This document shows positions 1-64,000 of a stretch of DNA of 64,000 nt, one piece after another. The DNA is from a virus. Under the pieces are notes generated by a model. The model worked only from the letters and a program-made list of their open reading frames with translations. It was not told the origin of the DNA and searched no databases. Numbering within the stretch: position 1 is the stretch's first letter; every line of letters starts with the position of its first letter. A program made the position numbers and the translations under genes. Where the stretch lies: the IMG/VR virus record IMGVR_UViG_3300046824_000031, positions 1 to 64,000 of that record; one strand, given 5' to 3'.

Positions 1-1
1 T

Positions 2-541
2 CCCTACCCACCCCAGGTTCAGCAACCTCCAGTTCAACAGGAGCAGATCTGGTATGAAGATTCAGAACCGGAAGAACAGCCCAGGTACAGGATGACCTCC
101 CAGGGATTGGTCCCGAACGTGCCTCAGCCTCTTCCTCCGCAGATTCCGCAGGAGATCCAACAGCAGTCCACCCCCCTCCAGCCTGGGGGTCTCACTCCGA
201 GTCAGAAGAAGCGGCTCCGGCGAAAGAAGTCCAAAGAGGGGCGCCAGCCCAGCCCAGCCCCCTATCCCTTGCAGGTTGATCAGCCTACGCCGACGAATGG
301 GTATCATCCCGAAGCCTTGACGACGACGCTCCCCCCTCCCGAGCCTCTCCAGGAAGTACGTCAGGCGTGTGGGCAGGAGACGTTGGCACTGTTCTGGAGT
401 CACGGTCAGCCGGTCGTACATCGATTGGTCTGCCCCCTGTCTCCGTGGCCTCATCCGAATCAGCCTCATCTCTTGAAGCTCGATAGTGCGCAGGATGATG
501 GGGCTGAGATCTTCGTCGGTTGGTGGTGCCGGGACGAATGA
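2..541 (+). CDS. Pro/Gln-rich protein, 5'-truncated
   Basis: The frame is open from base 2, so the gene begins outside the window; the internal ATG at 92 gives 149 codons. The visible N-terminal part is rich in Pro and Gln, followed by a Lys/Arg cluster (around residues 40-50 from ATG 92) and then a Trp/His/Pro-containing C-terminus. No family is recognised. It is the first gene of the rightward block, upstream of the terminase genes, and the next gene starts only 13 bases after its stop. It may be a structural or packaging-linked protein, but that rests on position only. Confidence 0.5.
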   Translation, partial: PYPPQVQQPPVQQEQIWYEDSEPEEQPRYRMTSQGLVPNVPQPLPPQIPQEIQQQSTPLQPGGLTPSQKKRLRRKKSKEGRQPSPAPYPLQVDQPTPTNGYHPEALTTTLPPPEPLQEVRQACGQETLALFWSHGQPVVHRLVCPLSPWPHPNQPHLLKLDSAQDDGAEIFVGWWCRDE

Positions 542-554
542 GAGGATTCCTCCT

Positions 555-1202
555 ATGCCAGTGAATCCGCACGCCCTACTGGCGAGACTGGATGCGCTGG
601 AGATGGCGCTCCAGCCGATCTACGAGGGGATCCGCAGGCTTCGCGGGGAGATCCGCGAGAGTGACCCTGCGGAGTTCCCTCCCGTCCCGAACCTTGCAGG
701 ACTGGTCGGGGCCTCTCTGGTCGTTCCTCCCTCAAACCTGAACGCTCCGAGAGATCCCCCCAATCCACGTTGGATTCCGATCCGGCATACTGTTCAGCGC
801 GTTGACTCGGAACAGATTCCCCTGGATATCCCTCCCTGTGGGGGCATCGCCCACTACCTGACCGTCCCACCCTATGAGCACCAGAAGGCGTCTCTCGATC
901 AGATCAGGATCTGCCCCCCAGGAGAGACCATCTGGCGCGCCCCAAAGCCTGGGATTGATGCGCCTGTCTGTATGTCCTGTGGTCTGCTGGTCGATCCGTT
1001 CTCCAATGCGGATCTGGATTACCTATCCCATATGCGACCGGGTCAGCCGGAGCTAGTCGCGAGACCTGTTGAAGATCGATACGAATCTTTCCCTGGACAT
1101 ACCCCCAGGGCTTCGTTCGATGTTCAGCAGGATATGCAGCATCTGATGACGCTGGCTCGTGAAGCTGGTCTGGTAGAGAAGACTGCGAACGATGGCGTAT
1201 GA
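555..1202 (+). CDS. Hypothetical protein with CxxC pair
   Basis: A 215-aa protein starting at ATG 555, preceded by GAGAGG at a normal distance; an in-frame ATG at 486 would overlap the previous gene. The N-terminal third is helical and charged, and the C-terminal half contains a CMSC pair plus other Cys and His residues (CPPGE, a His near DYLSHM) that could form a zinc site. The combination of CMSC and LSHM suggests a small zinc-binding fold, which is an inference. It overlaps the start of the small terminase by 11 bases, suggesting translational coupling. Function unknown. Confidence 0.7.
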   Translation: MPVNPHALLARLDALEMALQPIYEGIRRLRGEIRESDPAEFPPVPNLAGLVGASLVVPPSNLNAPRDPPNPRWIPIRHTVQRVDSEQIPLDIPPCGGIAHYLTVPPYEHQKASLDQIRICPPGETIWRAPKPGIDAPVCMSCGLLVDPFSNADLDYLSHMRPGQPELVARPVEDRYESFPGHTPRASFDVQQDMQHLMTLAREAGLVEKTANDGV

Positions 1203-2226
1203 ATGGCGGCACCAACGGCGACAGCGTGCGCTGCCTGAGCCGAATAAGCTCGGGCAATCGATGCGCTACAAAGCTCGCCGTGAGCGGGAGCTTACCGCCA
1301 AACAGATCTACGATCTTCAGATGCGCGAAGCGGTTATGCGCATGGCATCTGATGGGGTTCCCAAGCGAGAGATTGCAGACTATCTCTGCACCAGTACGGG
1401 CGTGGTTACCAAATATCGCAACGCTGCTCTTCGCAAGTCGATTCAGCGAGAACGAGATCGGCTTCGCTGGAAGCGCGTGGTTGCGAAGCACCACGCAATG
1501 CAGCCCAAACGACCGAAGCTTCTCCCAGGGTTTAGCCTGATGATTGGCGATATCATTCCGCCGGATGATCCTGCTGAGGATCGGCAGGATCTCCCCCCTG
1601 ACTGGATGGAGGCGGTACGCGGGCCTGACTCGTCAGGTCTACGGGCGCTACCGCCTCCATCCTTCTCTGATGGGGAGGAAGATGACGATACGGTTCCCCC
1701 CTCGTCATCTTCTTCCCCTCACGGCTCCTCCCCCCACTCCTCGTCGGGTGAAGTCCTCGATTCCCCCGATGCTCTGATCATGCGGCAGGAATGCTTACGG
1801 CTTCGAAAGGCCATGATCCCCTACGACATCATGGCCCAGGCGCTGCACATCACCACCAAGGAAGCGAAACAGTACACCTCCGAGGCGCTGATAGAGCTTC
1901 AGGAATCTGAGGAACTGAATACTGATCTGCATCGGCAGTTGATGATCGCGCAGATCGACCAGATGATTGCGGCGATCCACGCTCCCTCCACCGGCTCCCA
2001 TCTCGACGGAACTCCAGTGCCGGTGATGCTCGAAGCTATTGATCGGATGCTCAAGCTGATGAAGCAGAAGGCTGAGCTTCTGGGTCTGAACACGCCGGTC
2101 GCGGTGGACATCAGGATCCGACTCCAGTCTCTGGCAGCAGAGGGCGGCTATGATATCGTGGAGCTTGAAGACATCGCGAAAGAGGTGCTCCAGGCTCATA
2201 AGGTCAAGCTCCCAGATTTCAACTAA
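1192..2226 (+). CDS. terS: Terminase small subunit (putative)
   Basis: A 344-aa protein expected to bind phage DNA and direct the large terminase to packaging sites. Two helix-turn-helix segments are visible, one at about residues 45-85 (containing DGVPKREIADYLCTSTGVV) and one at about 190-225, joined by an acidic, Ser/Pro-rich linker. The C-terminal part has the pattern common in phage small terminases: a helix with repeated Ile/Asp (AQIDQMIAAI), then a helix ending in AELLGLNTPVAV. The duplication of the HTH and the long linker make it larger than typical 150-200 aa small terminases. The large subunit lies about 3.3 kb downstream, separated by the lysis genes. Confidence 0.7.
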   Translation: MAYEWRHQRRQRALPEPNKLGQSMRYKARRERELTAKQIYDLQMREAVMRMASDGVPKREIADYLCTSTGVVTKYRNAALRKSIQRERDRLRWKRVVAKHHAMQPKRPKLLPGFSLMIGDIIPPDDPAEDRQDLPPDWMEAVRGPDSSGLRALPPPSFSDGEEDDDTVPPSSSSSPHGSSPHSSSGEVLDSPDALIMRQECLRLRKAMIPYDIMAQALHITTKEAKQYTSEALIELQESEELNTDLHRQLMIAQIDQMIAAIHAPSTGSHLDGTPVPVMLEAIDRMLKLMKQKAELLGLNTPVAVDIRIRLQSLAAEGGYDIVELEDIAKEVLQAHKVKLPDFN

Positions 2227-2243
2227 CTCTGGAGGCTACGTGG

Positions 2244-2495
2244 TTGGGTGGAGACGTGTGCTTTTCTCCTGGGGCTTTGGCGCTGTTAGGCGCGATCTGG
2301 CTCGTGCTTCAGGGGGTGATTGTCTTTCTTTTTCGCGGGTGGTTCGGGGCGTTGAACCAACAGATCGCGGCCGAGCATGCCAACGTGATGGAAGCCCGAT
2401 CAGAGCGAGACCGGGTGACGGACAGTCTCGAAGCGACGATTGGCCTCGGGGAGAAGGCCGTTCGCAGAAGCGGGCAGCGGAGGAGTCCACCGTGA
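2244..2495 (+). CDS. Small membrane protein with coiled coil (holin/Rz-like?)
   Basis: An 83-aa protein from a TTG start eight bases after GGAGG; no better start fits. Residues about 8-30 form one strong hydrophobic segment (ALLGAIWLVLQGVIVFLF), followed by a charged helix likely to be a coiled coil (about 35-65). This arrangement is typical of small phage membrane proteins in lysis regions. It sits at the head of a group holding further membrane proteins and two cell-wall hydrolases, so a role in lysis or lysis timing is inferred. It overlaps the next gene by one base (TGATG). Confidence 0.6.
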   Translation: MGGDVCFSPGALALLGAIWLVLQGVIVFLFRGWFGALNQQIAAEHANVMEARSERDRVTDSLEATIGLGEKAVRRSGQRRSPP

Positions 2496-2677
2496 TGCAG
2501 AAGCTCCTGGGGTTTTTGGGACTGATCCCCAGGTTTCCGGCGTCCGAAGAAGCTGACGAGGATAAGTACGCCTTTCAACGTCGCAAGCGTGTGTTGGACA
2601 TCCGACTTCAGAGGCTGACCCGAGAGGTTGAAGCGCAGATCCAATCCGATGTACCGGAGGATCATGCGGCATGGTGA
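2495..2677 (+). CDS. Small helical hypothetical protein
   Basis: A 60-aa protein from ATG 2495, which overlaps the preceding stop; AGGAG lies ten bases upstream. The N-terminus is hydrophobic (MQKLLGFLGLIPRF) and the remainder is a highly charged helix (RRKRVLDIRLQRLTREVEAQ). It could attach to the membrane by its first residues. No family recognised. It lies between two membrane-protein genes and overlaps the next start by seven bases, so it is probably part of the same lysis transcript. Confidence 0.55.
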   Translation: MQKLLGFLGLIPRFPASEEADEDKYAFQRRKRVLDIRLQRLTREVEAQIQSDVPEDHAAW

Positions 2678-3087
2678 AAGCCTCTCCCCTTGAGTGGGCC
2701 TGGACCCTGGTGGCTGCTGCCGGGCTGTGCTTCTCGATCTGGCTGGCGGTGAGCGGCTACCTGGATCTCAGGGCGGTGGTCGATGCCTCCCAGGAGAACC
2801 CACCCAGAGCGCGGATCTGGGGGCCGCGCTACTGGGTGGCGCTCTCATCCTGGTGTGCGAACGGAACCCTCTGTGTGATCTGGGTCGGGTTCATCCTGAT
2901 TGGCGCGGTCGCGATGCAGTATCCGCCCCCACCGCCGACGGTGGACCAGACCGTCTCCAACCAGTGGGTTGGCTGGGTCTTGATCTTGATGGAGCTTCTG
3001 CTGGCTGGGGTGCAGGGCTGGCACCTCTTTGTACGGGGGAAGATTGAAGCGGCGGATTCTCAGATGAGAGCACCGGGAAGGAAGTGA
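2671..3087 (+). CDS. Multi-pass membrane protein, holin candidate
   Basis: A 138-aa protein with three hydrophobic segments at about residues 9-30, 58-80 and 97-117, and a charged, basic C-terminal tail. Three membrane spans, a short loop rich in Pro (PPPPPTV) and a position directly before a secreted protein and two cell-wall hydrolases fit a holin, which would permeabilise the inner membrane at the end of infection. No sequence family was recognised, so the assignment rests on topology and neighbours. Confidence 0.6.
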   Translation: MVKASPLEWAWTLVAAAGLCFSIWLAVSGYLDLRAVVDASQENPPRARIWGPRYWVALSSWCANGTLCVIWVGFILIGAVAMQYPPPPPTVDQTVSNQWVGWVLILMELLLAGVQGWHLFVRGKIEAADSQMRAPGRK

Positions 3088-3088
3088 T

Positions 3089-3472
3089 ATGCGTGTACTG
3101 TGGACGCTGGTCATGCTCGTACTGTCTCTGGGAGCGACTCAGGTTACTGCTCAGGCGCAAAGTCTAGCGGGGTTCAACCAGGACTGCGGAACCTACGAAT
3201 TCGACGGGGATCTGACCAAGGGCCGGACTGACGGGATGGTCGTCAAGGTTGACCACACCCAGGGCTGCTACCGGTACAAGTTCATGACGATCATCGGGGC
3301 TGACCGCGAAGAGATGGCGTCGAACCCCACGAGCGAACGATCCTGGCAAACAGCCCTCTGTCAGAAGGCTGGGCGGGAAGCAGCCGTCGGCCACTTCCAC
3401 TACTACCGGGGCATAGAGATTGACGGATCCAGCGTCAAAGTCTCCTGCACCCCCTACCGAGGAGATGACTGA
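3089..3472 (+). CDS. Secreted protein with signal peptide
   Basis: A 127-aa protein beginning with a clear signal peptide: basic start, hydrophobic core LWTLVMLVLSLGA, and a probable AQA cleavage site at about residues 22-24. The mature part carries four Cys (CGTYEF, CYRY, CQKA, CTPY), which could form two disulfides outside the cytoplasm. The gene follows the holin candidate by one base and precedes the lysin genes. It may be a spanin-like or cell-surface protein acting in lysis or superinfection control; the sequence does not distinguish these. Confidence 0.65.
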   Translation: MRVLWTLVMLVLSLGATQVTAQAQSLAGFNQDCGTYEFDGDLTKGRTDGMVVKVDHTQGCYRYKFMTIIGADREEMASNPTSERSWQTALCQKAGREAAVGHFHYYRGIEIDGSSVKVSCTPYRGDD

Positions 3473-3476
3473 TCCT

Positions 3477-3698
3477 ATGGCTCGGCGCTTTCACCTGGAA
3501 CGAGACGTAGATGAAACCGGCATTTCGGGAACTGGACGTATCGCTGAGGGCGTCCAGTTTTCGTCAGGCTGGTGTTCGATGATCTGGTTGACGCAGTACT
3601 TCAGCGTGGTGGTCTACCCCGATGTCGAGTCAGTTGTCCTGATCCACGGGCACGGCGGCAAGACCCGTCTGGTCTGGGATGATGAGGAGCATGCCTGA
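3477..3698 (+). CDS. Conserved small phage protein of the IHGHGGKTR type
   Basis: A 73-aa protein from ATG 3477; an alternative ATG at 3465 is too close to its GAGGAG. It has the pattern RRFHLERDVDETGISGTGRI followed by EGVQFSSG, a Trp-rich strand and IHGHGGKTRLVW. I recognise this signature from small proteins common in phages and prophages; their function is not established. It probably forms a compact beta fold. It overlaps the glycosidase gene by one base and lies inside the lysis cassette. Confidence 0.75.
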   Translation: MARRFHLERDVDETGISGTGRIAEGVQFSSGWCSMIWLTQYFSVVVYPDVESVVLIHGHGGKTRLVWDDEEHA

Positions 3699-4720
3699 TG
3701 TTTGGGCTGGTCGTTTCCCCTCCCTTCTTGCCCTCCCTGAACGAAGTCGAAGCGTTGCGGCCAGCCCTGCTCCGATCCATCCTCTATCACGTCGATGACT
3801 GCTGGGCTGTCAGCGCCCGCAGCCGGCCCTATCTGGTGACGGTCAACAACGAGTGCGCTGAGGTCAAGTCAGACTGGAGTGGCTGGGATGACGCGATCAA
3901 GCAGATCGCAAACCTCCCGAACAAACCCTGGGCCGTCGAAGTCGGCAACGAGTTCGACCTGTTCTGGCAGAATAACCCCCACGATGTCCCCCCAGAGTTT
4001 GCCGCCGATCTCATTCAGCGAGCTTCGGTCATACTGCGGCCCCGAGGGATCAAGGTCATTGCCACGTCTGTCGCCGGTGGCCGCTGGCCTGAGTACCTGG
4101 ATCGTCTGGCCAGTCTGTGCCGTTCTTCGGTGGACTACTTCAACCTCCACCCCTACGGCCAGCGACCGACAGGCTGGGGAGTACCCGGCTGGGGGTTTGG
4201 AGACCTGAAGGACGCGATCACGACGGCTCACGGGATCTCGGGGCGACCGATCTACTGCACCGAGATCGGGGTCACCGTCGGGATGGCGGGGGGTGAGCAG
4301 CAGCAGGCTGCCTGGCTGACCCAGGCAGCGCAGACCCTCTACGATCTCGGCCCCGAGGTCTGCGAGGGAGCGTCTATCTTTGCCTGGAAGGATCAGATCG
4401 GCGCCCCCTGGGAGCGGGGTCCGAGTGCGTTCGGTCTCCGACGCGATGATGATTCACGGCGCCCTGGCTGGTATGCTTTCCAGGAACTGCCGTCCCGATC
4501 TGGAGAGGAAATGCCGGTGTTCACCGTTGGAGACGGGGTCAAAGCCCAGATGGCGTTCTATGGTGATGAGCCTGGGACGGACGAGATCTACCACCCCATC
4601 GGAGCGTCTCAGGGCAAGCATCAGTACAGCGAAACGTTTGGTAAGTCTGGCCGCCGGTACGTGTACATCTTCTCGAACGGAAAGACCGTAACCTACGCAC
4701 CCGAGGCACCTGTTGTATGA
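3698..4720 (+). CDS. TIM-barrel glycoside hydrolase (clan GH-A type) lysin or depolymerase
   Basis: A 340-aa protein. The first 260 residues look like a TIM-barrel glycosidase: VEVGNEFD supplies the Asn-Glu pair typical of the acid/base on strand 4 (N84, E85), and IYCTEIGVT supplies the strand-7 nucleophile (E189). HPYG and WKDQ loops also fit. Residues about 275-340 form a separate C-terminal module (FTVGDGVKA...RYVYIFSNGKTVTYAP) that recurs at the end of the next gene. Inference: a cell-wall or capsule glycosidase with a surface-binding domain. The exact family cannot be named. The stop overlaps the next start (ATGA). Confidence 0.75.
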   Translation: MFGLVVSPPFLPSLNEVEALRPALLRSILYHVDDCWAVSARSRPYLVTVNNECAEVKSDWSGWDDAIKQIANLPNKPWAVEVGNEFDLFWQNNPHDVPPEFAADLIQRASVILRPRGIKVIATSVAGGRWPEYLDRLASLCRSSVDYFNLHPYGQRPTGWGVPGWGFGDLKDAITTAHGISGRPIYCTEIGVTVGMAGGEQQQAAWLTQAAQTLYDLGPEVCEGASIFAWKDQIGAPWERGPSAFGLRRDDDSRRPGWYAFQELPSRSGEEMPVFTVGDGVKAQMAFYGDEPGTDEIYHPIGASQGKHQYSETFGKSGRRYVYIFSNGKTVTYAPEAPVV

Positions 4721-5565
4721 GTAGCTCAGGCACCGCAGTCCGAGGCGTGGATGTCTCGAATCACCAGGGTTGGATCGACTGGGATCAGGTTCGCGACGCT
4801 GGTTATGTCTTTGGATTCGCCAAGGCCACCGAGGGAACCTATTACAACGATCCGTACTTCCCCCAGAACTGGGGAGAGATGCACCGCGTCGGTATGCACC
4901 GAGGTGCCTATCACTTCGCACGACCGTCCTCAGGATCTCCAGACGCCGAAGCCAGCTTCTTCCTCGCTTCGATCAACCATGTCGGGGGCCTGGAGCCTGG
5001 GGACATGGTCGTTCTGGACATGGAAGACGAGAAGTACCATACGGGTGGACCCTACGCCTCAGCGGGGGCCTGGAGCCTGGGGTTCCTGGACTACCTGGAG
5101 GAGGTTCTGGGGTTTCCCCCGCTGATCTATACCGGAGCCTGGTACACGTCGTCTCGGGGGATGTCTGAAGAACAGGGCTTAGCCGACTACCCGCTCTGGC
5201 TCTCGAACTACCGCGCGACGATACCCGCGCCCCCTGAGCCCTGGGAGCGGATCAGCTTCTGGCAACACTCGGACATCGGACAGGTGCCGGGGATTCAGGG
5301 GAACTGCGACCTGAACATCTTCAACGGCGACGCCAGCAGAATTCCCCTTCTCGGCAAACCAGGGCACGTCATCCCCAAACCTCCGGCGACGACCTATAAT
5401 GTCGGGCCGGGGATTCTGGTCGCGATGCAGGAGAATCAGGATATCCCCGCAACCAATGAACACTATCTGACACCTGATTGGTCCGAAGCCTACGGAGAGT
5501 CAGGCTCGAAGTACGTCTACATCGCGTCCCTGAATCGTGTTGAAACGTTCTCCCCCGATGCCTAG
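4717..5565 (+). CDS. GH25 muramidase endolysin
   Basis: A 282-aa endolysin that should cleave the beta-1,4 bond between N-acetylmuramic acid and N-acetylglucosamine. The GH25 signatures are clear: RGVDVSNHQG (D12), FAKATEG, GAYHFARP, and the catalytic strand VVLDMED (D101, E103); LWLSNYR, WQHSDIG and CDLN follow as in the family. The catalytic domain occupies about residues 5-215; residues about 225-282 are the module shared with the upstream glycosidase. There is no signal peptide, so release needs a holin. It starts at ATG overlapping the previous stop. A 20-bp direct repeat lies inside it. Confidence 0.92.
   Translation: MSSSGTAVRGVDVSNHQGWIDWDQVRDAGYVFGFAKATEGTYYNDPYFPQNWGEMHRVGMHRGAYHFARPSSGSPDAEASFFLASINHVGGLEPGDMVVLDMEDEKYHTGGPYASAGAWSLGFLDYLEEVLGFPPLIYTGAWYTSSRGMSEEQGLADYPLWLSNYRATIPAPPEPWERISFWQHSDIGQVPGIQGNCDLNIFNGDASRIPLLGKPGHVIPKPPATTYNVGPGILVAMQENQDIPATNEHYLTPDWSEAYGESGSKYVYIASLNRVETFSPDA
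4983..5082 (+). repeat. 20-bp direct repeat pair inside the endolysin gene
   Basis: CGGGGGCCTGGAGCCTGGGG occurs at 4983-5002 and again at 5063-5082. The offset is 80 bases, so the copies are read in different frames: GGLEPG in the first and GAWSLG in the second. Confidence 0.9.
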
Positions 5566-7153
5566 CCGTGAAAACCCCTTCTACGTACCGGAGGATGTGG
5601 CTGATGAAGTCCTCAAAGACATCGTCGTCCGCGCGGCAGCCAGCAAGAAGCTCAAGCCGAAAGTCTTCAACCCCGCTCTCGGAGCAACCGCTGAAGAAGC
5701 TGAGGAGACTCTCGCTGCCATGCGGGGCAGTGTCGATCTTTACGGTGAATACGTCTTCGGCCATACTGCTGCGAGAGTTCACCAGTTCTGGAACCGGCAA
5801 GTAGATGATGTGATCTTTCGCAGGATCCGACAGAATAAGATCCTGATCCTGGCGCCCCCCAACTCAGCCAAGTCCACCTGGAATAGTTTGATCCGGCCCT
5901 GCTTCTACCTGGGGAACAGGCCGGATCACAACCTGCTCTTCATGACCTCGTCGGACGACATGGCGAAGACCTTCGGGACCACGGTCCGGATGACCTTGCA
6001 GGAGTCAGAGCGCCATGCAGAAGTCTTCCCCGATGTGTCTTGCCGTCCTCACCGAGCCAGAGGCTGGTCTGGAGATGGTCTTTACCTTAGAGGTACGCCT
6101 ATCGGATCGAAAGATCCAGCGTACAAAGCCGTTGGATTCGGCATGTCCGTCATGGGGGCTAGAGCAAACGGGATTATCCTGGACGATGTACTCGACCAAA
6201 AACAAGCCGAGTCAGACATCGAGCAAGCGAAAGCCATCAACTATTACACCAAGACTGTGGTCCCTCGTCTGAACACCCAGGACGGCTGGCTGCTGGCTGT
6301 CATGACCCGCTTCGCTGAGGGGGATCTGGGGGGCCACTTTATGAAGCTGGCCGAGCAGTCAGGGGACTGGCTGATCATCCGCACCCCCCTCGAAGCAGAA
6401 GACGGCGACCCGATGGGGAGACTCCCCGGAGAGTCCGTCTGGGTTGACCAGTTCCCCCCTGAGTTCATCGCAGCCACCAAGAAGTCTATGTCGATAGCTG
6501 AGTACGATCTGGTCTATCAGGCCGATCCCCGAGGCATCGGTGGGGACATCTTCACCAACGAGTTCTATTTCAAAGATCTCCCCCCGAACTTCTGGCAGGA
6601 GATCTTCCCCCAGTGCTTCACCGCCCAGGCCGTTGACCTGGCGTTCTCGAAGAACAAGCGGACCTGTTTCACCGTGATCCTGACCTATGCCGTGGACGCC
6701 AACTTCAACATGTATCTGCTCCACGTGGACCGGAATAGGTATCAGGTCCGAGACTCTGAGGAACGCCTCAAGGAACTGATCCGGCTGACGAAGCCCCTGG
6801 TCACGGTCATCGAGACCGAGAATTTTCATGACGCCATGATTCGGTCGATGGTGATTCGGATCATGTCGGAGATCATGTGTGACATTCGCTTAGACAAACC
6901 GGAAGCTGATAAGATTGCACGTGCCCGACTTCCAGCGGGACGGGCGGAACACGGCTTTATGTATGCAGATCGGGAGGCTCCCTGGTATCGGACGTTCATG
7001 TCCGAACTCCTGGGGTTCCCCAACTCGACGTTCAAGGATCAGGTCGATGCCCTGTCCCTGGCGGCACTGACCGTGCAGAAGATGGAGGAGCAGGCCACCC
7101 GCTTGAAGCGGTCGAGTAAACCTGTACAGACGCAGATGGTGATGTCCGCGTAA
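5558..7153 (+). CDS. terL: Terminase large subunit
   Basis: A 531-aa DNA-packaging motor with ATPase and nuclease domains. From ATG 5558: Walker A-like LAPPNSAKST at about residues 99-107, MTSSDD just after, Walker B with catalytic acids GIILDDVLDQ (D209, D210), and a coupling-type motif VMTRFAEGDL. The RNase H-like nuclease has AVDLAFS (D360), VTVIETEN (E419/E421) and the C-terminal KDQVDALS (D494, D497). The start overlaps the endolysin stop. It docks on the portal encoded downstream. The length is normal for the family. Confidence 0.93.
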   Translation: MPSRENPFYVPEDVADEVLKDIVVRAAASKKLKPKVFNPALGATAEEAEETLAAMRGSVDLYGEYVFGHTAARVHQFWNRQVDDVIFRRIRQNKILILAPPNSAKSTWNSLIRPCFYLGNRPDHNLLFMTSSDDMAKTFGTTVRMTLQESERHAEVFPDVSCRPHRARGWSGDGLYLRGTPIGSKDPAYKAVGFGMSVMGARANGIILDDVLDQKQAESDIEQAKAINYYTKTVVPRLNTQDGWLLAVMTRFAEGDLGGHFMKLAEQSGDWLIIRTPLEAEDGDPMGRLPGESVWVDQFPPEFIAATKKSMSIAEYDLVYQADPRGIGGDIFTNEFYFKDLPPNFWQEIFPQCFTAQAVDLAFSKNKRTCFTVILTYAVDANFNMYLLHVDRNRYQVRDSEERLKELIRLTKPLVTVIETENFHDAMIRSMVIRIMSEIMCDIRLDKPEADKIARARLPAGRAEHGFMYADREAPWYRTFMSELLGFPNSTFKDQVDALSLAALTVQKMEEQATRLKRSSKPVQTQMVMSA

Positions 7154-7193
7154 ACGTGTGCTACCATAGGTTCAGCTTCCGAAGGAGTTTATC

Positions 7194-7439
7194 ATGGCGA
7201 GAGCCACCGGTACGCAGGCCCTGTCAGTTACTCCCGTTCAGCTTCCAGCGCAGCCCTGCCTGGAAGTCAGCATCGCCAACAACGATGCGTCTATCGCCGT
7301 GTTGATCGGGTGGAACGCGACCACGCAGACCTATACGATTGCCGCTGGTCACAGCGTGGTTGTTCAGGCCCAGAACCTCAACCAGTTGTGGGCGAAGTCA
7401 GCGTCGGGCACCCCGACCCTGAGCTACATCACGTCCTAA
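7194..7439 (+). CDS. Small beta-rich virion protein
   Basis: An 81-aa protein with a strong SD (GAAGGAG) ahead of ATG 7194. The alternating hydrophobic pattern (VSIANNDASIAVLIGW, TYTIAAGHSVVVQAQN, LWAKSASGTPTLSYI) suggests a small beta sandwich of the kind found in phage head or connector accessory proteins. It lies between the terminase and portal genes, next to a second small beta protein. A role in the virion is inferred; no specific family is claimed. Confidence 0.65.
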   Translation: MARATGTQALSVTPVQLPAQPCLEVSIANNDASIAVLIGWNATTQTYTIAAGHSVVVQAQNLNQLWAKSASGTPTLSYITS

Positions 7440-7449
7440 GGGGAGCACC

Positions 7450-7677
7450 ATGTCTCCCTCCAGTAAAGGTGTAGCGATCACCAAGAGCGACTCCACGGAT
7501 CTGACGGGGATCAAGCAACTCTACGTCGGTACGACCGGTGATGTTGCTGTCAGGCTGACCCGAGATCCTGGGAATACGCTGGTGATCCCGACCGTGCCAG
7601 CAGGCACGATCCTCAAGCTCAGCATCACGCGCGTCATGGCAGCTTCAACCGCTGCGGGATTCGTCGGGTTCTACTAG
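7450..7677 (+). CDS. Small virion protein resembling spike-base type proteins
   Basis: A 75-aa protein with the sequence flow SDSTDLTGIKQLYVGTTGDV, VRLTRDPGN, VPAGTILKLSITRVMA, ending in GFVGFY. It recalls the small Rcc01079-type spike base proteins of gene transfer agents and phages (an L-Y-V-G-x-x-G-x-V motif, then VPAGTILP-like and TRVMAT-like strands). The match is from memory of the pattern, so moderate confidence. Its stop abuts the portal start (TAGATG). Confidence 0.6.
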   Translation: MSPSSKGVAITKSDSTDLTGIKQLYVGTTGDVAVRLTRDPGNTLVIPTVPAGTILKLSITRVMAASTAAGFVGFY

Positions 7678-9804
7678 ATGACCTTTCCTGACGAGAGAAG
7701 CCTCGTTGCCTCGCCCGGTTGGACTGGCTTCGCCAAGATGGGGCCGGAAGATCGGGCGAGGGCTGCCCTGGACTTCGTGTCCGATCTCCGCGAGGACTTC
7801 GTCCAGCGTGACACGATGATCCAGTTGATCGACCGCGTCGTCTTCCTGGAGCAGAAGGTCAACATCCCGAGTAACTTCCAGGACACGGCGATCTCCGTGC
7901 AGTCCCCGCTTCCCCGGCACATCGTCAATCAGATCGTCGCGGCCCTTTCCCTGAACGCTCCGACGGTGCATTTTGACCCGATCAAGTTTGGCGACGACGG
8001 TGAAGACGATGCCGCTCATCGCTGCCGGTTCTTTGAAGGTTCGTGGGTTCGACAGCAACGAGAAAAGAAGCGCCCCCTTCACCGCCTGTTCATGGATGCG
8101 GTGGTCACCAAAGGCGACGGCTGGTTCAAGACGATGGAGCGGAAGAACCGCGCCTGGGCCAAGTACACCCCCTACTCCCGAGATCTCCTCAAGGAACTCG
8201 ACCGCAAGGTAGATAGCGGGGAGATGGACCGCGACCATGCGACCAGGATGTGGGACGCCCTGACCGAAGAGAAGAAGCGTGGGCTCCCCTACCCCATCGA
8301 AACGACCGAAGTCCCGCCGGAGTTCATGTACTATCAGCGCGGCGAAGACGGCTTCGTCCGAATAGCCGAGGTCTCAGCAGTCCCGTATTTTGAGACGCTG
8401 ATCAAGCACAAGTCTGCCCTGAACGCCAAGGGCGAAGTGGTCGCGATGGACGACGTAGCCTCCCTTCCCTTGCCGATGGATAAGTGGGGGCAGGTCTTCG
8501 GGAAGTCCAACTCGATGCGGCAGACTATCGAGAAGGTAGAACTCTGGGATCCCGAGAAGTGTACGGTGATCCTCAGAGGCCCCGGTGACATCGTAGACAA
8601 GCGACGTGGCTCTGGGATGATGGTGGAAGAATGGGATCACGGCTACGGAGATCCGAATCTGGGAGTCCTGAGGGGTCCGTATTTCCAAGCAGCCGGCATT
8701 CTTACGTCTTCTCGGGAGCCGCACAAAGCCCATCTCTCTGTCCTGTATGCCTATCTCCACTTGTTCCCGTTACTCAACGCGCTCCTGACCATGCAGTCGC
8801 AGGCTGCCTTTTCGTTTGCGTATCCCGCGTACCGAAGAACACAGGCCCCGACCTATAACCTCCCTGACGCCCCGTTTGGGTTGGCGGCCGATGAGATCGT
8901 AGGGAACCGGCAGAAGATTGTTCCAGGCGCCATTTTCCCGCACGACATCGCCCCGATGGATCAGCCTCATACCTCTGTTGATCTGGACAAGGCGATCCAG
9001 TTCGTCAAGTCCATGATCGACCTGGCCCTCCCTGACACCGTCCAGGGGGCGGTCTCTGGCGAGATGGCAGGCTACGCCCTGAATCAGGCAGCCCACCTGG
9101 CCTCGCTGACCTGGGGGCCGATTGTTGATAACGTCCAGACCTGTCATGCTGAGCGGACCAACTGGGAATCAGCCCTGATCGAAGAGAAGATCGGGGAGAC
9201 GGTCTACGTCTACGGGTCAGTCCCGCAGCCCCGTAAGCGGCCGGGGCAGCCTCGTCAGTACAAGGCTGGCTGGATTGGGTTGGGTCCGAAAGAGATTGAC
9301 GGGGTCCACAACTACGAGATCGAACTCAAGCCGGCGACGATCAACAACGACGAGCTTGAGCTTCGGATCATTCACCAGGAACTGGACATGCGGCTGATGT
9401 CCCCCGAGGAAGCAGTCCGACGACGAGGACGTAACCCTGTTGAAGTGGAACGATCATGGATGCTGTACGAACTGAAGCAGGATCCCGAGATCCGCAACAA
9501 CATGAAGCAGCGGATCTTCCAGCAGTTGAACATCCTGGAGCAGCAGAGTATGCAGGCACTCGGCCCCGAAGGTGCCCCTGGTGGTGCTCCTCCGGTAGAA
9601 ATGTCTGGCCTGCCCCCAGGTGCCCAGCCGGGTGTCTCCCAGGGATTGCCCACAACGGGATTCGTCCCACCGGCAGGTTCCGTAGCACCCGCCCCGACTC
9701 CTCCGCCGATGAGTCTCCCGCAAGCCCCTGGACAGAATCAGGGAGCGCCAGCGGGAGCTAGACCTGCGCCGCCGCAGCATCTCCCGCTTCCAGGGGGTGG
9801 CTGA
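7678..9804 (+). CDS. Portal protein
   Basis: A 708-aa protein expected to form the dodecameric ring at the packaging vertex. It follows the terminase, starts immediately after the previous stop, and has the expected build: an acidic and helical N-terminal domain with VRQQREKKRPLHRLFMDAVV, a central beta/wing region, a long helix region around LHLFPLLNALLTMQSQAAF, and the QGAVSGEMAGYALNQ segment typical of portals with GxxAG near the stem. The last 110 residues are Pro/Gly/Gln-rich and probably disordered. No conventional small-connector genes follow directly. Confidence 0.85.
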   Translation: MTFPDERSLVASPGWTGFAKMGPEDRARAALDFVSDLREDFVQRDTMIQLIDRVVFLEQKVNIPSNFQDTAISVQSPLPRHIVNQIVAALSLNAPTVHFDPIKFGDDGEDDAAHRCRFFEGSWVRQQREKKRPLHRLFMDAVVTKGDGWFKTMERKNRAWAKYTPYSRDLLKELDRKVDSGEMDRDHATRMWDALTEEKKRGLPYPIETTEVPPEFMYYQRGEDGFVRIAEVSAVPYFETLIKHKSALNAKGEVVAMDDVASLPLPMDKWGQVFGKSNSMRQTIEKVELWDPEKCTVILRGPGDIVDKRRGSGMMVEEWDHGYGDPNLGVLRGPYFQAAGILTSSREPHKAHLSVLYAYLHLFPLLNALLTMQSQAAFSFAYPAYRRTQAPTYNLPDAPFGLAADEIVGNRQKIVPGAIFPHDIAPMDQPHTSVDLDKAIQFVKSMIDLALPDTVQGAVSGEMAGYALNQAAHLASLTWGPIVDNVQTCHAERTNWESALIEEKIGETVYVYGSVPQPRKRPGQPRQYKAGWIGLGPKEIDGVHNYEIELKPATINNDELELRIIHQELDMRLMSPEEAVRRRGRNPVEVERSWMLYELKQDPEIRNNMKQRIFQQLNILEQQSMQALGPEGAPGGAPPVEMSGLPPGAQPGVSQGLPTTGFVPPAGSVAPAPTPPPMSLPQAPGQNQGAPAGARPAPPQHLPLPGGG

Positions 9805-9989
9805 TGAAGGAACGTCGGTGCTACCGGTGTCATCGTATGGGATTCCGAGTTCCCGTTGGGGTCACCCGCCCGAACACCTGGATTTTCTGTGGATCGTGTG
9901 GAGCCAAAGGCCCGATTCATGAGAAGCCGATTGTTCGCTGTTCATTTGGAGAAGGAGGGTCGCGATGTATGTCGGGGGCGGTCTCGTAG
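9804..9989 (+). CDS. Small zinc-ribbon protein
   Basis: A 61-aa protein overlapping the portal stop by one base (TGATG). It contains CYRCHRMG and FCGSCGAKG, two CxxC knuckles about 20 residues apart as in a zinc ribbon. Two further Cys (VRCSFG, RCMSG) are near the C-terminus. Likely a small nucleic-acid or protein-binding zinc protein; no specific role can be stated. Confidence 0.6.
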   Translation: MKERRCYRCHRMGFRVPVGVTRPNTWIFCGSCGAKGPIHEKPIVRCSFGEGGSRCMSGAVS

Positions 9990-10039
9990 GATTGTTGGTC
10001 GTGATTATCCTGGTCATCCTGATCCTCAGGATGGTCTGA
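9965..10039 (+). CDS. 24-aa single-span membrane miniprotein
   Basis: A very short reading frame from ATG 9965 with AGGAGG six to eight bases upstream. It encodes MYVGGGLV followed by an unbroken Leu/Val/Ile stretch (LLVVIILVILIL) and RMV. It overlaps the end of the zinc-ribbon gene. The strong SD and pure transmembrane character support translation. Similar tiny hydrophobic peptides are common in phage genomes; their function is unknown. Confidence 0.55.
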   Translation: MYVGGGLVGLLVVIILVILILRMV

Positions 10040-10052
10040 CGGAAGGACGATA

Positions 10053-10268
10053 ATGGTCGAACACGCTCTGCACCCCCATCATTGCCGGACCTGTAGTATC
10101 GAGCGAGCCCTGGCGGTCTCAGCCCTGGTGATCTTCGCGATCTTCTTCGCGGTCTTCGTGATCTGGCTGTCGTTCTCGAAGCAGAACTCGAAGCTGTACG
10201 AGGCTGATAACGTGGTCTGCGTGAGCCAGCCCCTGAGTGTCCAGTGCTTCGAGCGAAAGGCTCGGTAG
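10053..10268 (+). CDS. Small single-span membrane protein
   Basis: A 71-aa protein with GGAAGGA upstream. The N-terminus has HHCRTC, followed by a hydrophobic span (about residues 20-43, LAVSALVIFAIFFAVFVIWL) and a charged C-terminal part with two Cys (VVCVSQPLSVQCFE) that could be disulfide-linked outside. No family recognised. It may act in host-membrane modification or lysis. Confidence 0.6.
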   Translation: MVEHALHPHHCRTCSIERALAVSALVIFAIFFAVFVIWLSFSKQNSKLYEADNVVCVSQPLSVQCFERKAR

Positions 10269-10269
10269 G

Positions 10270-10437
10270 ATGGTGACGATTCTCTGTACCTGCTGCAAGC
10301 GGCTGATACGAATTGATCAGCCTCAGAAGCTCTGCTGGGAGTGCCAGGGTCGGCCCCCAGCCTCAGGGCATGTGATCCCGCCTGCGGGTGAACGAGCCCC
10401 AGGCTGTCCGCACATGGTTCCTGCGACGAGTCGATAA
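10270..10437 (+). CDS. Small Cys-rich (zinc ribbon-like) protein
   Basis: A 55-aa protein beginning at ATG 10270, one base after the previous stop. It holds CTCCKRLI and CWECQG, two CxxC elements 18 residues apart, consistent with a small zinc ribbon, and an additional Cys/His pair (GCPHM). Function unknown. Second of two zinc-ribbon-like genes within 650 bases. Confidence 0.5.
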   Translation: MVTILCTCCKRLIRIDQPQKLCWECQGRPPASGHVIPPAGERAPGCPHMVPATSR

Positions 10438-10438
10438 G

Positions 10439-10828
10439 ATGCCTGAACAGCAACATCCTTTTGACGGGATAGCCGACGACCTCTTTGATTGGATGAATGG
10501 GGAAGTTGACTATCACGTCGAGGCGATGCGTGGGGGCTATCGGGATCCGTTCTCGGCTGCGACCAGTGAACGCGACAAGCTGGATTATTTCCGCCGGCAG
10601 ATGTATAAGACCAAACCTGACGGGACGGTTCAGTTCGATCAGCCGAACCCCGAAGGACGTGATAAGATCCTGAAGCAGTATGGGACGCAGACCTACGCTG
10701 AGATCATGGAGACGGTCAAGCCCAAGCAAGGGCTTCGCCCCCCTCCAGAACCTGAGCCGACGACTGATCCCATGCAGATGCCGATGCCAACCATGCCTGA
10801 AGATACGGAGCCAGTGGAGCCGGTATAG
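10439..10828 (+). CDS. Hypothetical helical protein
   Basis: A 129-aa protein; ATG 10439 is chosen because it lies just after the preceding stop, though a GTG at 10388 is in frame. It is acidic and helical (FDGIADDLFDWMNGEVDYHVEAM, SERDKLDYFRRQMYK), with a Pro/Met-rich tail (PEPTTDPMQMPMPTMPE). It overlaps the next gene by one base (TAGTG). Probably a virion or assembly protein by position; no family recognised. Confidence 0.6.
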   Translation: MPEQQHPFDGIADDLFDWMNGEVDYHVEAMRGGYRDPFSAATSERDKLDYFRRQMYKTKPDGTVQFDQPNPEGRDKILKQYGTQTYAEIMETVKPKQGLRPPPEPEPTTDPMQMPMPTMPEDTEPVEPV

Positions 10829-12525
10829 TGGCTAAGAAGGACGATTCGGCCGATAAGCTCTATAACCTTCAGGCCCAGCAACTCGCGGCTCAGGTTGCAA
10901 ATTGGGCCGCGACGCTTGATTTCCAGAAGGAACGGTTCCGACTTCTGGAGATGCCCCAGTTCCAGGCGTCCACGCAGTTAGAAGTCGATAAGCTCGCGTG
11001 GCAGAAGGCTCAGGATACCTGGGAGAGATCCTTCCAGGAAGCTTCTGTTACCGGTATGTATCAGGGGCAACCGACCACCCAGTGGTTGATGGATCAGGCC
11101 CGTCTGACTGGATCGTTCAACGGTCAGCAAACCCTGGAGGGCAAGCTTACTGACGCCCAAGTCCAGGATATGCACGACAAGATGAATCTGGCGAACGCCC
11201 AGTTTCTGGCTGGGGCTACGGGCTATCTCAATGGGCAGAAGACGTTTGATCGGGAGAAGTTCGAGGCAACCCAGGGGCTTGAGGGCTGGAAGTTTATCTC
11301 GTCCCTGACAGGTCCACAGAACGCCTTCAAGCAGGCCCGCGCTATCGGAAACATGCCAGGAGGCATGGCTGGATTGATGGGGGCCTACGCTGGGCAGTAC
11401 ATGCTCCCCTCAGGAACCTCAGTCGGAGCCGGTGGATACGGTGCAGCGAACACCGCCGGTCAGTTGTCCGACATGCTGCTCGGTGCTGGCAACGGCAACC
11501 CTCCTCCTCCCCCTCCTGGAGGGTTTGTTCCTCCGTATGCGACGCCTCAGTACAATCCGACCCAATACGGTCCTCAAGCACCGTTTGTTCCCGTGGCTCC
11601 GTACATACCTCCCCCTGGCACGCCCCCCGCCCCGCCGCCCGCCGCCGCTCCTCCCCCGCCCCCTACTTATACCGGTCCTCCTTGGGCGTCGTTCAATCCC
11701 ATCCCTCGACCGAGTGATCCTGATTACGACGCGAGGAAGCCTCAGTGGGATGCGGCTCATCCTGGCTATACGCTGGATGGCTCGAATGTCGGATTCCATT
11801 CGGTCAATGGGGCGCCTATGCCTATACCCGAAGGGCCGCATATCACGGCGGCGGATATCGCTGCGGCGCAGGCGACGTGGGGAGCGAGCGGAGGGTATAC
11901 GCTCCCCCCACCATCGCCGGGTTACGCCTCCCAAGCTCCTCAAGCGCAGGCTGCTGCCGCCCCAGGAGCGACGACAACGCCTGCATACGGCATCACCGAT
12001 CCTGGATTCGATCCCAACGCGGCGGCGGTGCGACAGAGCTACATTAATGCTCTGCCGGAAGATCAGAAGTCGATGTATCGGCAGTACGCTGATCCTCAGA
12101 TGAGTACGATTTACGCCCAGACGCAAGGTGGGTACAGCTATCAGGCCCCAGGGGTGCAGGCTCCGGTCAACGCCTACAACTACTCAACTGACGGAACAGG
12201 TTCGGTTGGGGTCTATCCTCCTGGAGTGGCCTCCCCAGCCCACACGGCTGACGTGAGCAGCGTGGCTCCGATGTCTGCTTCGCAGGCAGCCCCCCTGGTC
12301 AATCAGCCCTATCAGTACGGTGGGGGATCTACTAGTATGGGTGGAACTGTCCCCCTTCCGAACCAGATCAACGCCCAGAACTACGGAAATTCGTACGACT
12401 ACCAGAAGGAGCTTCTCTGGGCGAACTACGAGGACCAGGGCTGGGATAAGGGGCTGGCTCAGGAAGCGTTTGCCAAGAGTTTGCCGAAGTATCAAGGCAT
12501 AACCAAGGGAAGCGTAGCTTTCTAG
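10828..12525 (+). CDS. Low-complexity virion protein with TG-aromatic-GQ repeats
   Basis: A 565-aa protein from GTG 10828. Residues 1-175 are helical and contain three versions of a motif TG-x-(Y/F)-x-G-Q-x-T (VTGMYQGQPTT, LTGSFNGQQTL, ATGYLNGQKTF). Residues about 220-400 are Pro/Ala/Tyr-rich and probably disordered. Near residue 460 the segment YNYSTDGTGSVGVYPPGV resembles a motif in the next two proteins. Position after the portal and composition suggest an abundant structural or internal head protein. No catalytic signature is visible. Confidence 0.65.
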   Translation: MAKKDDSADKLYNLQAQQLAAQVANWAATLDFQKERFRLLEMPQFQASTQLEVDKLAWQKAQDTWERSFQEASVTGMYQGQPTTQWLMDQARLTGSFNGQQTLEGKLTDAQVQDMHDKMNLANAQFLAGATGYLNGQKTFDREKFEATQGLEGWKFISSLTGPQNAFKQARAIGNMPGGMAGLMGAYAGQYMLPSGTSVGAGGYGAANTAGQLSDMLLGAGNGNPPPPPPGGFVPPYATPQYNPTQYGPQAPFVPVAPYIPPPGTPPAPPPAAAPPPPPTYTGPPWASFNPIPRPSDPDYDARKPQWDAAHPGYTLDGSNVGFHSVNGAPMPIPEGPHITAADIAAAQATWGASGGYTLPPPSPGYASQAPQAQAAAAPGATTTPAYGITDPGFDPNAAAVRQSYINALPEDQKSMYRQYADPQMSTIYAQTQGGYSYQAPGVQAPVNAYNYSTDGTGSVGVYPPGVASPAHTADVSSVAPMSASQAAPLVNQPYQYGGGSTSMGGTVPLPNQINAQNYGNSYDYQKELLWANYEDQGWDKGLAQEAFAKSLPKYQGITKGSVAF

Positions 12526-12544
12526 CCGGCCGTAGGGAGATGTG

Positions 12545-12943
12545 ATGGCGACATCGAACAAAGATATGGCCGATATGATGCGTCAGCGTCGTACGGCGAT
12601 GGCTGATCTGCCGGCCTATGGGGGTCCACCATCTGAAGAGGTCTCGGAACCCTCCGATACCCCTACGGAAGAAGCGACAGAATTTACCGTGAAGGCTCCA
12701 GGGGAGCCTTCGACGGGCGAGGGCTTTGAATACGAGCCGATGTCGTCCAGTCCAGGGGCCTGGGTGGTCTATCCGCCTGGGGTTCCCTGCGATGACACGC
12801 AGTATCGGGTCACTATGACTGGTCCTGCGGCAGCATCAGACTTTGCTGGGATGGAGAAGGCCATCGAAGACGCAGGAGGATCCACCGGGGAGGCTCCTGA
12901 GTCTACGCCGAGTTCTCTGGACGAAGAGGGGAGTGAATACTAA
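12545..12943 (+). CDS. Virion-type protein with VYPPGV module
   Basis: A 132-aa acidic protein from ATG 12545 (GGGAGA upstream). The N-terminus is charged and helical, the middle rich in Glu/Pro/Ser. Residues about 60-105 hold the module YEPMSSSPGAWVVYPPGVP followed by AAASDFAGMEKAIEDA. The same layout occurs in the next protein. Function unknown; probably structural. It overlaps the next gene by one base. Confidence 0.6.
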   Translation: MATSNKDMADMMRQRRTAMADLPAYGGPPSEEVSEPSDTPTEEATEFTVKAPGEPSTGEGFEYEPMSSSPGAWVVYPPGVPCDDTQYRVTMTGPAAASDFAGMEKAIEDAGGSTGEAPESTPSSLDEEGSEY

Positions 12944-13437
12944 TGGGACCGGACATGAACGCCTCAATCCGCCGAGCCGGGAATAGATCTCGGGTTTCTC
13001 CCCTCCCGAATATCGGACAGGATCCTATCCTGGCACCTGCGACGACTGCTCAGGCCATGCAGGGGGCGGGAGCGGCTGGTGCTGCGGGCGCAGCCCAACA
13101 GGTTCAGCAGGCCCCCAACCCGATGCAGCCGCAGGGCCAGATGCAGCCCAATCCCTACGCCGCGCCCAACATTCAACCGACGACGGCGATGATGCACCCT
13201 CCTGGGGTACAGGCTGATCCGAACCAGTACAACTACGAACCGGAGGCTGATGGAGCGTGGCGGGTCTACCCCCCTGGTGTGCAGGCCCCGCCGAATATGC
13301 ATCAAGCGTCTCTCCCCAGGGCAGCCAGCACAGCCGATTATCGTAGAATGCAGCAGGCATTCCAGCAGCCTCAGATGCAGCCGAACGCCAACCCGATGCA
13401 GCCCGCTGCGCCGATGGCTCCGATTCCAGGCTACTAA
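12943..13437 (+). CDS. Gln/Pro-rich protein with VYPPGV module
   Basis: A 164-aa protein rich in Met, Gln, Pro and Ala (repeated NPMQPQGQ, QPQMQPNANPMQP). A single folded-looking module at about residues 93-140 reads NYEPEADGAWRVYPPGVQ, then AASTADYRRMQQAF, parallel to the upstream protein. It may be a paralogue of it with different disordered flanks. Likely part of the virion or of head assembly; no specific family known. Confidence 0.6.
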   Translation: MGPDMNASIRRAGNRSRVSPLPNIGQDPILAPATTAQAMQGAGAAGAAGAAQQVQQAPNPMQPQGQMQPNPYAAPNIQPTTAMMHPPGVQADPNQYNYEPEADGAWRVYPPGVQAPPNMHQASLPRAASTADYRRMQQAFQQPQMQPNANPMQPAAPMAPIPGY

Positions 13438-13452
13438 GGCGAGGATCGTCAG

Positions 13453-16400
13453 ATGTCATCGTTCTGGAAGAACTTCCCCCCAGGTTGGTTTGCCTATGAC
13501 GAGTGGGACGATGTCTCCGGTGAGCTTCATGGGGGTGGCGGTGGGGACGACGACGACGACGACGACGATGACGACGATGATGATGATGACGACGATGACG
13601 GTGGTGGGGGAGGCGGTGGCGGTGGCGGGGACAACCACGATGAAGGAGATGGCGACGGGGGCGTAGATTTTAGCTGGGGTGGGGACAACAACAACGATAA
13701 CGGTGGTGGGGATAACTTCGACAACGGTGACTCGAACGACTTCGGGGTTAGTAACCGGAGTCGGATGGATGATAACCGTCAGAAGCAACAGGACGAGGAT
13801 CGACGCCGACAGCAAGATCAGCAGGAAGCAGAACGCCAGCGTCAGATAAATGAACAGCGCCGCCAGATCGATGAACAACGGCAGCGCATGGATGAAGAAC
13901 AGCGCCGTCAGGAAGAGCAGCGTCAGCAAGAAGACCGCGATGGCGACGGTATCCCTGATGCTGGGACGCTGACCTCTCCTGACTCTGGGAGTCCCGCTGG
14001 GGCAGATGTCTCTCAGAATCTCCAGCAGGAGTTCATCGACTACGGAGCGGAGCGCCAGAAGCAGGAGGCGCTCTTTGATCCGAAGAGCCCTGACTGGCTT
14101 CTGACTTCGGGACCAGCCTATAAGCCTCCGGTCACTCTGGTCCGACCTCAGAGCAGCCCAGTCCATCCTGCCCTCCCCGAGCATGTCTTTGATGTAGCTC
14201 CTGACCCGGCTATTCCTCAGGTCGCGGCCACGGCTGCGGCGACGGCGGCTGCTAATGCAGGAGGATCCCCTGAGGACATTGCTCATACCGCTGAGACGGC
14301 AGCCAGGATGGCCTCTGACCGGCAGACCCTGGCCCAGCAGAGTTCTTGGACCCGCGCAGCCTTCAGGAGTACCTATGGCGCGGACGCTGATACTCAGTGG
14401 CTTCGACAGCATCAAGCTGAACTCGCTCGCAATCGAGATCTCTACGGTTCTTCAGAACCGCGAGCGGGAGCGGCTCCACTGGCGAATACTCCAGCAGGGA
14501 CACCAGTGGCTCCTGATCGTCGGATCGGACGGACGCCGCCTCCGCAGCCTGGGCAGACGGCTCAGTATGGCATCAACAGCGGAAGTGCAACCGGAGCACC
14601 AGTTCAGGCTACCGCCCCTGGCGCCGCTCAAACAGCACGTGCAGCACCGGCTGGGGTAACGGCTCCTGCTGCGACTGGGCCAGCCCCCGCTCCAGGGGCT
14701 GCTGCTCCAGGAGCGCGGACGCCTGGAGGATTCTCTCCAGGCGAGACAACCGCCGATACGATGATCCAGCCCACGGATTATCTGACCGTCGAAGACACGA
14801 CCAGTGGGACCAAGAGACTGATCCGTGGGAGCGACTGGCCGAAGTTCAATCAGCCAGTGTCTCCAACGATCCCCAGCCCCTGGCGGCTTATAAAAGTTGA
14901 GCCAGAGACTTCGCCTCAGAACATGCCGGCTAATCCCTCGGGGACAGAAGATCTGACGCCGATCACACCTATCAAGGCGCCAACGACGCTTCCAGGAGCC
15001 TATACGGGAGCTACTGAGGGTCCATCCCGAGAGCGTGGTACTCTGCCCGGTGCTATACATGCTCCCGAAGGACCATCCCACGAACGAGATGCGATGCCTG
15101 GGGCCATATACCCTCCCGAGGGACCATCCCACGAACGAGATACGATGCCTGGAGTGGTGCCCCCACCAGAAGGATCCTCCCGAGAACGAGGTACGCTCCC
15201 TGGGGTGGTAGCTCCCTCTGAACCTTCTCCAGAACCTGCGGCTCCTGCCCCTGAGCAGTACTACCCTGATGATGTCCTGACGATTCAGAAGGGGAACGAT
15301 CCGCTGACGCAGGAGGATCTCTCTCGGTCGGAGTGGGAGGATCGGATTCGATCCAGGCCCGATTACGCCGATGCCTGGAACGTCATCAACGCTCGAACCT
15401 CGTCGCAGAGACAGTTCCAGAACCTGCCTCCTTCGTCCTATGAGCCCACCCAGGGATCCTATGAGCCTGCCTCCTGGCATGCTCGAACTGGAACAGGTGA
15501 TGATGGATTCTATCGAGGACCGGGAGCGGCGGCGAATGCTTCGACCGATCCAGGATTCCTTCGAGGGCCAGAGGCCCCGCCGGCTCGAACCCGACCAGGG
15601 TATCCCAATATTGAACTTCTCTCCAGCACCGACACGGCCCTTACTCCAGGCCTGGGCACTGCCGAGCCAGCCTACCGTGACCCGGTCACAGCGGCTATTA
15701 GAACCACGCGGCCCCTCGCTGCGCTGGCATCTCTGGCAGCGACGGAGAAGGGTCCAGGCTATGACGCTAGCCAGGACGCCTTTCACATCGCGAATGGCAT
15801 CGCTGCGATGCTACGCGGGGATCGTGACGAGACAGGAAAGCCTATCGTCTGGGCTGAGCCTTATCTGAACGATGTGGCACGACTCGCCTGGAGCCGTGAA
15901 GAGGCTCAGAACGGGCGGGAATCTGATCCCCGTAAAGCTCCGGTTGAGTACGTCGAGAAGTGGAAGGACGCCTTCTACGGGGCGGATGAGAAAGTCCCGC
16001 TGGTCAAAGAGATTCAGCAGGAGATGATCGACAACGCTGCTGCGAGAACCCCACCAGGGAAGCCCTTCCAGTGGCAGGATGCCTACGGCCCCACGGGGGA
16101 GAAGGGGTTGATCTCGCATCAGGTTGATCTGGTGGACTGCGGTCCGAATGCCTTCTCAACTATCTTGCGGTCCCGAGGGTACAACGCCGATCCCAGGCAG
16201 ACATTCAACTTCGCTATTGACCGGGGCTACCATTCGAGTCGCTTGATGGCGAACGGAAAGTACTCAGACGGAGAGTTCTCTGGTCCCGATAACATGGTGC
16301 GGATGCTCAAGGATGAGGCTGGTCTTCAAGCCTCTTCCGCTCCCATCAGTCCTGATGGGAAGGGCTGGGAGAAGGTTGATTCGGAGCTAGCAGCAGGCCG

Positions 16401-17901
16401 ACCGGTAATGCTGTCGTCTCCTGGACACTACTGGGTGATTTCGTCGAAAGATCCGAACACGGGTAAGTACTACGCCGGTGGAACAACGCTCACGAGTGAG
16501 CAGCCCTGGTTGACTCGGGGAGGATTCACGTATAGGGGGGCGGCAAACACCGCCATCTTCACCAATGGGGACGTGGATCCAAACTCGCGCGCTGTCAAGG
16601 CTATGAACCTGAAGCCTCCGCAGATGGGGCAGCCGAACACGCGACCGCTGTTGTCAGGTCAGACGGAGTTCGCCCCGCCAGCCCCGAGCAGGAATGGCCC
16701 GCAGCCGATGAGCGCGCCTGACACGCAGACGGTTGATTGGATCAAATCTCCTGGGGCTCAGAAGATCCCAGAACCGTACCGGCCTATGGTGGTGTTGGCT
16801 GCGACTTCAGAAGGCGTTGATCCCGACTGGGTCACCGCCATCATGATGCAGGAGTCGAAGGGAGATCCGACGGCGATCTCCCCGAAGGGCGCGTCTGGGC
16901 TGATGCAGTTGATCCCGTCAACAGCGAGATCAGTCGGCGTCACTGATCCAATGGATCCCGCCCAGAGCATTCGGGGTGGGGCACGGTACTTCAAGCAGAT
17001 GCTCGATCTGCATGGGGGCGATCCGAAGCTGGCGCTTGCAGCCTATAATGCCGGTCCTGGTGCGGTCAAGCAGTACGGCGGTATTCCTCCCTACGCTGAG
17101 ACGCAACACTATGTCAACGTAGTTACCGGAAACTATAATCAGATTAAGGCTGAGCGGGGAGAACATCAACGGGGACCAGTGGCCCCTGACATGCTCTACA
17201 AGTCTCCAGCAGATAGACTCGGAGAGCGGGTCATGGACTCCTGGAAGGCTGAGACTCCTGAAGGGGATCCCCGAGCGTCTGTGGAGCAGGGGGATCCAGG
17301 ATCGTATGGTGGTCCTCGCCAGTTGGCTCCACTTGCGGAACGGGCCATGCAAGAGAACCCCTGGGATCCTGATCCTGCGGCTCAGGAAGCTAGGCACGCG
17401 GGTATGCGAGCCTTTATTGATATGTCTCCAGAGGAACGGAGCGCGATCTACGATGAGTCTATCGACAGAGCACTCACCGAAGAAGGAATTACTGATCCGG
17501 CTGAGAAGGAGTACTGGAAGCGGAACATGAAATTGGTTTCGACAGGGGATCGCTCCTTCCCTGGGGAGAACCCTGGGCTCAATCCCTTCATGATGGCGGG
17601 GGAGAATAGAGGGACGCCGCTGTATGCTTCAAGTACTGAGGATAAGTCGGCTCGATCTAATGAATTGAACTCTGCGGCAATGGGGTACTATCAGTTCATC
17701 ATCCATGACCCCGTAGATCCGAAGAAGGATCCGTACGGTCATAAGCGATTCATTCCGCCCGACGCGAACTTCTTTGACCCGGTAACCCAGCATCGAATGT
17801 TCATCCGAGCCATTAGAAATCCTGGGTCAAAACATCATGGCGATCCCGCCAGCGTAGTTCGAGAGAAGCGGGAACGTTCCGATCACACCTGGGGGCCATA
17901 A
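13453..17901 (+). CDS. Giant virion protein with C39-like and lytic transglycosylase domains
   Basis: A 1482-aa protein likely to be carried in the particle to open the cell wall during DNA entry. Order: an Asp18 tract flanked by Gly (residues 32-49), a Gln/Arg coiled coil (about 105-165), a long Pro/Ala-rich region with four 17-aa repeats (522-589), a C39-like cysteine peptidase segment (Cys896 in DCGPNAFS, His992 in GHYWVI), and a soluble lytic transglycosylase (E1134 in MMQESKGDP, GLMQLIPST, AAYNAGPGAV at about 1200). A further lysozyme-like segment follows, with a Glu in AGENRG at 1384 and GYYQF at about 1410. The first two domain calls are well supported; the last is an inference. Confidence 0.88.
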   Translation: MSSFWKNFPPGWFAYDEWDDVSGELHGGGGGDDDDDDDDDDDDDDDDDDGGGGGGGGGGDNHDEGDGDGGVDFSWGGDNNNDNGGGDNFDNGDSNDFGVSNRSRMDDNRQKQQDEDRRRQQDQQEAERQRQINEQRRQIDEQRQRMDEEQRRQEEQRQQEDRDGDGIPDAGTLTSPDSGSPAGADVSQNLQQEFIDYGAERQKQEALFDPKSPDWLLTSGPAYKPPVTLVRPQSSPVHPALPEHVFDVAPDPAIPQVAATAAATAAANAGGSPEDIAHTAETAARMASDRQTLAQQSSWTRAAFRSTYGADADTQWLRQHQAELARNRDLYGSSEPRAGAAPLANTPAGTPVAPDRRIGRTPPPQPGQTAQYGINSGSATGAPVQATAPGAAQTARAAPAGVTAPAATGPAPAPGAAAPGARTPGGFSPGETTADTMIQPTDYLTVEDTTSGTKRLIRGSDWPKFNQPVSPTIPSPWRLIKVEPETSPQNMPANPSGTEDLTPITPIKAPTTLPGAYTGATEGPSRERGTLPGAIHAPEGPSHERDAMPGAIYPPEGPSHERDTMPGVVPPPEGSSRERGTLPGVVAPSEPSPEPAAPAPEQYYPDDVLTIQKGNDPLTQEDLSRSEWEDRIRSRPDYADAWNVINARTSSQRQFQNLPPSSYEPTQGSYEPASWHARTGTGDDGFYRGPGAAANASTDPGFLRGPEAPPARTRPGYPNIELLSSTDTALTPGLGTAEPAYRDPVTAAIRTTRPLAALASLAATEKGPGYDASQDAFHIANGIAAMLRGDRDETGKPIVWAEPYLNDVARLAWSREEAQNGRESDPRKAPVEYVEKWKDAFYGADEKVPLVKEIQQEMIDNAAARTPPGKPFQWQDAYGPTGEKGLISHQVDLVDCGPNAFSTILRSRGYNADPRQTFNFAIDRGYHSSRLMANGKYSDGEFSGPDNMVRMLKDEAGLQASSAPISPDGKGWEKVDSELAAGRPVMLSSPGHYWVISSKDPNTGKYYAGGTTLTSEQPWLTRGGFTYRGAANTAIFTNGDVDPNSRAVKAMNLKPPQMGQPNTRPLLSGQTEFAPPAPSRNGPQPMSAPDTQTVDWIKSPGAQKIPEPYRPMVVLAATSEGVDPDWVTAIMMQESKGDPTAISPKGASGLMQLIPSTARSVGVTDPMDPAQSIRGGARYFKQMLDLHGGDPKLALAAYNAGPGAVKQYGGIPPYAETQHYVNVVTGNYNQIKAERGEHQRGPVAPDMLYKSPADRLGERVMDSWKAETPEGDPRASVEQGDPGSYGGPRQLAPLAERAMQENPWDPDPAAQEARHAGMRAFIDMSPEERSAIYDESIDRALTEEGITDPAEKEYWKRNMKLVSTGDRSFPGENPGLNPFMMAGENRGTPLYASSTEDKSARSNELNSAAMGYYQFIIHDPVDPKKDPYGHKRFIPPDANFFDPVTQHRMFIRAIRNPGSKHHGDPASVVREKRERSDHTWGP
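13546..13599 (+). repeat. GAY trinucleotide tract encoding 18 Asp
   Basis: Eighteen consecutive GAC or GAT codons. The mixture of C and T at the third base shows the tract is not a fresh slippage product. It is followed by a run of GGN codons (ten Gly). Confidence 0.95.
15016..15219 (+). repeat. Four tandem 51-bp repeats (17 aa each)
   Basis: Four in-frame units with consensus EG(P/S)S(H/R)ER(D/G)xxPG(A/V)(I/V)xxP. The two inner units are nearly identical at DNA level over their first 25 bases. They lie in the disordered linker of the giant virion protein. Confidence 0.9.
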
Positions 17902-18179
17902 TGAGCGTAGATCCGCAGAGCGGGCCGTCCTATCAGTATCCGGCTGATAGTGCTCCTACCCGACCAGAGCCGGTAGATCCAGGGTTCTATGCCCCCGCCT
18001 CGGCCACCCCTGACGAGGACATCAGCCCCCTGCATGTCACTCCGGCTGGTCAGGAGTGGATTAGGCGCAACGTGATCGACCAGGACTACGTGATAGACTG
18101 GGGAACACGGGAAGTCATTGATCCTGAGACTGGCGAGGTCAAGGGGACGGTGCCCTCGCAGGTTCCGAAGGTGATCTAA
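17901..18179 (+). CDS. Small hypothetical virion-region protein
   Basis: A 92-aa protein overlapping the giant gene by one base (TAATG) and abutting the next GTG start. The N-terminal half is Pro/Ser/Tyr-rich; the C-terminal half (QEWIRRNVIDQDYVIDWGTREVIDPETGEVKG) looks folded, with a beta hairpin ending in a DPETGEV turn. No family recognised. Its placement between the two giant proteins suggests a joint role with them. Confidence 0.6.
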   Translation: MSVDPQSGPSYQYPADSAPTRPEPVDPGFYAPASATPDEDISPLHVTPAGQEWIRRNVIDQDYVIDWGTREVIDPETGEVKGTVPSQVPKVI

Positions 18180-21100
18180 GTGCCTAGACTCCCAGACGTG
18201 CGCCTAGATGACTGGTGGAATGACCAGCAGCAGCAGTTCCGTGAGAAGACGGAAGGGTTGATGCCGGCCCTGGAGTTTGAGCTTCAGGGTCGCATGGACG
18301 AAGCCCAGATCCCCCCTGACTACGATGCCCCAGGCGGCATGGACCAGTGGAAGCAGGCCGAGCAGAGCCTGATGGAGCGGGGCCTCGCTGTCGATCAGAA
18401 GGCTGAAGAGGAACGCCGTCGTCAGGAAGAAGAACAACTCCAGGAACAACTCCGGCTAGAGCAGGCGCAGGCACAGCAGAAGCAGCAGGACGAAGAGCAT
18501 CAGCGCGAGATGTCCATGCTGGACCAGGCGAGAAGCCTGGGCATCCCCACCCCTGAAGACGCCTTCAAAGACTTTCAGGAGCCGGGAGATCATACCAGCA
18601 CGACGGGGATTTTCGATCAGGGTTCTTCCCCTGTAGATCAGTTCAACGCTCATGCCGGTTCGATGATGAGCGACGTATTTGGCTCTCCCCCAGATCCCGA
18701 TCAGACGCAGCCCCCTCCGAGAGACGACACTAGTTCCTCCGGCATTCTAGATCAGCGGTCGTATTGGACGCCGACTGCCCGAGAGTCCGAAGGGATGGGG
18801 CCTGCCGTAGGTCCAGAGTTCTTGCCTGAGGGGATCAGGCGAGCGGCAGGGGTAGCGACCAGAGCCGTAACGGGTGCGGCTCGTGCTGAACCTGCTGGTC
18901 CCGAATGGCTTCCTGGGGGTGTTCGGCAGGCGGTCGGGTCGTTCGGCGCGGCCATGGAGCCGCTGCAGGCTGTCGATGATTACCGGAGTGCGAGACTCGA
19001 TCCGCAGACCTGGGCATTCGCCCATGACGGTATCGCCAGGACCGAGCTTGATCCGGGCGAGCTTGAACGGTGGAACGACCTTCAGGGATCGCTCAGTGCT
19101 GAAGGCGGGCGCAAGTACGCCTATGTGACGCCTGAGGAACAAGCGGAGATCGATCGCATCACGGGGAAGGTCGATCGCATCTATCAGTCGATCAAGGACG
19201 ATCCCGACAAGCTCAACGATTACGCGAAAGCATCGCCAGCGTACGAAGCTACCCGAATGATAACGGGGACGGTGCTGGGTGGAGCCCTGGGCAACGTCGT
19301 CGGCGGCGCTGCTGGCAGTGCCGCGCGTGGTCTCGGGGCCGGTCATCGTGCGATCAAGGCCGCTGAGTACGCTGGTGATATCGCCGCGCAGACGGCGTTC
19401 GATCCGACCACGCCGGCTATACAGCCGTTGGGCGATCTGGCTATCAAAGGTCTCGGGGCCGGGGTACGCGGCACCCGAGGCGTGCTGGGCCGTGCAGGCG
19501 AAGCGCTCGTTCGCTCCGCTGATGATGTTCCTGCGGATGTACAGCGTCTAGGATCAGGTGCTGTTCCTGAATTGGGGGAATCTATTCCTCCTCATAAGGG
19601 GGGATCGACGTGGTATCACGGCTCACGTTCCGATTTCCCCTACTTTGATCCTGATAAATTTGATCCTGATGGTGACTGGGGTCCAGGAGCATATCTCACG
19701 AGTGATGCAGATACGGCGGGTATTTTTGCTGCTGATAACATGGTAGATGCTGCCGAAGGCGGCAACGTTCGGAAGATCGGTCTGCCGAAGAAGATCAATC
19801 TCATCAATGGAGATAAGCCGCTGGATGCTACAGAGGCTGGGGAAGCAGCCCTCAAGAATATCAATACGGTTTTCCAGGAAGCGTTTGGAAAGTCGCCACT
19901 CAAAGAATCCTGGAGAAGTTTCCCGTATCCATTCGATATGCAGTACGCGGCATTGGTTAGAGCCGCTGATGGAGATAAAACCTTTGTCAATGGAATTTTG
20001 TCGGATGCCGGATATGATGGAGTTCGTTGGCGCTATGAAGGAGCGGAAGGTAGATTCAAACCGGCAGTAGTTGTATTCGAACCCTCCCTCGCGAAGATGC
20101 GGAATGAATTCTCCGGTACTGCTGGAGGTTCTGGGGTTATTCCGAATCTCCGTCGGCCGTTGTTCAATGCCGCGCAGGGTGGTGTCATCGGTGCGGTGAG
20201 TGAACCGCTCGAATACGACGAGGAAGGTCGACCGATAAACAGCGCGAGTCGACTTCGGAATATAGGCATCGGGGCCGGGCTGGCGATGCTGGCAGGCTCC
20301 CGAGGCGCTCGTCGGGTCGCCGGTAGAGCCTTGCAGGCGGTCGGATCTGGTGTAGTCCCTGAAGGCGGGGCAGGTAAGGTCGATGTTGAGGGGATGATTC
20401 AGGCTATCAGGCAGATGCGGATAGCTGGGGCTACTGACGACGTGATTCTGGGGGCTGAACGGCATCTCGCAGAGAACACCGATCTCACCCTCCCTGACGT
20501 ACAGGCCAGGACACGAGAGATGGTGTCGGCTACCCCCTCTGAACCTCTTCCACGGGAGACGGCTCCTCCTTCCGTGGAGGAGCCTTCCCCTTCGCCGTAT
20601 AGCGGGGGGACTCGGGCGTCGCTACCGACTGAGTCCACCCCCTATACGCGGGGGCTGACGACCGAAGAAGCTGAGCAGATGGGGCTGCCTGGGTTTGAGA
20701 ACGTTCCGAGAACGGAGACCCCGCAGCCACGACAGGGAATCCGAGGATTTGGGACCGTTCCTCAGGATATGTCTGAAGACACTGAGCGGGGGATCAGGGG
20801 AGTAGCCGGTGAAGCAGCCCGAGAGCGTGCGCCCTATACGCTCCAGCAGCAGGCTGAGGATGTTGGCGCTCTTCTGGATGCTGACCCTGAGGCCATCAAG
20901 CCGATTCTGGGCAGAGCCCTGCTCGCCTCCCCGCAGGCCAGTGCCATTGAGCAGGGTATGCTCCGAGAAAACTCCCGAACCTGGGGAGATGCCTGGGCAA
21001 AAGCCCGACAGAACTGGGTTGATATCCAGGAAGAGATCGCAGACCTAACCCGAAATGGCCGGGTGATCCCTGATGACGTGGCAGAAGAGGCTACGCTGCG

Positions 21101-24100
21101 GGCGACGACACTAGCAGAGGTCTACAACGGACTCAAGACAGCGGTCAAGGGTCAGAGCTTGTCTGCTGCGGCCCATTCCCGTGGATTGAATGCCCAGAAA
21201 GGGGCGCGGCTGGGGGCGGCGGCGGTCGCAGAGTCGCGTCGCCTGGATGATATCGGGGATGTGGCGAAGAAGGCCGCGAAATCGATCAAAGATGGGGTCG
21301 TAGACGAGGATGCCCTCAAGGATGTGGGCACGAAGCTCGGAAGCTCCCGTACACGCAAGGCTGTGACGGGTACGTCGAGGATCGGGGAGTCTCTCGGCCC
21401 AGGTACGGGTGAAGGAGGGGGTGGAAAGGGCTCTGGCACCCCGAGAACGCGCTCAGGTGCCCCCTCCGAACCACGAGAAGAGACGCTGATCGAGAAACTC
21501 GGCCGGTTGATGCGCGAACAGGGCACTCTGGAGAATCGGCTAGAGGAATCGTCACAGGCTACGGGCCGAGGCGCCCGCACCAGCCTCCCCAATCCGCTCC
21601 ATGTGACCGATCCTGCTGAGCGAGGGGTCCATGCGGGCCGTCTGGCCGAAGTCAGGGCTGAGATCGAGGACATTCACGGCCAGATGCGGACCCATGCCGA
21701 TGAATTGGCCCAGCAGCGCCTGGCAGCGAAGGCTAACAGGGGGCCGCTGACCCTGGAGGAGACCGAACGGATCGTCAACGAGGCGATTGGCCGTAAGGCT
21801 CAGGCCAGGATGACTCGGGAAGCCACTCGAAAGGCTCGGGGCCTGACAGGGGATGAGGCTGGGATCACGAAGGGTATCAAGGAAGGTATTGACCGGCACT
21901 ATAAGACTGCGCAGAGCGACATCCAGAAGGAATTCGAGAAACTCTTCACCGACGAGGCTAAGCGCGAAGCGAAGATGAAGCTCTGGCATGACCGGAGGGT
22001 CGATGGGATCCTCGCCCAGGAGCGAAACGCCAAGACGCGCAAGGAAGTCAAGAGTCTGTCTGACGTAGCTCAGTCCTGGGCGAAAGACATTCGAGACGAT
22101 GCCAACCCCAAGTTGAATCCAGAGCGACGGGCTCAACTTGATGATCTGAAGAAGGATGTGGATCTCCGTCAGGAACTTGATGATGTTCTGGTAGAGATGC
22201 GCTCGCATTCCACCGTCGGGGAGCGGGTCGCCAATGACCTGGAGGGTCGTCTGGGCGTCAACCTGGATAAAGACGATATCCTACGAACCCTTCGAGACCA
22301 GCGTGCAGCCGGTCGGGAGATCACTGAGGCCAGGATTCGAGCCGTTCGGCAGCAGATCCAGGATGTGCTCGACAATCCTCGTGCCCCTGATCGACATACC
22401 AGGATCGCAGATCTGTATCAGGATCTGGAAGATATCGGGAACGAGGGGAAGAAGCGGGCGTCAGAAATGCGGCACCGCGCGCACGACGAGGGCATTCTGA
22501 AGTCGGGCCTGGATGCTTCAGGGAAGAGTTCGGATGAACTTGCGAAGATGATGGCGGCGGTAGATCCGAAAGATCCGGCATCGGTCAAGCCGATCCTGGA
22601 ACTGATGGCGAGACCAAATGCCTGGGGCGTTCTCCGAGAGATCTCGTTCATCAATATGCTGTCGAACGCCAAGACCCATACGACGAACATCTCGTCTACG
22701 GCCTACAATGGCGCGCTTCGACTCCTCTTGAGAAATCCTGTTGAGCAGTTCTTCTCCCGAGGAGAACTCTCAGGAAGCCGTGCTGCCTTTGAAGGACTAA
22801 CAGCCGGAGCAAAAGAGGGGCTGCGTCTCGCGGGGAAGACGATGACGACAGGCATCAACCCGCGCCGAATCGAATCAGCCGTTGCCACCGGAGAGTATCA
22901 GCACATCGGGCGAGAGCTTCTGCCAGAAGTCTTGGGGAAGGTCAAGCTGGGGAAGCTCGGGCAGGCCATGCACTTCGTCAGCACCCGCCCCCTCGAAGCG
23001 ATGGATGCCTTGATGGGCAATATGATGTACTCATCGGCTACCCACCAGTTGGCTCAGCGAAAGGCTGATGATCTGATTAGAGCCGGCGAAAAGATGATCG
23101 ACGGGGTGCCGATCCAGAACCGAGAGCAGGCGGCTGATCACATCCTGAAGAATATCTGGGATCATCCCGAGATCATCAAAGACGCTGGCAAGATTGAGGA
23201 CTACACCCTGTTTCGATCCCGAGATCCAGGGAAATTTGAGCGACTGCTTCGACAGGCGATGGGACTCAAAGAGCTTGGACCGAATCCGACCACCCGTGAC
23301 GTACTCCAAGCGGCTCTGATCGATATGGTCATGCCGTTCTTCAACGTCCCGTACAACTTCACCAAGCAGGGCCTGGGCAACGTAGCGCATGGTCTCGCTG
23401 CTGTCCCCCGAGAGTTCACCACGATGGGCGTGGGAGCGAAGATGCTCCGAGGGCAGAACAAAGAAGCCGGAGAATTGGCTGCGAGATCCGCGCAGGGCGC
23501 AGCCATGATGGCGGTCCCGATGTATTTCGCGATGTCTGGTGATCGCTGGGACGACAACATCACCGCTCAGGGACCGACCGACGCTGGGCAGCGTCGCGTC
23601 TGGATGGAGAACCACCGCCCCTATTCCTTCCGGTGGCCTGGTACAGCATCGTGGATTAGCTACGAAGGAACGCCGGTGGCTATTCCCTTCGCTGCTGTTG
23701 CTGGAGGGGCGGAAGCTATCCAGCAACAGCAGGACAGCCCCGACAAAGGCTCTGCGGGGGCGCAGGCTCTGGGTATCGGACTTGGCGCCCTCAAGGGCGC
23801 GGGCCAGGGTGCCCTCTCGCAAACGTTCCTGGAAGGAGCGCAGAGAAATATCGAAGCTCTGACCGGTGATATCAAGGGTCCAAACGCAGGAGCCCAGGTA
23901 CTGGCGGGCCTCGCTACTCGCTATGCTCCGTCCCCTGTACCGACAGGGATGCTGAGCTTCCTGGCTCAGATGACAGATTCCGTCGAACGAGATCCAGGAA
24001 GGGCTCGATCTCTGGACGATGTCCTCCCAGTAGCCGCAGATGTTGTCAAATCTAGAATACCGGGACTACGAAACCAACTCCCCGAACGGCGAGGAGCCTT

Positions 24101-24497
24101 TGGCGAGGTGGTTGATAACCCATACTCCGGTGGATGGGCGGCGGTTCCGAAGAGTCTGGTTGGTGCTCGTGCCCCAGGTGAGGGGGATCCGATTGTCTCC
24201 CAGCTAGAGCGGGGAGGGGTCGGAATCCCGAATGCTCCTACGGATCTCCCTATGGGAGAGGGTTCTGTTCCTCTGACTATCAAGGAACAGCAGATGTATC
24301 AGAGGGTCTGGGGGCAGGAGTACTATAAACTCCTCAAAGAGATGGGGGCAGGGAAAGAAACCTTTACCGATGTTGAGCTTACGAATATGAGAAATGGGGC
24401 TCGTAGGATGGCGGCTGGAGCCGTTCTTGATACGCTCACCAACCCAGAGATTGATCGTCGGTGGGTGCGTAAACCTGTGCTTGAGGTGGCTCCATGA
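18180..24497 (+). CDS. Giant polyvalent internal virion protein with ART-like domain
   Basis: A 2105-aa protein from GTG 18180. Order: a Gln/Glu coiled coil (about residues 70-115), Pro-rich linkers, Gly/Ala hydrophobic segments (about 360-400), an ADP-ribosyltransferase-like domain (about 475-645: TWYHGS at 477-482, GDWGPGAYLTSDADTAG, GYDGVRW at about 611, VVVFEP), and disordered linkers. Long charged helices run from about 900 to 1450. The C-terminal 600 residues contain ISFINMLSNAKTHTTNI, MPFFNVPYNFTKQ and RPYSFRWPGTASWISYEG, patterns I associate with large polyvalent phage proteins. It is probably ejected with the DNA. The ART-like part is AT-richer than its flanks. Confidence 0.8.
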   Translation: MPRLPDVRLDDWWNDQQQQFREKTEGLMPALEFELQGRMDEAQIPPDYDAPGGMDQWKQAEQSLMERGLAVDQKAEEERRRQEEEQLQEQLRLEQAQAQQKQQDEEHQREMSMLDQARSLGIPTPEDAFKDFQEPGDHTSTTGIFDQGSSPVDQFNAHAGSMMSDVFGSPPDPDQTQPPPRDDTSSSGILDQRSYWTPTARESEGMGPAVGPEFLPEGIRRAAGVATRAVTGAARAEPAGPEWLPGGVRQAVGSFGAAMEPLQAVDDYRSARLDPQTWAFAHDGIARTELDPGELERWNDLQGSLSAEGGRKYAYVTPEEQAEIDRITGKVDRIYQSIKDDPDKLNDYAKASPAYEATRMITGTVLGGALGNVVGGAAGSAARGLGAGHRAIKAAEYAGDIAAQTAFDPTTPAIQPLGDLAIKGLGAGVRGTRGVLGRAGEALVRSADDVPADVQRLGSGAVPELGESIPPHKGGSTWYHGSRSDFPYFDPDKFDPDGDWGPGAYLTSDADTAGIFAADNMVDAAEGGNVRKIGLPKKINLINGDKPLDATEAGEAALKNINTVFQEAFGKSPLKESWRSFPYPFDMQYAALVRAADGDKTFVNGILSDAGYDGVRWRYEGAEGRFKPAVVVFEPSLAKMRNEFSGTAGGSGVIPNLRRPLFNAAQGGVIGAVSEPLEYDEEGRPINSASRLRNIGIGAGLAMLAGSRGARRVAGRALQAVGSGVVPEGGAGKVDVEGMIQAIRQMRIAGATDDVILGAERHLAENTDLTLPDVQARTREMVSATPSEPLPRETAPPSVEEPSPSPYSGGTRASLPTESTPYTRGLTTEEAEQMGLPGFENVPRTETPQPRQGIRGFGTVPQDMSEDTERGIRGVAGEAARERAPYTLQQQAEDVGALLDADPEAIKPILGRALLASPQASAIEQGMLRENSRTWGDAWAKARQNWVDIQEEIADLTRNGRVIPDDVAEEATLRATTLAEVYNGLKTAVKGQSLSAAAHSRGLNAQKGARLGAAAVAESRRLDDIGDVAKKAAKSIKDGVVDEDALKDVGTKLGSSRTRKAVTGTSRIGESLGPGTGEGGGGKGSGTPRTRSGAPSEPREETLIEKLGRLMREQGTLENRLEESSQATGRGARTSLPNPLHVTDPAERGVHAGRLAEVRAEIEDIHGQMRTHADELAQQRLAAKANRGPLTLEETERIVNEAIGRKAQARMTREATRKARGLTGDEAGITKGIKEGIDRHYKTAQSDIQKEFEKLFTDEAKREAKMKLWHDRRVDGILAQERNAKTRKEVKSLSDVAQSWAKDIRDDANPKLNPERRAQLDDLKKDVDLRQELDDVLVEMRSHSTVGERVANDLEGRLGVNLDKDDILRTLRDQRAAGREITEARIRAVRQQIQDVLDNPRAPDRHTRIADLYQDLEDIGNEGKKRASEMRHRAHDEGILKSGLDASGKSSDELAKMMAAVDPKDPASVKPILELMARPNAWGVLREISFINMLSNAKTHTTNISSTAYNGALRLLLRNPVEQFFSRGELSGSRAAFEGLTAGAKEGLRLAGKTMTTGINPRRIESAVATGEYQHIGRELLPEVLGKVKLGKLGQAMHFVSTRPLEAMDALMGNMMYSSATHQLAQRKADDLIRAGEKMIDGVPIQNREQAADHILKNIWDHPEIIKDAGKIEDYTLFRSRDPGKFERLLRQAMGLKELGPNPTTRDVLQAALIDMVMPFFNVPYNFTKQGLGNVAHGLAAVPREFTTMGVGAKMLRGQNKEAGELAARSAQGAAMMAVPMYFAMSGDRWDDNITAQGPTDAGQRRVWMENHRPYSFRWPGTASWISYEGTPVAIPFAAVAGGAEAIQQQQDSPDKGSAGAQALGIGLGALKGAGQGALSQTFLEGAQRNIEALTGDIKGPNAGAQVLAGLATRYAPSPVPTGMLSFLAQMTDSVERDPGRARSLDDVLPVAADVVKSRIPGLRNQLPERRGAFGEVVDNPYSGGWAAVPKSLVGARAPGEGDPIVSQLERGGVGIPNAPTDLPMGEGSVPLTIKEQQMYQRVWGQEYYKLLKEMGAGKETFTDVELTNMRNGARRMAAGAVLDTLTNPEIDRRWVRKPVLEVAP

Positions 24498-25909
24498 GTA
24501 GTCCCAACAATCGCCGTCCGCTGAGTCCTGAGCAGCTTCAGGCGTGGCTAGACTCGCATAAAGGCTATGCCGGGAGAAAAGAGAACACTCGCATTATCCC
24601 TGAAACCAAGGATCCGGCTGGACGTACCCTATCTCCCTCTCAGCAAGTCGTTGAGAGTGTCACGTACGAGGCTGCCGATGGGGCCACGATCACGGTCCGA
24701 GAGCTAGAAGCTGACGCGCCAGGAACGTACGGCCCCCATGCCAGTGAGAGTGGCGCTATTTATACGCAAGTCGGAGAGACTCCTCCAGATCGAACCAGAG
24801 ATAGAACTCCGGCACAGACCCGAGGCGACGAGGCTGTTGCCACCCAGCAGGAGATCAAAGCCGCTCAAGATGCGAAGGATGAAGCGGAGAAAGACTCTAA
24901 CTCGAAGACGCCTGACGAGTTTGGGGTCGTTGCGAGAGAAACCAATGCCGATCGAGCCAAGCGGGTTGTAGATCGTCGGAATGCTGAGCGGCAGCAAGAG
25001 GCGACTCGGCAGCAGATCATCGCGTCTCAGGCTTCGACGGCTGCGACGAACGCCAGGATCCAGCAGGACGCCTCGAAGCAAACGTCTGACGATGTCAACT
25101 CGGCAGCAGACCGAGCCCTGCGGGCACGTCAGATTGCGAACCAGGAAGCCAAGGACGCACGGGACGCGAAGAAGCCGGAGTTTCTCTCGACGGCTGATTC
25201 CAAGAATAAGACTATCGTTCGGTATGATCCAGAAACAGGACAAACCGTCACTGAAGCGAATCCGAACTACGACCAGACCAAAGCTGATGCCGAAGAGAAG
25301 CGGGCTGAGATCGCCTCGCAGATCTCGCTGCGCCAGATCACCCTGGAAGAAGGCAAGCAGCAGTACACCCAGTGGTTTGACTCCAACGTCCGCACCCCCC
25401 TGATGATCGCTCAGGAAGCCAGAGCCAAAGCTGAAGAGAAGCGGCAGGCCCTCGAAGCTGAAGAGAGACGCCGGCAGTTTGCGGCTGATTACAGCTTGCG
25501 GAAGGCCACCCTGGGCCAGCAGGCAGGGCAGGATGCTTCCCAGAACGAGATCAGTCTCCTCCCCTATCGGTCTGGTCCGACCTGGGGGGCTGACATCTCC
25601 AGTGCCATCAATTCCCTCGGGGCTGGGGGGAAGGTCAACGGTCCTGACGCTGGGGCTGGGATTCACTTCTCCGATTCCAGCTTTGCCTTCGACCGTCCGA
25701 ACTTCAAGAAGATCGCGGCTGAAGCGACCAAGCAAGTGCTTGGGGGCCTGACGGATTACCGGCCCAGCGATCAGCAGTTTGAGACAGCAGATTACTCCGG
25801 CGTCCCTCCCGTCAACACCAGTGGTATGCCAGCCTATACCTTTGGTGGGGGCGCGAGTGCTGCCCCGCCGAGTGCGCTTCCGCCCCCAAGCCCTGAGTAC
25901 ACGCAATAA
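24494..25909 (+). CDS. Coiled-coil virion protein
   Basis: A 471-aa protein overlapping the giant gene by four bases (ATGA). The N-terminus (LSPEQLQAWLDSHKGYAGR) is helical; residues about 115-340 are a long Ala/Gln/Glu/Arg coiled coil interrupted by a short beta hairpin (TIVRYDPETGQTVTEANP); the C-terminus is Pro/Ala-rich. No enzyme motif is seen. Likely an internal or structural protein. It is the last gene before a promoter-like site and the scaffold/capsid unit. Confidence 0.65.
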   Translation: MSSPNNRRPLSPEQLQAWLDSHKGYAGRKENTRIIPETKDPAGRTLSPSQQVVESVTYEAADGATITVRELEADAPGTYGPHASESGAIYTQVGETPPDRTRDRTPAQTRGDEAVATQQEIKAAQDAKDEAEKDSNSKTPDEFGVVARETNADRAKRVVDRRNAERQQEATRQQIIASQASTAATNARIQQDASKQTSDDVNSAADRALRARQIANQEAKDARDAKKPEFLSTADSKNKTIVRYDPETGQTVTEANPNYDQTKADAEEKRAEIASQISLRQITLEEGKQQYTQWFDSNVRTPLMIAQEARAKAEEKRQALEAEERRRQFAADYSLRKATLGQQAGQDASQNEISLLPYRSGPTWGADISSAINSLGAGGKVNGPDAGAGIHFSDSSFAFDRPNFKKIAAEATKQVLGGLTDYRPSDQQFETADYSGVPPVNTSGMPAYTFGGGASAAPPSALPPPSPEYTQ

Positions 25910-25915
25910 CCAGTG

Positions 25916-25945
25916 TAGACGGGGCCGGAAATTGCGTGATATCCT
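25916..25945 (+). promoter_or_regulatory. Candidate late promoter ahead of scaffold/capsid
   Basis: TAGACG at 25916-25921, an 18-bp spacer, and TATCCT at 25940-25945, in the 58-base gap before the scaffold gene. The same arrangement with an 18-bp spacer occurs at 34436-34465. The spacing and partial match to TTGACA/TATAAT suggest a sigma70-like promoter boosting capsid expression. Confidence 0.45.
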
Positions 25946-25967
25946 ACAGCAGTAACCAGGAGGTTGC

Positions 25968-26981
25968 ATGAGCGTACCTGCGAGTGCAGAACCGAATGCT
26001 CAAGGCACAGTCCCCGAAGCGCCTAGTACAGGGCAGGCTGGAGTCGCCCAAGCCCAGGAACAGCGCGCTGATCCCACCCAGGTTTCGGGTGCGGGAACTC
26101 AGGAGCAGACTACTAGGACGCCAGACTATGTGCGCGACGCTTTTGCGCGGCTGAGAGGGTACACGCAGCAGGCTTCAGCCTCTGCCCCCCAGGCCCCTGC
26201 GAACGGCTACGCGCCAGAACCGGCAACCCAGACTCCCCCTGCTTCGAGCCCTCCTGCGCGGGAGGCTGGACGATCTGCGACACCGTCTACGGGACCGGCT
26301 ACGACATTCCCCCCTGCTCAAACTCCCCCCTCTACCCGTCAAGGGCAGGGGCGGCAGAATCAGCAGGCACCTCAGGACAGTCAGATCGTACTGACGCCAG
26401 AGGAGTATCAGCGGCGGATCCAATCCGAAGCTGACCGCATCCTCGCCAAACAGCGACGGGACGACGAGACTCGTAACGCTCAGGAGCAGGAGCGCGAGCT
26501 ACGCCGAACGAATCCGTTCGAGTATGCCCGCCTGATGGAGTCGAAAGAGCAAGAACTAGAAGCGAGCCGCGCCGAGACGACGAGACTTTCGGGGATCGTT
26601 GGCACCCAGTTGCAGTACTACGACCGGGCCGTACTGGATACGTTCGTCGGGGCTCTCCCTGAGAACGAACGTCAGCATGTGATTGCACCAGACGGCGACG
26701 GTATCGAGAACCGCAAGGCTACGGCTGCCAACACCCTGAAAGCCCTCCGTACCCGGTGGGTAGCCGAGGGTAGGGCCTCCGCTCGGGAAGTCTTGATGAA
26801 GGATCAGACCTTCATCAAAGAAATCCTCGCTCGCTATGGTCAGTCGGCCCCGGAAGCTCCGACATCTCCTGCTTATGCCCGCGCCTCACCTGGGGCGGGG
26901 GGCAATGCTTCTGGGTTGAGTGATGAAAGCGCAAGGATGGGAGCGTTCATTCGTGCGGGGGCGTCAGCCGCTCGCACGTAA
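25968..26981 (+). CDS. Scaffolding protein (putative)
   Basis: A 337-aa protein directly before the capsid gene, with a good SD (CAGGAGG). It has the composition expected of a head scaffold: residues 1-135 disordered and rich in Ala/Gln/Pro/Thr, residues about 140-220 a strongly charged helix (EYQRRIQSEADRILAKQRRD, RELRRTNPFEYARLMESKEQ), and a helical C-terminal part (YYDRAVLDTFVGALPENER). Scaffolds direct procapsid assembly and leave or are cut before packaging. The call is from position plus composition. Confidence 0.75.
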   Translation: MSVPASAEPNAQGTVPEAPSTGQAGVAQAQEQRADPTQVSGAGTQEQTTRTPDYVRDAFARLRGYTQQASASAPQAPANGYAPEPATQTPPASSPPAREAGRSATPSTGPATTFPPAQTPPSTRQGQGRQNQQAPQDSQIVLTPEEYQRRIQSEADRILAKQRRDDETRNAQEQERELRRTNPFEYARLMESKEQELEASRAETTRLSGIVGTQLQYYDRAVLDTFVGALPENERQHVIAPDGDGIENRKATAANTLKALRTRWVAEGRASAREVLMKDQTFIKEILARYGQSAPEAPTSPAYARASPGAGGNASGLSDESARMGAFIRAGASAART

Positions 26982-27016
26982 TGCTCCGCATGTAGAACTA
27001 CGAGGGAGTCTGGGTC

Positions 27017-28024
27017 ATGGCGTATGGAGCCGTACTCACCCGTGGTAGTGGACCGACCTATTCGGCCACACCGGGTACACATCCCCTTATCCCTGAAGAT
27101 GTCTCCAGGGAGATCATCAAGTCCACCACCCAACAGTCCGCTGTCTTGTCGATGTTCAAGCATCGGACCATGTCTACTGCCCAGCAGCGGATGCCGGTGC
27201 TGGCAACCAAGCCGACGGCCTACTTCGTCACTGGGGATACCGGTCTCAAGCAGACCACGAGTATTTCCTGGGCGAACAAGTTCCTGGATGCTGAGGAACT
27301 GGCGGTTATCATCCCCGTTCCTGAGAAGCTCCTGGACGACACCGACTACGATATCTGGGGTGAGATCAAGCCCGAGATCATCGAAGCGATGGCTATCGCC
27401 CTGGACGCAGCGATCCTGTTCGGCTTCAACAAGCCGGCATCGTGGCCTGCGAGCATCGTGGCAGCGGCTATCGCGGCTGGCAACACCGTCACTCAGGGCA
27501 CCGGCATCGATGTTGCGGATGACATCAACAACGTGATGGCGGCTGTCGAGCAGGACGGCTACGACGTGAACGGGTTCTTCATCAGGAACTCGATCAAGGC
27601 TGAGCTTCGCGGCCTGCGAGACGCCAACAACGGGTTCATCTTCCAGTCCCCCGCCGACACGGGCATGTCAAACTCGGTCTACAAGGGGACCATCTACGGC
27701 GAGAAGGCCGTTGCTTCGATCTCGGGGATCTTCGAGGCTGAGGATGCGGGGACGTATGGGCGTACCGTCAACTCGGTCAAGCTGATCGCCGGTGACTGGA
27801 CGCAGGGGCTGATTGGGATCCGGCAGGATCTTACCTGGAAGATGCTGGATCAGGCGGTCATCACCGACAACAACGGTCAGATCGTCTTCAACCTGCCGCA
27901 GCAGGACATGGTGGCGATGCGGGTGGTCGCTAGGTACGCGTTCCAAGTGCCAAACCCAATCAATCGCATGAACCTGACCGAGGCCACCCGGTATCCGTTC
28001 GCCGTGCTGCGAGACGCTGCCTAA
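27017..28024 (+). CDS. Major capsid protein, HK97 fold
   Basis: A 335-aa protein typical of HK97-fold phage capsids: an N-arm (LIPEDVSREIIKSTTQQSAVLSMF), an E-loop-like part with MSTAQQRMPVLATKPTAYFV and TSISWANKFLDAEELAVIIPVPEKLLDD, the P-domain helices (EIIEAMAIALDAAILFGF), and the A-domain strands with DWTQGLIGIRQDLTWK and the C-terminal VVARYAFQVPNP. These elements are diagnostic in order. It follows the scaffold gene and an SD-like GAGGGAG. It should be the most abundant virion protein. Confidence 0.93.
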   Translation: MAYGAVLTRGSGPTYSATPGTHPLIPEDVSREIIKSTTQQSAVLSMFKHRTMSTAQQRMPVLATKPTAYFVTGDTGLKQTTSISWANKFLDAEELAVIIPVPEKLLDDTDYDIWGEIKPEIIEAMAIALDAAILFGFNKPASWPASIVAAAIAAGNTVTQGTGIDVADDINNVMAAVEQDGYDVNGFFIRNSIKAELRGLRDANNGFIFQSPADTGMSNSVYKGTIYGEKAVASISGIFEAEDAGTYGRTVNSVKLIAGDWTQGLIGIRQDLTWKMLDQAVITDNNGQIVFNLPQQDMVAMRVVARYAFQVPNPINRMNLTEATRYPFAVLRDAA

Positions 28025-28041
28025 GAGACGGGGAGAGACTG

Positions 28042-28440
28042 ATGAGCGCATTTGCAACGCAGATCGCGCGGGCAGATATGCCCGCTGCGATTGCGGCGGC
28101 GGTCCCCGAGACACCGCTCGGGGAAGTCAACGCCCCCTATACCGTAACCGAGGTCAGCATCGTCTCCGAGGCTGCCCTGACCGGGGCGACGGCGACGGCT
28201 CGGACCTTGACCATCTACAACCGTGGGCAGGCAGGGGCGGGGACCACGGTCGTCGCGACCCTGGCTCTGATCACGGGTGTCGATCTTGTCGCCAACGACA
28301 AGAAGCTGTTCACCCTGTCAGCGGTCGCTGGCGCCCTCACCCTGGCGGCAGGCGATGCCCTGGAGTGCGTCGAGACCGTCGCGTCTACGGGTACGGCTCG
28401 CGGCAACTGCCAGTTGACCGTGCTGGGCACGCACCTCTAA
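28042..28440 (+). CDS. Capsid-associated (decoration-type) protein
   Basis: A 132-aa protein starting 17 bases after the capsid gene, with GGGGAGAGA upstream. The sequence is beta-rich with Ala/Thr/Val alternation (YTVTEVSIVSEAALTGATATARTLTIYNRGQ). Placement directly after the capsid gene and the composition fit a capsid decoration or cement protein. No named family is claimed. Confidence 0.6.
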   Translation: MSAFATQIARADMPAAIAAAVPETPLGEVNAPYTVTEVSIVSEAALTGATATARTLTIYNRGQAGAGTTVVATLALITGVDLVANDKKLFTLSAVAGALTLAAGDALECVETVASTGTARGNCQLTVLGTHL

Positions 28441-28516
28441 GATGACAGCAGAGGTCGGGGAGGGAGCGCATGCTCTGCTACTCCCTCCCTTGATCTCTCG
28501 GAGAAAGAAGAAGCTG

Positions 28517-29338
28517 ATGGCCGAAGCAGGCAAGCTCCAGGCTCCACCGGCCCTTCCGGTGTACTACATGAAGATGCTGACCCCCAACTCAGATGCCCGC
28601 TTGGGCAAGCTGGCTGAGGGGCAGATCGTCCCGATGGATCAGGCGAAGGCGACCCGGTATCTTACTGCCAACGTCGCTGAGCAGGTCTCCAAGGGCGAGT
28701 TCGATCAGCAGCAGGACCGCAAGCAGACCAAGGCTACCGCCGCTCAGAACGCCTATCGGGCGCTGAACGACGGGCACGCGGTCTGGGACGTTGCGACCTA
28801 CCGAGACGTTCTTACCGCCCCTGAGAGCGGGCTACGGATCGCGCACGAGCGGGGCATCCCGCTGGTGAACGTTCACATGCTCCGCGACGAGGACGGGGAC
28901 GTTCTCCCCCCTGACGCTGACATTGACGACATCCTGGATGCCAGAGCCAATCTGCATCCTGACCTGGCTGCGCCGTTTGCGGCACACGACCGCTCGTCGG
29001 TGATGGGCGGGGGCTCCCCGTATGTCTCGAACATGCCGGGTGCTACTCCGATGCCCCTCTCGCCCCAGCATCGGGCGCAGATGGAGCGGGTCCAGGCGCA
29101 GGAAGTGATGGCTCAGCGGCCGGCTGCGTTCTCGTATGATCGCGAGAACCCCAACGCTCGGCCCCCGCAGACTGGGGTAGGCTCAAACGAGGAGCGCACC
29201 TCGCGAGCGTCGCACAGGACAGGGCGCCCCCAGGTCCAGCCGAAGGATTCCCCCGTGTCTCCTGAGGCTGCGAAGGCCGCTGAGCAGGCTGACGTGAAGC
29301 CAGCGTCTGGTACGCTCACCTCGGAGCAGCGGGCCTAA
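28517..29338 (+). CDS. Hypothetical virion-region protein
   Basis: A 273-aa protein if translation begins at ATG 28517; the frame is also open from ATG 28442, which has no visible SD. Residues 1-130 look folded (VYYMKMLTPNSDARLGKLAEGQIVPMDQAKATRYL; ERGIPLVNVHMLRDEDGD), while the C-terminal half is low-complexity with Pro, Arg, Ser and Gln. The Asp-rich loop DEDGDVLPPDADIDD could bind metal. Probably structural by location; unknown otherwise. Confidence 0.6.
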   Translation: MAEAGKLQAPPALPVYYMKMLTPNSDARLGKLAEGQIVPMDQAKATRYLTANVAEQVSKGEFDQQQDRKQTKATAAQNAYRALNDGHAVWDVATYRDVLTAPESGLRIAHERGIPLVNVHMLRDEDGDVLPPDADIDDILDARANLHPDLAAPFAAHDRSSVMGGGSPYVSNMPGATPMPLSPQHRAQMERVQAQEVMAQRPAAFSYDRENPNARPPQTGVGSNEERTSRASHRTGRPQVQPKDSPVSPEAAKAAEQADVKPASGTLTSEQRA

Positions 29339-29376
29339 GATGGTCGGATCCAAAGAGGCGAAGAAGGGACTGGTTG

Positions 29377-29883
29377 ATGCCGAGTAACACCCCCTTTCAA
29401 GCCTCTATGGATCCGGCTCAACCGAAGATCCTGGACAAAGAAGTCCCCCACGACGGAGATTCGGCAAAACTCCAGTACGTCGGTCTTGGGATCGCCACAG
29501 GATCTGAAGCCTCAGGCTATACCTTCCGAGAGCTTGCGGCGCTTGATACCCTAATTCAGTCTCTCCTGACCATACAGTCTCCGGCTACGGCGACGAACGC
29601 TGCGTCTGGTACAGCCGATGTTCAGATGCTTGCAGCGACGACCTCCCTCAGGCTGATGGGGTATAGCTCCAAAGAGAATGCCGGCTCTCCCGCGACTGCT
29701 GAGTTCATTCTTCGGAACGGCACGTCCACTGCTGGTACTCCCCTGGCGCATGTCAAGCTCGGCCCCAACGAATCGGTCCGCGACTGGTTCGGCCCTGGAG
29801 GCATGATCGCCTCGGGTGGAATCTATCTGGATAGGATCTCGGGGACGACTGAGGTCACGATCTTTACGGTGATTGCCCCATGA
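29377..29883 (+). CDS. Beta-rich virion protein
   Basis: A 168-aa protein from ATG 29377 (GAAGGGA upstream). An N-terminal helical part is followed by a beta sandwich-like region (SLRLMGYSSKENAGSPATAEFILRNG, PLAHVKLGPNESVRDWFGPGGMIASGGIYLDRISGTTEVTIF). The latter pattern, including a Gly-rich turn and a final TTEVTIF strand, is common in small phage decoration or fibre-base proteins. It overlaps the next gene by four bases (ATGA). Confidence 0.6.
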   Translation: MPSNTPFQASMDPAQPKILDKEVPHDGDSAKLQYVGLGIATGSEASGYTFRELAALDTLIQSLLTIQSPATATNAASGTADVQMLAATTSLRLMGYSSKENAGSPATAEFILRNGTSTAGTPLAHVKLGPNESVRDWFGPGGMIASGGIYLDRISGTTEVTIFTVIAP

Positions 29884-30908
29884 GTTCTTCGGGGAAGTTG
29901 ATCGCGCCTTCGGGGAGAAGAAACCGCATCATCAATGGATCGATGCGGGTCTCTCAGCGGTTGGTACCGAATACGGGGGTGGTGGGCGTAGACAACAGCT
30001 ATCAATCTGTTGATCGTTACCGTACGCTCTGGGACGGAACAGGTTCTACTCCGACTATCACCCCAGATTTTACGTACTCCGATGGACAGGGGAGATCGAA
30101 ACGTGCGCTCCTGGCTCAGACGACGGGCGCCAGCAATGGAAAGCATGGGTTTATCCAGATCCTAGAAGGACTAGACGTTCAGGATCTGCGGGGGCAGACC
30201 GTCTCCTTCCAGGCCACTCTCTTCGTCCATACCTCCCAGAACGATGCGCGGATGGCGTTGCTGACCTGGACTGGGACTGAGGATGCTACATCAGGTGATC
30301 CGATTAGTACCTGGAATTCTGCCGGTACTAACCCTACTCTGGCAACCAACTGGGCGTACGCGATCACGCCGGTAAATCTGAATCCATCAACCCAATGGGT
30401 AACGTATAAAGTTGAAGGCGTGGTCTTAGGCACGACGTTTACGAATCTCGCGATGATGGTCTGGAATGAAGACACGGTTGTTGATAATGGAGCTATCTGG
30501 GCGACGACCGATTGGCAGTTGGAGAACGGTTCGGTCTGTACCCAGTTTGAACGAACACCTCTGGCGCACGATATCGAACTCTGTAGTCGGTATTATGAGA
30601 AGAGCTACAATATGGTAGATGTGCCGGGAACTAATACGGTTTCTGGTCTGGTCGGAGGCTCGATGTCAAACAGTGGAGCGACGAACGTTCAAGCCGTCGT
30701 TCCATTCAAGACTCAGAAGAGAGGTTCTCCGGTGGTTGCGCTCTATGGAAAGACGGGAGCGGCTAACCAGTTCTACAGCCAGGCAACAGGAGTAGATGCT
30801 GTCGGCATTGGTGTTTCGTATATAGCTGATACTGGCATGGTGGTGACAAGCAGTACCACAGCCTCAGAGTCCGTGCTGTTCCACTACACGGCGGCAGCGG
30901 AGTTGTAG
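29880..30908 (+). CDS. Tail fibre or receptor-binding protein (carbohydrate-binding type)
   Basis: A 342-aa protein with the recognisable fibre pattern NRIINGSMRVSQR near the N-terminus, VDRYRTLWDG, QILEGLDVQDLRGQTVSFQATLF, and DWQLENGSVCTQFERTPLAHDIELCSRYYEKSYN, followed by a distinct C-terminal domain. This order is seen in many phage fibre proteins with a carbohydrate-binding beta sandwich and a conserved RxYYE linker. It should take part in host recognition. Parts are AT-richer than neighbours (about 47% GC over 30361-30480 by my count), suggesting exchange. Confidence 0.75.
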   Translation: MSSSGKLIAPSGRRNRIINGSMRVSQRLVPNTGVVGVDNSYQSVDRYRTLWDGTGSTPTITPDFTYSDGQGRSKRALLAQTTGASNGKHGFIQILEGLDVQDLRGQTVSFQATLFVHTSQNDARMALLTWTGTEDATSGDPISTWNSAGTNPTLATNWAYAITPVNLNPSTQWVTYKVEGVVLGTTFTNLAMMVWNEDTVVDNGAIWATTDWQLENGSVCTQFERTPLAHDIELCSRYYEKSYNMVDVPGTNTVSGLVGGSMSNSGATNVQAVVPFKTQKRGSPVVALYGKTGAANQFYSQATGVDAVGIGVSYIADTGMVVTSSTTASESVLFHYTAAAEL

Positions 30909-30910
30909 GC

Positions 30911-31480
30911 ATGGCCGAATATCAACTCACGCAGACCGGCATGATTCTTCATACGGTGATCACCGAGACTGAGGCTGGATTCGTCACGAGAGTAGACACT
31001 ATCCCGGCTGATCCGGCGAACAGTGAGTATCAACACTATCTTGCCTGGGATGCCATTCCAGGGAACACCGCAGATCCAGCAGATCCTTTGCCGGTTCAAA
31101 AGCAGGGGTATACCGTCGTTCGGATCGAGGACATACGAACCTCCGATGCGACTGTTTTTACGTTCGCCTCCTGGCCCCTGGAGGAGAAGACGCTGTACAC
31201 CGCCCGCTTCACGATCATGGCGGTAGACACCGTGAGCGGAGCCTGTCACGTCTGGTACGGCAAAGCCTCAGCCAAACGGCTCACAGCCAATGCGATTCTG
31301 GTTGGAACCCCGAACATCGACACCGATCATCCTGACGCGGCAGCAGCCGGCTGGCTCGTTGCGGTGGATGTTTCCAGTACGAACTTCAGGATCAGAGTGA
31401 CGGGGGCCGCAGGACGAACGATCTCCTGGAATCTCGTGGGAGAAGTTCTCCGAGCGAGACCAGACGGACTGGTGGACTGA
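30911..31480 (+). CDS. Hypothetical fibre-region protein
   Basis: A 189-aa protein two bases after the fibre gene. Its N-terminal 60 residues are helical/loop (TQTGMILHTVITETEAGFVTRVDTIPADPANSEYQHYLAW); the rest is beta-rich (VFTFASWPLEEKTLYTARFTIMAVDTVSG). The NSEYQHYLAW segment recalls the short C-terminal tag of some fibre-assembly proteins, but this is only a resemblance. It may be a minor structural protein or fibre-assembly partner. Confidence 0.55.
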   Translation: MAEYQLTQTGMILHTVITETEAGFVTRVDTIPADPANSEYQHYLAWDAIPGNTADPADPLPVQKQGYTVVRIEDIRTSDATVFTFASWPLEEKTLYTARFTIMAVDTVSGACHVWYGKASAKRLTANAILVGTPNIDTDHPDAAAAGWLVAVDVSSTNFRIRVTGAAGRTISWNLVGEVLRARPDGLVD

Positions 31481-31638
31481 TGTTGATGCTCTGGCTCGTT
31501 CTTCCCTTTATCAGCGGGACGCCCATTCCCGATGACGATCTGGTCGGGTACGATTGGGAGATTACGGAATCCAACACGGACTCAAACCAGGCCGTGTATG
31601 TTATTCCGCCGATCATCATCAGCGACGAGACGATCTAA
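31480..31638 (+). CDS. 52-aa hypothetical protein
   Basis: A small frame from ATG 31480 overlapping the previous stop (TGATG). It begins with a hydrophobic stretch (MLMLWLVLPFIS) that could be a short membrane anchor or signal, then an acidic part (PDDDLVGYDWEITESNTDSN) and a hydrophobic end (VYVIPPIIIS). The tight overlap and correct spacing to the next gene support it. Function unknown. Confidence 0.5.
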   Translation: MLMLWLVLPFISGTPIPDDDLVGYDWEITESNTDSNQAVYVIPPIIISDETI

Positions 31639-31656
31639 GGGAGAGGAGAGAACCGT

Positions 31657-32064
31657 ATGGCTGGGAGTTTCTCAGACTACCTGGAGAACCTTGTTCTCAA
31701 CCACACGTTCAACGGTGCCGCCTTTACTTCACCGGCTACGGTGTATGTGGCCCTGTTCACCGCCACCCCCTCCGACACAGGCGGCGGCACCGAAGTCTCA
31801 GGGAACGCCTATGCCAGAGTCGCTGTCACCGGGAATACCACCAACTTCCCGACGACCTCGACGGGATCCATCTCCAACGGAACGGCGATCACCTTCCCCC
31901 AGGCGACACCGTCGGGGTGGGGCGTGATCACCCAGTTCGGGATCTTCGATGCGTCAACCTCTGGGAACCTCCTGGTCTGGGGAGACCTCTCGGCCTCCAA
32001 GACTGTGGACCCGCTCGACACGGTCTCGTTTGCCATCGGCGCGCTGACCATCACGCTCGCGTAA
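31657..32064 (+). CDS. Tail-associated protein of the phage fibre protein family
   Basis: A 135-aa protein with a familiar pattern: SFSDYLENLVLNHTFNG, ATVYVALFTATPSDTGGGTEVSG, YARVAV, NGTAITFPQAT, WGVITQFGIFDA, and a C-terminal FAIGALTITLA. I recognise this as the widespread small tail/fibre-associated family found near fibre genes; its precise position in the tail is not certain. SD GGGAGAGGAGAG precedes it. Confidence 0.8.
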   Translation: MAGSFSDYLENLVLNHTFNGAAFTSPATVYVALFTATPSDTGGGTEVSGNAYARVAVTGNTTNFPTTSTGSISNGTAITFPQATPSGWGVITQFGIFDASTSGNLLVWGDLSASKTVDPLDTVSFAIGALTITLA

Positions 32065-32086
32065 TCAGGGGGAGGAAGAGAACATC

Positions 32087-32353
32087 ATGGCTACCCTCTC
32101 CCAGGCTGAACGGGATCGGATCTTTCGCTGGATACAGCGAGATCCGAATCTCGGGTCGGCGCTGTTCACGAAGCCGCAACTTGCTGCGGCTATTGGGGCG
32201 GCTGATGATTGGGTTGATGCCAACTCCGCAGCCTTCAATGCTGCCCTCCCGGGAGGATTCAGGAACGCAGCGACGCCGGAACAGAAAGCCATGTTGCTGA
32301 CCTACGTGATCACGCGGCGTTTCGGACGGGCACCTCGGGATGGGGATGATTAG
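32087..32353 (+). CDS. Small helical virion-region protein
   Basis: An 88-aa all-helical protein with SD GGGGGAGG. The pattern LSQAERDRIFRWIQRD, LTKP-like FTKPQLAAAIGAADDWVDANSAAFNAALP, and TPEQKAMLLTYVITRRFG is typical of small phage proteins encoded next to fibre genes. No function established. Five bases separate it from the following gene. Confidence 0.65.
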   Translation: MATLSQAERDRIFRWIQRDPNLGSALFTKPQLAAAIGAADDWVDANSAAFNAALPGGFRNAATPEQKAMLLTYVITRRFGRAPRDGDD

Positions 32354-32358
32354 CCCTC

Positions 32359-32859
32359 ATGGCTACACGATTCGTCGGCACACCCTACGCCGCTGAGTTT
32401 CCGTCCACGAACTTCCCGCAGTTGACGATCTCGAACACGACGGCTCGCCGTCCCGTGCTGGCCTTTGATGCCAGCACTGACGAGACCTGTTACTGGACAG
32501 GTGTTGCCCCTCAGGGTCTGACCGGTACGATAACTTTGGTTATCACGTTCATTATGGCAAGCGCGACCTCGGGGGCCGTCGGCTTTCAAGCAGCCTTGGA
32601 AGCTATCACCCCAGGGGATTCTGTGGACGTGGATTCCAGCACGTCGTTCGATAGCGTCAATAACAGTGCGAGCACGACGGTCCCAGGGACGGCAGGCTTT
32701 GAAGGTTCGATCAGCATTACGATGACGAACGCCGACAGCGTAGCAGCCGGTGATTCTATCAGGCTGTCCTTGAACCGGGATGCTGACGGATCCGCGATCA
32801 CCGACAGTGCTACAGGGGATGCTCAGGTTCTCAGTGTTGAGCTTCGAGATTCGGCCTAG
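32359..32859 (+). CDS. Beta-sandwich virion protein
   Basis: A 166-aa protein of mostly beta composition (RRPVLAFDASTDETCYWTG, GTITLVITFIMASATSG, VGFQAALEAITPGDSVDVD, GSISITMTNADSVAAGDSIRLSLNRD). The Asp/Ser-rich turns and regular strands resemble jelly-roll domains in phage fibres and decoration proteins. It is encoded just before the LamG fibre, so a tail or fibre role is likely. Confidence 0.6.
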   Translation: MATRFVGTPYAAEFPSTNFPQLTISNTTARRPVLAFDASTDETCYWTGVAPQGLTGTITLVITFIMASATSGAVGFQAALEAITPGDSVDVDSSTSFDSVNNSASTTVPGTAGFEGSISITMTNADSVAAGDSIRLSLNRDADGSAITDSATGDAQVLSVELRDSA

Positions 32860-32872
32860 AGAGCCCTGACCG

Positions 32873-34438
32873 ATGGCTATTCGTGTTACAGCAGCTACCA
32901 CCTACCTGAGCCATCTTTCGATCAGCGTCCCTGATGATGCGTTTACCATCATGGGGTGGTTTTATCTGACCACGGACAGAAACGCTACCGGCGTGCTTAT
33001 GCAGTGTCTCAACGCCGGTGGCACACGGTACAAGGTCGTGAACCTGGCGACGGATGGTACGACGCTCGTCCTCGTCAGTAGCGACTTCGCCACAGTGAAC
33101 GGCACCAATCTTTCGACAGGAACGTGGTATCACGTCGCCCTGGTCGCCAACGGGTCGAATACCTACGTCTACCTGAACGGCGTCCAGGACGCGACGAACA
33201 CGGATGCCTCTGGGGCGACAACCTATACCGTCCTGATTTTCGGATCGAATAGCGTCCAGTTTATGGACGGGCGTATCTTCGATCTCAAGATGTGGAACAC
33301 GGCTTTGACGGTGTCTGAAGTTCAGCAGGAGATGAACACGATCCGCCCCCAGCGGTTCGATAGCCTGTACGGTTCGTGGCCGGTCTTCCCAGGATCAGGG
33401 GAGAGGGGGCGAGACTACTCAGGAAACGGGCGGAACCTGACCGAGAACGGTTCGCTCTCCGACGAGGATCCTCCCCCAGTCAGCTACGGTGCTCCCGGCT
33501 GGATCATTGTCCCGTTCACCTCTAGTGCTGGATCAGAGGCAGCCGTAGGACAGTCGGACGGATCGTCATCAGTCACAGGGACGCTCGAATCTACCGTCCC
33601 CATCGCAGCGAGTTCTGCTGGGGTCTCGTCGGATACCGCCGCCCTTTCATCTACCGTCCCCATCGTCGCTTCTAGTGCCGGTGCTTCCTCTGATTCAGCG
33701 GCCCTCAGGGCTACCGTCCCGATCATCGCGTCGTCTGCTGGGGACAGCAGTACCACGGGCACGGTACGAGCCACAGTCTCCATCATAGCCTCGTCGGCTG
33801 GGGCCAGCAGTACCACAGCCACCGCGTCCTCGACAGCCCCCATAGCCGCGACTTCTGCTGGAGCTAGCAGTACCACAGCCGCAGCGAGAGCGACCGTCCC
33901 CATCGCAGCCAGTTCTGCTGGGGTCTCCAGTACGACAGCGACCCTGGGGATGTCAGGCGGGGACGAGGCGGCTGTCGGGTCCAGTGCTGGGGTGAGTTCG
34001 ACCTCAGGGACGGTGACGATCCAGGCGAGAGCCGTTGGATCTAGTGCAGGCGTCAGTTCTACTGTAGCGGCCCTCAGTGCGACCGTCAGGATCGTAGGAT
34101 CGTCTGCTGGAGTCTCGTCGGACTCGGGGGCGGCATCGGCTAGTGTCAGGATCGTAGCTTCCAGTGCCGGTGTCTCTAGTATCCTGGCGGATCTTACCCG
34201 CACTCCCTGGGCAGGAGAACCAGAAGCGGCTATCGGATCCAGTGCCGGTGTATCTACAGTTCTGGGGGCCTTGCGATCTACGGTCCCCGTGGGAGGGCTG
34301 TCTCAAGCGGTCTCCTTCGCGAGTCTCTTTCTCACCCCGATCCCAACTGGCCCCCCAGAAACGCATCGCTATACGCAGTTCGTAGAGCCAGGAGACGGCT
34401 TGGAGTACGCCATCCTGGCCTCGCAGTCCCGAGGCTAG
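32873..34438 (+). CDS. LamG-domain tail fibre with 20-aa repeats
   Basis: A 521-aa protein. Residues about 1-215 form a LamG/concanavalin-like domain: AFTIMGWFYLT, WYHVALVANGSNTYVYLNG, DGRIFDLKMWNTALTVSEVQQEM. This is followed by about twelve 20-aa repeats (residues about 223-472) with consensus SSAGxSSxTAxLxxTVPI, then a short C-terminal domain (PETHRYTQFVEPGDGLEYAIL). LamG domains bind sugars or proteins; the repeats may form an extended shaft. It probably acts in adsorption. Repeat number could vary between related phages. Confidence 0.8.
   Translation: MAIRVTAATTYLSHLSISVPDDAFTIMGWFYLTTDRNATGVLMQCLNAGGTRYKVVNLATDGTTLVLVSSDFATVNGTNLSTGTWYHVALVANGSNTYVYLNGVQDATNTDASGATTYTVLIFGSNSVQFMDGRIFDLKMWNTALTVSEVQQEMNTIRPQRFDSLYGSWPVFPGSGERGRDYSGNGRNLTENGSLSDEDPPPVSYGAPGWIIVPFTSSAGSEAAVGQSDGSSSVTGTLESTVPIAASSAGVSSDTAALSSTVPIVASSAGASSDSAALRATVPIIASSAGDSSTTGTVRATVSIIASSAGASSTTATASSTAPIAATSAGASSTTAAARATVPIAASSAGVSSTTATLGMSGGDEAAVGSSAGVSSTSGTVTIQARAVGSSAGVSSTVAALSATVRIVGSSAGVSSDSGAASASVRIVASSAGVSSILADLTRTPWAGEPEAAIGSSAGVSTVLGALRSTVPVGGLSQAVSFASLFLTPIPTGPPETHRYTQFVEPGDGLEYAILASQSRG
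33539..34288 (+). repeat. About twelve 60-bp tandem repeats in the LamG fibre
   Basis: In-frame 20-codon units with a conserved core SSAG(V/A)SS. Two units are extended by inserted residues (around GMSGGDEA and TPWAGEPEA). DNA copies have diverged, so the array is old rather than freshly amplified. Confidence 0.9.
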
Positions 34439-34465
34439 ACAGTCTTCGAGAGAACACGGTACGAT
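34436..34465 (+). promoter_or_regulatory. Candidate promoter ahead of connector/tail genes
   Basis: TAGACA at 34436-34441, an 18-bp spacer and TACGAT at 34460-34465, overlapping the stop codon of the LamG fibre and ending 24 bases before the next start. It matches the arrangement at 25916-25945. Confidence 0.45.
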
Positions 34466-34489
34466 ACTTCAGAGAAAGAGGGGCTGAGC

Positions 34490-35662
34490 ATGACAGTTGT
34501 CTCGATCCATCGAACGAGGAACGGCGTGCTTACGTCGGCAGATTCTGCCACCCTCTCTATCGTGAATGCCACGGGATTTACGGTGCTCCCGACAACCACG
34601 ATCACCCCAGAATCTGAGGGGATCTACGTCTACACGACATCATCCCTGGCCTCTGGGAGATACACGGCGACCTGGATATTTACGGTCGATGGGCTCGCCA
34701 ATGATACGGTTGCCAGAGCCTTTCAGGTTGATAGCTATGTCGAACTCTCTGAAGGCATCATGCTGATGGATCTAGAGCGATTAGTCGCCCGCAGAATTGG
34801 TCCCTATAGACGACTCAGGGTAGGTTCTGGATCGAGCACCAACAGTGTCTCTATCCCGAGGATCAAAAGCTCGCTGGCCCTGGGAACCTACGAGGATCAG
34901 TATCTCTTGCGAAGAGGCTTGTTGTTTGGGGACGAACTGGTTCAGAACTTCAATGCCCTGGATAGGGTCCGGCAAGTAGATACCTACGATTCTACGAACG
35001 GGGCGCTGACGGTTGATCTGGCCTACGCTCTGACTCCGGTCATGAATGAGGGCATAGAAGTTCACTCCCTGGATCCTGAGGAAGAACTCAGACCGGCAGT
35101 GATCGACGGGCTGAAGCGATGCTTCTTCTGGGATACCCTGTCAATCAATGTCACCGGCTCTGGGGTGTACAACATCGACCTGTCAGCCACGGTTCCCTGG
35201 CTTACGAACCCGGCATGGATCAGAAACGTCTCCCTGTCCTACCCCTCCCAGCTTCTGCCTCCCACGCGCATGCAGTGGTGGGAACCGTACAGGGACGGGA
35301 AGAGCCTCAAGCTCTACACCAAGGGGGGAGCCGTCGGGTCGGTAACCCTCTCAGTCCTCAGGCCCGCTCACACCCTGGTCAATGGGGAGGATTCTCTCGG
35401 CGGTCCCAACGATGACCTTGATGTTCTCTACGTTGACGGGGACTATGCTGCGTGGTCTGGGGTGCTAGAGTGCTGGAAGAACTATCCAGAGATCCTGACC
35501 CCCCTGGCGGCACAGAGTATGCGTCCATCTCGGACCGATGCCTCTGAAGAGTTCACCAAGAAGAGTCTGTCGATCTCCAATCAGGAAGTGGACAGACGAC
35601 AGGTTGACTACGGGTATCCTGACATCGTCCAGATCGGGAACCTCGCGGAGCCAGTAACCTGA
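34490..35662 (+). CDS. Virion structural protein (connector-like)
   Basis: A 390-aa protein. The first 85 residues resemble an immunoglobulin-like strand set (VTLSIVNATGF..., GIYVYTTSSLASGRYTATWIFTVDG); the remainder contains LMDLERLVARRIGPYRRL and a mixed region ending with DYAAWSGVLECWKNYPEILTPLAAQSM. Its position between fibres and the nozzle-like protein suggests a head-tail connector or tail-hub component of a short tail. No specific family recognised. Confidence 0.6.
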   Translation: MTVVSIHRTRNGVLTSADSATLSIVNATGFTVLPTTTITPESEGIYVYTTSSLASGRYTATWIFTVDGLANDTVARAFQVDSYVELSEGIMLMDLERLVARRIGPYRRLRVGSGSSTNSVSIPRIKSSLALGTYEDQYLLRRGLLFGDELVQNFNALDRVRQVDTYDSTNGALTVDLAYALTPVMNEGIEVHSLDPEEELRPAVIDGLKRCFFWDTLSINVTGSGVYNIDLSATVPWLTNPAWIRNVSLSYPSQLLPPTRMQWWEPYRDGKSLKLYTKGGAVGSVTLSVLRPAHTLVNGEDSLGGPNDDLDVLYVDGDYAAWSGVLECWKNYPEILTPLAAQSMRPSRTDASEEFTKKSLSISNQEVDRRQVDYGYPDIVQIGNLAEPVT

Positions 35663-35832
35663 TGACCTGTGCATGCCCGACCCCCTACACTGTCCCGGGT
35701 CTTGTCGAGCATATGGACTGTGAGGACTTCAAGTACCATCTGGTAGATCTCATAGATCAGGGGGTAGAGGAACGGTATGCGTCCCTCGTGGAAGAATGGG
35801 AAGCTGAAATTCTCTGGGGGATCCAACGGTAA
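35662..35832 (+). CDS. 56-aa acidic hypothetical protein
   Basis: A short gene from ATG 35662, sharing bases with the previous stop (TGATG) and the next start (TAATG). It begins MTCACPTPYTVPG and continues as an acidic helix (EDFKYHLVDLIDQGVEERYASLVEEW). The perfect one-base overlaps at both ends make translation likely. Function unknown. Confidence 0.6.
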   Translation: MTCACPTPYTVPGLVEHMDCEDFKYHLVDLIDQGVEERYASLVEEWEAEILWGIQR

Positions 35833-37931
35833 TGCCTGGAGCAACACTCTGGAATTCCAAGCGACGACCGTTCCCCTATGACATGTACCTGGGGGACGTG
35901 CGCTGCATTCTAGAGCCAGGGTCAGATGGGAACCTCGTCACCTCAAAGACCAAGACCCTGGATGCAACCGCCCCCGTGGACTACACCTACTCGTCTGCCA
36001 ACCCCTACAAGGAACGAGCGTTTGAGTGGCAGGAACTCTACGGTGGGTTTGGGCAGGGGACGGCCCCTCCTGGTGGTCAAGTACCACGCCGGTATTCCCA
36101 TACGGTCAAAGCTGACCTCAGCGTTGACGGCCTCTGGATGAAAGGCCCCAAGTTCGAGACGCACGAAGAGGCGCTATCGGGAGCCGGCGAGATCCGTCAG
36201 ATGATCTGGGCCTTGCACTCAGGGTCTCCCGCCCTCTTTGCCATCTGCCAGAATGGGGTGTACCGCAGGGTCGCTGACAACAACTGGGCCGTGTCCCTCA
36301 GTGCGGCGACGCTTGGAGGCGGGGTCTTCCCTCAGCAGGCGATGCGGTTCAAGCACCGAGGGGCCACCCCCCTTGATGCCCTCTATGTCGCGACGAATGC
36401 CAGTAATCTCTGGCAGTACAACGGGACGACCAACACCTGGGCACTGGCAGGAACTACGGCAGGGCCAGGGACAGGATCGACTCAGGGAGAGGCTCGCTAT
36501 ATCGAGCGGGTCAATGACGAACTGTGGGTAGCCGGGAACTACTGGGTGGTGAAGGTCACTGACGATCCGATGGATCGGACCAAGTACAGTGCCGTGATCT
36601 ACATCGGGGACCAGACGGCCAAGATCACCTGGCTGAAGCAGTTGAACGATACCCTCATCATCTACAAAGAGGATGGTGTCTACACCGTAGATACTACCGG
36701 TCTAGATCATGAGTTGTTCCCGACCCTGCGGGGGGCGAACCACCCGAACAACGGCAAGAACGCAGCGGTCTGGATCAACAGGATCTGGTTCACCTTCGGA
36801 GATCAGACGTTCACGATTGATGAGCAGGGGACGCTGAAGCCTGATGGAACCGAGCAGTTACTGGAGAACACCAGTGACGTGCATGGTCAGTGGGTAGCGG
36901 GGGCCGGTCATAACACGTGGTTCTTCTACGAGATGTACTACAACCTCGATAACAACATGACCTACCTGATCAAGCATGGAACCTGGGTCGAGGAGAATTC
37001 CTCCCAGGCCACCCCAGGCGTCGCGCAGTTCGCAGAAGCGCATCATGGTGCCCTCTACGATTGGAACAAGCAGGGCTGCTTTCTCGACGTGGTCTCGGGG
37101 GCAGCGTCTACGGGGAATGACCGGATCTATGTGGGGTTCACGGACGGGACGATCCAATGGGCGGTCCTTCCCCAGAACAGTCCGAACCCGGCTGAAGACG
37201 TACACTGCGAGTTCACGAGCCTGGACAGCTACGTCTATCTTCCCACGCATCACTCAGGCTTTCGGGCTGATAACAAACTCTGGCATGCCATCACGGCCAC
37301 TGGCCCCCATCTGACCAACACCGAGTGGATCGAAGTTGAATACCGGCTGGACATCTCGAACGATCTCAGTGAGTGGGTGCCTGTCACTGACGACGGGGTG
37401 AAGTTCACCATCCCCTCCCAGAGAAAAACGTTCACCGATGACGAGGTCAACGATCCCGTCTCAGGGAAGTTGATTCAGTTTCGGGCGAAGCTCGTGAAGG
37501 ATCCGTCGCTCTCCGAATCTCCACCGTTCCTCTCCCCTGTCAGTGAGGGGATTATCATCCACGAAAGTATTAGACCGGCATTCTCTAGGGAGTTTACGTT
37601 CTCGATCAAAGCCGCGAGCTTCCTGCCCCGTCGGGACGGCATGGCTGACCGACGACGGGGCGAGGACATTCGGCAGCGGGTGCTCCAGCGGTGTGCCCAG
37701 GTCGGCCCCCTGAATGTCCTGATGCCGACGGGTGAGTACGAACCCCTGACCATCGTGGATTACCGGGACTCTGGGGCATCCTGGTCGAAGCGGAGAGATC
37801 ATGAGTATCTGATCCAGATCCAGGGCATTCAGCTTGGGGTACTCTCGGTCGAGACACCAGGTGTCTCGTCTGGTCTGACCTACGACACCCTGGAGCAGTA
37901 CACGCTTGACGAGTTGGAGGCGATCATCTAA
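35832..37931 (+). CDS. Large tail or nozzle-like structural protein
   Basis: A 699-aa protein rich in Trp, Tyr, Gly and Asn, with repeated beta-blade-like phrases (LWALHSGSPALFAICQNGVYRR-type, DALYVATNASNLWQYNG, ERVNDELWVAGNYWVVKV, NDTLIIYKEDGVYTVDTTG, INRIWFTFGDQTFTID). Such periodic strands suggest a beta-propeller, as in the tubular tail B or nozzle proteins of short-tailed phages. The C-terminal 200 residues form another domain. A tail-tip role is inferred from this and from neighbouring fibre genes. Confidence 0.65.
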   Translation: MPGATLWNSKRRPFPYDMYLGDVRCILEPGSDGNLVTSKTKTLDATAPVDYTYSSANPYKERAFEWQELYGGFGQGTAPPGGQVPRRYSHTVKADLSVDGLWMKGPKFETHEEALSGAGEIRQMIWALHSGSPALFAICQNGVYRRVADNNWAVSLSAATLGGGVFPQQAMRFKHRGATPLDALYVATNASNLWQYNGTTNTWALAGTTAGPGTGSTQGEARYIERVNDELWVAGNYWVVKVTDDPMDRTKYSAVIYIGDQTAKITWLKQLNDTLIIYKEDGVYTVDTTGLDHELFPTLRGANHPNNGKNAAVWINRIWFTFGDQTFTIDEQGTLKPDGTEQLLENTSDVHGQWVAGAGHNTWFFYEMYYNLDNNMTYLIKHGTWVEENSSQATPGVAQFAEAHHGALYDWNKQGCFLDVVSGAASTGNDRIYVGFTDGTIQWAVLPQNSPNPAEDVHCEFTSLDSYVYLPTHHSGFRADNKLWHAITATGPHLTNTEWIEVEYRLDISNDLSEWVPVTDDGVKFTIPSQRKTFTDDEVNDPVSGKLIQFRAKLVKDPSLSESPPFLSPVSEGIIIHESIRPAFSREFTFSIKAASFLPRRDGMADRRRGEDIRQRVLQRCAQVGPLNVLMPTGEYEPLTIVDYRDSGASWSKRRDHEYLIQIQGIQLGVLSVETPGVSSGLTYDTLEQYTLDELEAII

Positions 37932-38884
37932 TGGTCAGGGTCACCACGAACAACTACGGTGCCGCTACTGACACGCAGTTCGCGTGGGCGACCTCAGGGA
38001 CGGATCTCTTCAGTCGTACACAAGACCTGTACAGGTTAGCGCAGGCCGTTGAGTTTCACGATCACGGTTCGACACGAGGACTACCGGTCGCACGGCTCGC
38101 GAACAACGCGGTCACAGAAACCTCGATCTCGGCCCTGTCGGTGACGACGACCAAGATCGCTAACCAGGCCGTAACGGTAGACAAGATCGCTGACGGCAAT
38201 GTGACCGACGCCAAGATGACGAACCAGAAGGTCAACAGAACCGGTGATACGATCACAGGTGACGTGACCATCTACAGGTCAGGCGCTCCTACGACCGGCT
38301 ATATACTATTAGGGAATGTTGGGAACCATATCGGCTTCGATGGGGCCAACCCCATGTTTAGCGGCAATATCATGTGGCATTCCGGTAATGATGGGGTAGG
38401 GTCTGCCGTGGACGCTGGACTCCTGGGAGGACAGGCCCCAGCGTTTTATGCCTCGGCTGCGAGTTTAGCCGCAGGATTGGCAGCGGTGGTCACCTTTCCT
38501 CTGGCCGGTATATGCCTATTTCCAGGTGTAGTAAACATCACAGCGGCCGGATCACATTTTGCGCGCTTCACCCCACTCGATGGACGCATGATAGTGGGCG
38601 CAGGAACCACTGGGGGGCAAATATTCGCTGAAAATACCTCAGGCGGAACTACCTGGACCCCCGCAGCAAGCGTCTCGGCTAACAACGGTTCTCTCGGAGT
38701 CTCAGGAAGCGTGGGCACGCCTACGGAAACCTTCCCAGTCCAGGGGGGAGGAACGCAGGTAGCGTCGAGTGGTCATAGCCACTCGATCTCTGTGGGTCTA
38801 TCGGGATCAGTATCTATAGCCGGTAATGCTACTGTCTGGTTCCCTCCCCTCTATGTAGGTGTCTGGGCGCAGAGGGTAAACTAA
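37931..38884 (+). CDS. Tail fibre with collar-like C-terminus
   Basis: A 317-aa protein. Residues 38-110 form a trimeric-shaft type repeat (AVEFHDHGSTRGLPVARLANNAVTETSISALSVTTTKIANQ, VTVDKIADGNVTDAKM), followed by GDTITGDVTIYRSG and an MFSGNIMWHSGNDG segment seen in many fibres. The C-terminus has TPLDGRMIVGAG and SSGHSHSISVGLSG, as in tail-collar or receptor-binding tips where His residues bind metal. It overlaps the gene before and after by one base. Role: host attachment. Confidence 0.78.
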   Translation: MVRVTTNNYGAATDTQFAWATSGTDLFSRTQDLYRLAQAVEFHDHGSTRGLPVARLANNAVTETSISALSVTTTKIANQAVTVDKIADGNVTDAKMTNQKVNRTGDTITGDVTIYRSGAPTTGYILLGNVGNHIGFDGANPMFSGNIMWHSGNDGVGSAVDAGLLGGQAPAFYASAASLAAGLAAVVTFPLAGICLFPGVVNITAAGSHFARFTPLDGRMIVGAGTTGGQIFAENTSGGTTWTPAASVSANNGSLGVSGSVGTPTETFPVQGGGTQVASSGHSHSISVGLSGSVSIAGNATVWFPPLYVGVWAQRVN

Positions 38885-39333
38885 TGTCGCAGGATCCTCG
38901 TCCAGAGAAACGAACGATCAAGAACTGGGCAGCCCGACTGTCGATGCAGGACGAGCTTCTTACTCTGGAAGAAGCACAGGCGTTCGCGCAGATCGTGCAG
39001 GCCGATAGACTTCTAGAGACGCGGGACATGATCTCGGATATCCAGATTCGGATTATGAGATTGGAACAGTTCATAGCCGGTACTCTCCCTGGCTACGACG
39101 AGTTCGTTCGACAGCGTCTCGAACGAGACACAGAGTACAAGCAGGCGCAGGGGCTTCCTGCTCCCGAGTCTCCCCAAGAGCAGCCGCCCCCGCCTCCCCC
39201 TTCCCTACCTTCACGAGGAGTACGACCGCATGTCACTGCCCCCGCGCTTAGAGGGCGATCACCTGTTCTGCTGGGCACAGACCGTCGCTCGGGAAGAACA
39301 GATCGTCCAGGCCAAGCAGTCCCTGGCGATTGA
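38884..39333 (+). CDS. Hypothetical helical protein with Arg-rich tail
   Basis: A 149-aa protein. Residues 1-85 form charged helices (RTIKNWAARLSMQDELLTLEEAQAFAQIVQADRLLETR); then comes a Pro run (EQPPPPPPSLP), and the last 40 residues are Arg-rich and encoded in the part that overlaps the next gene by 104 bases. The tail is likely the by-product of reading through the other frame. Function unknown; perhaps a fibre chaperone by location. Confidence 0.55.
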   Translation: MSQDPRPEKRTIKNWAARLSMQDELLTLEEAQAFAQIVQADRLLETRDMISDIQIRIMRLEQFIAGTLPGYDEFVRQRLERDTEYKQAQGLPAPESPQEQPPPPPPSLPSRGVRPHVTAPALRGRSPVLLGTDRRSGRTDRPGQAVPGD

Positions 39334-39556
39334 GTATCTCACCGATCTAGGCTATACCCCCGGTGAATATCTCCTGACTAATGACGGCTACATCATTTCG
39401 GCTGCGGAGAATGATGCTCGGGTGCGGACGTACTCCGCTCTGCCCCCAGAGTCTGCACTGACCCCACCTGAGGACCATCGGCCCCCTGGTAATGGGAGCC
39501 CAGGTCAGGATCTCCATACAGAAGACTGGGCTGAGAGTTCATCGCTTCAAACCTGA
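39230..39556 (+). CDS. Last rightward gene, hypothetical
   Basis: A 108-aa protein with a strong SD (GAGGAG) placed inside the previous gene. Residues 1-65 look folded (HLFCWAQTVAREEQIVQAKQSLAIEYLTDLGYTPGEYLLTNDGYII); the tail is Pro/Asp-rich. Its 3' end overlaps the opposite-strand dCTP deaminase by 164 bases, which forces both C-termini to share DNA. It marks the meeting point of the two arms. Confidence 0.55.
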   Translation: MSLPPRLEGDHLFCWAQTVAREEQIVQAKQSLAIEYLTDLGYTPGEYLLTNDGYIISAAENDARVRTYSALPPESALTPPEDHRPPGNGSPGQDLHTEDWAESSSLQT

Positions 39557-39980
39557 TCTGGCAGATCTTCATGGTCGGGCGCAGCACGATGGTATCTGGC
39601 CCCAGGTTCTTCAGTTCCAGCGTCAGCCTGCCTTCCCACCCTGGATCTACAAAGCCGGCTGATTCAACCTGAAGCCCGAACCGGGCCAGAGTACTCTTGC
39701 CGACAACGATCCCCGCCAGATTCCCAGGGATCTTCACGTACTCCAGGGTGCAGACGTTCACGAACTCCCCTGGCTTCAGGTAGTGCAGATCAAAGGCCTT
39801 GGGCTGGTCCGTAGTCCCGAGCCCCATCATGGGGTCGATGATATGCCCACCCTGGGGGACGATGATCTCGTACCCCAGGCGCAGATCAACCGACGCTGGC
39901 TGGATCGGGGTGAGCAGGGGCTTGACCAGGAGCGAGCCATCGTTCAGCATCCACCGTATGTTCCGGTTACTGAGGATCAT
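39393..39980 (-). CDS. dcd: dCTP deaminase (dUTPase-like)
   Basis: A 195-aa enzyme of the dCTP deaminase/dUTPase superfamily, which converts dCTP to dUTP (or further to dUMP in bifunctional forms), feeding thymidylate synthesis by the nearby ThyX. Seen: LSNRNIRWMLNDG at the start, PASVDLRLG, the signature VVGKSTLARFGL, and SAGFVDPGWEGRLTLEL with the catalytic Glu, followed by IVLRPTMKICQIRF. The last 45 residues are beyond the conserved core and overlap the opposite gene. The gene is the last of the leftward arm. Confidence 0.9.
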   Translation of the reverse strand: MILSNRNIRWMLNDGSLLVKPLLTPIQPASVDLRLGYEIIVPQGGHIIDPMMGLGTTDQPKAFDLHYLKPGEFVNVCTLEYVKIPGNLAGIVVGKSTLARFGLQVESAGFVDPGWEGRLTLELKNLGPDTIVLRPTMKICQIRFEAMNSQPSLLYGDPDLGSHYQGADGPQVGSVQTLGAERSTSAPEHHSPQPK

Positions 39981-40191
39981 GCTGGAGTGCCTTTCGTCCG
40001 ACTCTGCCTACTTTGGAGGGGAAGGCTTTCGGGACCATGTCTATGGCATCGTAGCCATCGTCCAGGATAAGCATCAGGTTACCGGTACTGAGCTTGACCA
40101 CGTTGACCATAGCTCCAGGGGTGAAGCCCAGAGAGAAGGCTGCGTCCCCGAGGGGGACGCAGCCTTGAGAGTTGACGGCTGTTCGGTGCAT
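39967..40191 (-). CDS. AbrB/SymE-like small protein
   Basis: A 74-aa protein starting with ATG at 40191 sharing bases with the previous stop (TGATG), preceded by GGAGA. The middle, SQGCVPLGDAAFSLGFTPGAMVNVVKLSTGNLMLIL, follows the swapped-hairpin pattern of AbrB/SpoVT or SymE-like proteins (Gly turn, Leu-Gly-x-x-Pro-Gly, then two beta strands). These are DNA- or RNA-binding transition regulators, but the resemblance is short. A perfect 14-bp hairpin lies in the early coding part. Confidence 0.5.
   Translation of the reverse strand: MHRTAVNSQGCVPLGDAAFSLGFTPGAMVNVVKLSTGNLMLILDDGYDAIDMVPKAFPSKVGRVGRKALQHDPQ
40136..40166. repeat. Perfect 14-bp inverted repeat inside a coding region
   Basis: AAGGCTGCGTCCCC, loop GAG, GGGGACGCAGCCTT. 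It codes for part of GCVPLGDAAF in the small leftward gene. No U-tract follows on either strand, so a simple terminator is unlikely; it may affect translation or mRNA stability. Confidence 0.85.
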
Positions 40192-40496
40192 CAGTCTTCT
40201 CCGGTATAGTATGGGGGAGCGAGGATATACCCTCGTCGCCGAAGTCCCGCCAGGACCGCACGAGCCGTGACTCGATCATACTCTTGAATATTGGGGGCGA
40301 GATCCTCGTACGGAATCATGTCGGGGTGATGTTCATCGACATTGAGGGTACACTGAGGCCGGCAGGCTCCGACCCTGATACCCTCGTTCTGTCGTACGAA
40401 ACGATGGGCGTGGTCCGCGAAGCCCTGCCGTATCCTCTCCTGCATCCAGGCTTTGTGGACATCGTCTGCGATCAGATCGATAATCGGATCTTCCAT
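40191..40496 (-). CDS. RyR-domain-like protein
   Basis: A 101-aa protein whose layout, IADDVHKAWMQERI, then HHPDMIPYEDLAPNIQEYDRVTARAVLAGLRRRGY, matches the small RyR-like domain found in bacterial and phage proteins (an x-x-H-x-A-W start and a P-Y-x-x-L...D-R motif). RyR domains are proposed ligand- or nucleotide-derivative-binding units; no role is established in phages. It overlaps both neighbours by one base (ATG/TGA). Confidence 0.65.
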   Translation of the reverse strand: MEDPIIDLIADDVHKAWMQERIRQGFADHAHRFVRQNEGIRVGACRPQCTLNVDEHHPDMIPYEDLAPNIQEYDRVTARAVLAGLRRRGYILAPPYYTGED

Positions 40497-40960
40497 CAGT
40501 CCGGCACCTCATCGGGGAGGAGTACGAGGGATCGCTTCCGCTGCTCTCGGGAGATCAGGTTCAGGCACTGGGACTTGATGCAGGCGGCTACCTCCAGGAC
40601 GATCCACCAGAGGTCTGCCCGTCCATGCAAGCGGGTCTCTATCCCCACCTGACCGTCGTCGTAGAACTCACTGTTAGGGGCGGCTTCCATCCCCAGGCTG
40701 TACATCCGTTGGTACGCTTCTCTGGCGGTCACGTAGGCGATGGCAAAGTGGGGGATGCTGAGGTTCTCTTTAGGGACGTTGTAGACCAGATGATAATGTT
40801 CCGGTGAGGCTTGGGCTCGTGGGCCTGGGGGAAGGATCAGGCCGTTCGCCTGAGCCTCCCCAACCGTACCCCCCTCAAGCCGCTTCATCTGGACCTGACG
40901 GAGGGCAGCCTGCCTCAAGGCCCACCGAAGCTGGGCGTCCCTCCCCTGGGGATCATTCAT
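40496..40960 (-). CDS. Hypothetical protein
   Basis: A 154-aa protein with a helical, Arg/Gln-rich N-terminus (RDAQLRWALRQAALRQVQMKRLEGG) and a mixed folded part (EHYHLVYNVPKENLSIPHFAIAYVTAREAYQRMYSLGM, WWIVLEVAACIKSQCLNLI). No family recognised. It is linked by overlap to the RyR-like gene. Confidence 0.6.
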   Translation of the reverse strand: MNDPQGRDAQLRWALRQAALRQVQMKRLEGGTVGEAQANGLILPPGPRAQASPEHYHLVYNVPKENLSIPHFAIAYVTAREAYQRMYSLGMEAAPNSEFYDDGQVGIETRLHGRADLWWIVLEVAACIKSQCLNLISREQRKRSLVLLPDEVPD

Positions 40961-40971
40961 TAGTCATCCGG

Positions 40972-41457
40972 TCAGTCTTGCTTTGTGGCATATGCTCCAT
41001 CTCCAAACAGATCTCGGTAGTTCACCCCTCGTTCTCGTAGCTCGCGGGCCTTCTTGAACATTTCCTGAACGTCATACTTCTGCTTCCGGTACTCTAGTTC
41101 TCGTAGCCTTTCTGCCATCTCCGCTTTGATCGCTTTGTTGCGTCGTTCTTTCTCCGCATCGGTGAGAGTTTCTCCGGTGGGATCCTGATCTGCACGGACT
41201 CGCCGTTGAGAATCGTCGTCCCACCGCCAACCTTTCGGCATATACGGACCATGCACTGGACCCTTCTCTTCTTCCCTACCGGGCACTGGTTCGTTCCCCT
41301 GCGGATCAGACCCTTGTCGTGACTCGGGCAGAACATCGGCTCTCGGACTTGGGTCTTCAGGGTTGGCGTCGTGTTGGTCACCGCTGTCCTCGCGGCGATC
41401 CTTCCTGTGGGCATGGTCTTCCTCCATCTCCAGGGTGATCTGTACGGTGATCTTCAT
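40972..41457 (-). CDS. Highly charged hypothetical protein
   Basis: A 161-aa protein. Residues 1-10 form a beta strand (MKITVQITLEME); residues about 12-95 are disordered with Asp, Glu, Arg, Gly and Pro; residues about 95-155 form a long Lys/Glu/Arg helix (TDAEKERRNKAIKAEMAERLRELEYRKQKYDVQEMFKKARELRE). Function unknown. It lies directly downstream of ThyX. Confidence 0.6.
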   Translation of the reverse strand: MKITVQITLEMEEDHAHRKDRREDSGDQHDANPEDPSPRADVLPESRQGSDPQGNEPVPGREEEKGPVHGPYMPKGWRWDDDSQRRVRADQDPTGETLTDAEKERRNKAIKAEMAERLRELEYRKQKYDVQEMFKKARELRERGVNYRDLFGDGAYATKQD

Positions 41458-41460
41458 GAT

Positions 41461-42357
41461 CTACTCCGTTCGGTAGGCCCAGCCATCTATGTCCAACTGT
41501 GGTCCCAGGTTCGGCGTCCCGCTCTCCCCTGCGTAGTGCTTCCTCAGGGACATCCAGGCCCTGTACGCCCCGAATCTGGCACCACCGCTCTTGGTGAGCC
41601 GTGCTGGCCCCTCCAGGGGCGTCCAGTGCCCATCACGCACGAATGACTGGCAGCGTTCCACGTCCTCCTCAAGAGTCTTAGCTTCTCCTGCTCGGCCATA
41701 GCTCGCCCTCCCACAACGAGCAGCCGAAAGCTGGGGGAGGAGAATAGGATTGATCGTGTTCCGTTCCTCCTCGGTCACATAGGGAAGGTGCCACGGAAAA
41801 CTACAGGAACCTGGGGTAGGATGGAATCCGCACACAGGAATCCTCGTTATCGGAACACTCGAATTGTAGGCAGCGTACATCAGACCGGCGAGTTGTCGGT
41901 GTGCCCCCTGAGCATCCTCCCCGAGCCGTAGCTTCCAGTAGTTGTCCCAGTCGGTGGCAGTCGCCACGACGGTCGCATACATCCAGGGCTCTAGATACCG
42001 GTTTATGTCTTCCTTCGAAGCCTTGAGCTTCTCCATCTCCTGGACGATTTCCAGGACGTTCCGACGCAACGCTGCTTCCAGTGACGACATCTTGCCAGCG
42101 TCTCCCGTAGACATCGGATCGGCTGGCTGCATGCCCCGCTTTCGGTAGTGCCACTGAGAGGGGAGGTACGGATCCATCTGGATCTGCTCCAGGATCTGCT
42201 GGGTCGGGCGGGCTCGGCTGCTCTCGGCACTGTTCCTGATCAGGGTGTGCTTGTTGAACTGGGCGATCAGGCACTTGGGCATCACCAGTTCAAACGTCGT
42301 GATCCTGGCCTTCGAGGTTTCCCCAACAGAATCCGCGACGATCTTTGCGGAGATCAC
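41461..42357 (-). CDS. thyX: FAD-dependent thymidylate synthase
   Basis: A 298-aa enzyme expected to convert dUMP to dTMP using a folate and FAD. I choose GTG at 42357: it overlaps the polymerase stop (GTGA) and has GGGAGG nine bases upstream. The frame also stays open to 42438. The phage-type ThyX signature is present as NKHTLIRNSAESSRARP (residues about 35-51; the usual first Arg residues are replaced by K and T), followed by HRQLAGLMYAAYNSS, ARCGRASYGR and RCQSFVRDGHWTPLEGPA. It works with the dCTP deaminase. Confidence 0.85.
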   Translation of the reverse strand: MISAKIVADSVGETSKARITTFELVMPKCLIAQFNKHTLIRNSAESSRARPTQQILEQIQMDPYLPSQWHYRKRGMQPADPMSTGDAGKMSSLEAALRRNVLEIVQEMEKLKASKEDINRYLEPWMYATVVATATDWDNYWKLRLGEDAQGAHRQLAGLMYAAYNSSVPITRIPVCGFHPTPGSCSFPWHLPYVTEEERNTINPILLPQLSAARCGRASYGRAGEAKTLEEDVERCQSFVRDGHWTPLEGPARLTKSGGARFGAYRAWMSLRKHYAGESGTPNLGPQLDIDGWAYRTE

Positions 42358-44327
42358 AGCCAGCACCTCCCCCAATCTATCCCGACGTTGACGGGAGCAT
42401 TCTTCCCCAACACATCCTGCATGCCCCTGATCATGCACGTCTTGGCGAGTTGAGCGAAGTCGTGACAGTCCTGCTCAGGGAACTCGAAGAGGACTTCATC
42501 GTAGATCTGGCCGAGAACGTATGGAGTCAAGCCGGCTTCCATCAGATACCTGAAGCTCGACTTCATCCCATAGGCTGCGGTCGATTGGATGATCGTGTTC
42601 AACCAGGACGTAGGCTTCCGGTTGAATCCTTCGAGGGGCCGCTTGTAGCCGACCATGTTCTCGACAACAACACGATCCGTCGTCTCATCCATCGCTCGGT
42701 AGGCCATGTTCTTGGTCTTGCGCAGTCCAGGATACAACGAGAAATACTGCTGCATCATGATCTCAGCTTCGCCTGTACTGAGCACCGTATCGAACAGGGT
42801 CAGGGCCTGCGTGACCAGGCCGTCCCTGCCCCCTCCAAAGAGCAAGCCGAAGTTTGCGATCTTCGCAGCCTGCCGGCGAGGGTCTGCCTTGGTCATGTCC
42901 TTGTCGCCTGAGATCATCATGGCGGTCTTGAGATGAGGGTCACCCGTGGCACAGGCTGCGATGAGGGCTGGCTCATCAGCGAATACACCAGCCACGAGTA
43001 CCTCGATAGCGGAGTAATCAAGACTCGCGATGAGATGGTTCTCCTCCGGCACGAAGAGTGAACGGAACTCTGTCGCCCTCGGGATCTGTAGAAGATTCGG
43101 TTTCCAGCACGAGGGGCGACTAGTCTCCGTTCCGATCTGATTCCAGCCAGGATGGAACCGCAGACATTGATTGCATACAAACTCGTCAAGGTAGTGTGGC
43201 CCCCAGTTCTTGAGCCGAGTGGCAAGATGCCGCTGCTGGAGCAGCTTGTCTACGGCAGGAAAGGTTCCAGCCATCTGTCGCAGCAGTTCCTTCCGAGTAT
43301 GTGTGAGCTTCCCTCCCAGGACTTTCGTTGATGCCTCTATGATTTGCTTGGGACTGTTGAAGTTCTCCACCCCAGGCCACAGAGGAATCAGTTCCATCAG
43401 GACGTTGTGGTGTTCTTCCTTCCAGCCCTCAATAGCGTTCTTCCAGGCTGGCACGTCGGGCTTGATCCCGTTGACCGTCATCCAGGCGGTCCCGAAGACG
43501 GCCTCCTGTTCGATCCACGAGGCTCTCTCTTGTCCTGACTGGAGGATCTTCTTGTCAATAGCCCGGTTCAGATCGTTCAAGTACCCGATGTCTTCGAGCA
43601 TGTAATCGACCATCTCGTCAGACCACGGGCCGGTCCAATCAGTGGTCTCGTGGTCGATGCCCTTCGTGATCTCGACCCCGAGGTTCTCAGCCAGGACCGC
43701 CTGCAGATCGTTGGGCTCCCAGAGTTGGGGGCGACCAGCTTTAGCGGCCCCTGTTTTCGTGCGGTAATCGTGGGATATCTGGGACTTGAGCATCGTGTCC
43801 TGGATATTCCTGGCGTAGACCTGCCCATTCTCCCGATCAGGGCAGTGCTCGATCATCCAGGCCAGATCGAACTTGGCGTTGTGCATGACCTTGGGGATCG
43901 AGGCATCAGCCAGTAGCTCAGGCCACCACTCGGGAAGCTCTCGGAAGATGTACTTCACTCCGGCGGCTTCGACAATAACGGCCCCGATAGCAGCTTCCGC
44001 CGACGCATGCGGATGGAGTCCTTTGGTTTCGAGGTCGACGGCGACGGGGGTGCTGGGATTGCTGGCGAGAGACTTCCTGAGAGCGTCGCTGTCATCGGAA
44101 TAACGGGGCCTCCCCACACGGCGGGAGGTGGGAAGGTGGGCACCACGGGCGTTGTCGCTAACGCACGAGACATCTTCAGCATCACCCACTGCTGGGACAG
44201 ATTGAAGCCCTTCCAGTACTTGGGGCTCCACTCTAGCTGGAGCATCGTTTCGGTCATCAGCAACAGGGGGTTGGGTGCCGGGTGTAGTGCGGATGCGGGT
44301 TCTGCTCGCCATGCGATGGCTCTCCAA
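42354..44327 (-). CDS. polA: Family A DNA polymerase with 3'-5' exonuclease
   Basis: A 657-aa replicative polymerase. Exonuclease motifs: AVDLETKG (D98, E100), VMHNAKFDLAWM (D154) and YMLEDIGYL (D246). Polymerase motif A is ASLDYSAIEVLV (D437), motif B is RRQAAKIANFGLLFGGG (about 484-500), and motif C is QIYDEVLFEF (D610, E611), which has Tyr where His is usual. The first 85 residues are low-complexity and overlap the upstream nuclease gene, so translation may begin closer to residue 70-90; no clear SD decides this. Confidence 0.92.
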   Translation of the reverse strand: MESHRMASRTRIRTTPGTQPPVADDRNDAPARVEPQVLEGLQSVPAVGDAEDVSCVSDNARGAHLPTSRRVGRPRYSDDSDALRKSLASNPSTPVAVDLETKGLHPHASAEAAIGAVIVEAAGVKYIFRELPEWWPELLADASIPKVMHNAKFDLAWMIEHCPDRENGQVYARNIQDTMLKSQISHDYRTKTGAAKAGRPQLWEPNDLQAVLAENLGVEITKGIDHETTDWTGPWSDEMVDYMLEDIGYLNDLNRAIDKKILQSGQERASWIEQEAVFGTAWMTVNGIKPDVPAWKNAIEGWKEEHHNVLMELIPLWPGVENFNSPKQIIEASTKVLGGKLTHTRKELLRQMAGTFPAVDKLLQQRHLATRLKNWGPHYLDEFVCNQCLRFHPGWNQIGTETSRPSCWKPNLLQIPRATEFRSLFVPEENHLIASLDYSAIEVLVAGVFADEPALIAACATGDPHLKTAMMISGDKDMTKADPRRQAAKIANFGLLFGGGRDGLVTQALTLFDTVLSTGEAEIMMQQYFSLYPGLRKTKNMAYRAMDETTDRVVVENMVGYKRPLEGFNRKPTSWLNTIIQSTAAYGMKSSFRYLMEAGLTPYVLGQIYDEVLFEFPEQDCHDFAQLAKTCMIRGMQDVLGKNAPVNVGIDWGRCWL

Positions 44328-44644
44328 TCGAAGAGATACAGCGTTCTGTTCTGGCCGACGGCCAGGATGGGGACACCAACGTCAGACTTCGCGACTCCCG
44401 ACAGTGCCTGTCTCTGCCCTGGGGTCACGTCGCTCAGCAGGTTGATGGACCGGCGAGAGTTGGGGATCGACTTGACTTCGATCATCCAGTACCGGCCGAG
44501 TTGATCGCAGGCATGCCAGTCTATTCTCGGCTGCCCGCCGTACATCGGGGAGTCGTACGGCTTGTAGCTGTAGACGAACTCAGGGTGGAGGCGAGGTTCG
44601 AGCAGCAGCCCGATCCTCGCCTCCCATGGGGTCTTACCAGCCAT
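43955..44644 (-). CDS. PD-(D/E)XK nuclease
   Basis: A 229-aa protein. Residues 6-60 carry the restriction-like nuclease core: PWEARIGLLLEPRL, RIDWHACDQLG (D42) and WMIEVKSI (E56, K58), typical of RecB/RecU/resolvase-type enzymes. Residues about 60-135 complete the fold. The last 90 residues are Pro/Ser/Lys-rich and are read from DNA that also encodes the polymerase N-terminus in another frame. A role in recombination or replication-intermediate processing is inferred. Confidence 0.75.
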   Translation of the reverse strand: MAGKTPWEARIGLLLEPRLHPEFVYSYKPYDSPMYGGQPRIDWHACDQLGRYWMIEVKSIPNSRRSINLLSDVTPGQRQALSGVAKSDVGVPILAVGQNRTLYLFDWRAIAWRAEPASALHPAPNPLLLMTETMLQLEWSPKYWKGFNLSQQWVMLKMSRALATTPVVPTFPPPAVWGGPVIPMTATLSGSLSPAIPAPPSPSTSKPKDSIRMRRRKLLSGPLLSKPPE

Positions 44645-45395
44645 GGCGGAACACCCTCATAACGCGCGCTCCTGCCCTCAGGAGGGCGTTTCTACGGTTC
44701 ACCCAGGTCTGAGTACCTTTACCTGCGGTTGGGGGGCTCTTGCCCTCCCAGACAGCGATGACGTTTCTCCAGAAGATCCGATGATCTTCCCTCCCCAGAG
44801 CCTGTACTGTCCGCTGATTCAGGATCCGGCAGTTCGTGCAGGCAAACGGAGATCGGAAGACGAGCGTCCAACTCAGGCCCCACTTGTGGAATCGGAGGGC
44901 TCGTTCGGTGGGCCAGAGGGCGAACGTTCGAGAGCAGACTCGGCAGAGGTACAGCCCTGAAGTCCGTGGCTTCTCGTTCGGCTCGAAGTCCTCGCGAGGT
45001 TCGAGACTCTCCGGTACAGCGTTAGCCGACGAGACCTTCGACTTCAGCGGCAGGATCTTGACGCGGGAGTAGTCGATGGGATCCGTCGCTTCGACCCCCT
45101 CCCAGATGTTCTCGGGCCGATCTGATCGGGGGATCTTCTCTTTGGTTCGCCAGTCAGGGCCAGGGTGGTCCATCAGATAGCGGTCCACTGCACTGATGTC
45201 GTTCTCAGTACGGCGGGGATCCTTCTGGAAGTACCCAGGGTAGGGTTCCTCCCAGTTCATCAGACGTAGATCTTCGTCGGTCAGGGCCTGACGCTTCTCA
45301 TCGGACATGGAGTACACGGCCAGTCGGACCTGGGATAGAGCCAGCCGTTTGGCGTGAGCTAGCCCTCTATCCATCTCGTCATCGGTCGGCTGCAT
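44634..45395 (-). CDS. Zinc-finger protein of unknown role
   Basis: A 253-aa protein from ATG 45395 (GAGGAG eight bases upstream); the frame is open to 45455. The N-terminus is acidic (PTDDEMDRGLAHAKRLALSQVRL). Near residue 165 there are two CxxC pairs 33 residues apart (CRVCSRTF, CTNCRILNQ), consistent with a zinc ribbon, followed by a basic C-terminus. A promoter-like TTGACC-17-TACAGT lies upstream. It overlaps the nuclease gene by 11 bases. Confidence 0.65.
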   Translation of the reverse strand: MQPTDDEMDRGLAHAKRLALSQVRLAVYSMSDEKRQALTDEDLRLMNWEEPYPGYFQKDPRRTENDISAVDRYLMDHPGPDWRTKEKIPRSDRPENIWEGVEATDPIDYSRVKILPLKSKVSSANAVPESLEPREDFEPNEKPRTSGLYLCRVCSRTFALWPTERALRFHKWGLSWTLVFRSPFACTNCRILNQRTVQALGREDHRIFWRNVIAVWEGKSPPTAGKGTQTWVNRRNALLRAGARVMRVFRHGW

Positions 45396-45426
45396 CGGGG
45401 TCTCCTCAGTGAGGTTTGACACGGCT

Positions 45427-45455
45427 ACTGTATCACGTTGTCTCGGAGGGGTCAA
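45427..45455 (-). promoter_or_regulatory. Leftward promoter candidate
   Basis: On the minus strand TTGACC (45455-45450), 17 bp, TACAGT (45432-45427), 32 bases before ATG 45395. It overlaps the 3' end of the primase-helicase gene. Spacing is optimal for sigma70; the -10 matches TATAAT at four of six positions. Confidence 0.5.
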
Positions 45456-47439
45456 CGGCCTCAGTGTCCGTGTCCTGTCCTGGATCGTAGACCGTAGCCT
45501 CAGCTACTTTGTACAGTCCCCCTATGCGTTTGTTCTGCTCGGTCATCACCAGCTTGCCGTCTTCCACGAGCTTGCCGATGTGTCGATGGATCGTAGACTC
45601 GGAGGGGGCGGGCTTGCCTGGTACGGTCCAGGCTTGCTGCAGCATGAGGGTCAGTTGCTTGGTTCTGAAACCTGGGGTGCCTGGACCAGGAGCCATAGCC
45701 GGCATAGCAAAGCACTCTTCGAGGATCCACTCCTCAATCTTCTTCGCATCCCCACCCGATTCGGCATAGGCTGTGGCCCTTGCTTCGGAGAGCTTGCAAA
45801 GATATTGCACGCTCGTAAAGAGCCCGTCGTTCGTAGAAAAACGAGCCACCCAGGACGGAAGCTCAAGCGATGTCCTGGCCTTGACGTGGTGCATCGTCAC
45901 CAGCTTCTCGTCGTTGTCCTCCATAGCGGTGCCGGAGCTATAGAGGAACATCATCACGCAGGCATCAGCCTGCTGATAGAGTTGGCCTGAGCCACGCACC
46001 GAGAACTGAGATACAGGTTCTCCCTTCTTGACTCTACCTCCCGGTGGCTTGAGCAAATGATGGAGCAGCGCAAAGCTACAGCCCGTTCTCTCGATGATCC
46101 CCCGCAGGACTGAGTAGAACTCTCCGACCTCAGAGGCGCTGTTCTCGTCGCCGTGCCAGGACATCGACAGTGAGTCCAGGATCACGAGCTTGGCGCCTGT
46201 TGCCATGACGGCATCCTCGAGCCGGTCCCTATCGTCGGGCTTGTTCAGGTCAAACTCTGGCTCGATGGGGAAGATCAGGTGCGAGGCGACGGTCTCCTTG
46301 TAGCCCGGTATGCTTTTGTACTTCTCGTCCAGGGTCAGAGTTTTGAGACGCTGACCCAGAATCATGCCGGACATTTCTTTGTTGATGTAGAGCGTCGTGA
46401 AGGGGTCGGACTCAAAGACCAAGGAGGGGTGTGAGAGCCACGGAAATCCAAAAGCCGAGTCCAACCCCAGCCCCAGGGCATTCCAGGTCTTGTAGGTACC
46501 GCTGTGGCCCGCTATGAGGGTGATAGATCGGTCGGGGATGAGGGGGTAGATCAAATGCGGGATCTTATCGCCCGCTTCTTCGATCAGTTCCAGCCCCGTC
46601 TTCAGTCGGAAAGGTCTTCGCTGTCCAGACTGATCGGAGATGGCTCGCTCAGGGGTTTGGGCGAACCCCAGAAGATCCCGAAGCGTGCCACCCCCTGCCA
46701 ACCAATCATCAGCCCCCTGCTTTTCCATCCCGGCAGGAGGCGTGACCACGAGAAGAGTGCGATGCTCCCCAGTCTTAGACGACAGGTAAGTCGCACATCC
46801 ATTCCAGCCGGAGGACACACGGTTGTTGGTTCGGTAGTCACTGTCGGAGTTGATGAAGACACGTCGGCCTCCCCAGGCAATGTCCAGAAAATCAGGGGAG
46901 GCGATGCTGGATCGGGGCTGAGGATTCTCCTCCCCCTCCTCGCTCTCCCCGATCTTGTTTCTCCACCCATCACAGCCGTTGACGGCGATGACCAGCAGGG
47001 GGAAGTCTTCAGCTATCGACGCACTCAACACGGCGTCGGCTTTCTTGATGCCCTCGGTAATAAAGACCGGGGCATCTGTGTCGTACAGGAGATCCAAGCT
47101 ATCGGGGTGTACGTCCAGGCAGAGCCGGAGTCCCGTCGGCCAGACGTACTTGTAGGGACTGTCTCCCCCAAACATCCTGATGATCTGTCCGTGGTTCTGT
47201 TCGTCAGGTCGCCAGATCGGTATCGCCATCCAGGACTCGGCTTTCAGGACCGACGGTCCGACGATCCCTCGGCTCACGAGGTGGGTGACCTGAAGTTTTG
47301 AGAGACTGTGATACCCACGCCGGTCAATGATCTCAGGTGAGATCTGGCTGGAGATCTCCAACACCTCACGGTGCTCAGGATCTAGAGATCTCGACGCGCT
47401 CGGGGCGATCTCTTCCCACACGTCAAGATGCGATGACAT
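45433..47439 (-). CDS. TOPRIM primase / AAA helicase / winged-helix fusion
   Basis: A 668-aa replication protein from ATG 47439 (TGGAG upstream). Residues about 65-230 contain a primase-type TOPRIM: VFITEGIKKADAVL (E129) and VFINSDSDYR (D199, D201). Residues about 300-520 form a RepA-like RecA-fold ATPase with Walker A GHSGTYKT (311-318) and Walker B LVILDSLS (D422), followed by HHLLKPPGGRVKKG and SVRGSGQLYQQADA. The C-terminal 80 residues look like a winged helix (KPAPSESTIHRHIGKLVEDGKL). It should prime and unwind at the fork for the family A polymerase. Confidence 0.85.
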   Translation of the reverse strand: MSSHLDVWEEIAPSASRSLDPEHREVLEISSQISPEIIDRRGYHSLSKLQVTHLVSRGIVGPSVLKAESWMAIPIWRPDEQNHGQIIRMFGGDSPYKYVWPTGLRLCLDVHPDSLDLLYDTDAPVFITEGIKKADAVLSASIAEDFPLLVIAVNGCDGWRNKIGESEEGEENPQPRSSIASPDFLDIAWGGRRVFINSDSDYRTNNRVSSGWNGCATYLSSKTGEHRTLLVVTPPAGMEKQGADDWLAGGGTLRDLLGFAQTPERAISDQSGQRRPFRLKTGLELIEEAGDKIPHLIYPLIPDRSITLIAGHSGTYKTWNALGLGLDSAFGFPWLSHPSLVFESDPFTTLYINKEMSGMILGQRLKTLTLDEKYKSIPGYKETVASHLIFPIEPEFDLNKPDDRDRLEDAVMATGAKLVILDSLSMSWHGDENSASEVGEFYSVLRGIIERTGCSFALLHHLLKPPGGRVKKGEPVSQFSVRGSGQLYQQADACVMMFLYSSGTAMEDNDEKLVTMHHVKARTSLELPSWVARFSTNDGLFTSVQYLCKLSEARATAYAESGGDAKKIEEWILEECFAMPAMAPGPGTPGFRTKQLTLMLQQAWTVPGKPAPSESTIHRHIGKLVEDGKLVMTEQNKRIGGLYKVAEATVYDPGQDTDTEAVDPSETT

Positions 47440-47457
47440 ACACACTCCAGACGACAA

Positions 47458-47482
47458 GGGGCCGAGCTTCCTGCTCGGCCCC
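47458..47482 (-). terminator. Hairpin terminator between replication genes
   Basis: GGGGCCGAGC, loop of five, GCTCGGCCCC, a perfect 10-bp GC-rich stem in the gap 21 bases after the stop of the upstream 338-aa gene. On the minus strand it is followed by TTGTCGTC, a weak T-tract. Confidence 0.6.
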
Positions 47483-47502
47483 AGCCAGCATACCTCGTCT
47501 GA

Positions 47503-48519
47503 TTAGTTGGAGGTGTCGTCGTCTTCCATGCTTGCCCGAAGATTCGCCGACCCCATCTGCCGGGCCATTGACGCAGCACGACGAGCGATCCGCTCGAAGC
47601 CCTCAGCGTCAGTGCTGTCGTAGAAATCTACGGTCGGGATGTAGAACGTGCCTCGGGGATTGGTCTTGATCTCCACCCCCAGTTCGAGGATCACGGTGTT
47701 CCAGACCCCGCCAGCCTCCATGACCTGGGTGATCAGGTTCTTGGCTGCCTGGGTGGCAGTCGAGCGGAGCCTGAGCATGCCCGTCATCGGCTTGGCCTTC
47801 GCGGGGTTCTCGATCTCAGACTCACGGATGATCAAGCCTGGGAAGTTGTAGGTCTGGCCGCACGGGGGAGGCTTGTTGTCCGTCCAGAGACGGAGCGGGC
47901 AGCCCCGACGATCTGCTGGCATGGTCAGGCGCTCTTCGTAGGTGCCCTCGCAGGATCCACCAGGATCGCCCTCTCCATTGAGCAGGTCGAAGGACCGGCA
48001 CATCAGGCCCTGACCCTGTACGAAGTAGGCCCGCGACTTCCGCATGTCAGCCGGGATGAAGTAGACCGTCTCGCCCAGGTTCTCACCGCTGGTGCTGTGA
48101 TACCAGTTCCCCTGCTGGACACCCTCGGCCCCCTTGGTCCGCTGGTAGGTCATGTTCGTCTTGCTCATGGCCTGGGAAAGCTGGAGCTTCGGGATGATCA
48201 TGTCGCCAGCCGTGATCTGGCGGGTCAGATCTTCCTGCACGGGCTGAGCAACAGCGAGCGGCATCGAGACGCGCGGAGCCGCAGGACGGGCGTCGATCAC
48301 GGTCCCGTTGCCCTGCTTCACGTCGTTCACGATCTGCCCAATGGACGGCGGCAGATCATCGGAGCCGAACGCCTCTTCGGCAGCGGCGTCAACGTCATCG
48401 TGCTCGATCTCGGCGGGAGTAGGTTCGGGAGTGGGCGCAGGCTGCGCGTCGATCTTGGAGCGGGCAGCGGTCGATGCGGCACGACGGGCAGCGCGGGCGC
48501 CAGTTGCTGGGGTTGCCAT
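47503..48519 (-). CDS. Putative nucleic-acid-binding replication protein
   Basis: A 338-aa protein, the first gene read from the strong leftward promoter at 48582-48610. Residues 1-90 are Ala/Pro/Asp-rich and disordered; residues about 100-320 are conserved-looking with MRKSRAYFVQGQGLMCRSFD, four Cys (CRSF, SCEGTY, GCPLRLW, CGQTYNF) that may bind zinc, and a beta-rich part (VWNTVILELGVEIKTNPRGTFYIPTVDFYD). The C-terminus is acidic (MEDDDTSN), as in single-stranded DNA-binding proteins. An SSB-like role is an inference from this tail, the position and high expected expression. Confidence 0.6.
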   Translation of the reverse strand: MATPATGARAARRAASTAARSKIDAQPAPTPEPTPAEIEHDDVDAAAEEAFGSDDLPPSIGQIVNDVKQGNGTVIDARPAAPRVSMPLAVAQPVQEDLTRQITAGDMIIPKLQLSQAMSKTNMTYQRTKGAEGVQQGNWYHSTSGENLGETVYFIPADMRKSRAYFVQGQGLMCRSFDLLNGEGDPGGSCEGTYEERLTMPADRRGCPLRLWTDNKPPPCGQTYNFPGLIIRESEIENPAKAKPMTGMLRLRSTATQAAKNLITQVMEAGGVWNTVILELGVEIKTNPRGTFYIPTVDFYDSTDAEGFERIARRAASMARQMGSANLRASMEDDDTSN

Positions 48520-48581
48520 TCTCGGATCCCTTCGGTTCGTTCTGCACTACTGCGCAACTTGGATGACTGATTACGGCCTTC

Positions 48582-48610
48582 AGCATACCAGAGTCTGAAA
48601 GCCGTGTCAA
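48582..48610 (-). promoter_or_regulatory. Strong leftward sigma70-type promoter
   Basis: Minus strand TTGACA (48610-48605), 17-bp spacer, TATGCT (48587-48582). The -35 is a perfect match and the spacing optimal. It lies 63 bases upstream of the 338-aa gene and should drive at least that gene, with the hairpin at 47458-47482 downstream. Confidence 0.7.
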
Positions 48611-48659
48611 TCAGGGCGGAACCTGGCCTGTTTCCCGCCTCCACAGGGAGCGGCCCAGG

Positions 48660-48665
48660 TATAGT
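48660..48665 (+). promoter_or_regulatory. -10-like box for the rightward regulator
   Basis: TATAGT, 42 bases upstream of the regulator start. No convincing -35 is seen at 16-18 bp, so the promoter may need an activator. It is divergent from the leftward promoter, about 50 bases away. Confidence 0.35.
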
Positions 48666-48673
48666 TTTGCAAT

Positions 48674-48693
48674 GTGGGAGTGTCATATCCCAC
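48674..48693. promoter_or_regulatory. Operator-like inverted repeat
   Basis: GTGGGA, eight bases, TCCCAC, lying between the -10-like box and the SD (GAGGAGG at 48694-48700) of the HTH gene. Placement suggests autoregulation of that gene, at the DNA level or as an mRNA hairpin next to its SD. Confidence 0.5.
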
Positions 48694-48706
48694 GAGGAGG
48701 TACGTC

Positions 48707-49069
48707 ATGGCGATGAGGTTACTACCGGTTCCGCATAACTTCCGTGCCGAGATGGCTCGGTATCGGATCACGCGGGCCGAGATCTGCGAGGTCATCGGGA
48801 TGAACCAGAACCAGTTCTCCGATTACATCAACGAACTCCGGCCCCTTCAGCCGTGGGTCATGCACAACATCGGCTTCGCGATCAACACGTTGGTCGGGCT
48901 GGAGATCTTCAGGACCGACATGAAGCTGGGGGTGGTCGCTCCCCCAACACCGCAGGGTGGGGGAGGAACACTGGCCGAAGCTCGGCAGGAGATCGCGCTC
49001 AACGTGTCGCGGGAGCAGAACTGGTCTCGCAAGAAGTTGGTGGGGGGCGAAACGCCCGTCAAGAATTGA
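48707..49069 (+). CDS. HTH regulator, sole rightward gene of the early arm
   Basis: A 120-aa protein from ATG 48707 with an excellent SD (GAGGAGG). Residues 10-45 form a Cro/CI-like helix-turn-helix: FRAEMARYRITRAEICEVIGM followed by NQNQFSDYINELR. The C-terminal half has a Gly/Pro linker (PPTPQGGGG) and a charged helix (LAEARQEIALNVSREQNWSRKK). It is transcribed away from the leftward operon next to an inverted repeat. It could be a Cro-type switch or repressor; without an integrase in view, lysogeny cannot be asserted. Confidence 0.75.
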   Translation: MAMRLLPVPHNFRAEMARYRITRAEICEVIGMNQNQFSDYINELRPLQPWVMHNIGFAINTLVGLEIFRTDMKLGVVAPPTPQGGGGTLAEARQEIALNVSREQNWSRKKLVGGETPVKN

Positions 49070-49170
49070 GATACGGCGGTTCTCTTTCTTGCAGATGGGG
49101 GTCGAAAAAGAAAGATTCTGATTACAGAACTTCTTTCCCATACCCCCTCATCCCTGAGGCGATCCTGCGG

Positions 49171-49237
49171 GTGCGTCACCGAGAAAGTCACCGACCCCCC
49201 TACGGGGGAGTCGTCGGTGACTTACTCGGAGACGCAC
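49171..49237. repeat. Long imperfect inverted repeat (25-nt arms, two mismatches)
   Basis: Arms 49171-49195 and 49213-49237 match at 23 of 25 positions. The centre adds CCCCC/GGGGG, giving a stem of about 30 bp. The arms contain AAGTCACCGA, and related AAGTCACC text occurs in the loop of the second hairpin. Confidence 0.9.
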
Positions 49238-49308
49238 TCACAGACAGGATTTCAACTCGCCTCCGAAATTTTTTCGCAAGTTTTCACTAACTTTCACCCC
49301 CCACATTA

Positions 49309-49344
49309 CAAAAAGATATCACCCTGTATATCAAAAAGATATCA
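49309..49344. repeat. Two 13-bp direct repeats (iteron-like)
   Basis: CAAAAAGATATCA at 49309-49321 and 49332-49344, 23 bp start to start, about two helical turns. They sit in the AT-rich part between the two long hairpins. Confidence 0.85.
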
Positions 49345-49431
49345 TCCCCTTCCTATCTGGTATCTCGTTTCTGTGATAGGTTTTCCCACCCCTCACGGGG
49401 AGATTTTCCGAAGTTTTCCTACGGTGACACG

Positions 49432-49507
49432 AATGTCCTGACAATCGAACCCTTCACGGGTAAGTCACCCAAAAACAGGGTTTGAAGGGTTCGATTGTCA
49501 GGACATT
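49432..49507. repeat. Perfect 25-bp inverted repeat with nested hairpin
   Basis: Arms 49432-49456 and 49483-49507 are exact reverse complements. The 26-base loop contains GGGTAAGTCACCC, itself a small hairpin. No T-tract follows on either side. Confidence 0.95.
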
Positions 49508-49561
49508 TCGGTCCTATTCAGGGGGTGTATCGCGTCATGTGTGCGTACACCCGTCTCTTAT

Positions 49562-49873
49562 TTAGTCCTCAACGGCGATGTAATACCCCCCGTTCTTGGT
49601 GATCTGCACGTCGATTCCCTCGACAGATCGTACCCGGTAGACGTACTGCTTTACGCTAGCCGGCTGTAGTCCTAGACGACCGGCAATTTCCTCTGCTGTC
49701 ATCGGGTATTGCTCGCTCGCTTCCTCCCATAACAGCCGGACGAATGCCTGTCGGGCACGGGGCGGGCGACCGATAAACTTGCTCGGCTCCTCAGTATCCA
49801 GGCGTCTGCACAACTGCTTACACGTTGGGCAGACGTGCCGCCCAGGCACGTTCGAGATGTCCCGAATCCTCAT
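49562..49873 (-). CDS. Zinc-knuckle winged-helix DNA-binding protein
   Basis: A 103-aa protein. CPTCKQLC near residue 15 could bind zinc; residues 40-103 form a winged helix (RQAFVRLLWEEASEQYPMTAEEIAGRLGLQPASVKQYVYRVRSVEG, then VQITKNGGYYI), the wing having the GGYYI ending common in response-regulator DNA-binding domains. A transcription factor or origin-binding role is plausible, as it is the gene next to the candidate origin. It overlaps the upstream gene by four bases. Confidence 0.7.
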   Translation of the reverse strand: MRIRDISNVPGRHVCPTCKQLCRRLDTEEPSKFIGRPPRARQAFVRLLWEEASEQYPMTAEEIAGRLGLQPASVKQYVYRVRSVEGIDVQITKNGGYYIAVED

Positions 49874-50142
49874 ACGTTGTCCCTCGGGAAGAGCAGATTG
49901 TATCGGTCTATAAGCTCTACCTCAGGCTTAGGTATGCCCTTCCCATAAAGTCTCTTCCCAGTCGTAAGCTCCTCGGGCTGGGCGCGTCGCTCGCAGTGGC
50001 GGGAGCAGAAGTTGTAGTCCCCACTCCCGCCGTGCTCCTCGCGCATGTGCTTCCAGACCTGAGCGTGTGCGTGGGGATCTCCGAGTACGGCGGGAGGAAA
50101 CAGTTCTCCACACTCCCGGCAATAGTGAGGTTCGTTCTTCAT
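49870..50142 (-). CDS. Small zinc-finger protein
   Basis: A 90-aa protein from ATG 50142, which overlaps the previous stop (ATGA) and has GGAGAGG upstream. It carries CRECGELF at the start, HMREEHG, and FCSRHCERR, a set of Cys and His that would bind one or two zinc ions as in treble-clef folds. Such fingers accompany HNH nucleases, but no HNH catalytic His-Asn is evident. Function unknown. Confidence 0.6.
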   Translation of the reverse strand: MKNEPHYCRECGELFPPAVLGDPHAHAQVWKHMREEHGGSGDYNFCSRHCERRAQPEELTTGKRLYGKGIPKPEVELIDRYNLLFPRDNV

Positions 50143-50369
50143 GCGTACTTGACCTCTCCTGTATCCCATCCCAAATCTCGCACGCGGCGTCGCTCCCTAT
50201 GGCAGGACCGGCACCGTCTCCAGGTATTGTTGGGTCCACCCCAGCGGGTGTTCTCGGGGGTGTAGGCGTGCCCTTTCGGGCACGCCTCTGGGTTTCTCTT
50301 CATGGCTCGGAGCTTCTTGATCTGGGCCTGATGAAAGGCGATGGCAAGAAGCCGTTCGGCTTCGGTCAC
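50139..50369 (-). CDS. HNH-like zinc protein
   Basis: A 76-aa protein. The region CPKGHAYTPENTRW, then WRRCRSCHRERRR, matches the short CxxGHxxxxxN...CxxCxxxR pattern of small phage proteins annotated as HNH-type. The catalytic part is incomplete, so it may only bind DNA. A perfect 10-bp hairpin with a GAAA loop lies within the CPKGHAY codons (50264-50287). Confidence 0.6.
   Translation of the reverse strand: MTEAERLLAIAFHQAQIKKLRAMKRNPEACPKGHAYTPENTRWGGPNNTWRRCRSCHRERRRVRDLGWDTGEVKYA
50264..50287 (-). repeat. Hairpin with GAAA loop inside a coding region
   Basis: On the minus strand AGGCGTGCCC, GAAA, GGGCACGCCT, a perfect 10-bp stem closed by a GNRA-type loop. It encodes the zinc motif of the HNH-like gene. 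Confidence 0.8.
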
Positions 50370-50377
50370 GATGCCCC

Positions 50378-51352
50378 TCAGTACAGCCAGGTTAGATCGT
50401 CGGGCTGGGGGGCAGAACCCTCAGGAAGGTTCTCCCTAGCTTCCCGTGCCTTCTTCTCTTCCTGGTAGATCTTCCTCCGCATCGTCGAGTTCGTCCCCCA
50501 ATCGGTCCGCTCTCCCTGGTATATCTTCGTGCCGGTGTAGTCCTGCCAGGGACCAAGTCGTTTACCAGGATGTAGCCGGTGATTATAGATCTGAACAACC
50601 GCCTTCCCGAGACGAGAAGACTTATTCTCAGATCGAGCCCCCACAGTTCCGGCTATCTGGTAGAGTTCATCTACGGATACGCGCCGGAGCTTCTCGATCA
50701 GCCGCTGCTTGTCGAGTTTGTCGTGATACCGCGCCCAGAACTGTCGGAACCCCAGGACGATGTCGGTGACCCAGGCCTGACGATCCGTACTCCACACCTG
50801 ATACATCACATCCAGAACATGCCTGAAACCCTCCGCTCCGAGGTCCGCATAGGCTTCGTCCAGAGCAGAGACACAGGACAGGACACCAACCGATCCCCTC
50901 CCTCGATAGTTGCCTTCGATGCCTTCAAGGTCCAGACCAAACTCCCGCACGATCTTGACGATGCCAACGGCCCGAGGCTCTCGGTAATGATACCGGTACT
51001 GGAACTTGTTCGTGGCGGTCTGGCGGTTTGTGAAGTTCAGCTTGTCGGTAAGCTCCGCTCGCTCCTCGTAGGTCAGGTCCATGAAGACGTTGGCGGGGAG
51101 CCTCGTGATCCCCAGCTTCTGAAGCATGGCGATGCGGTGCTGACCATCGAGAATAGAGTAGGCCCCGTCGGACTGGAGGTGGAGGGATACGAACTGAAAG
51201 GCCTTGGGATCGTAGCCCTTCTTGATCATCATCATCATCTTGTAGGTGGACACCGGCCGGCAGAACGCCTCACGAACGAGGGTGATCTTCGAGAGATCCA
51301 GGATCTCGGTCAGGCTCGGGTGCTCGGTGGTCACGAGGTTTTCCTTCGTCAC
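50378..51352 (-). CDS. ParB/Srx-like domain protein
   Basis: A 324-aa protein. The N-terminal 100 residues hold the ParB/Srx-type core FCRPVSTYKMMMMIKKGYD, then SILDGQHRIAMLQKLG (DGQHR at 69-73), the nucleotide-binding motif of ParB-like domains. The rest is helical with FTNRQTATNKFQYRY. Phage members of this kind are thought to be ParB-like nucleases or CTP-binding proteins, but no activity can be proven here. It overlaps the SF2 helicase gene by four bases, suggesting they work together. Confidence 0.75.
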   Translation of the reverse strand: MTKENLVTTEHPSLTEILDLSKITLVREAFCRPVSTYKMMMMIKKGYDPKAFQFVSLHLQSDGAYSILDGQHRIAMLQKLGITRLPANVFMDLTYEERAELTDKLNFTNRQTATNKFQYRYHYREPRAVGIVKIVREFGLDLEGIEGNYRGRGSVGVLSCVSALDEAYADLGAEGFRHVLDVMYQVWSTDRQAWVTDIVLGFRQFWARYHDKLDKQRLIEKLRRVSVDELYQIAGTVGARSENKSSRLGKAVVQIYNHRLHPGKRLGPWQDYTGTKIYQGERTDWGTNSTMRRKIYQEEKKAREARENLPEGSAPQPDDLTWLY

Positions 51353-52761
51353 TTCAACAACTCCAGTGCTTGTGATCGGGTCAACTGCCGGCTCATGTCT
51401 GCTCGTTGCAAGAGCTTCTGTCGAACGTACTCATCGACGCTGTCTCGGGTGGTCAGGTGGATGATCTCCAGGTGGGTGGCCGTCGTCGTCAGCCGCATGT
51501 TCCGCTCTTGAGATTGCAAGTACACGTCGAGGGACCAGGGGAGGGAGTGGTAGATCATGCGTTCGGCTCGGGTCAGGTTCAGTCCGTATCCTCCTTTCGC
51601 AAGTTGCGACACGAAGACGTTCGTCTCCCCTGCCATGAACCGCTCGACGGCACCCGGCTGACCGAAGACCACGTGGTCAATCTTCTTCTTGCGAAGATTG
51701 GCTTCGATGGTCAGAAGCTCAGGCCGCCACCAGTACCAGATGACAGTCGGTCGGTCAGGTTCATCTTCCAGCAGATCGAGCAACGCTGTTGTCTTCGCAC
51801 AGGGAAGGCCCACAACCTCCCCTTCGATGTTTCTGGCAAAGCCCGCAGTAATCTCTTGCAGTCTCTGCAAACGAGTAGCATACGTTTTGACCATGGATTG
51901 GAAGGTGACATCGTCTACCCTCTCGATCTCCAGACGCAGCGTTTCCTGGAGTTCCTTGTACGCTTCTCGAGCCTTACCCGGCATGGTCACCCGAGGCACG
52001 TGCATCACCCGATCAGGCAGGTCCGACCGCACGTCGGACAACTGGCAGGAGATCCTGTTGGCGTCCATGATGGCTCGAAACTCTGCCGTCTTGTCGGGCC
52101 GCAGCCCGATGGCATCTCGGTTCTCGAACCCACCCATCAGGCAGTAGGTCGTCTTGAAATTCTGGACATTCCTGGTCCCGAACAGACCCGGTCGGATGAA
52201 GTTCATCACGTACCAGACATCGGTCGGTGCCCGAGGGGCGAGGTTCCCCGTGAAGGCGTAGCGTGTGGCAGCCCTGCTGGTCAGGACGTTCAGTGCCTTG
52301 GTCCTGTTGCTGTAGTTCCTGAAGCGGGACGCCTCGTCAATGATGGCGGCTGCCCACTTCCGAGAGGACAGAGCTTCGCGGATCTGCGGGTAACTCATCG
52401 CCTCATGGGATATCACGTAGGCCGCAGCCTTCCCATACCGGAGGTGATGTCGTCGGTCCTCAATGGTGTACTTCCCCGACAGAATCATCAGGTACTTCTC
52501 ACACCACGAGAACCCGAGCCACTTCTCAAACTCTTCGTAGGTCTGTTCGATCAGGGAGTTCGGAACGGAGATCAGGACCGGTGTCTCTCCTGCCTGGATT
52601 ATGGCCTGCGTCATCTCGACGTAGACCCTGGTCTTGCCGGTCCCTGTCCCGTACTCCGTGAGCAGAGCTTCGCGGTCGAGGGCCTCGTCAATGGCGAAGT
52701 CCTGGTGCTCCCCCAGCGGGGGCAGCCCTCCACTTGCCGAGGGCGTGGCGAGTGTAGCCAT
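51349..52761 (-). CDS. SF2 (Snf2-type) helicase
   Basis: A 470-aa DNA-dependent ATPase. Motif I is TEYGTGTGKTR (38-44), motif II IIDEASRFRN (DEAS 142-145), motif III FTGNLAP (about 170), motif V region SQLAKGGYGLNLTRAERMIYHSLPWSL and motif VI QSQERNMRL near residue 430 (Q-x-x-E/R-x-x-R form). The layout is that of compact phage Snf2-like helicases used in recombination-dependent replication or repair. Length is usual for the group. Confidence 0.88.
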   Translation of the reverse strand: MATLATPSASGGLPPLGEHQDFAIDEALDREALLTEYGTGTGKTRVYVEMTQAIIQAGETPVLISVPNSLIEQTYEEFEKWLGFSWCEKYLMILSGKYTIEDRRHHLRYGKAAAYVISHEAMSYPQIREALSSRKWAAAIIDEASRFRNYSNRTKALNVLTSRAATRYAFTGNLAPRAPTDVWYVMNFIRPGLFGTRNVQNFKTTYCLMGGFENRDAIGLRPDKTAEFRAIMDANRISCQLSDVRSDLPDRVMHVPRVTMPGKAREAYKELQETLRLEIERVDDVTFQSMVKTYATRLQRLQEITAGFARNIEGEVVGLPCAKTTALLDLLEDEPDRPTVIWYWWRPELLTIEANLRKKKIDHVVFGQPGAVERFMAGETNVFVSQLAKGGYGLNLTRAERMIYHSLPWSLDVYLQSQERNMRLTTTATHLEIIHLTTRDSVDEYVRQKLLQRADMSRQLTRSQALELLK

Positions 52762-52774
52762 GACTGTCTTTCTG

Positions 52775-52879
52775 TTAGCGGGTGATGCTCTTGATGAGGA
52801 CGTACCCCACGAGCAGGGCGAGGACGGCGCTTATCACGCCGACGATACCGAAGAAGAACAGTTCGAGTGTCACCTCCAT
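52775..52879 (-). CDS. 34-aa single-span membrane protein
   Basis: A short frame from ATG 52879: MEVTLELFFFG followed by IVGVISAVLALLVGYVLI and KSITR. One transmembrane segment with a positively charged end. Its SD is weak, but it fills the gap between two genes exactly. Function unknown. Confidence 0.5.
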   Translation of the reverse strand: MEVTLELFFFGIVGVISAVLALLVGYVLIKSITR

Positions 52880-52886
52880 CACGGTG

Positions 52887-53123
52887 TTATCCAGGGGTGT
52901 GGGAAGGATTGATCAGTCGATCAATCTCTTCGGGAGATTCGACGGCACTGAGAATGTGAGCAGCCCCCGAGAACAGGAGATCAGTCTGCGAAGTGCAGGG
53001 CGATAGTCCTGCGGCATCACAGCCTCCGTCGCTGTGCTTGTGGGGGAAGTACGTCAGCAGCAGATCGCTGTTGAACCGGGCAATGATTCCCTGCGGGGAA
53101 CTCAGGCGAATGAACTGCGACAC
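52887..53123 (-). CDS. Hypothetical protein
   Basis: A 78-aa protein from GTG 53123 with GGGAGGG just upstream. It contains mixed hydrophobic segments (IIARFNSDLLLTYFPHKH, TDLLFSGAAHILSAVESPEEIDRLI) and two Cys. No family recognised. Confidence 0.5.
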   Translation of the reverse strand: MSQFIRLSSPQGIIARFNSDLLLTYFPHKHSDGGCDAAGLSPCTSQTDLLFSGAAHILSAVESPEEIDRLINPSHTPG

Positions 53124-53133
53124 GTTCCCTCCC

Positions 53134-53619
53134 TTACGCCGTCTTCATGAGGCGGTAGGACCGAAAGGTCTGCCCGTCCCTGCTGGCTGTCGTGAATCGT
53201 ATGTACCCCGGCTCCATAGGGGTGATCGCAGCGAGCGGTGTCGAGTCCAGGTACGCATTGATCTCAGGGTCTGGCATGTACCCTCCGATGTACACCCCAC
53301 CCCCAGGGACTCGGGCCTCACTGTAGTAGAGGGAGTAGTGATCGCCGTACTCGTTGAACCAGTGGACGACCACACCCCCGCAGGGCTGGACATCCACACG
53401 CATGTAGTACTGCTCGTACACACCGGCTATGTCATCTTGCTTGAACGCTCCTTCTTTGCAGAGAACCGGTGGCTGATACGGTTGGGGTGGGAGGGGAGCG
53501 GCGTAGGCTACCTCCCCTATGAGTACCTGAGACAGGGCCAGGGACACCCCCAGAACGTGCGCTAGAACGATCAGGACGAGCGCAGTGCGGAGTCTGGACA
53601 ATGGGAAGGGGGAGATCAT
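53134..53619 (-). CDS. Secreted or membrane-anchored protein
   Basis: A 161-aa protein with an N-terminal hydrophobic segment (ALVLIVLAHVLGVSLALSQVLI) ending in AYAAP, a plausible signal peptidase site. The outer part has two Cys (VLCKEGAF, QPCGG), many Tyr and Gly, and a beta-rich pattern (YYMRVDVQPCGGVVVHWFNEYGDHYSLYYSEARV). It may act at the cell surface, for example in superinfection exclusion; that is a guess from location outside the cytoplasm. Confidence 0.6.
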   Translation of the reverse strand: MISPFPLSRLRTALVLIVLAHVLGVSLALSQVLIGEVAYAAPLPPQPYQPPVLCKEGAFKQDDIAGVYEQYYMRVDVQPCGGVVVHWFNEYGDHYSLYYSEARVPGGGVYIGGYMPDPEINAYLDSTPLAAITPMEPGYIRFTTASRDGQTFRSYRLMKTA

Positions 53620-53861
53620 TTCGGGGCCTCCTCAGGCTCTAGCTTGGCGACGGCGATGAGCAGGGATCCGTAGATTTTGAGTGCCTCTTGACCGACATCC
53701 TCGCTGTCATCGCCGTCAATCCTGACTGACACTTTCGCCGGTCCCCTCGTCATCCTCTCGATCTCGACCGACACTCTCGAACGCGGAGCCTCGACCAAGC
53801 TGACGGAGCGTAGCGTGGGCGGATAGTTTCGGTGATCGGTTCTCGGATTCTGTGTTGCCAT
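53616..53861 (-). CDS. Small beta-rich protein
   Basis: An 81-aa protein from ATG 53861 with AAAAGGGG upstream. It has a regular beta part (SVSLVEAPRSRVSVEIERMTRGPAKVSVRIDG) and an acidic helix (EDVGQEALKIYGSLLIAVAKLEPEE). It overlaps the previous gene by 146 bases and the next by four. The upstream protein also begins with beta strands and may be related. Confidence 0.5.
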   Translation of the reverse strand: MATQNPRTDHRNYPPTLRSVSLVEAPRSRVSVEIERMTRGPAKVSVRIDGDDSEDVGQEALKIYGSLLIAVAKLEPEEAPK

Positions 53862-54087
53862 CGTCAAACCCCTTTTCAAATCCCTCGTCGTAGCCGGCGA
53901 TAAACCCAGCCATGTACATGTCGGCGGCACGCTGAACATCGTAGGGGGAGGAAAGCTCTACGATAATCTCGTCGCTCCCCTCCTGTCGAAGCCGGTAGTT
54001 TAGTCCGTCTCGCTCGATCAGCAGGGTGAGGGAGATCTCCCCGTCCCGATGGATGTGAGCGGCGAGGGTGGTGAAGGAGTAGCTCAT
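53716..54087 (-). CDS. Small protein with overlapping tail
   Basis: A 123-aa protein. Residues 1-75 appear folded (SLTLLIERDGLNYRLRQEGSDEIIVEL, ADMYMAGFIAGYDEGFEKGFDDG), while the last 45 are Ser/Arg/Asp-rich and lie in the region also read as the next gene. It overlaps the upstream gene by four bases. Function unknown. Confidence 0.5.
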   Translation of the reverse strand: MSYSFTTLAAHIHRDGEISLTLLIERDGLNYRLRQEGSDEIIVELSSPYDVQRAADMYMAGFIAGYDEGFEKGFDDGNTESENRSPKLSAHATLRQLGRGSAFESVGRDREDDEGTGESVSQD

Positions 54088-54386
54088 GGCATCTCCAGTC
54101 CGAGGCTTGCTACAAACTTATTGCTCCGTCCAAAGGCTCGCTGGTTCTGACGGATCGCTCGATCCTCCCATAGTTTGCCCGGCTCAGGTTGGTTCTTCGC
54201 TCGGTAGTACGTCGAGAGGATCAGGGCGTAGGCCCCTGACTTCGCTCGATGAATCCGACTCCGGTTCATATCCTTCTGGTCTACGCAGTCCACCGCCATC
54301 TCGTTCTCGGTGTGATAGAACTGCTTGAGCACGTCCACCCATTGCTCTTCTTCCCATACCGGCGATGTTATTGTTTGGTCACTCAC
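54084..54386 (-). CDS. Hypothetical helical protein
   Basis: A 100-aa protein of helical character (WEEEQWVDVLKQFYHTENEMAVD, IHRAKSGAYALILSTYYRAKN). SD GGAGAG lies about seven bases before ATG 54386. No family recognised. Linked by overlap to the gene after it. Confidence 0.6.
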   Translation of the reverse strand: MSDQTITSPVWEEEQWVDVLKQFYHTENEMAVDCVDQKDMNRSRIHRAKSGAYALILSTYYRAKNQPEPGKLWEDRAIRQNQRAFGRSNKFVASLGLEMP

Positions 54387-54425
54387 GAGTCTCTCCTATT
54401 CTGAGATAGGTTCGGGTGAAAGAAT

Positions 54426-54446
54426 GAGGGGGGCATGGCCCCCCTC
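54426..54446 (-). terminator. Rho-independent-type terminator
   Basis: GAGGGGGGC, ATG loop, GCCCCCCTC, a perfect 9-bp GC stem located just after the stop at 54451. On the minus strand it is followed by ATTCTTTCA, a modest T-rich tract. Confidence 0.65.
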
Positions 54447-54450
54447 TAGA

Positions 54451-55254
54451 CTAGCGGGAGCCAGCCTTCGCGAGCTTCTCCTTACGGAGCCGTCGCTTCT
54501 CAGCCCGCGCCTCTCGTGCCGCATCCTCGTCGGCACTCGGGGCCTCGAACGGAGACTCCGCGAGAATCTCCTCAGCCTCAGCGACAGCGGCCTCCTCCTG
54601 GGGAAGCTCATCGACGGGGACGGCGACACCGTTGACGATCTCAGCATCGACGCTCTCTGACGTGATCGAACCATCCTTATGAGCCTGGACTCGGGTGACC
54701 TTCAGGCCCTTCGACTTGCGCTTGCTCTTGGGCTTGGTTGCTGCGACTGCCGCTGCCTCTTCGTCGGCCATGTCCTGGATCTGTGATCCAGGGGCAGCGG
54801 CGACGGCCTTCTTCTTGCGGCCCGTCTTGGGTCGCGATGCCGAGTAGGTGCCAGCCCCACCCGCCGAGTGGACCATGCCACCATAGGTCACCGGCGTAGC
54901 GAGGGTCTGCCCCCAGTTGAAAATGTCCCCCATCCGTTCGATGGTCAGGACAGGGGGCCGCTGGTTCGGATCGGTAATGTCCCCCTTGTCCATAGAATAC
55001 TGCCGGTTCAGGCACTCGCTGTTCACGGCACTGGCACTCATGTTGTAGTGCTTGACGCCGTCGCAGTGGGGGCAGGTAGGCTTGTCAGAAACAGGCGTGC
55101 GCGTGGTCCCCTTGCCTGAGCGGGAGACGACCACCGTAGGAGCAGCGGCTGCCCCGCACGAGTGGTTGTTCATCGACTCACCGCAGCCCTCGCAGACTGC
55201 GTCGTTGGCCGAGATCTCAGTGCCATCAGCGAGATGGATGCCAGTAACTGTCAT
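54451..55254 (-). CDS. Zinc-binding, Ala/Lys-rich protein
   Basis: A 267-aa protein if started at ATG 55254 (GGAAAGGA upstream); the frame is open to a TTG at 55467 without a clear SD. The first 85 residues hold CEGCGESMNNHSC and CPHCDGVKHY, two Cys/His clusters likely to bind zinc. The central and C-terminal parts are Ala/Lys/Glu-rich (KTGRKKKAVAAAP, KPKSKRKSKGLKV, EARAEKRRLRKEKLAKAG), suggesting nucleic-acid contact. Function unknown. Confidence 0.6.
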   Translation of the reverse strand: MTVTGIHLADGTEISANDAVCEGCGESMNNHSCGAAAAPTVVVSRSGKGTTRTPVSDKPTCPHCDGVKHYNMSASAVNSECLNRQYSMDKGDITDPNQRPPVLTIERMGDIFNWGQTLATPVTYGGMVHSAGGAGTYSASRPKTGRKKKAVAAAPGSQIQDMADEEAAAVAATKPKSKRKSKGLKVTRVQAHKDGSITSESVDAEIVNGVAVPVDELPQEEAAVAEAEEILAESPFEAPSADEDAAREARAEKRRLRKEKLAKAGSR

Positions 55255-55471
55255 GGTCTTTGGTAGTCCTTTCCATGAGTTCCGTAGCGGAACGGTCTTG
55301 TAGAACCGGGGGTCTCCCTGTAGCAAGGTCTCCATAAATTTTCGGTACAGGGTGGGGCTCACGATCCCTTTCTCTTGAAGCCTTTGTTTCAGGCGAACGA
55401 CAGGATTAGGTACGGATGCGACGAGTCTTGCCAGGGGTACACCTCCCACAACCTGACCGGAATTCAAGTAT

Positions 55472-55510
55472 AGCAGGGAGTGGACGCAGTGTCAACGTCC
55501 ACTCCCTGCT
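55472..55510 (-). terminator. 15-bp perfect hairpin after the VWA gene
   Basis: AGCAGGGAGTGGACG (55472-55486) and its exact complement at 55496-55510, loop of nine. It lies 15 bases beyond the stop of the VWA gene and is followed leftward by a short T/A-rich stretch. Confidence 0.7.
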
Positions 55511-55524
55511 CTCTGGTCAGGCAC

Positions 55525-57087
55525 TTACAACTGGAACCAGACAGGCTCGGCCTCGTAGGGGAAACAGCCTGAGATGTTGAAGTCCACGTCCTCCTGAGCG
55601 GCGACAGTACTTCGGTAGAGCTTGACCTTCTGCCGACTCAACAACTTGTGCATGGTTTGCGTGTTCGGTACACGCAGAATCTCGTGCGCCTTCATCCACG
55701 AGTCGCACTTCTCCCGTAGCAACCCGTCGCTCTCGTTGTAGTAGCCCATCGGGGGGCACTTGGTCGGCGGTCCTACGATCACCCCGCCGCAGACCATCCC
55801 GTCCGAGAGCCACAGCCTGGGCTTCGGCCAGCGAGCCAGGAGTTGGAGGGCCTCAAAGTCCACGTCATTCCCCCCGTTCATCTCGGGATCCAGGCCCGTG
55901 AACTTGGCGAACCGTCCGTCCTTGGCGATGATGCAGATCCTCCCGAAGACGGAATCTCCTGCGCTGTTCCTGATGCCGTACTCAACGCCGGAGTAGACGC
56001 CCACTCTAACAGCCGGGACTTTCGACATCAGTAACTGCATGTCCTCTTCAGTCCACCGCATCGACCCTGATCCGTCGATCATGATGCCGGCTTCAGTCAG
56101 GAGTCGTTGACTGAAGATCGCCTTATCCAAGAACCACCGATGTGGAAACCTAAGCCCAATCCCCTGGGATACCGGGATAGCTCGACGTGCAATCCGCATC
56201 GAAGGGCGACGGACCGTCGCCGTGTGATCGTGATACTGAACTCGGCCCTCGGTAACCACGTCGCTACCGATCCCAGTCTCCAGCTTTTCCAGATATTCAG
56301 CGTGCTCTTCCTCCTCCTGCTCGGCTGCATCCTGCGCCTCCTGCTCTTCCTTCTTGGGGGGCGGCGGCTTCTGCTCAGGCTCCTGTTCCAGCGGGAAGAA
56401 GACGGCCAGTTCCGACGCGACCTTGTTCCTCGTGTGGTGGGTCGGCGTCTGGTACATCTTCATGCAGCCGCGTATCATCGCTCGACCTAGTCGCTCGTTC
56501 TCTTCGAGGACCATAGCCCAGCACTTGTCGAAATACTCCGCTGTGTCAGGGTCAACAGCCCTGGCGGGTGGTGGATTTGGTACTCCCGATTTTCCCCCCA
56601 ATCCACGGGAAGCCCAGACAGTCCAGGCAAGTTGCAGACACATGCCCAACGCATAGAGAACTGTCGGCGGGTCGGGCATGAGGCTCCAGTCCAGAGTCTC
56701 ACGAGCAGGTCGCAGGTCAATACCCTTCCGGTCCCATAAGATCCAGTCAATCCTATTCTCTTCCATCATCTTCTGGATCTTCATGACAGCGTTTGGATCG
56801 ACCGGCTTCCCAAGCTGTATCTGCGCACTCGTCAGTGCCTTGAGAACCTGCTTGTCCCAGTCACGGGGGCTGAACTTGATGTGTCCCGCTTCATGCATTC
56901 TCGCCAGTCGCTGGGCTGGCGTGTTAGGGGGAGGAACCCACGCTTCCTGGTTCGCCGTGTCTACCGCTGCGTCCTGGATGTCTACCTCGTTGACCGTCCA
57001 GGCCCCAGGGTTTGGGTCGATCAACTCGGGGAGGTAGAGCGTCGGGTTTCCCCGACGCCTTGGCTTGTCTGTCTTACTCGTCGTCAT
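55525..57087 (-). CDS. HEAGH metallopeptidase-like plus VWA domain protein
   Basis: A 520-aa protein; ATG 57087 is chosen among several clustered Met codons (57108-57087). Residues about 64-70 contain HEAGH, a gluzincin-type zinc motif, followed about 45 residues later by MMEENRIDWIL, which could give the third ligand as in related proteins with an ExxR(I/V)(D/E) segment. A Glu/Gln/Lys-rich linker leads to a C-terminal VWA domain with MIDAS sequence GIMIDGSGSM and later WLSDG. This layout fits the DUF2201/CobT/NorD-like partners of MoxR ATPases, and such an ATPase is encoded directly upstream. The substrate is unknown. Confidence 0.8.
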   Translation of the reverse strand: MTTSKTDKPRRRGNPTLYLPELIDPNPGAWTVNEVDIQDAAVDTANQEAWVPPPNTPAQRLARMHEAGHIKFSPRDWDKQVLKALTSAQIQLGKPVDPNAVMKIQKMMEENRIDWILWDRKGIDLRPARETLDWSLMPDPPTVLYALGMCLQLAWTVWASRGLGGKSGVPNPPPARAVDPDTAEYFDKCWAMVLEENERLGRAMIRGCMKMYQTPTHHTRNKVASELAVFFPLEQEPEQKPPPPKKEEQEAQDAAEQEEEEHAEYLEKLETGIGSDVVTEGRVQYHDHTATVRRPSMRIARRAIPVSQGIGLRFPHRWFLDKAIFSQRLLTEAGIMIDGSGSMRWTEEDMQLLMSKVPAVRVGVYSGVEYGIRNSAGDSVFGRICIIAKDGRFAKFTGLDPEMNGGNDVDFEALQLLARWPKPRLWLSDGMVCGGVIVGPPTKCPPMGYYNESDGLLREKCDSWMKAHEILRVPNTQTMHKLLSRQKVKLYRSTVAAQEDVDFNISGCFPYEAEPVWFQL

Positions 57088-57865
57088 CGTCATCATCCTC
57101 GTCGTCATCCAGGAGATCGTCGTCCTCGTCCCCACCCATAGCGAGAGCTTCCAGGAACCCTGTCGCCAGTTTCAGGTGTCCGTGGCAGGCCGACAAGGCC
57201 GCTTGCTCCAGGGGCAGGACGGCACGTAGGGCCTGGAAGGACATCAGCATCCGAAAGGTAACAGCCGGTCCGATCATGGGATCTTCGGGCTTGTCGTAGC
57301 TGTCCTCGCAGACCGATTGAAGATCCTTGTCCAGCAGGGCTATCTGCTTGGCCGACGGCTTCGTGATGATGAACGTGGCGTCAAACCTATCGAGCAGAGC
57401 CGGATCGAGTGACCCATCGTAGGGCCAGCCGTTCATGGTCGCCACGTTCATCATGCCCCGCTCAGGCTTGAAGGTTCGACCGATATAACTAATCTCCCCG
57501 CCCCGCCCGTTGTCGAGGGCGCCGTGCAAGAAGATCTTCATCGGACCGGAGGCTTCGTTGATCTCGTCGTGGATCAACATCCCTCCGTTCTGGTACGCCA
57601 GATCGAGGGGGCCAGGCATCCAGTCGAACGACTTTTCCTTGGGCACATACATCCCGAAGATCTCAGGGGGGCTGCCTTCGGCGTGGTGCTGAACCTTATA
57701 GGCCAGCATCTTCAGCAGATCAGCGAGCAGGAAGGGGAAGGTGGTCTTGCCCACCCCTGGAGGGCCTGCGAGCAGGATGTTCCTCATCGTCAGCTTCAGT
57801 TTGCGAGCCTGGACGACAGCCTTGAACACATCCTGAAGATTTGCGGACTGAACTAATGCGGCCAT
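57074..57865 (-). CDS. MoxR-type AAA+ ATPase
   Basis: A 263-aa ATPase with SD GGGAGA before ATG 57865. Walker A is LLAGPPGVGKTT (34-41), Walker B GGMLIHDEIN (99-102), sensor 1 Asn in NVATMNGWPY (145), then SLDPALLDRFD with the Arg finger (160). These features place it in the MoxR/CobS/NorQ group. The C-terminus ends in an acidic run (DDDEDDDDDDE) whose codons overlap the start of the VWA gene. It should remodel or activate the VWA partner. Confidence 0.9.
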   Translation of the reverse strand: MAALVQSANLQDVFKAVVQARKLKLTMRNILLAGPPGVGKTTFPFLLADLLKMLAYKVQHHAEGSPPEIFGMYVPKEKSFDWMPGPLDLAYQNGGMLIHDEINEASGPMKIFLHGALDNGRGGEISYIGRTFKPERGMMNVATMNGWPYDGSLDPALLDRFDATFIITKPSAKQIALLDKDLQSVCEDSYDKPEDPMIGPAVTFRMLMSFQALRAVLPLEQAALSACHGHLKLATGFLEALAMGGDEDDDLLDDDEDDDDDDE

Positions 57866-58073
57866 GGATCTCTCCCATGTTCAACTGACCCATAGGGTCA
57901 GGTATGTAGATGCGACACTGACGACGACAGACCAAGGCTATAGGTCGATGACCCTCCCGATAGAGTGAACGCATCCTCCGACGCAGTGATGGCCTGTCTG
58001 CGGGAGGATACGTCCACACGTCGTACCCCTGCCGGAGTACGACATGAAAGTGGAGCGTTCCAAAGTCGTTCAT
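57720..58073 (-). CDS. Small hypothetical protein overlapping the ATPase gene
   Basis: A 117-aa frame from ATG 58073 with AAGGGAG just upstream, ten bases after the preceding gene. The first 65 residues look natural (TLHFHVVLRQGYDVWTYPPADRPSLRRRMRSLYREGH); the rest is read out of frame through the first 48 codons of the ATPase. Either the protein has a long tail, or only the first half matters. Function unknown. Confidence 0.45.
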   Translation of the reverse strand: MNDFGTLHFHVVLRQGYDVWTYPPADRPSLRRRMRSLYREGHRPIALVCRRQCRIYIPDPMGQLNMGEIHGRISSVRKSSGCVQGCRPGSQTEADDEEHPARRPSRGGQDHLPLPAR

Positions 58074-58082
58074 GTCTCCCTT

Positions 58083-58460
58083 CTATTGGACTCGAACGAA
58101 TTTGACCTTGCCCATCGCAGCGCGGGCATCGAACCGAATTTCGTTGAGTTCTTTGGTTCGTATGTCCTGCGCCATCGTCTCGATGTCTGGGAAAATTTTT
58201 GCCAGGTTTAGCACGTCTGTCCCGATGTTCTCGACGGCGTCGTTGATGCACCGGACCGAATTGTCTAGGCTTTCTAGGTCTGTGTTCCGAAGATCCTCAA
58301 GCCGATCCTCTAACCTTCCAAGCCGGTCATGTGTGGTCAGCAGCATCGAGTCGATACTGTCGAGTCGCTTGGCGAAGCCGTCCACTGCCGCAGCCAGGTC
58401 ATCGAGCGCCTCGATGATGACGCTCTTGATCTGCGCCGACTTCTCGTTCTTGGTCGTCAT
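58083..58460 (-). CDS. Coiled-coil protein
   Basis: A 125-aa protein that is helical throughout, with clear heptads: LDDLAAAVDGFAKRLDSIDSMLLTTHDRLGRLEDRLEDLRN and LESLDNSVRCINDAVENIG. It probably oligomerises. It is three genes upstream of the VWA protein in the same leftward transcript and has a promoter-like box before it. Function unknown. Confidence 0.65.
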   Translation of the reverse strand: MTTKNEKSAQIKSVIIEALDDLAAAVDGFAKRLDSIDSMLLTTHDRLGRLEDRLEDLRNTDLESLDNSVRCINDAVENIGTDVLNLAKIFPDIETMAQDIRTKELNEIRFDARAAMGKVKFVRVQ

Positions 58461-58474
58461 GATTCCTCCGAATC

Positions 58475-58494
58475 ACAGTGTCATTCTACACTGT
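58475..58494 (-). promoter_or_regulatory. Inverted repeat over a -10-like box
   Basis: ACAGTGT, six bases, ACACTGT. On the minus strand the centre contains TAGAAT (58488-58483), a good -10 match, 23 bases before the coiled-coil start. The palindrome overlapping a -10 suggests a repressor operator. The -35 is weak. Confidence 0.4.
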
Positions 58495-58495
58495 A

Positions 58496-58612
58496 CTAGA
58501 TGGTCCTGAACAGGTAGATGACCATCAGGATGGCGATGCCGATGGCGACTCCTCCGCAGAAGAACAGGAGTCCGATCATGAACGTATCGAGTCGGTCAAG
58601 GGGGTCAGTCAT
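58496..58612 (-). CDS. 38-aa single-span membrane protein
   Basis: A short gene from ATG 58612 with SD AAGGTGAGGA. It reads MTDPLDRLDTF then MIGLLFFCGGVAIGIAILMVIYLF and RTI. One transmembrane segment with a short acidic N-terminus. It overlaps the previous gene by eight bases. Confidence 0.6.
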   Translation of the reverse strand: MTDPLDRLDTFMIGLLFFCGGVAIGIAILMVIYLFRTI

Positions 58613-58976
58613 CGTTCCTCACCTTAGGCTGGAAGGCTCGGACCGAACACCACATGAGACCTCGATCCCGGCCGTTGAGGTTGACGATGAGCTTCGCATC
58701 TGGCTGGCGGGTCGGAGTCCTTTGATGTACCCAACCCTCAGCCCCGTCGTACTCGAAGCGGTCGAACCAGGAGCCGTCGTACATGAGGATGACGAGATCG
58801 TTTGGGATCTCCTGCGCCCCATAGCCGGAGTCGTAGTCGAAGTTCGCGAGCTTCCTGAACTGCTCCCAGGTTATGGCGTAGGTGCCATCGGCGCTGCCGA
58901 TCCAGGCAATATCCGTTGAGGGGGAGTAGCCACTCTCGATCACTAGGTCGGTGGTTTCCTTGAGAAAGTTCGTCAT
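58605..58976 (-). CDS. Hypothetical protein
   Basis: A 123-aa protein from ATG 58976 (GGAGGT upstream). The sequence TNFLKETTDLVIESGYSPSTDIAWIGSADGTYAITWEQFRKLANF looks folded and has no detectable catalytic motif; DYDSGYGAQEIPNDLVILMYDGSWFDRFEYDG is Asp/Tyr-rich. No family recognised. Confidence 0.6.
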   Translation of the reverse strand: MTNFLKETTDLVIESGYSPSTDIAWIGSADGTYAITWEQFRKLANFDYDSGYGAQEIPNDLVILMYDGSWFDRFEYDGAEGWVHQRTPTRQPDAKLIVNLNGRDRGLMWCSVRAFQPKVRNDD

Positions 58977-58977
58977 G

Positions 58978-59097
58978 TCAGCACCTCCAGAGATTTTCAA
59001 AGGCGTACGGCAGCCCCGAGAGAATCATGAACACGATGACCGAGGCAGCCACGACTCCCCAGACATGAAGCACGTCGAGCGGTCCTTTCGGTGTCAC
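58978..59097 (-). CDS. 39-aa single-span membrane protein
   Basis: A short gene from GTG 59097 with GGGAG eight bases upstream, overlapping the preceding gene by four bases. It has a hydrophobic segment (VWGVVAASVIVFMILSGLPY) and ends in FENLWRC. Function unknown. Confidence 0.5.
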   Translation of the reverse strand: MTPKGPLDVLHVWGVVAASVIVFMILSGLPYAFENLWRC

Positions 59098-59330
59098 CTT
59101 CCCCATCTCCCGAGCGTAGGTCGTCGCCAGTTGGGGCGCGTATCCCACCGAACAACGCTCTTGTCTCGATCACGGCGAGCCGTGAGTAGAATCTGTGCGA
59201 ACTCCTTTCGGGTGATCTTTCGGGGAGTCGAGCTATCCTCTTCCACCCGTACATGGGTGGCTTCAGGGTAGTACCGAAGAAATCGTCCGGTTAGTCCGAA
59301 GATGATGCTGTAGTAGATCACCAGTTCCAC
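59094..59330 (-). CDS. Small hypothetical protein
   Basis: A 78-aa protein from GTG 59330 (GGAG upstream). The N-terminus is hydrophobic (ELVIYYSIIFGLTGRFL), the rest basic (RKITRKEFAQILLTARRDRDKS). It could bind the membrane. It overlaps the genes on both sides. Confidence 0.5.
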   Translation of the reverse strand: MELVIYYSIIFGLTGRFLRYYPEATHVRVEEDSSTPRKITRKEFAQILLTARRDRDKSVVRWDTRPNWRRPTLGRWGR

Positions 59331-59410
59331 TCCGAGATTCTCCAGAGGACGTAGATGACGCTGAGCGCAGCGAGAAACAGCAGGAAGTCGGTCACGGTCT
59401 CTCGATCCAT
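59318..59410 (-). CDS. 30-aa single-span membrane protein
   Basis: A short gene from ATG 59410, overlapping the previous stop (TGATG), with GGGAGTGG upstream. It encodes MDRETVTDF then LLFLAALSVIYVLW and RISEWNW. It overlaps the next gene by 13 bases. Confidence 0.5.
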   Translation of the reverse strand: MDRETVTDFLLFLAALSVIYVLWRISEWNW

Positions 59411-59628
59411 CACAGCCACTCCCGTTTCACGTCGTACCCAAACTCCCTCGCCATCCTGATCATCTCGTTGACTCGGGCTCGGGTATGGATCCTGGAACTG
59501 GGGTTCGGGGAGCGAATAAACTCCCCGTTCTCCAGGCAGCCCTCCTCGACGGATCGATCCGAGTACACGCGATATGCGTAGATCTTTTTGACGTTGGTCA
59601 GATGCACACTGTACTGTCGGCTTCGCAT
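59410..59628 (-). CDS. Small basic hypothetical protein
   Basis: A 72-aa protein from ATG 59628 overlapping the previous stop (TAATG), SD GGAGA. Beta-like start (QYSVHLTNVKKIYAYRVYSD) followed by a basic helix (RARVNEMIRMAREFGYDVKREWL). No family recognised. Confidence 0.55.
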   Translation of the reverse strand: MRSRQYSVHLTNVKKIYAYRVYSDRSVEEGCLENGEFIRSPNPSSRIHTRARVNEMIRMAREFGYDVKREWL

Positions 59629-59822
59629 TACTCTGTCTCCTTCTCTCGCTTCACGGAGTTCTGCTGCCACTTGCAGCATCCGTAGCAGTAGTCACCGTGG
59701 CACATGTCACAGCAGATGCCCTGGTATTCGGTCAGGGTGACCTGGCACAACTGACAGAGCCGGGTCAGTGGGGGAGGAAGTCGCACGTCACTCTGGAAGT
59801 CGTCGTCGGTTCCTCGTACCAT
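59628..59822 (-). CDS. Cys-rich zinc-finger protein
   Basis: A 64-aa protein from ATG 59822 (GAGGAGA upstream; TGATG with the previous gene). It has CQLCQVTL, then CCDMCHGDYCYGCCKW, enough Cys for one or two zinc sites as in a RING- or treble-clef-like fold. Function unknown. Confidence 0.6.
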   Translation of the reverse strand: MVRGTDDDFQSDVRLPPPLTRLCQLCQVTLTEYQGICCDMCHGDYCYGCCKWQQNSVKREKETE

Positions 59823-60049
59823 CAGATCTCCTCGTCGCTCGTGTCCTGCGCGTCTTGGAACGCCTTGAGCAGAGCCTCTTTCTCCCTCCCTGTCTTGAGA
59901 TCCAGCCCCATATCTGCCGTACTTCGAGACTCCCGATAGGCGCGCTCTGCCTCCATCACCGCGCTCATATGGAGCCGGAAGTGATTCTGCATGGCTCGAA
60001 CATACGCTTCGACGGCGTTCAAGAGGTGCTGCTGTCGCTTTGTCGTCAT
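59822..60049 (-). CDS. Helical hypothetical protein
   Basis: A 75-aa all-helical protein (HLLNAVEAYVRAMQNHFRLHMSAVMEAERAYRE, TGREKEALLKAFQDAQDT). It probably forms a coiled coil. It overlaps both neighbours by one base. Confidence 0.55.
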   Translation of the reverse strand: MTTKRQQHLLNAVEAYVRAMQNHFRLHMSAVMEAERAYRESRSTADMGLDLKTGREKEALLKAFQDAQDTSDEEI

Positions 60050-60495
60050 CAGGAATTCTCCTCCCGGTTCTGCGTGAGATTACGAAGCTGTCGCAGTGCG
60101 GCCTGGGCGTGGGCGTAGACCTCAGGGATCGTCCACTCGTGACCCCCCTGTCCGCGACCATAGGTTCGGTCGATTTTCGTGTAGTCTCCCCAATGGGCGT
60201 AGTCCCAGCCGTACCAGTACCATCCGGCAGGCCAGATGTCCGTACCTCCTGGCGTGCCATAGGTCATGCCCCCGTGAACGTCGAGCATGCCGTCCATCTC
60301 CTCGTAGTTCAGGTGAGCCAGGAGATGATCGAGGGGCACACCGACATACGCCGTCAGGGAGGCGGCGCTCTCCACCACCAGAGCCCGAAGCGGGTTCTGC
60401 CCGTCGTCGTCCGTCGTCACCCAATCCAGGTAGACGAAGCCGATGTTGTCGTACTGTCGCTCGGGGATGCGGACCAGATCCTTCAGGCTGTTCAT
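60049..60495 (-). CDS. Hypothetical protein rich in Trp/Tyr/Gly
   Basis: A 148-aa protein. The first half has DNIGFVYLDWVTTDDDGQNPL and LTAYVGVPLDHLLAHLNYEEMDGMLD; the second half is Gly/Tyr/Trp-rich (GGMTYGTPGGTDIWPAGWYWYGWDYAHWGDYT), reminiscent of exposed binding loops. No family recognised. It may be a host-interaction protein. Confidence 0.55.
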   Translation of the reverse strand: MNSLKDLVRIPERQYDNIGFVYLDWVTTDDDGQNPLRALVVESAASLTAYVGVPLDHLLAHLNYEEMDGMLDVHGGMTYGTPGGTDIWPAGWYWYGWDYAHWGDYTKIDRTYGRGQGGHEWTIPEVYAHAQAALRQLRNLTQNREENS

Positions 60496-60496
60496 G

Positions 60497-60742
60497 TCAG
60501 TTCCCTTCGCTTTCCAGGTCCATGAGCATCTTCAGGGCGTCGCGCAGGTTCTCTTCGATCCAACTGAGTTGGAGTCGGAGGGTCTCGGCATCGTTCGCCA
60601 GTACGATCCTGTCGGCGTTCCTGGTCGCGTTGATGATGGCGCTGTGCCAGCCTATCGTTCTCTGCTGCGTGATCTTGGCCTGTATCAGGGCGTCGGTCAG
60701 CGTAGCTCGAAGCGTCTCGATCCTGGTCCTGTCGTCGGTCAT
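60497..60742 (-). CDS. Helical hypothetical protein
   Basis: An 81-aa helical protein (RIETLRATLTDALIQAKITQQRTIGWHSAII, AETLRLQLSWIEENLRDALKMLMDLESE). It overlaps the upstream gene by four bases. No family recognised. Confidence 0.55.
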   Translation of the reverse strand: MTDDRTRIETLRATLTDALIQAKITQQRTIGWHSAIINATRNADRIVLANDAETLRLQLSWIEENLRDALKMLMDLESEGN

Positions 60743-61293
60743 GAGACTTTCCTCCTGTTCATATCCCGTAGCGCCGCTGCGTATCCGTCTGAGAAGCCCT
60801 CGTCGTAATCTCCCTGCCGATCCTCCCCGTACCAGCCCTGGTCAAGCAGTTCCGCCCGCTGGCGCTGATAGTCTCTCTCCTGCCGGTAGTAGTCGGCCTC
60901 GTACGCTTCGGCCGAGTAGTCCACGCCGTCGTGGAACCGGTCGTCGTAGTACTCACCGCAGCATGAGCAGCCATAATCGTCCACGAACCGGTCGTCGTAG
61001 TCCAGGCCGGAGTCGTACCGCTCCTGGCGAACCTCGTCGTCCTCCTCATAGGCTCGCTCAAACGGCTCGGAGTAGGTCGCAGCCAGCCCTTCGAGGATGA
61101 ATCGCTTCCCGTCATGGCGTCGGAAGTGGGTCAGTGCCCGCTTCTGAAACTTCTTGTACGCGGGACTGGACGTGCGCCAGTCGTAGCCGCTGTACTCACG
61201 AGCGTCAGGCGTCCTGATGAACCGGCCCATCATCTTCTGACGGCTGCTCCGCGCGTGGTAGACGGTTCCGAACATCGGGCTGGGCTGCGACAT
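60739..61293 (-). CDS. Charged Tyr/Asp/Arg-rich protein
   Basis: A 184-aa protein from ATG 61293 with a strong SD (GAGGAGGA). The first half is basic (RSSRQKMMGRFIRTPDAREYSGYDWRTSSPAYKKFQKRALTHFRRHDG), the second is rich in Asp, Tyr and Arg with CSCCGEYYDDRF and QERDYQRQRAELLDQGWYGEDRQGDYDEGFSDGYAAAL. It looks partly disordered and is predicted to bind nucleic acid or protein. Function unknown. Confidence 0.6.
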   Translation of the reverse strand: MSQPSPMFGTVYHARSSRQKMMGRFIRTPDAREYSGYDWRTSSPAYKKFQKRALTHFRRHDGKRFILEGLAATYSEPFERAYEEDDEVRQERYDSGLDYDDRFVDDYGCSCCGEYYDDRFHDGVDYSAEAYEADYYRQERDYQRQRAELLDQGWYGEDRQGDYDEGFSDGYAAALRDMNRRKVS

Positions 61294-61311
61294 AGTTATC
61301 CTCCTCACGCC

Positions 61312-61383
61312 ACGACTCCAGAAGGGAGTCGTCCACCTTTTCGGTGTCAGAGCAGCGACGTAACTCCAGTTACGTCGCTGCTC
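61312..61383 (-). terminator. Two tandem hairpins between small genes
   Basis: An 8-bp stem at 61312-61332 (ACGACTCC/GGAGTCGT) and a perfect 15-bp stem at 61350-61383 (GAGCAGCGACGTAAC, loop TCCA). Both lie in the gap after the gene ending at 61392. No strong T-tract follows, so the hairpins may also protect mRNA ends. Confidence 0.55.
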
Positions 61384-61391
61384 CCGCACGA

Positions 61392-61619
61392 CTAGGAGAT
61401 GGTCCTCCAGGTGCTGCGAATCGGGGCGTCGTAGTCGCTGGTGCCCTGTATGAAGCCGGTGGTATTCGGGGCATGATACCCGTGCTTGGCTGTCGCCGTA
61501 ATGGGGCGAGACCGGCTCTTGACCCTGATCACAGGGTCGCCGGTGTTCTTGGGGCAGTCGGCATTCGGGCAGGGATCTGCCCCCCACTTCAGGGTCTTGC
61601 AGGATCGGCAGCGTCGCAT
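61392..61619 (-). CDS. Small zinc-ribbon protein
   Basis: A 75-aa protein from ATG 61619 (GAGAAGGA upstream). It opens with RRCRSCKTLKWGADPCPNADCP, a four-Cys ribbon-like cluster, followed by a basic segment (RVKSRSRPITATAKHGYH). Typical of small phage zinc proteins of unknown role. Confidence 0.6.
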   Translation of the reverse strand: MRRCRSCKTLKWGADPCPNADCPKNTGDPVIRVKSRSRPITATAKHGYHAPNTTGFIQGTSDYDAPIRSTWRTIS

Positions 61620-61653
61620 GCTGAAGTCCTTCTCGCCGTTCGGCGGTATGAGG

Positions 61654-61680
61654 GACAGGGGCGACAACGTCGCCCCTGTC
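61654..61680 (-). terminator. 12-bp perfect hairpin
   Basis: GACAGGGGCGAC, AAC, GTCGCCCCTGTC, in the gap between the 27-aa ORF and the zinc-ribbon gene. GC-rich stem, no T-tract. Confidence 0.5.
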
Positions 61681-61720
61681 AGAGCCAGGAGTCGCCATTC
61701 TGAGGGTGTCTGGGGGAGCG

Positions 61721-61804
61721 TTAGTCTCTGTTCCGCAGGTACAGGCCGAAGAGTCGGAGTCGCTCCAGCCAGCAGTACGAGCACAGGAGCCGCTTGCAGA
61801 ACAT
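61721..61804 (-). CDS. 27-aa Cys-containing peptide
   Basis: A short frame from ATG 61804, which overlaps the previous stop (TGATG), with AAGGTGG upstream. It contains CKRLLCSYCWLERLRLFG. Translation is plausible from coupling but unproven. Confidence 0.35.
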   Translation of the reverse strand: MFCKRLLCSYCWLERLRLFGLYLRNRD

Positions 61805-62610
61805 CAGGCCACCTTGCCCAGTCGCATAGCACGGTCAGCGCGCTTCTGCGCCCGTGCCGCTCGCTTCTCGTCGTCGGTCAGCCCCGAGTCGTTCTGCCGT
61901 GCGTTGGTCGTCGCCTCGGAGACAGGCGCGGGTGTCGGGACGGTGTGATGGGGGCAGGCAGACCGAGCGATGTTCCACTTGCAGGGCAGGCCGTCGCCCT
62001 TCGGCGCTCCGCACCGGGCCACGTCGGGCCGATCCTGGGCGACGCTCGTCGGCACCGGCAGGGGATCGGTCACCTGAGCGACGCTCCGAACCTTCTCCAG
62101 TTCAAGCTGAAGGAGTCGGATCTGCTCGTTCAGAGCCGTGATCCGTACGATGGCGCTCTGGAGGAGGGTGTCGAACTCATCCTCGATCTTGGAGCGAAGC
62201 TCCGCCTCAAACGTGTCCAGGGAGACGGTCGGCTCGCAGGGCGTCGGGGCAGGAGTCGTCACCAGAGCCGCCTTCGCCACGTTCTGGGCGTCGAGTAGCT
62301 TCCTGGTCGCGATCCTGACGGGGGCGTTCGCCTGTGCTGCCTTCTTGGCTGCCTGCTTAGCCTTGTCGTCCAGGCTTACGGGGAATCCGAGCATCTTGAC
62401 GCAGTTCGGGTGCGCCCACGTCCCATACTTCGAGACGTTGTAGGAGATGGCGTAGTGTCCGCCCTTGTCGCCCACGTCGTCGTGGCAGATCGCGCAGTTG
62501 TACGCACCGGCCTTCGCCGCGCCGTCCTGCCGAAAGAGAAGCTCCGCGCTGAAAAACGGGGCGAGAAGCTTTGCGATGTCGTCACGAGTGACCGGGGTGT
62601 TGTTCGCCAT
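61804..62610 (-). CDS. Zinc-finger and coiled-coil protein
   Basis: A 268-aa protein from ATG 62610 (AAAGGAAC upstream). Residues 35-75 include YNCAICHDDVGDKGGHYAISY and THPNC-like AHPNCVKM, a Cys/His set that likely binds zinc. Residues about 135-170 form a coiled coil (FEAELRSKIEDEFDTLLQSAIVRITALNEQIRLLQLELEKVRS). A second Cys/His group (ARCGAPKGDGLPCKW, ACPHH) follows, and a basic C-terminus (KRAARAQKRADRAMRLGKVA). It may be a DNA-binding regulator. A conserved element lies 56 bases upstream. Confidence 0.6.
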   Translation of the reverse strand: MANNTPVTRDDIAKLLAPFFSAELLFRQDGAAKAGAYNCAICHDDVGDKGGHYAISYNVSKYGTWAHPNCVKMLGFPVSLDDKAKQAAKKAAQANAPVRIATRKLLDAQNVAKAALVTTPAPTPCEPTVSLDTFEAELRSKIEDEFDTLLQSAIVRITALNEQIRLLQLELEKVRSVAQVTDPLPVPTSVAQDRPDVARCGAPKGDGLPCKWNIARSACPHHTVPTPAPVSEATTNARQNDSGLTDDEKRAARAQKRADRAMRLGKVA

Positions 62611-62665
62611 GATTCTGTGTTCCTTTGCCCGTTGGGGCAGGTCGTCGCGTGATGTCGTTCGTCTG

Positions 62666-62698
62666 CCGACGCCATAGGCCAGCCTGATTTGGCCTATC
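62666..62698 (-). promoter_or_regulatory. Conserved upstream regulatory element, copy 1
   Basis: A 33-bp element 56 bases before the 268-aa gene. It contains an 8-bp inverted repeat (ATAGGCCA/TGGCCTAT, 62674-62697), then GGCGTCGG in the direction of the gene. It aligns with 63631-63664, suggesting a shared promoter or operator. Confidence 0.55.
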
Positions 62699-62700
62699 CC

Positions 62701-62744
62701 CGCTCGGGCGGGGGACGGAGACGTACTCCCTTTTGGAGTACGTC
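62701..62744 (-). terminator. Hairpin after the 62-aa gene
   Basis: GACGTACTCC, five bases, GGAGTACGTC (62720-62744), a perfect 10-bp stem, preceded at about 62698-62713 by a small GC hairpin (CCCCGC/GCGGGG). It lies in the gap downstream of the gene ending at 62826. Confidence 0.55.
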
Positions 62745-62825
62745 GCCGTTCGCACGAATGGCAGTCAGGAAAAGCGCAGCCAGTCGATTTCAGCGCGCAG
62801 TCTCCAGTACGCAACGCGAAGTCGT

Positions 62826-63014
62826 TCAATCATTGGAGCATTCCCCCCGCGAGTCGCGCATCAACTCGATGATGGCGCCCAGTTCGGAGCGGAAATCGTT
62901 GGAGATGACCGGCTCTAGCGTTGCCATGAGGATGCGGGCGCGCTGGATAGCCTCGGTCAGCATCTCATGGGCGCTCTGCATGCGGATGGCGTCGGATGGG
63001 GCACGGTGGAACAT
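62826..63014 (-). CDS. Small helical protein
   Basis: A 62-aa protein with SD AAAGGAG. Helical: IRMQSAHEMLTEAIQRARILMATLEPVI and FRSELGAIIELMRDS. No family recognised. It has its own upstream and downstream hairpins, so it may be a single-gene unit. Confidence 0.55.
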   Translation of the reverse strand: MFHRAPSDAIRMQSAHEMLTEAIQRARILMATLEPVISNDFRSELGAIIELMRDSRGECSND

Positions 63015-63042
63015 GGGGTTTACTCCTTTTCAGGGTATGAGA

Positions 63043-63070
63043 ACGGCGCCCTTCAAGCGAAGGGCGCCGT
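63043..63070 (-). terminator. 12-bp perfect hairpin
   Basis: ACGGCGCCCTTC, AAGC, GAAGGGCGCCGT, located in the gap after the gene ending at 63108. GC-rich stem; followed leftward by TTCTCAT. Confidence 0.65.
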
Positions 63071-63107
63071 CGTGGCGACTGGAGGGAGGCAGGAGCGGCG
63101 AGAGCGC

Positions 63108-63587
63108 TTACCGCTTGACGAGATACCAGACACCCTTTTCGGTCGCGCTCGATGCAACGGTCAACTTGCCCGCGCTCTTGACGCCAAGATCGAGCGCGCG
63201 ATTGCGGGCGCTCTTGATCTGCGCGACTGGGCTCTTGACGCCATCAGCCGTCCGCTCGATCTTCAAGAATCCTGGCGCCTGCCCGTCGATCCATTCGATG
63301 ACGGGATACCACGGATTCGTGGTCGCGCGACTGGTAGGCGTCTTGACGGTCGCGGTCAAGGCGCCTGCGATGAATGTCAACTTGAAACTAGGAACGGTCA
63401 GGACGGCGGGAGCGGTCGGTACGGGAGCAACGGGCGCGGTCTTGACCGCGTTCTTCTTTACGGGCGGGACGGTCACGCCATGCTCCGCCGCCATCTCCGC
63501 GATGATCGGATCGCGCGCCACGGTCGCAGTCGCGGTATCAGTCGCGAGCAGCGCGGCAAGGGTAGCAGCCTTCGAGGTACGTGCCAT
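63108..63587 (-). CDS. Ala/Thr/Val-rich protein
   Basis: A 159-aa protein from ATG 63587 (AAAAGGACA upstream). Residues 1-30 are Ala/Thr-rich (KAATLAALLATDTATATVA), followed by a Pro/Val linker; residues about 75-159 look folded (FKLTFIAGALTATVKTPTSR, WYPVIEWIDGQAPGFLKIERTADGVK, VSSATEKGVWYLVKR). The last part resembles small nucleoid or DNA-binding domains, but this is weak. The conserved element at 63631-63664 lies upstream. Confidence 0.55.
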   Translation of the reverse strand: MARTSKAATLAALLATDTATATVARDPIIAEMAAEHGVTVPPVKKNAVKTAPVAPVPTAPAVLTVPSFKLTFIAGALTATVKTPTSRATTNPWYPVIEWIDGQAPGFLKIERTADGVKSPVAQIKSARNRALDLGVKSAGKLTVASSATEKGVWYLVKR

Positions 63588-63630
63588 GATCTGTTGTCCT
63601 TTTGGCGTCAATGCGCCAGTATGTTGTGAT

Positions 63631-63664
63631 CCTACGCCATGAGCCGGACTGAATTTGGCTCATC
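63631..63664 (-). promoter_or_regulatory. Conserved upstream regulatory element, copy 2
   Basis: A 34-bp element 44 bases before the 159-aa gene with inverted repeat ATGAGCC/GGCTCAT (63639-63663) and, on the coding side, GGCGTAGG. It aligns base for base with the element at 62666-62698 apart from a one-base gap and a handful of substitutions. Confidence 0.55.
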
Positions 63665-63680
63665 CTGTCGTATCAGGTAC

Positions 63681-63704
63681 GGCGCCATCCGATAGGATGG
63701 CGCC
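63681..63704 (-). terminator. 10-bp perfect hairpin
   Basis: GGCGCCATCC, GATA, GGATGGCGCC, just after the stop at 63714. A GC-rich stem with GATA loop. Confidence 0.6.
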
Positions 63705-63713
63705 ATCGCACGC

Positions 63714-63983
63714 TCAGATCATCAGTTTTCGAGGATACCGCTCATTGAATTCTCGCGATGGTTTCTCGCCTTTCTTAGGGTATCGCGTCGTGTCACGGAT
63801 GATCTCATGGGATGGTTCCATGTCGTGCGTTTGGATCATCGGGCGCGGATAGGTCGCACCATGCTCTGCCGCGTGGCAACGGCCGCTCGTCTGGCATTCG
63901 CGGCAGTACGTGGTGATCGGATTCGTCGCGACTACCGTCCGAACGATTTTTCCTGGTGTGCGTGGTGACACTGGGCGCGGCAT
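63714..63983 (-). CDS. Small protein with Cys pair, possibly truncated at window edge
   Basis: An 89-aa protein from ATG 63983; the frame is open to the window end, so the real start may lie outside. It has TTYCRECQTSGRCHAAEHG, a Cys/His group that may bind zinc, and basic ends. No family recognised. Confidence 0.5.
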   Translation of the reverse strand: MPRPVSPRTPGKIVRTVVATNPITTYCRECQTSGRCHAAEHGATYPRPMIQTHDMEPSHEIIRDTTRYPKKGEKPSREFNERYPRKLMI

Positions 63984-64000
63984 TCGTGGAGCAACGGGCG

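Follow-up and report, generated by a model that had tools for sequence, protein, structure and literature searches.

Pairs of a MoxR-type AAA+ ATPase and a metallopeptidase-vWA protein are an already known kind of phage gene pair (PMC7824862, PMC8651126), and they have been explained in several ways. Iyer et al. (2021) described MoxR-vWA pairs with an N-terminal metallopeptidase in jumbo phages (group 2.2) and proposed a role in virion assembly, citing a MoxR-vWA system that is needed for tail assembly in an archaeal virus (PMC7824862). A 2021 PLoS Biology survey of archaeal tailed viruses reported that viral cobST is widespread, considered the name 'peptidase' a mistake, and read the viral CobS/CobT as raising cobalamin production (PMC8651126). 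In NorQD, the VWA finger of the partner enters the pore of the MoxR ring, which twists a linker and so drives the insertion of metal (iron) (PMC13036017). A sequence-only reading of the pair described here has now added host takeover to the explanations for such phage pairs. In the literature searched we found no experiment deciding among virion assembly, cobalamin production and takeover.

The pair lies in the window (the whole 64,000-nucleotide stretch that was analysed, from a virus record of 67,172 bases). A gene for a predicted MoxR-type AAA+ ATPase of 263 aa with an acidic C-terminal tail (57074..57865 (-)) is followed by the gene for the HExxH/VWA partner (55525..57093 (-), ~522 aa). 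The open reading frame of the latter spans 55525-57135 (-), and plausible ATGs at 57108, 57096, 57093 and 57087 place the start within 57087-57108 and give a product of about 520-527 aa. As the sequence-only reading had described, the two genes are coupled: they overlap at 57074..57093 (-), where the VWA gene starts within the acidic-tail codons of the ATPase. The partner is arranged as an N-terminal HExxH (zincin-like) region, a helical middle, an acidic linker and a C-terminal VWA domain. Genes for PolA, a primase-helicase and a SNF2 helicase are nearby, which agrees with the early-arm location given in that reading, and the pair is remote from the terminase, capsid and endolysin genes. At 55467-55508 (-), in the gap that separates the VWA gene from the gene after it, a near-perfect sigma-70 consensus (TTGACA, 17 nt, TATACT; expectation 0.13 in the window, allowing up to one mismatch) shares bases with a perfect inverted repeat of 12 bases, AGGGAGTGGACG / CGTCCACTCCCT. 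Together these resemble a promoter with an operator.

Direct tblastn searches and peptide-pattern scans of phages, viral contigs and genome contigs with the window proteins returned no relatives of the VWA partner. The family was recovered with DNA patterns based on the MIDAS and on PRxWxSDG, followed by an alignment search, which yielded about 40 viral contigs and showed that related phages do carry the pair. A further 81 bacterial stretches sharing the MIDAS pattern were rejected as unrelated. Viral and bacterial sequences were pooled and near copies removed, leaving 40 full-length partners. The AAA gene adjoins the partner, on its upstream side, at almost every locus where the upstream DNA is long enough to tell (L161 is an exception, and two loci have gaps of 439 (L141) and 776 bases (L162)). 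The AAA and VWA genes are co-evolving, with distances that correlate at 0.81 (permutation maximum 0.23), and the MoxR/VWA pairing proposed from the single locus holds across the family. Over 30 viral loci, the pair has no third gene as a conserved companion, in contrast to the MoxR-vWA ternary conflict systems (VMAP etc.), which have a conserved third component.

The ATPase carries Walker A (GPPGVGKT, 57743-57766 (-)) and Walker B (HDEI, 57560-57571 (-)) motifs, a sensor-1 asparagine (N145), an Arg finger (R160) and R205. The first four had been picked out from the letters of the window, and the key residues (G37, G39, K40, E101, N145, R160, R205) are invariant in 25 homologues. Among profiles, AAA_5 matched at 2.3e-13 and AAA_3 also exceeded its cut-off, while the bpMoxR profile (E 0.034) fell under its own; PHROG matches were 16448 and 249 (CobS). 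In a solved-structure profile search, the best matches included midasin, NorQ, CbbQ and CobS. On Walker A and B, sensor 1, the Arg finger and the profile matches, the product of 57074-57865 is classified by sequence as a MoxR-type AAA+ ATPase.

The partner has no match in Pfam, and its sole PHROG match, 33218 (function label: unknown), is also matched by all 30 scanned members of the partner family. Its MIDAS motif DGSGSM (56059..56076 (-), residues 340-345 of the 522-aa form) is accompanied by further MIDAS-like loops, N409xxD412 and SDG (D431-G432), with Asn at the loop-2 position instead of the usual Thr. Both DxSGSM and the N-x-x-D loop are present in 40/40 of the non-redundant full-length homologues. 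A structure model built from the one sequence was of no use (pLDDT 34.6), and AlphaFold2 with 30 sequences gave a model with pLDDT 74 and pTM 0.45. The top VIA-align match of this model is the NorQ-bound NorD VWA domain (Z 9.8, 152 residues, 4.0 A); NorQ-bound NorD VWA chains, at Z 9.8 and 9.4, head the structural list, in which VWA domains recur throughout. A Z near 9.8 is weak taken alone, and the uniform fold across the list strengthens the VWA call. Foldseek against viral models found VWA proteins from other phages and from a haloarchaeal tailed virus. The C-terminal part of the partner is thus modelled as a VWA domain with a MIDAS, in line with the VWA fold that had been proposed around DGSGSM.

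The other motif noted in the sequence-only reading, HEAGH (56881..56895 (-), residues 67-71), is followed by EENR (56752..56763 (-), residues 111-114), in which E111 is the proposed third metal ligand. With this glutamate, H67-E68-xx-H71 would make up a gluzincin-type motif, that is, HExxH and a downstream Glu ligand. The putative N-terminal metal site resembles that of gluzincin peptidases, and peptidase activity would be expected from the likeness. In the AlphaFold2 model HEAGH lies within a predicted helix (59-74) after strands 33-36, 43-45 and 50-53, and EENR lies within predicted helix 100-123. Strands, then an HExxH helix, then a later Glu helix is the order expected of the zincin fold. 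Within the whole partner model, the N-terminal domain shows the strands and then the HExxH helix, with no fold match for that part. Because the pTM is 0.45 and Foldseek against the PDB with the whole partner model returned nothing at E <= 0.001, we base the proposed zincin fold on motif, secondary structure and homology.

HExxH is retained in 30/40 non-redundant homologues, mostly as R-x-HE[LM]xH-x-[KR]-x-[ST]P, and HEAGH and DGSGSM are both conserved motifs, above chance. The downstream Glu of E[DE]xR is present in 29/30 homologues with HExxH compared with 4/10 of those without (Fisher p 3e-4, computed ignoring the relatedness of the homologues); this glutamate usually goes when HExxH goes. 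The losses of HExxH are scattered over the AAA tree and include sister pairs of which one retained it and one lost it (L134/L147 and L148/L144). From this retention and co-loss, the metal site looks functional in most members, without being the component of the machine that all of them keep. Since HExxH has been lost in several branches and the MIDAS never, proteolysis is ruled out as a core function common to all members.

We compared the pair with the described systems. It shares with the jumbo-phage pairs an AAA+ gene adjoining a vWA protein with an N-terminal metallopeptidase domain (PMC7824862). Those pairs were reported from jumbo phages only and are set beside the PHROG 33218 family here by description; unlike them, this family extends to a branch in bacteria and includes members whose metal site has decayed. 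Viral cobST and the cyanophage CobS and 'peptidase' genes (PHROG 249 / 459) likewise combine an AAA+ protein with an HExxH/VWA protein. The N-terminal motif HExGHxxYTP...EDxRVE aligns between them and the family, and the HExxH...E[DE]xR region matches the cyanophage 'peptidase' beside CobS at E 3e-4 (0.14 when reversed) and also aligns with Gordonia phage CobT-like proteins. PHROG 459 is, however, far in sequence from PHROG 33218, and the gene order is reversed in S-CREM1. AAA proteins similar to that of the window are near HExxH/VWA proteins in Gordonia phages GMA2, Forza and Schomber and in Synechococcus phage S-CREM1; the HExxH/VWA protein of Schomber is annotated 'CobT-like'. Gene 197 of S-CREM1 (L004:1546-3687), annotated 'RNA binding protein', has HEVGH and DWSGSM, adjoins a MoxR gene and matches PHROG 459 'peptidase'.

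Cellular CobT has the same VWA with D-x-SGSM, N-x-x-D-x-x-AL-like and SDG loops, as well as an acidic linker. The E-x-x-R helix is kept in the N-terminal domain of the sampled cellular CobT proteins, whereas HExxH is absent. The sequence-only reading had pointed to CobT and DUF2201 profiles as checks, with mixed results. The CobT likeness stands as profile-profile similarity of the VWA part: the family VWA profile matched cellular CobT at a single-pair E of 1.3e-7 (reversed controls 0.39-0.77), a stronger match than that to CoxE (3.6e-4). The Pfam CobT families matched none of 30 partner members at E 0.1, and the DUF2201-type families PF13203/PF09967 matched neither the window proteins nor family members. 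The sequence resemblance supports a shared superfamily, not CobT membership. NorQ/NorD also combine a MoxR AAA+ with a VWA partner, and the NorD VWA is the best structural match of ours; the window pair differs in being without nitric oxide reductase genes, and NorD in being without a described HExxH domain (PMC13036017). We found no description of the PHROG 33218 branch or of its bacterial lexA-linked branch in the literature searched.

The pair is not purely viral, as one bacterial clade holds it at a LexA/SOS-type locus. PHROG 33218 was found in 5/396 genomes of an actinobacterial sample and 11/198 genomes of their class, and in 0/398 genomes of a Pseudomonadota sample, which as a sample does not prove absence. 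In an unrooted tree, nine bacterial sequences group as a single clade (100/100) placed among the viral ones. In nine loci the pair is followed by nrdR-, PIG-L- and dinB-like genes, in several cases with an intervening LysM protein (gene names in these loci come from our reading of the sequences, not from annotation). In five loci (L175, L176, L177, L178, L191) the AAA/VWA pair and a lexA-like gene are arranged divergently, with a perfect box between lexA and the AAA gene, and the LysM protein is DivS/YneA-like. Perfect CGAACN4GTTCG boxes, one to four per locus, occur in all of these nine loci (about 0.02 expected per locus). The SOS box between lexA and AAA may serve lexA alone, and the box pairs that follow the bacterial VWA gene are probably those of the LysM gene.

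For the window copy, SOS control was considered and rejected, with four one-mismatch boxes against 2.5 expected. On one related viral contig, which also holds L126, five LexA-type boxes, two perfect and three near-perfect, lie within the 600 bases before the AAA gene (L139:2079-2112); no such cluster precedes the AAA gene in the other 25 loci. One small bacterial genome (G974) has three copies (L192, L194, L195), of which two are alike and share a contig. These group among viral sequences in the tree, and a provirus or an assembly duplication is possible.

Our leading interpretation, which we regard as an even call, is that the AAA+/VWA pair is one ATP-driven remodelling machine, with a zinc-peptidase-like module that is usual but dispensable and with a DNA-linked target likelier than others. 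The parts of NorQD (PMC13036017) are all present in the pair, and on this ground we propose that the pair carries out ATP-driven remodelling by means of the VWA partner. The AAA+ protein would form a MoxR-type ATPase ring and, by analogy with NorQ and NorD, the ring would dock the VWA domain of the partner. ATP would then be spent twisting or pulling the partner, along with whatever its N-terminal domain holds. In most members, the window copy included, the HExxH...E site may also cut the remodelled target. As the metal site has decayed in a minority of members with MIDAS and ATPase intact, remodelling would be the constant function and cutting an optional one. The lexA-dinB-nrdR locus with its SOS boxes, taken with the replication arm of the window, hints that the target may be a DNA-metabolism or damage-response protein sooner than a tetrapyrrole or structural one, although the gene neighbourhood of the bacterial branch need not reveal the role of the phage copy.

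One alternative, following Iyer et al. (2021), is a chaperone for virion assembly that also processes structural proteins by peptidolysis. It draws on the domain layout shared with the jumbo-phage pairs and on the archaeal-virus MoxR-vWA system needed for tail assembly (PMC7824862), and in six related contigs the pair is just upstream of terminase-like genes, as assembly or packaging would suggest. The window copy, however, belongs to the replication arm, and the chromosomal locus of the bacterial clade, beside dinB- and nrdR-like genes, has no virion to assemble; we consider virion assembly unlikely. A remodeller or metallochaperone in which HExxH...E only binds or delivers metal, with no cutting, as NorQD inserts iron, seems to us improbable to the same degree. 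Among solved VWA structures NorD comes closest, NorQD inserts metal by twisting (PMC13036017), and HExxH decays in several lineages while ATPase and MIDAS persist. Against this, HExxH with a Glu further along is the classic layout of a catalytic site, it is kept in three quarters of members, and simple metal carriage needs no catalytic Glu.

The takeover proposal, in which the pair would be a host-takeover or counter-defence device disabling a specific host protein, is suggested by the early-arm position of the window copy. The pair is deeply conserved and resident in bacterial chromosomes, unlike typical fast-evolving takeover genes, and we think such a device quite unlikely. Least probable are aerobic cobalt chelatase subunits (viral CobST) hijacking host CobN for more cobalamin, for although the PLoS Biology survey reads viral pairs so (PMC8651126) and the VWA is closest in sequence to CobT, Pfam CobT matched 0/30 members, sampled cellular CobT is without HExxH, and a CobN/ChlH-type subunit (PF02514) was detected in 0/10 genomes with the bacterial pair, which may be incomplete, compared with 2/3 CobT-bearing controls, which argues against cobalt chelation.

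What is new here is the PHROG 33218 branch itself and an actinobacterial clade that keeps the pair in a lexA / LysM / nrdR / PIG-L / dinB locus. The bacterial branch weakens the routine annotation 'cobalamin biosynthesis' for the PHROG 33218 branch, and it makes the function of the pair genetically approachable. With members that have or have lost the metal site, and a lexA-locus branch with no detected CobN, the family offers a natural test of the explanations given for such pairs. The broadest form of our remodelling interpretation is a doubtful one, to which we give somewhat more weight than to any of the alternatives above: phages and some actinobacteria may share a LexA-linked, previously unannotated and ATP-driven AAA+/VWA-metallopeptidase, a remodelling peptidase of the DNA-damage response, which phages would deploy in replication or packaging.
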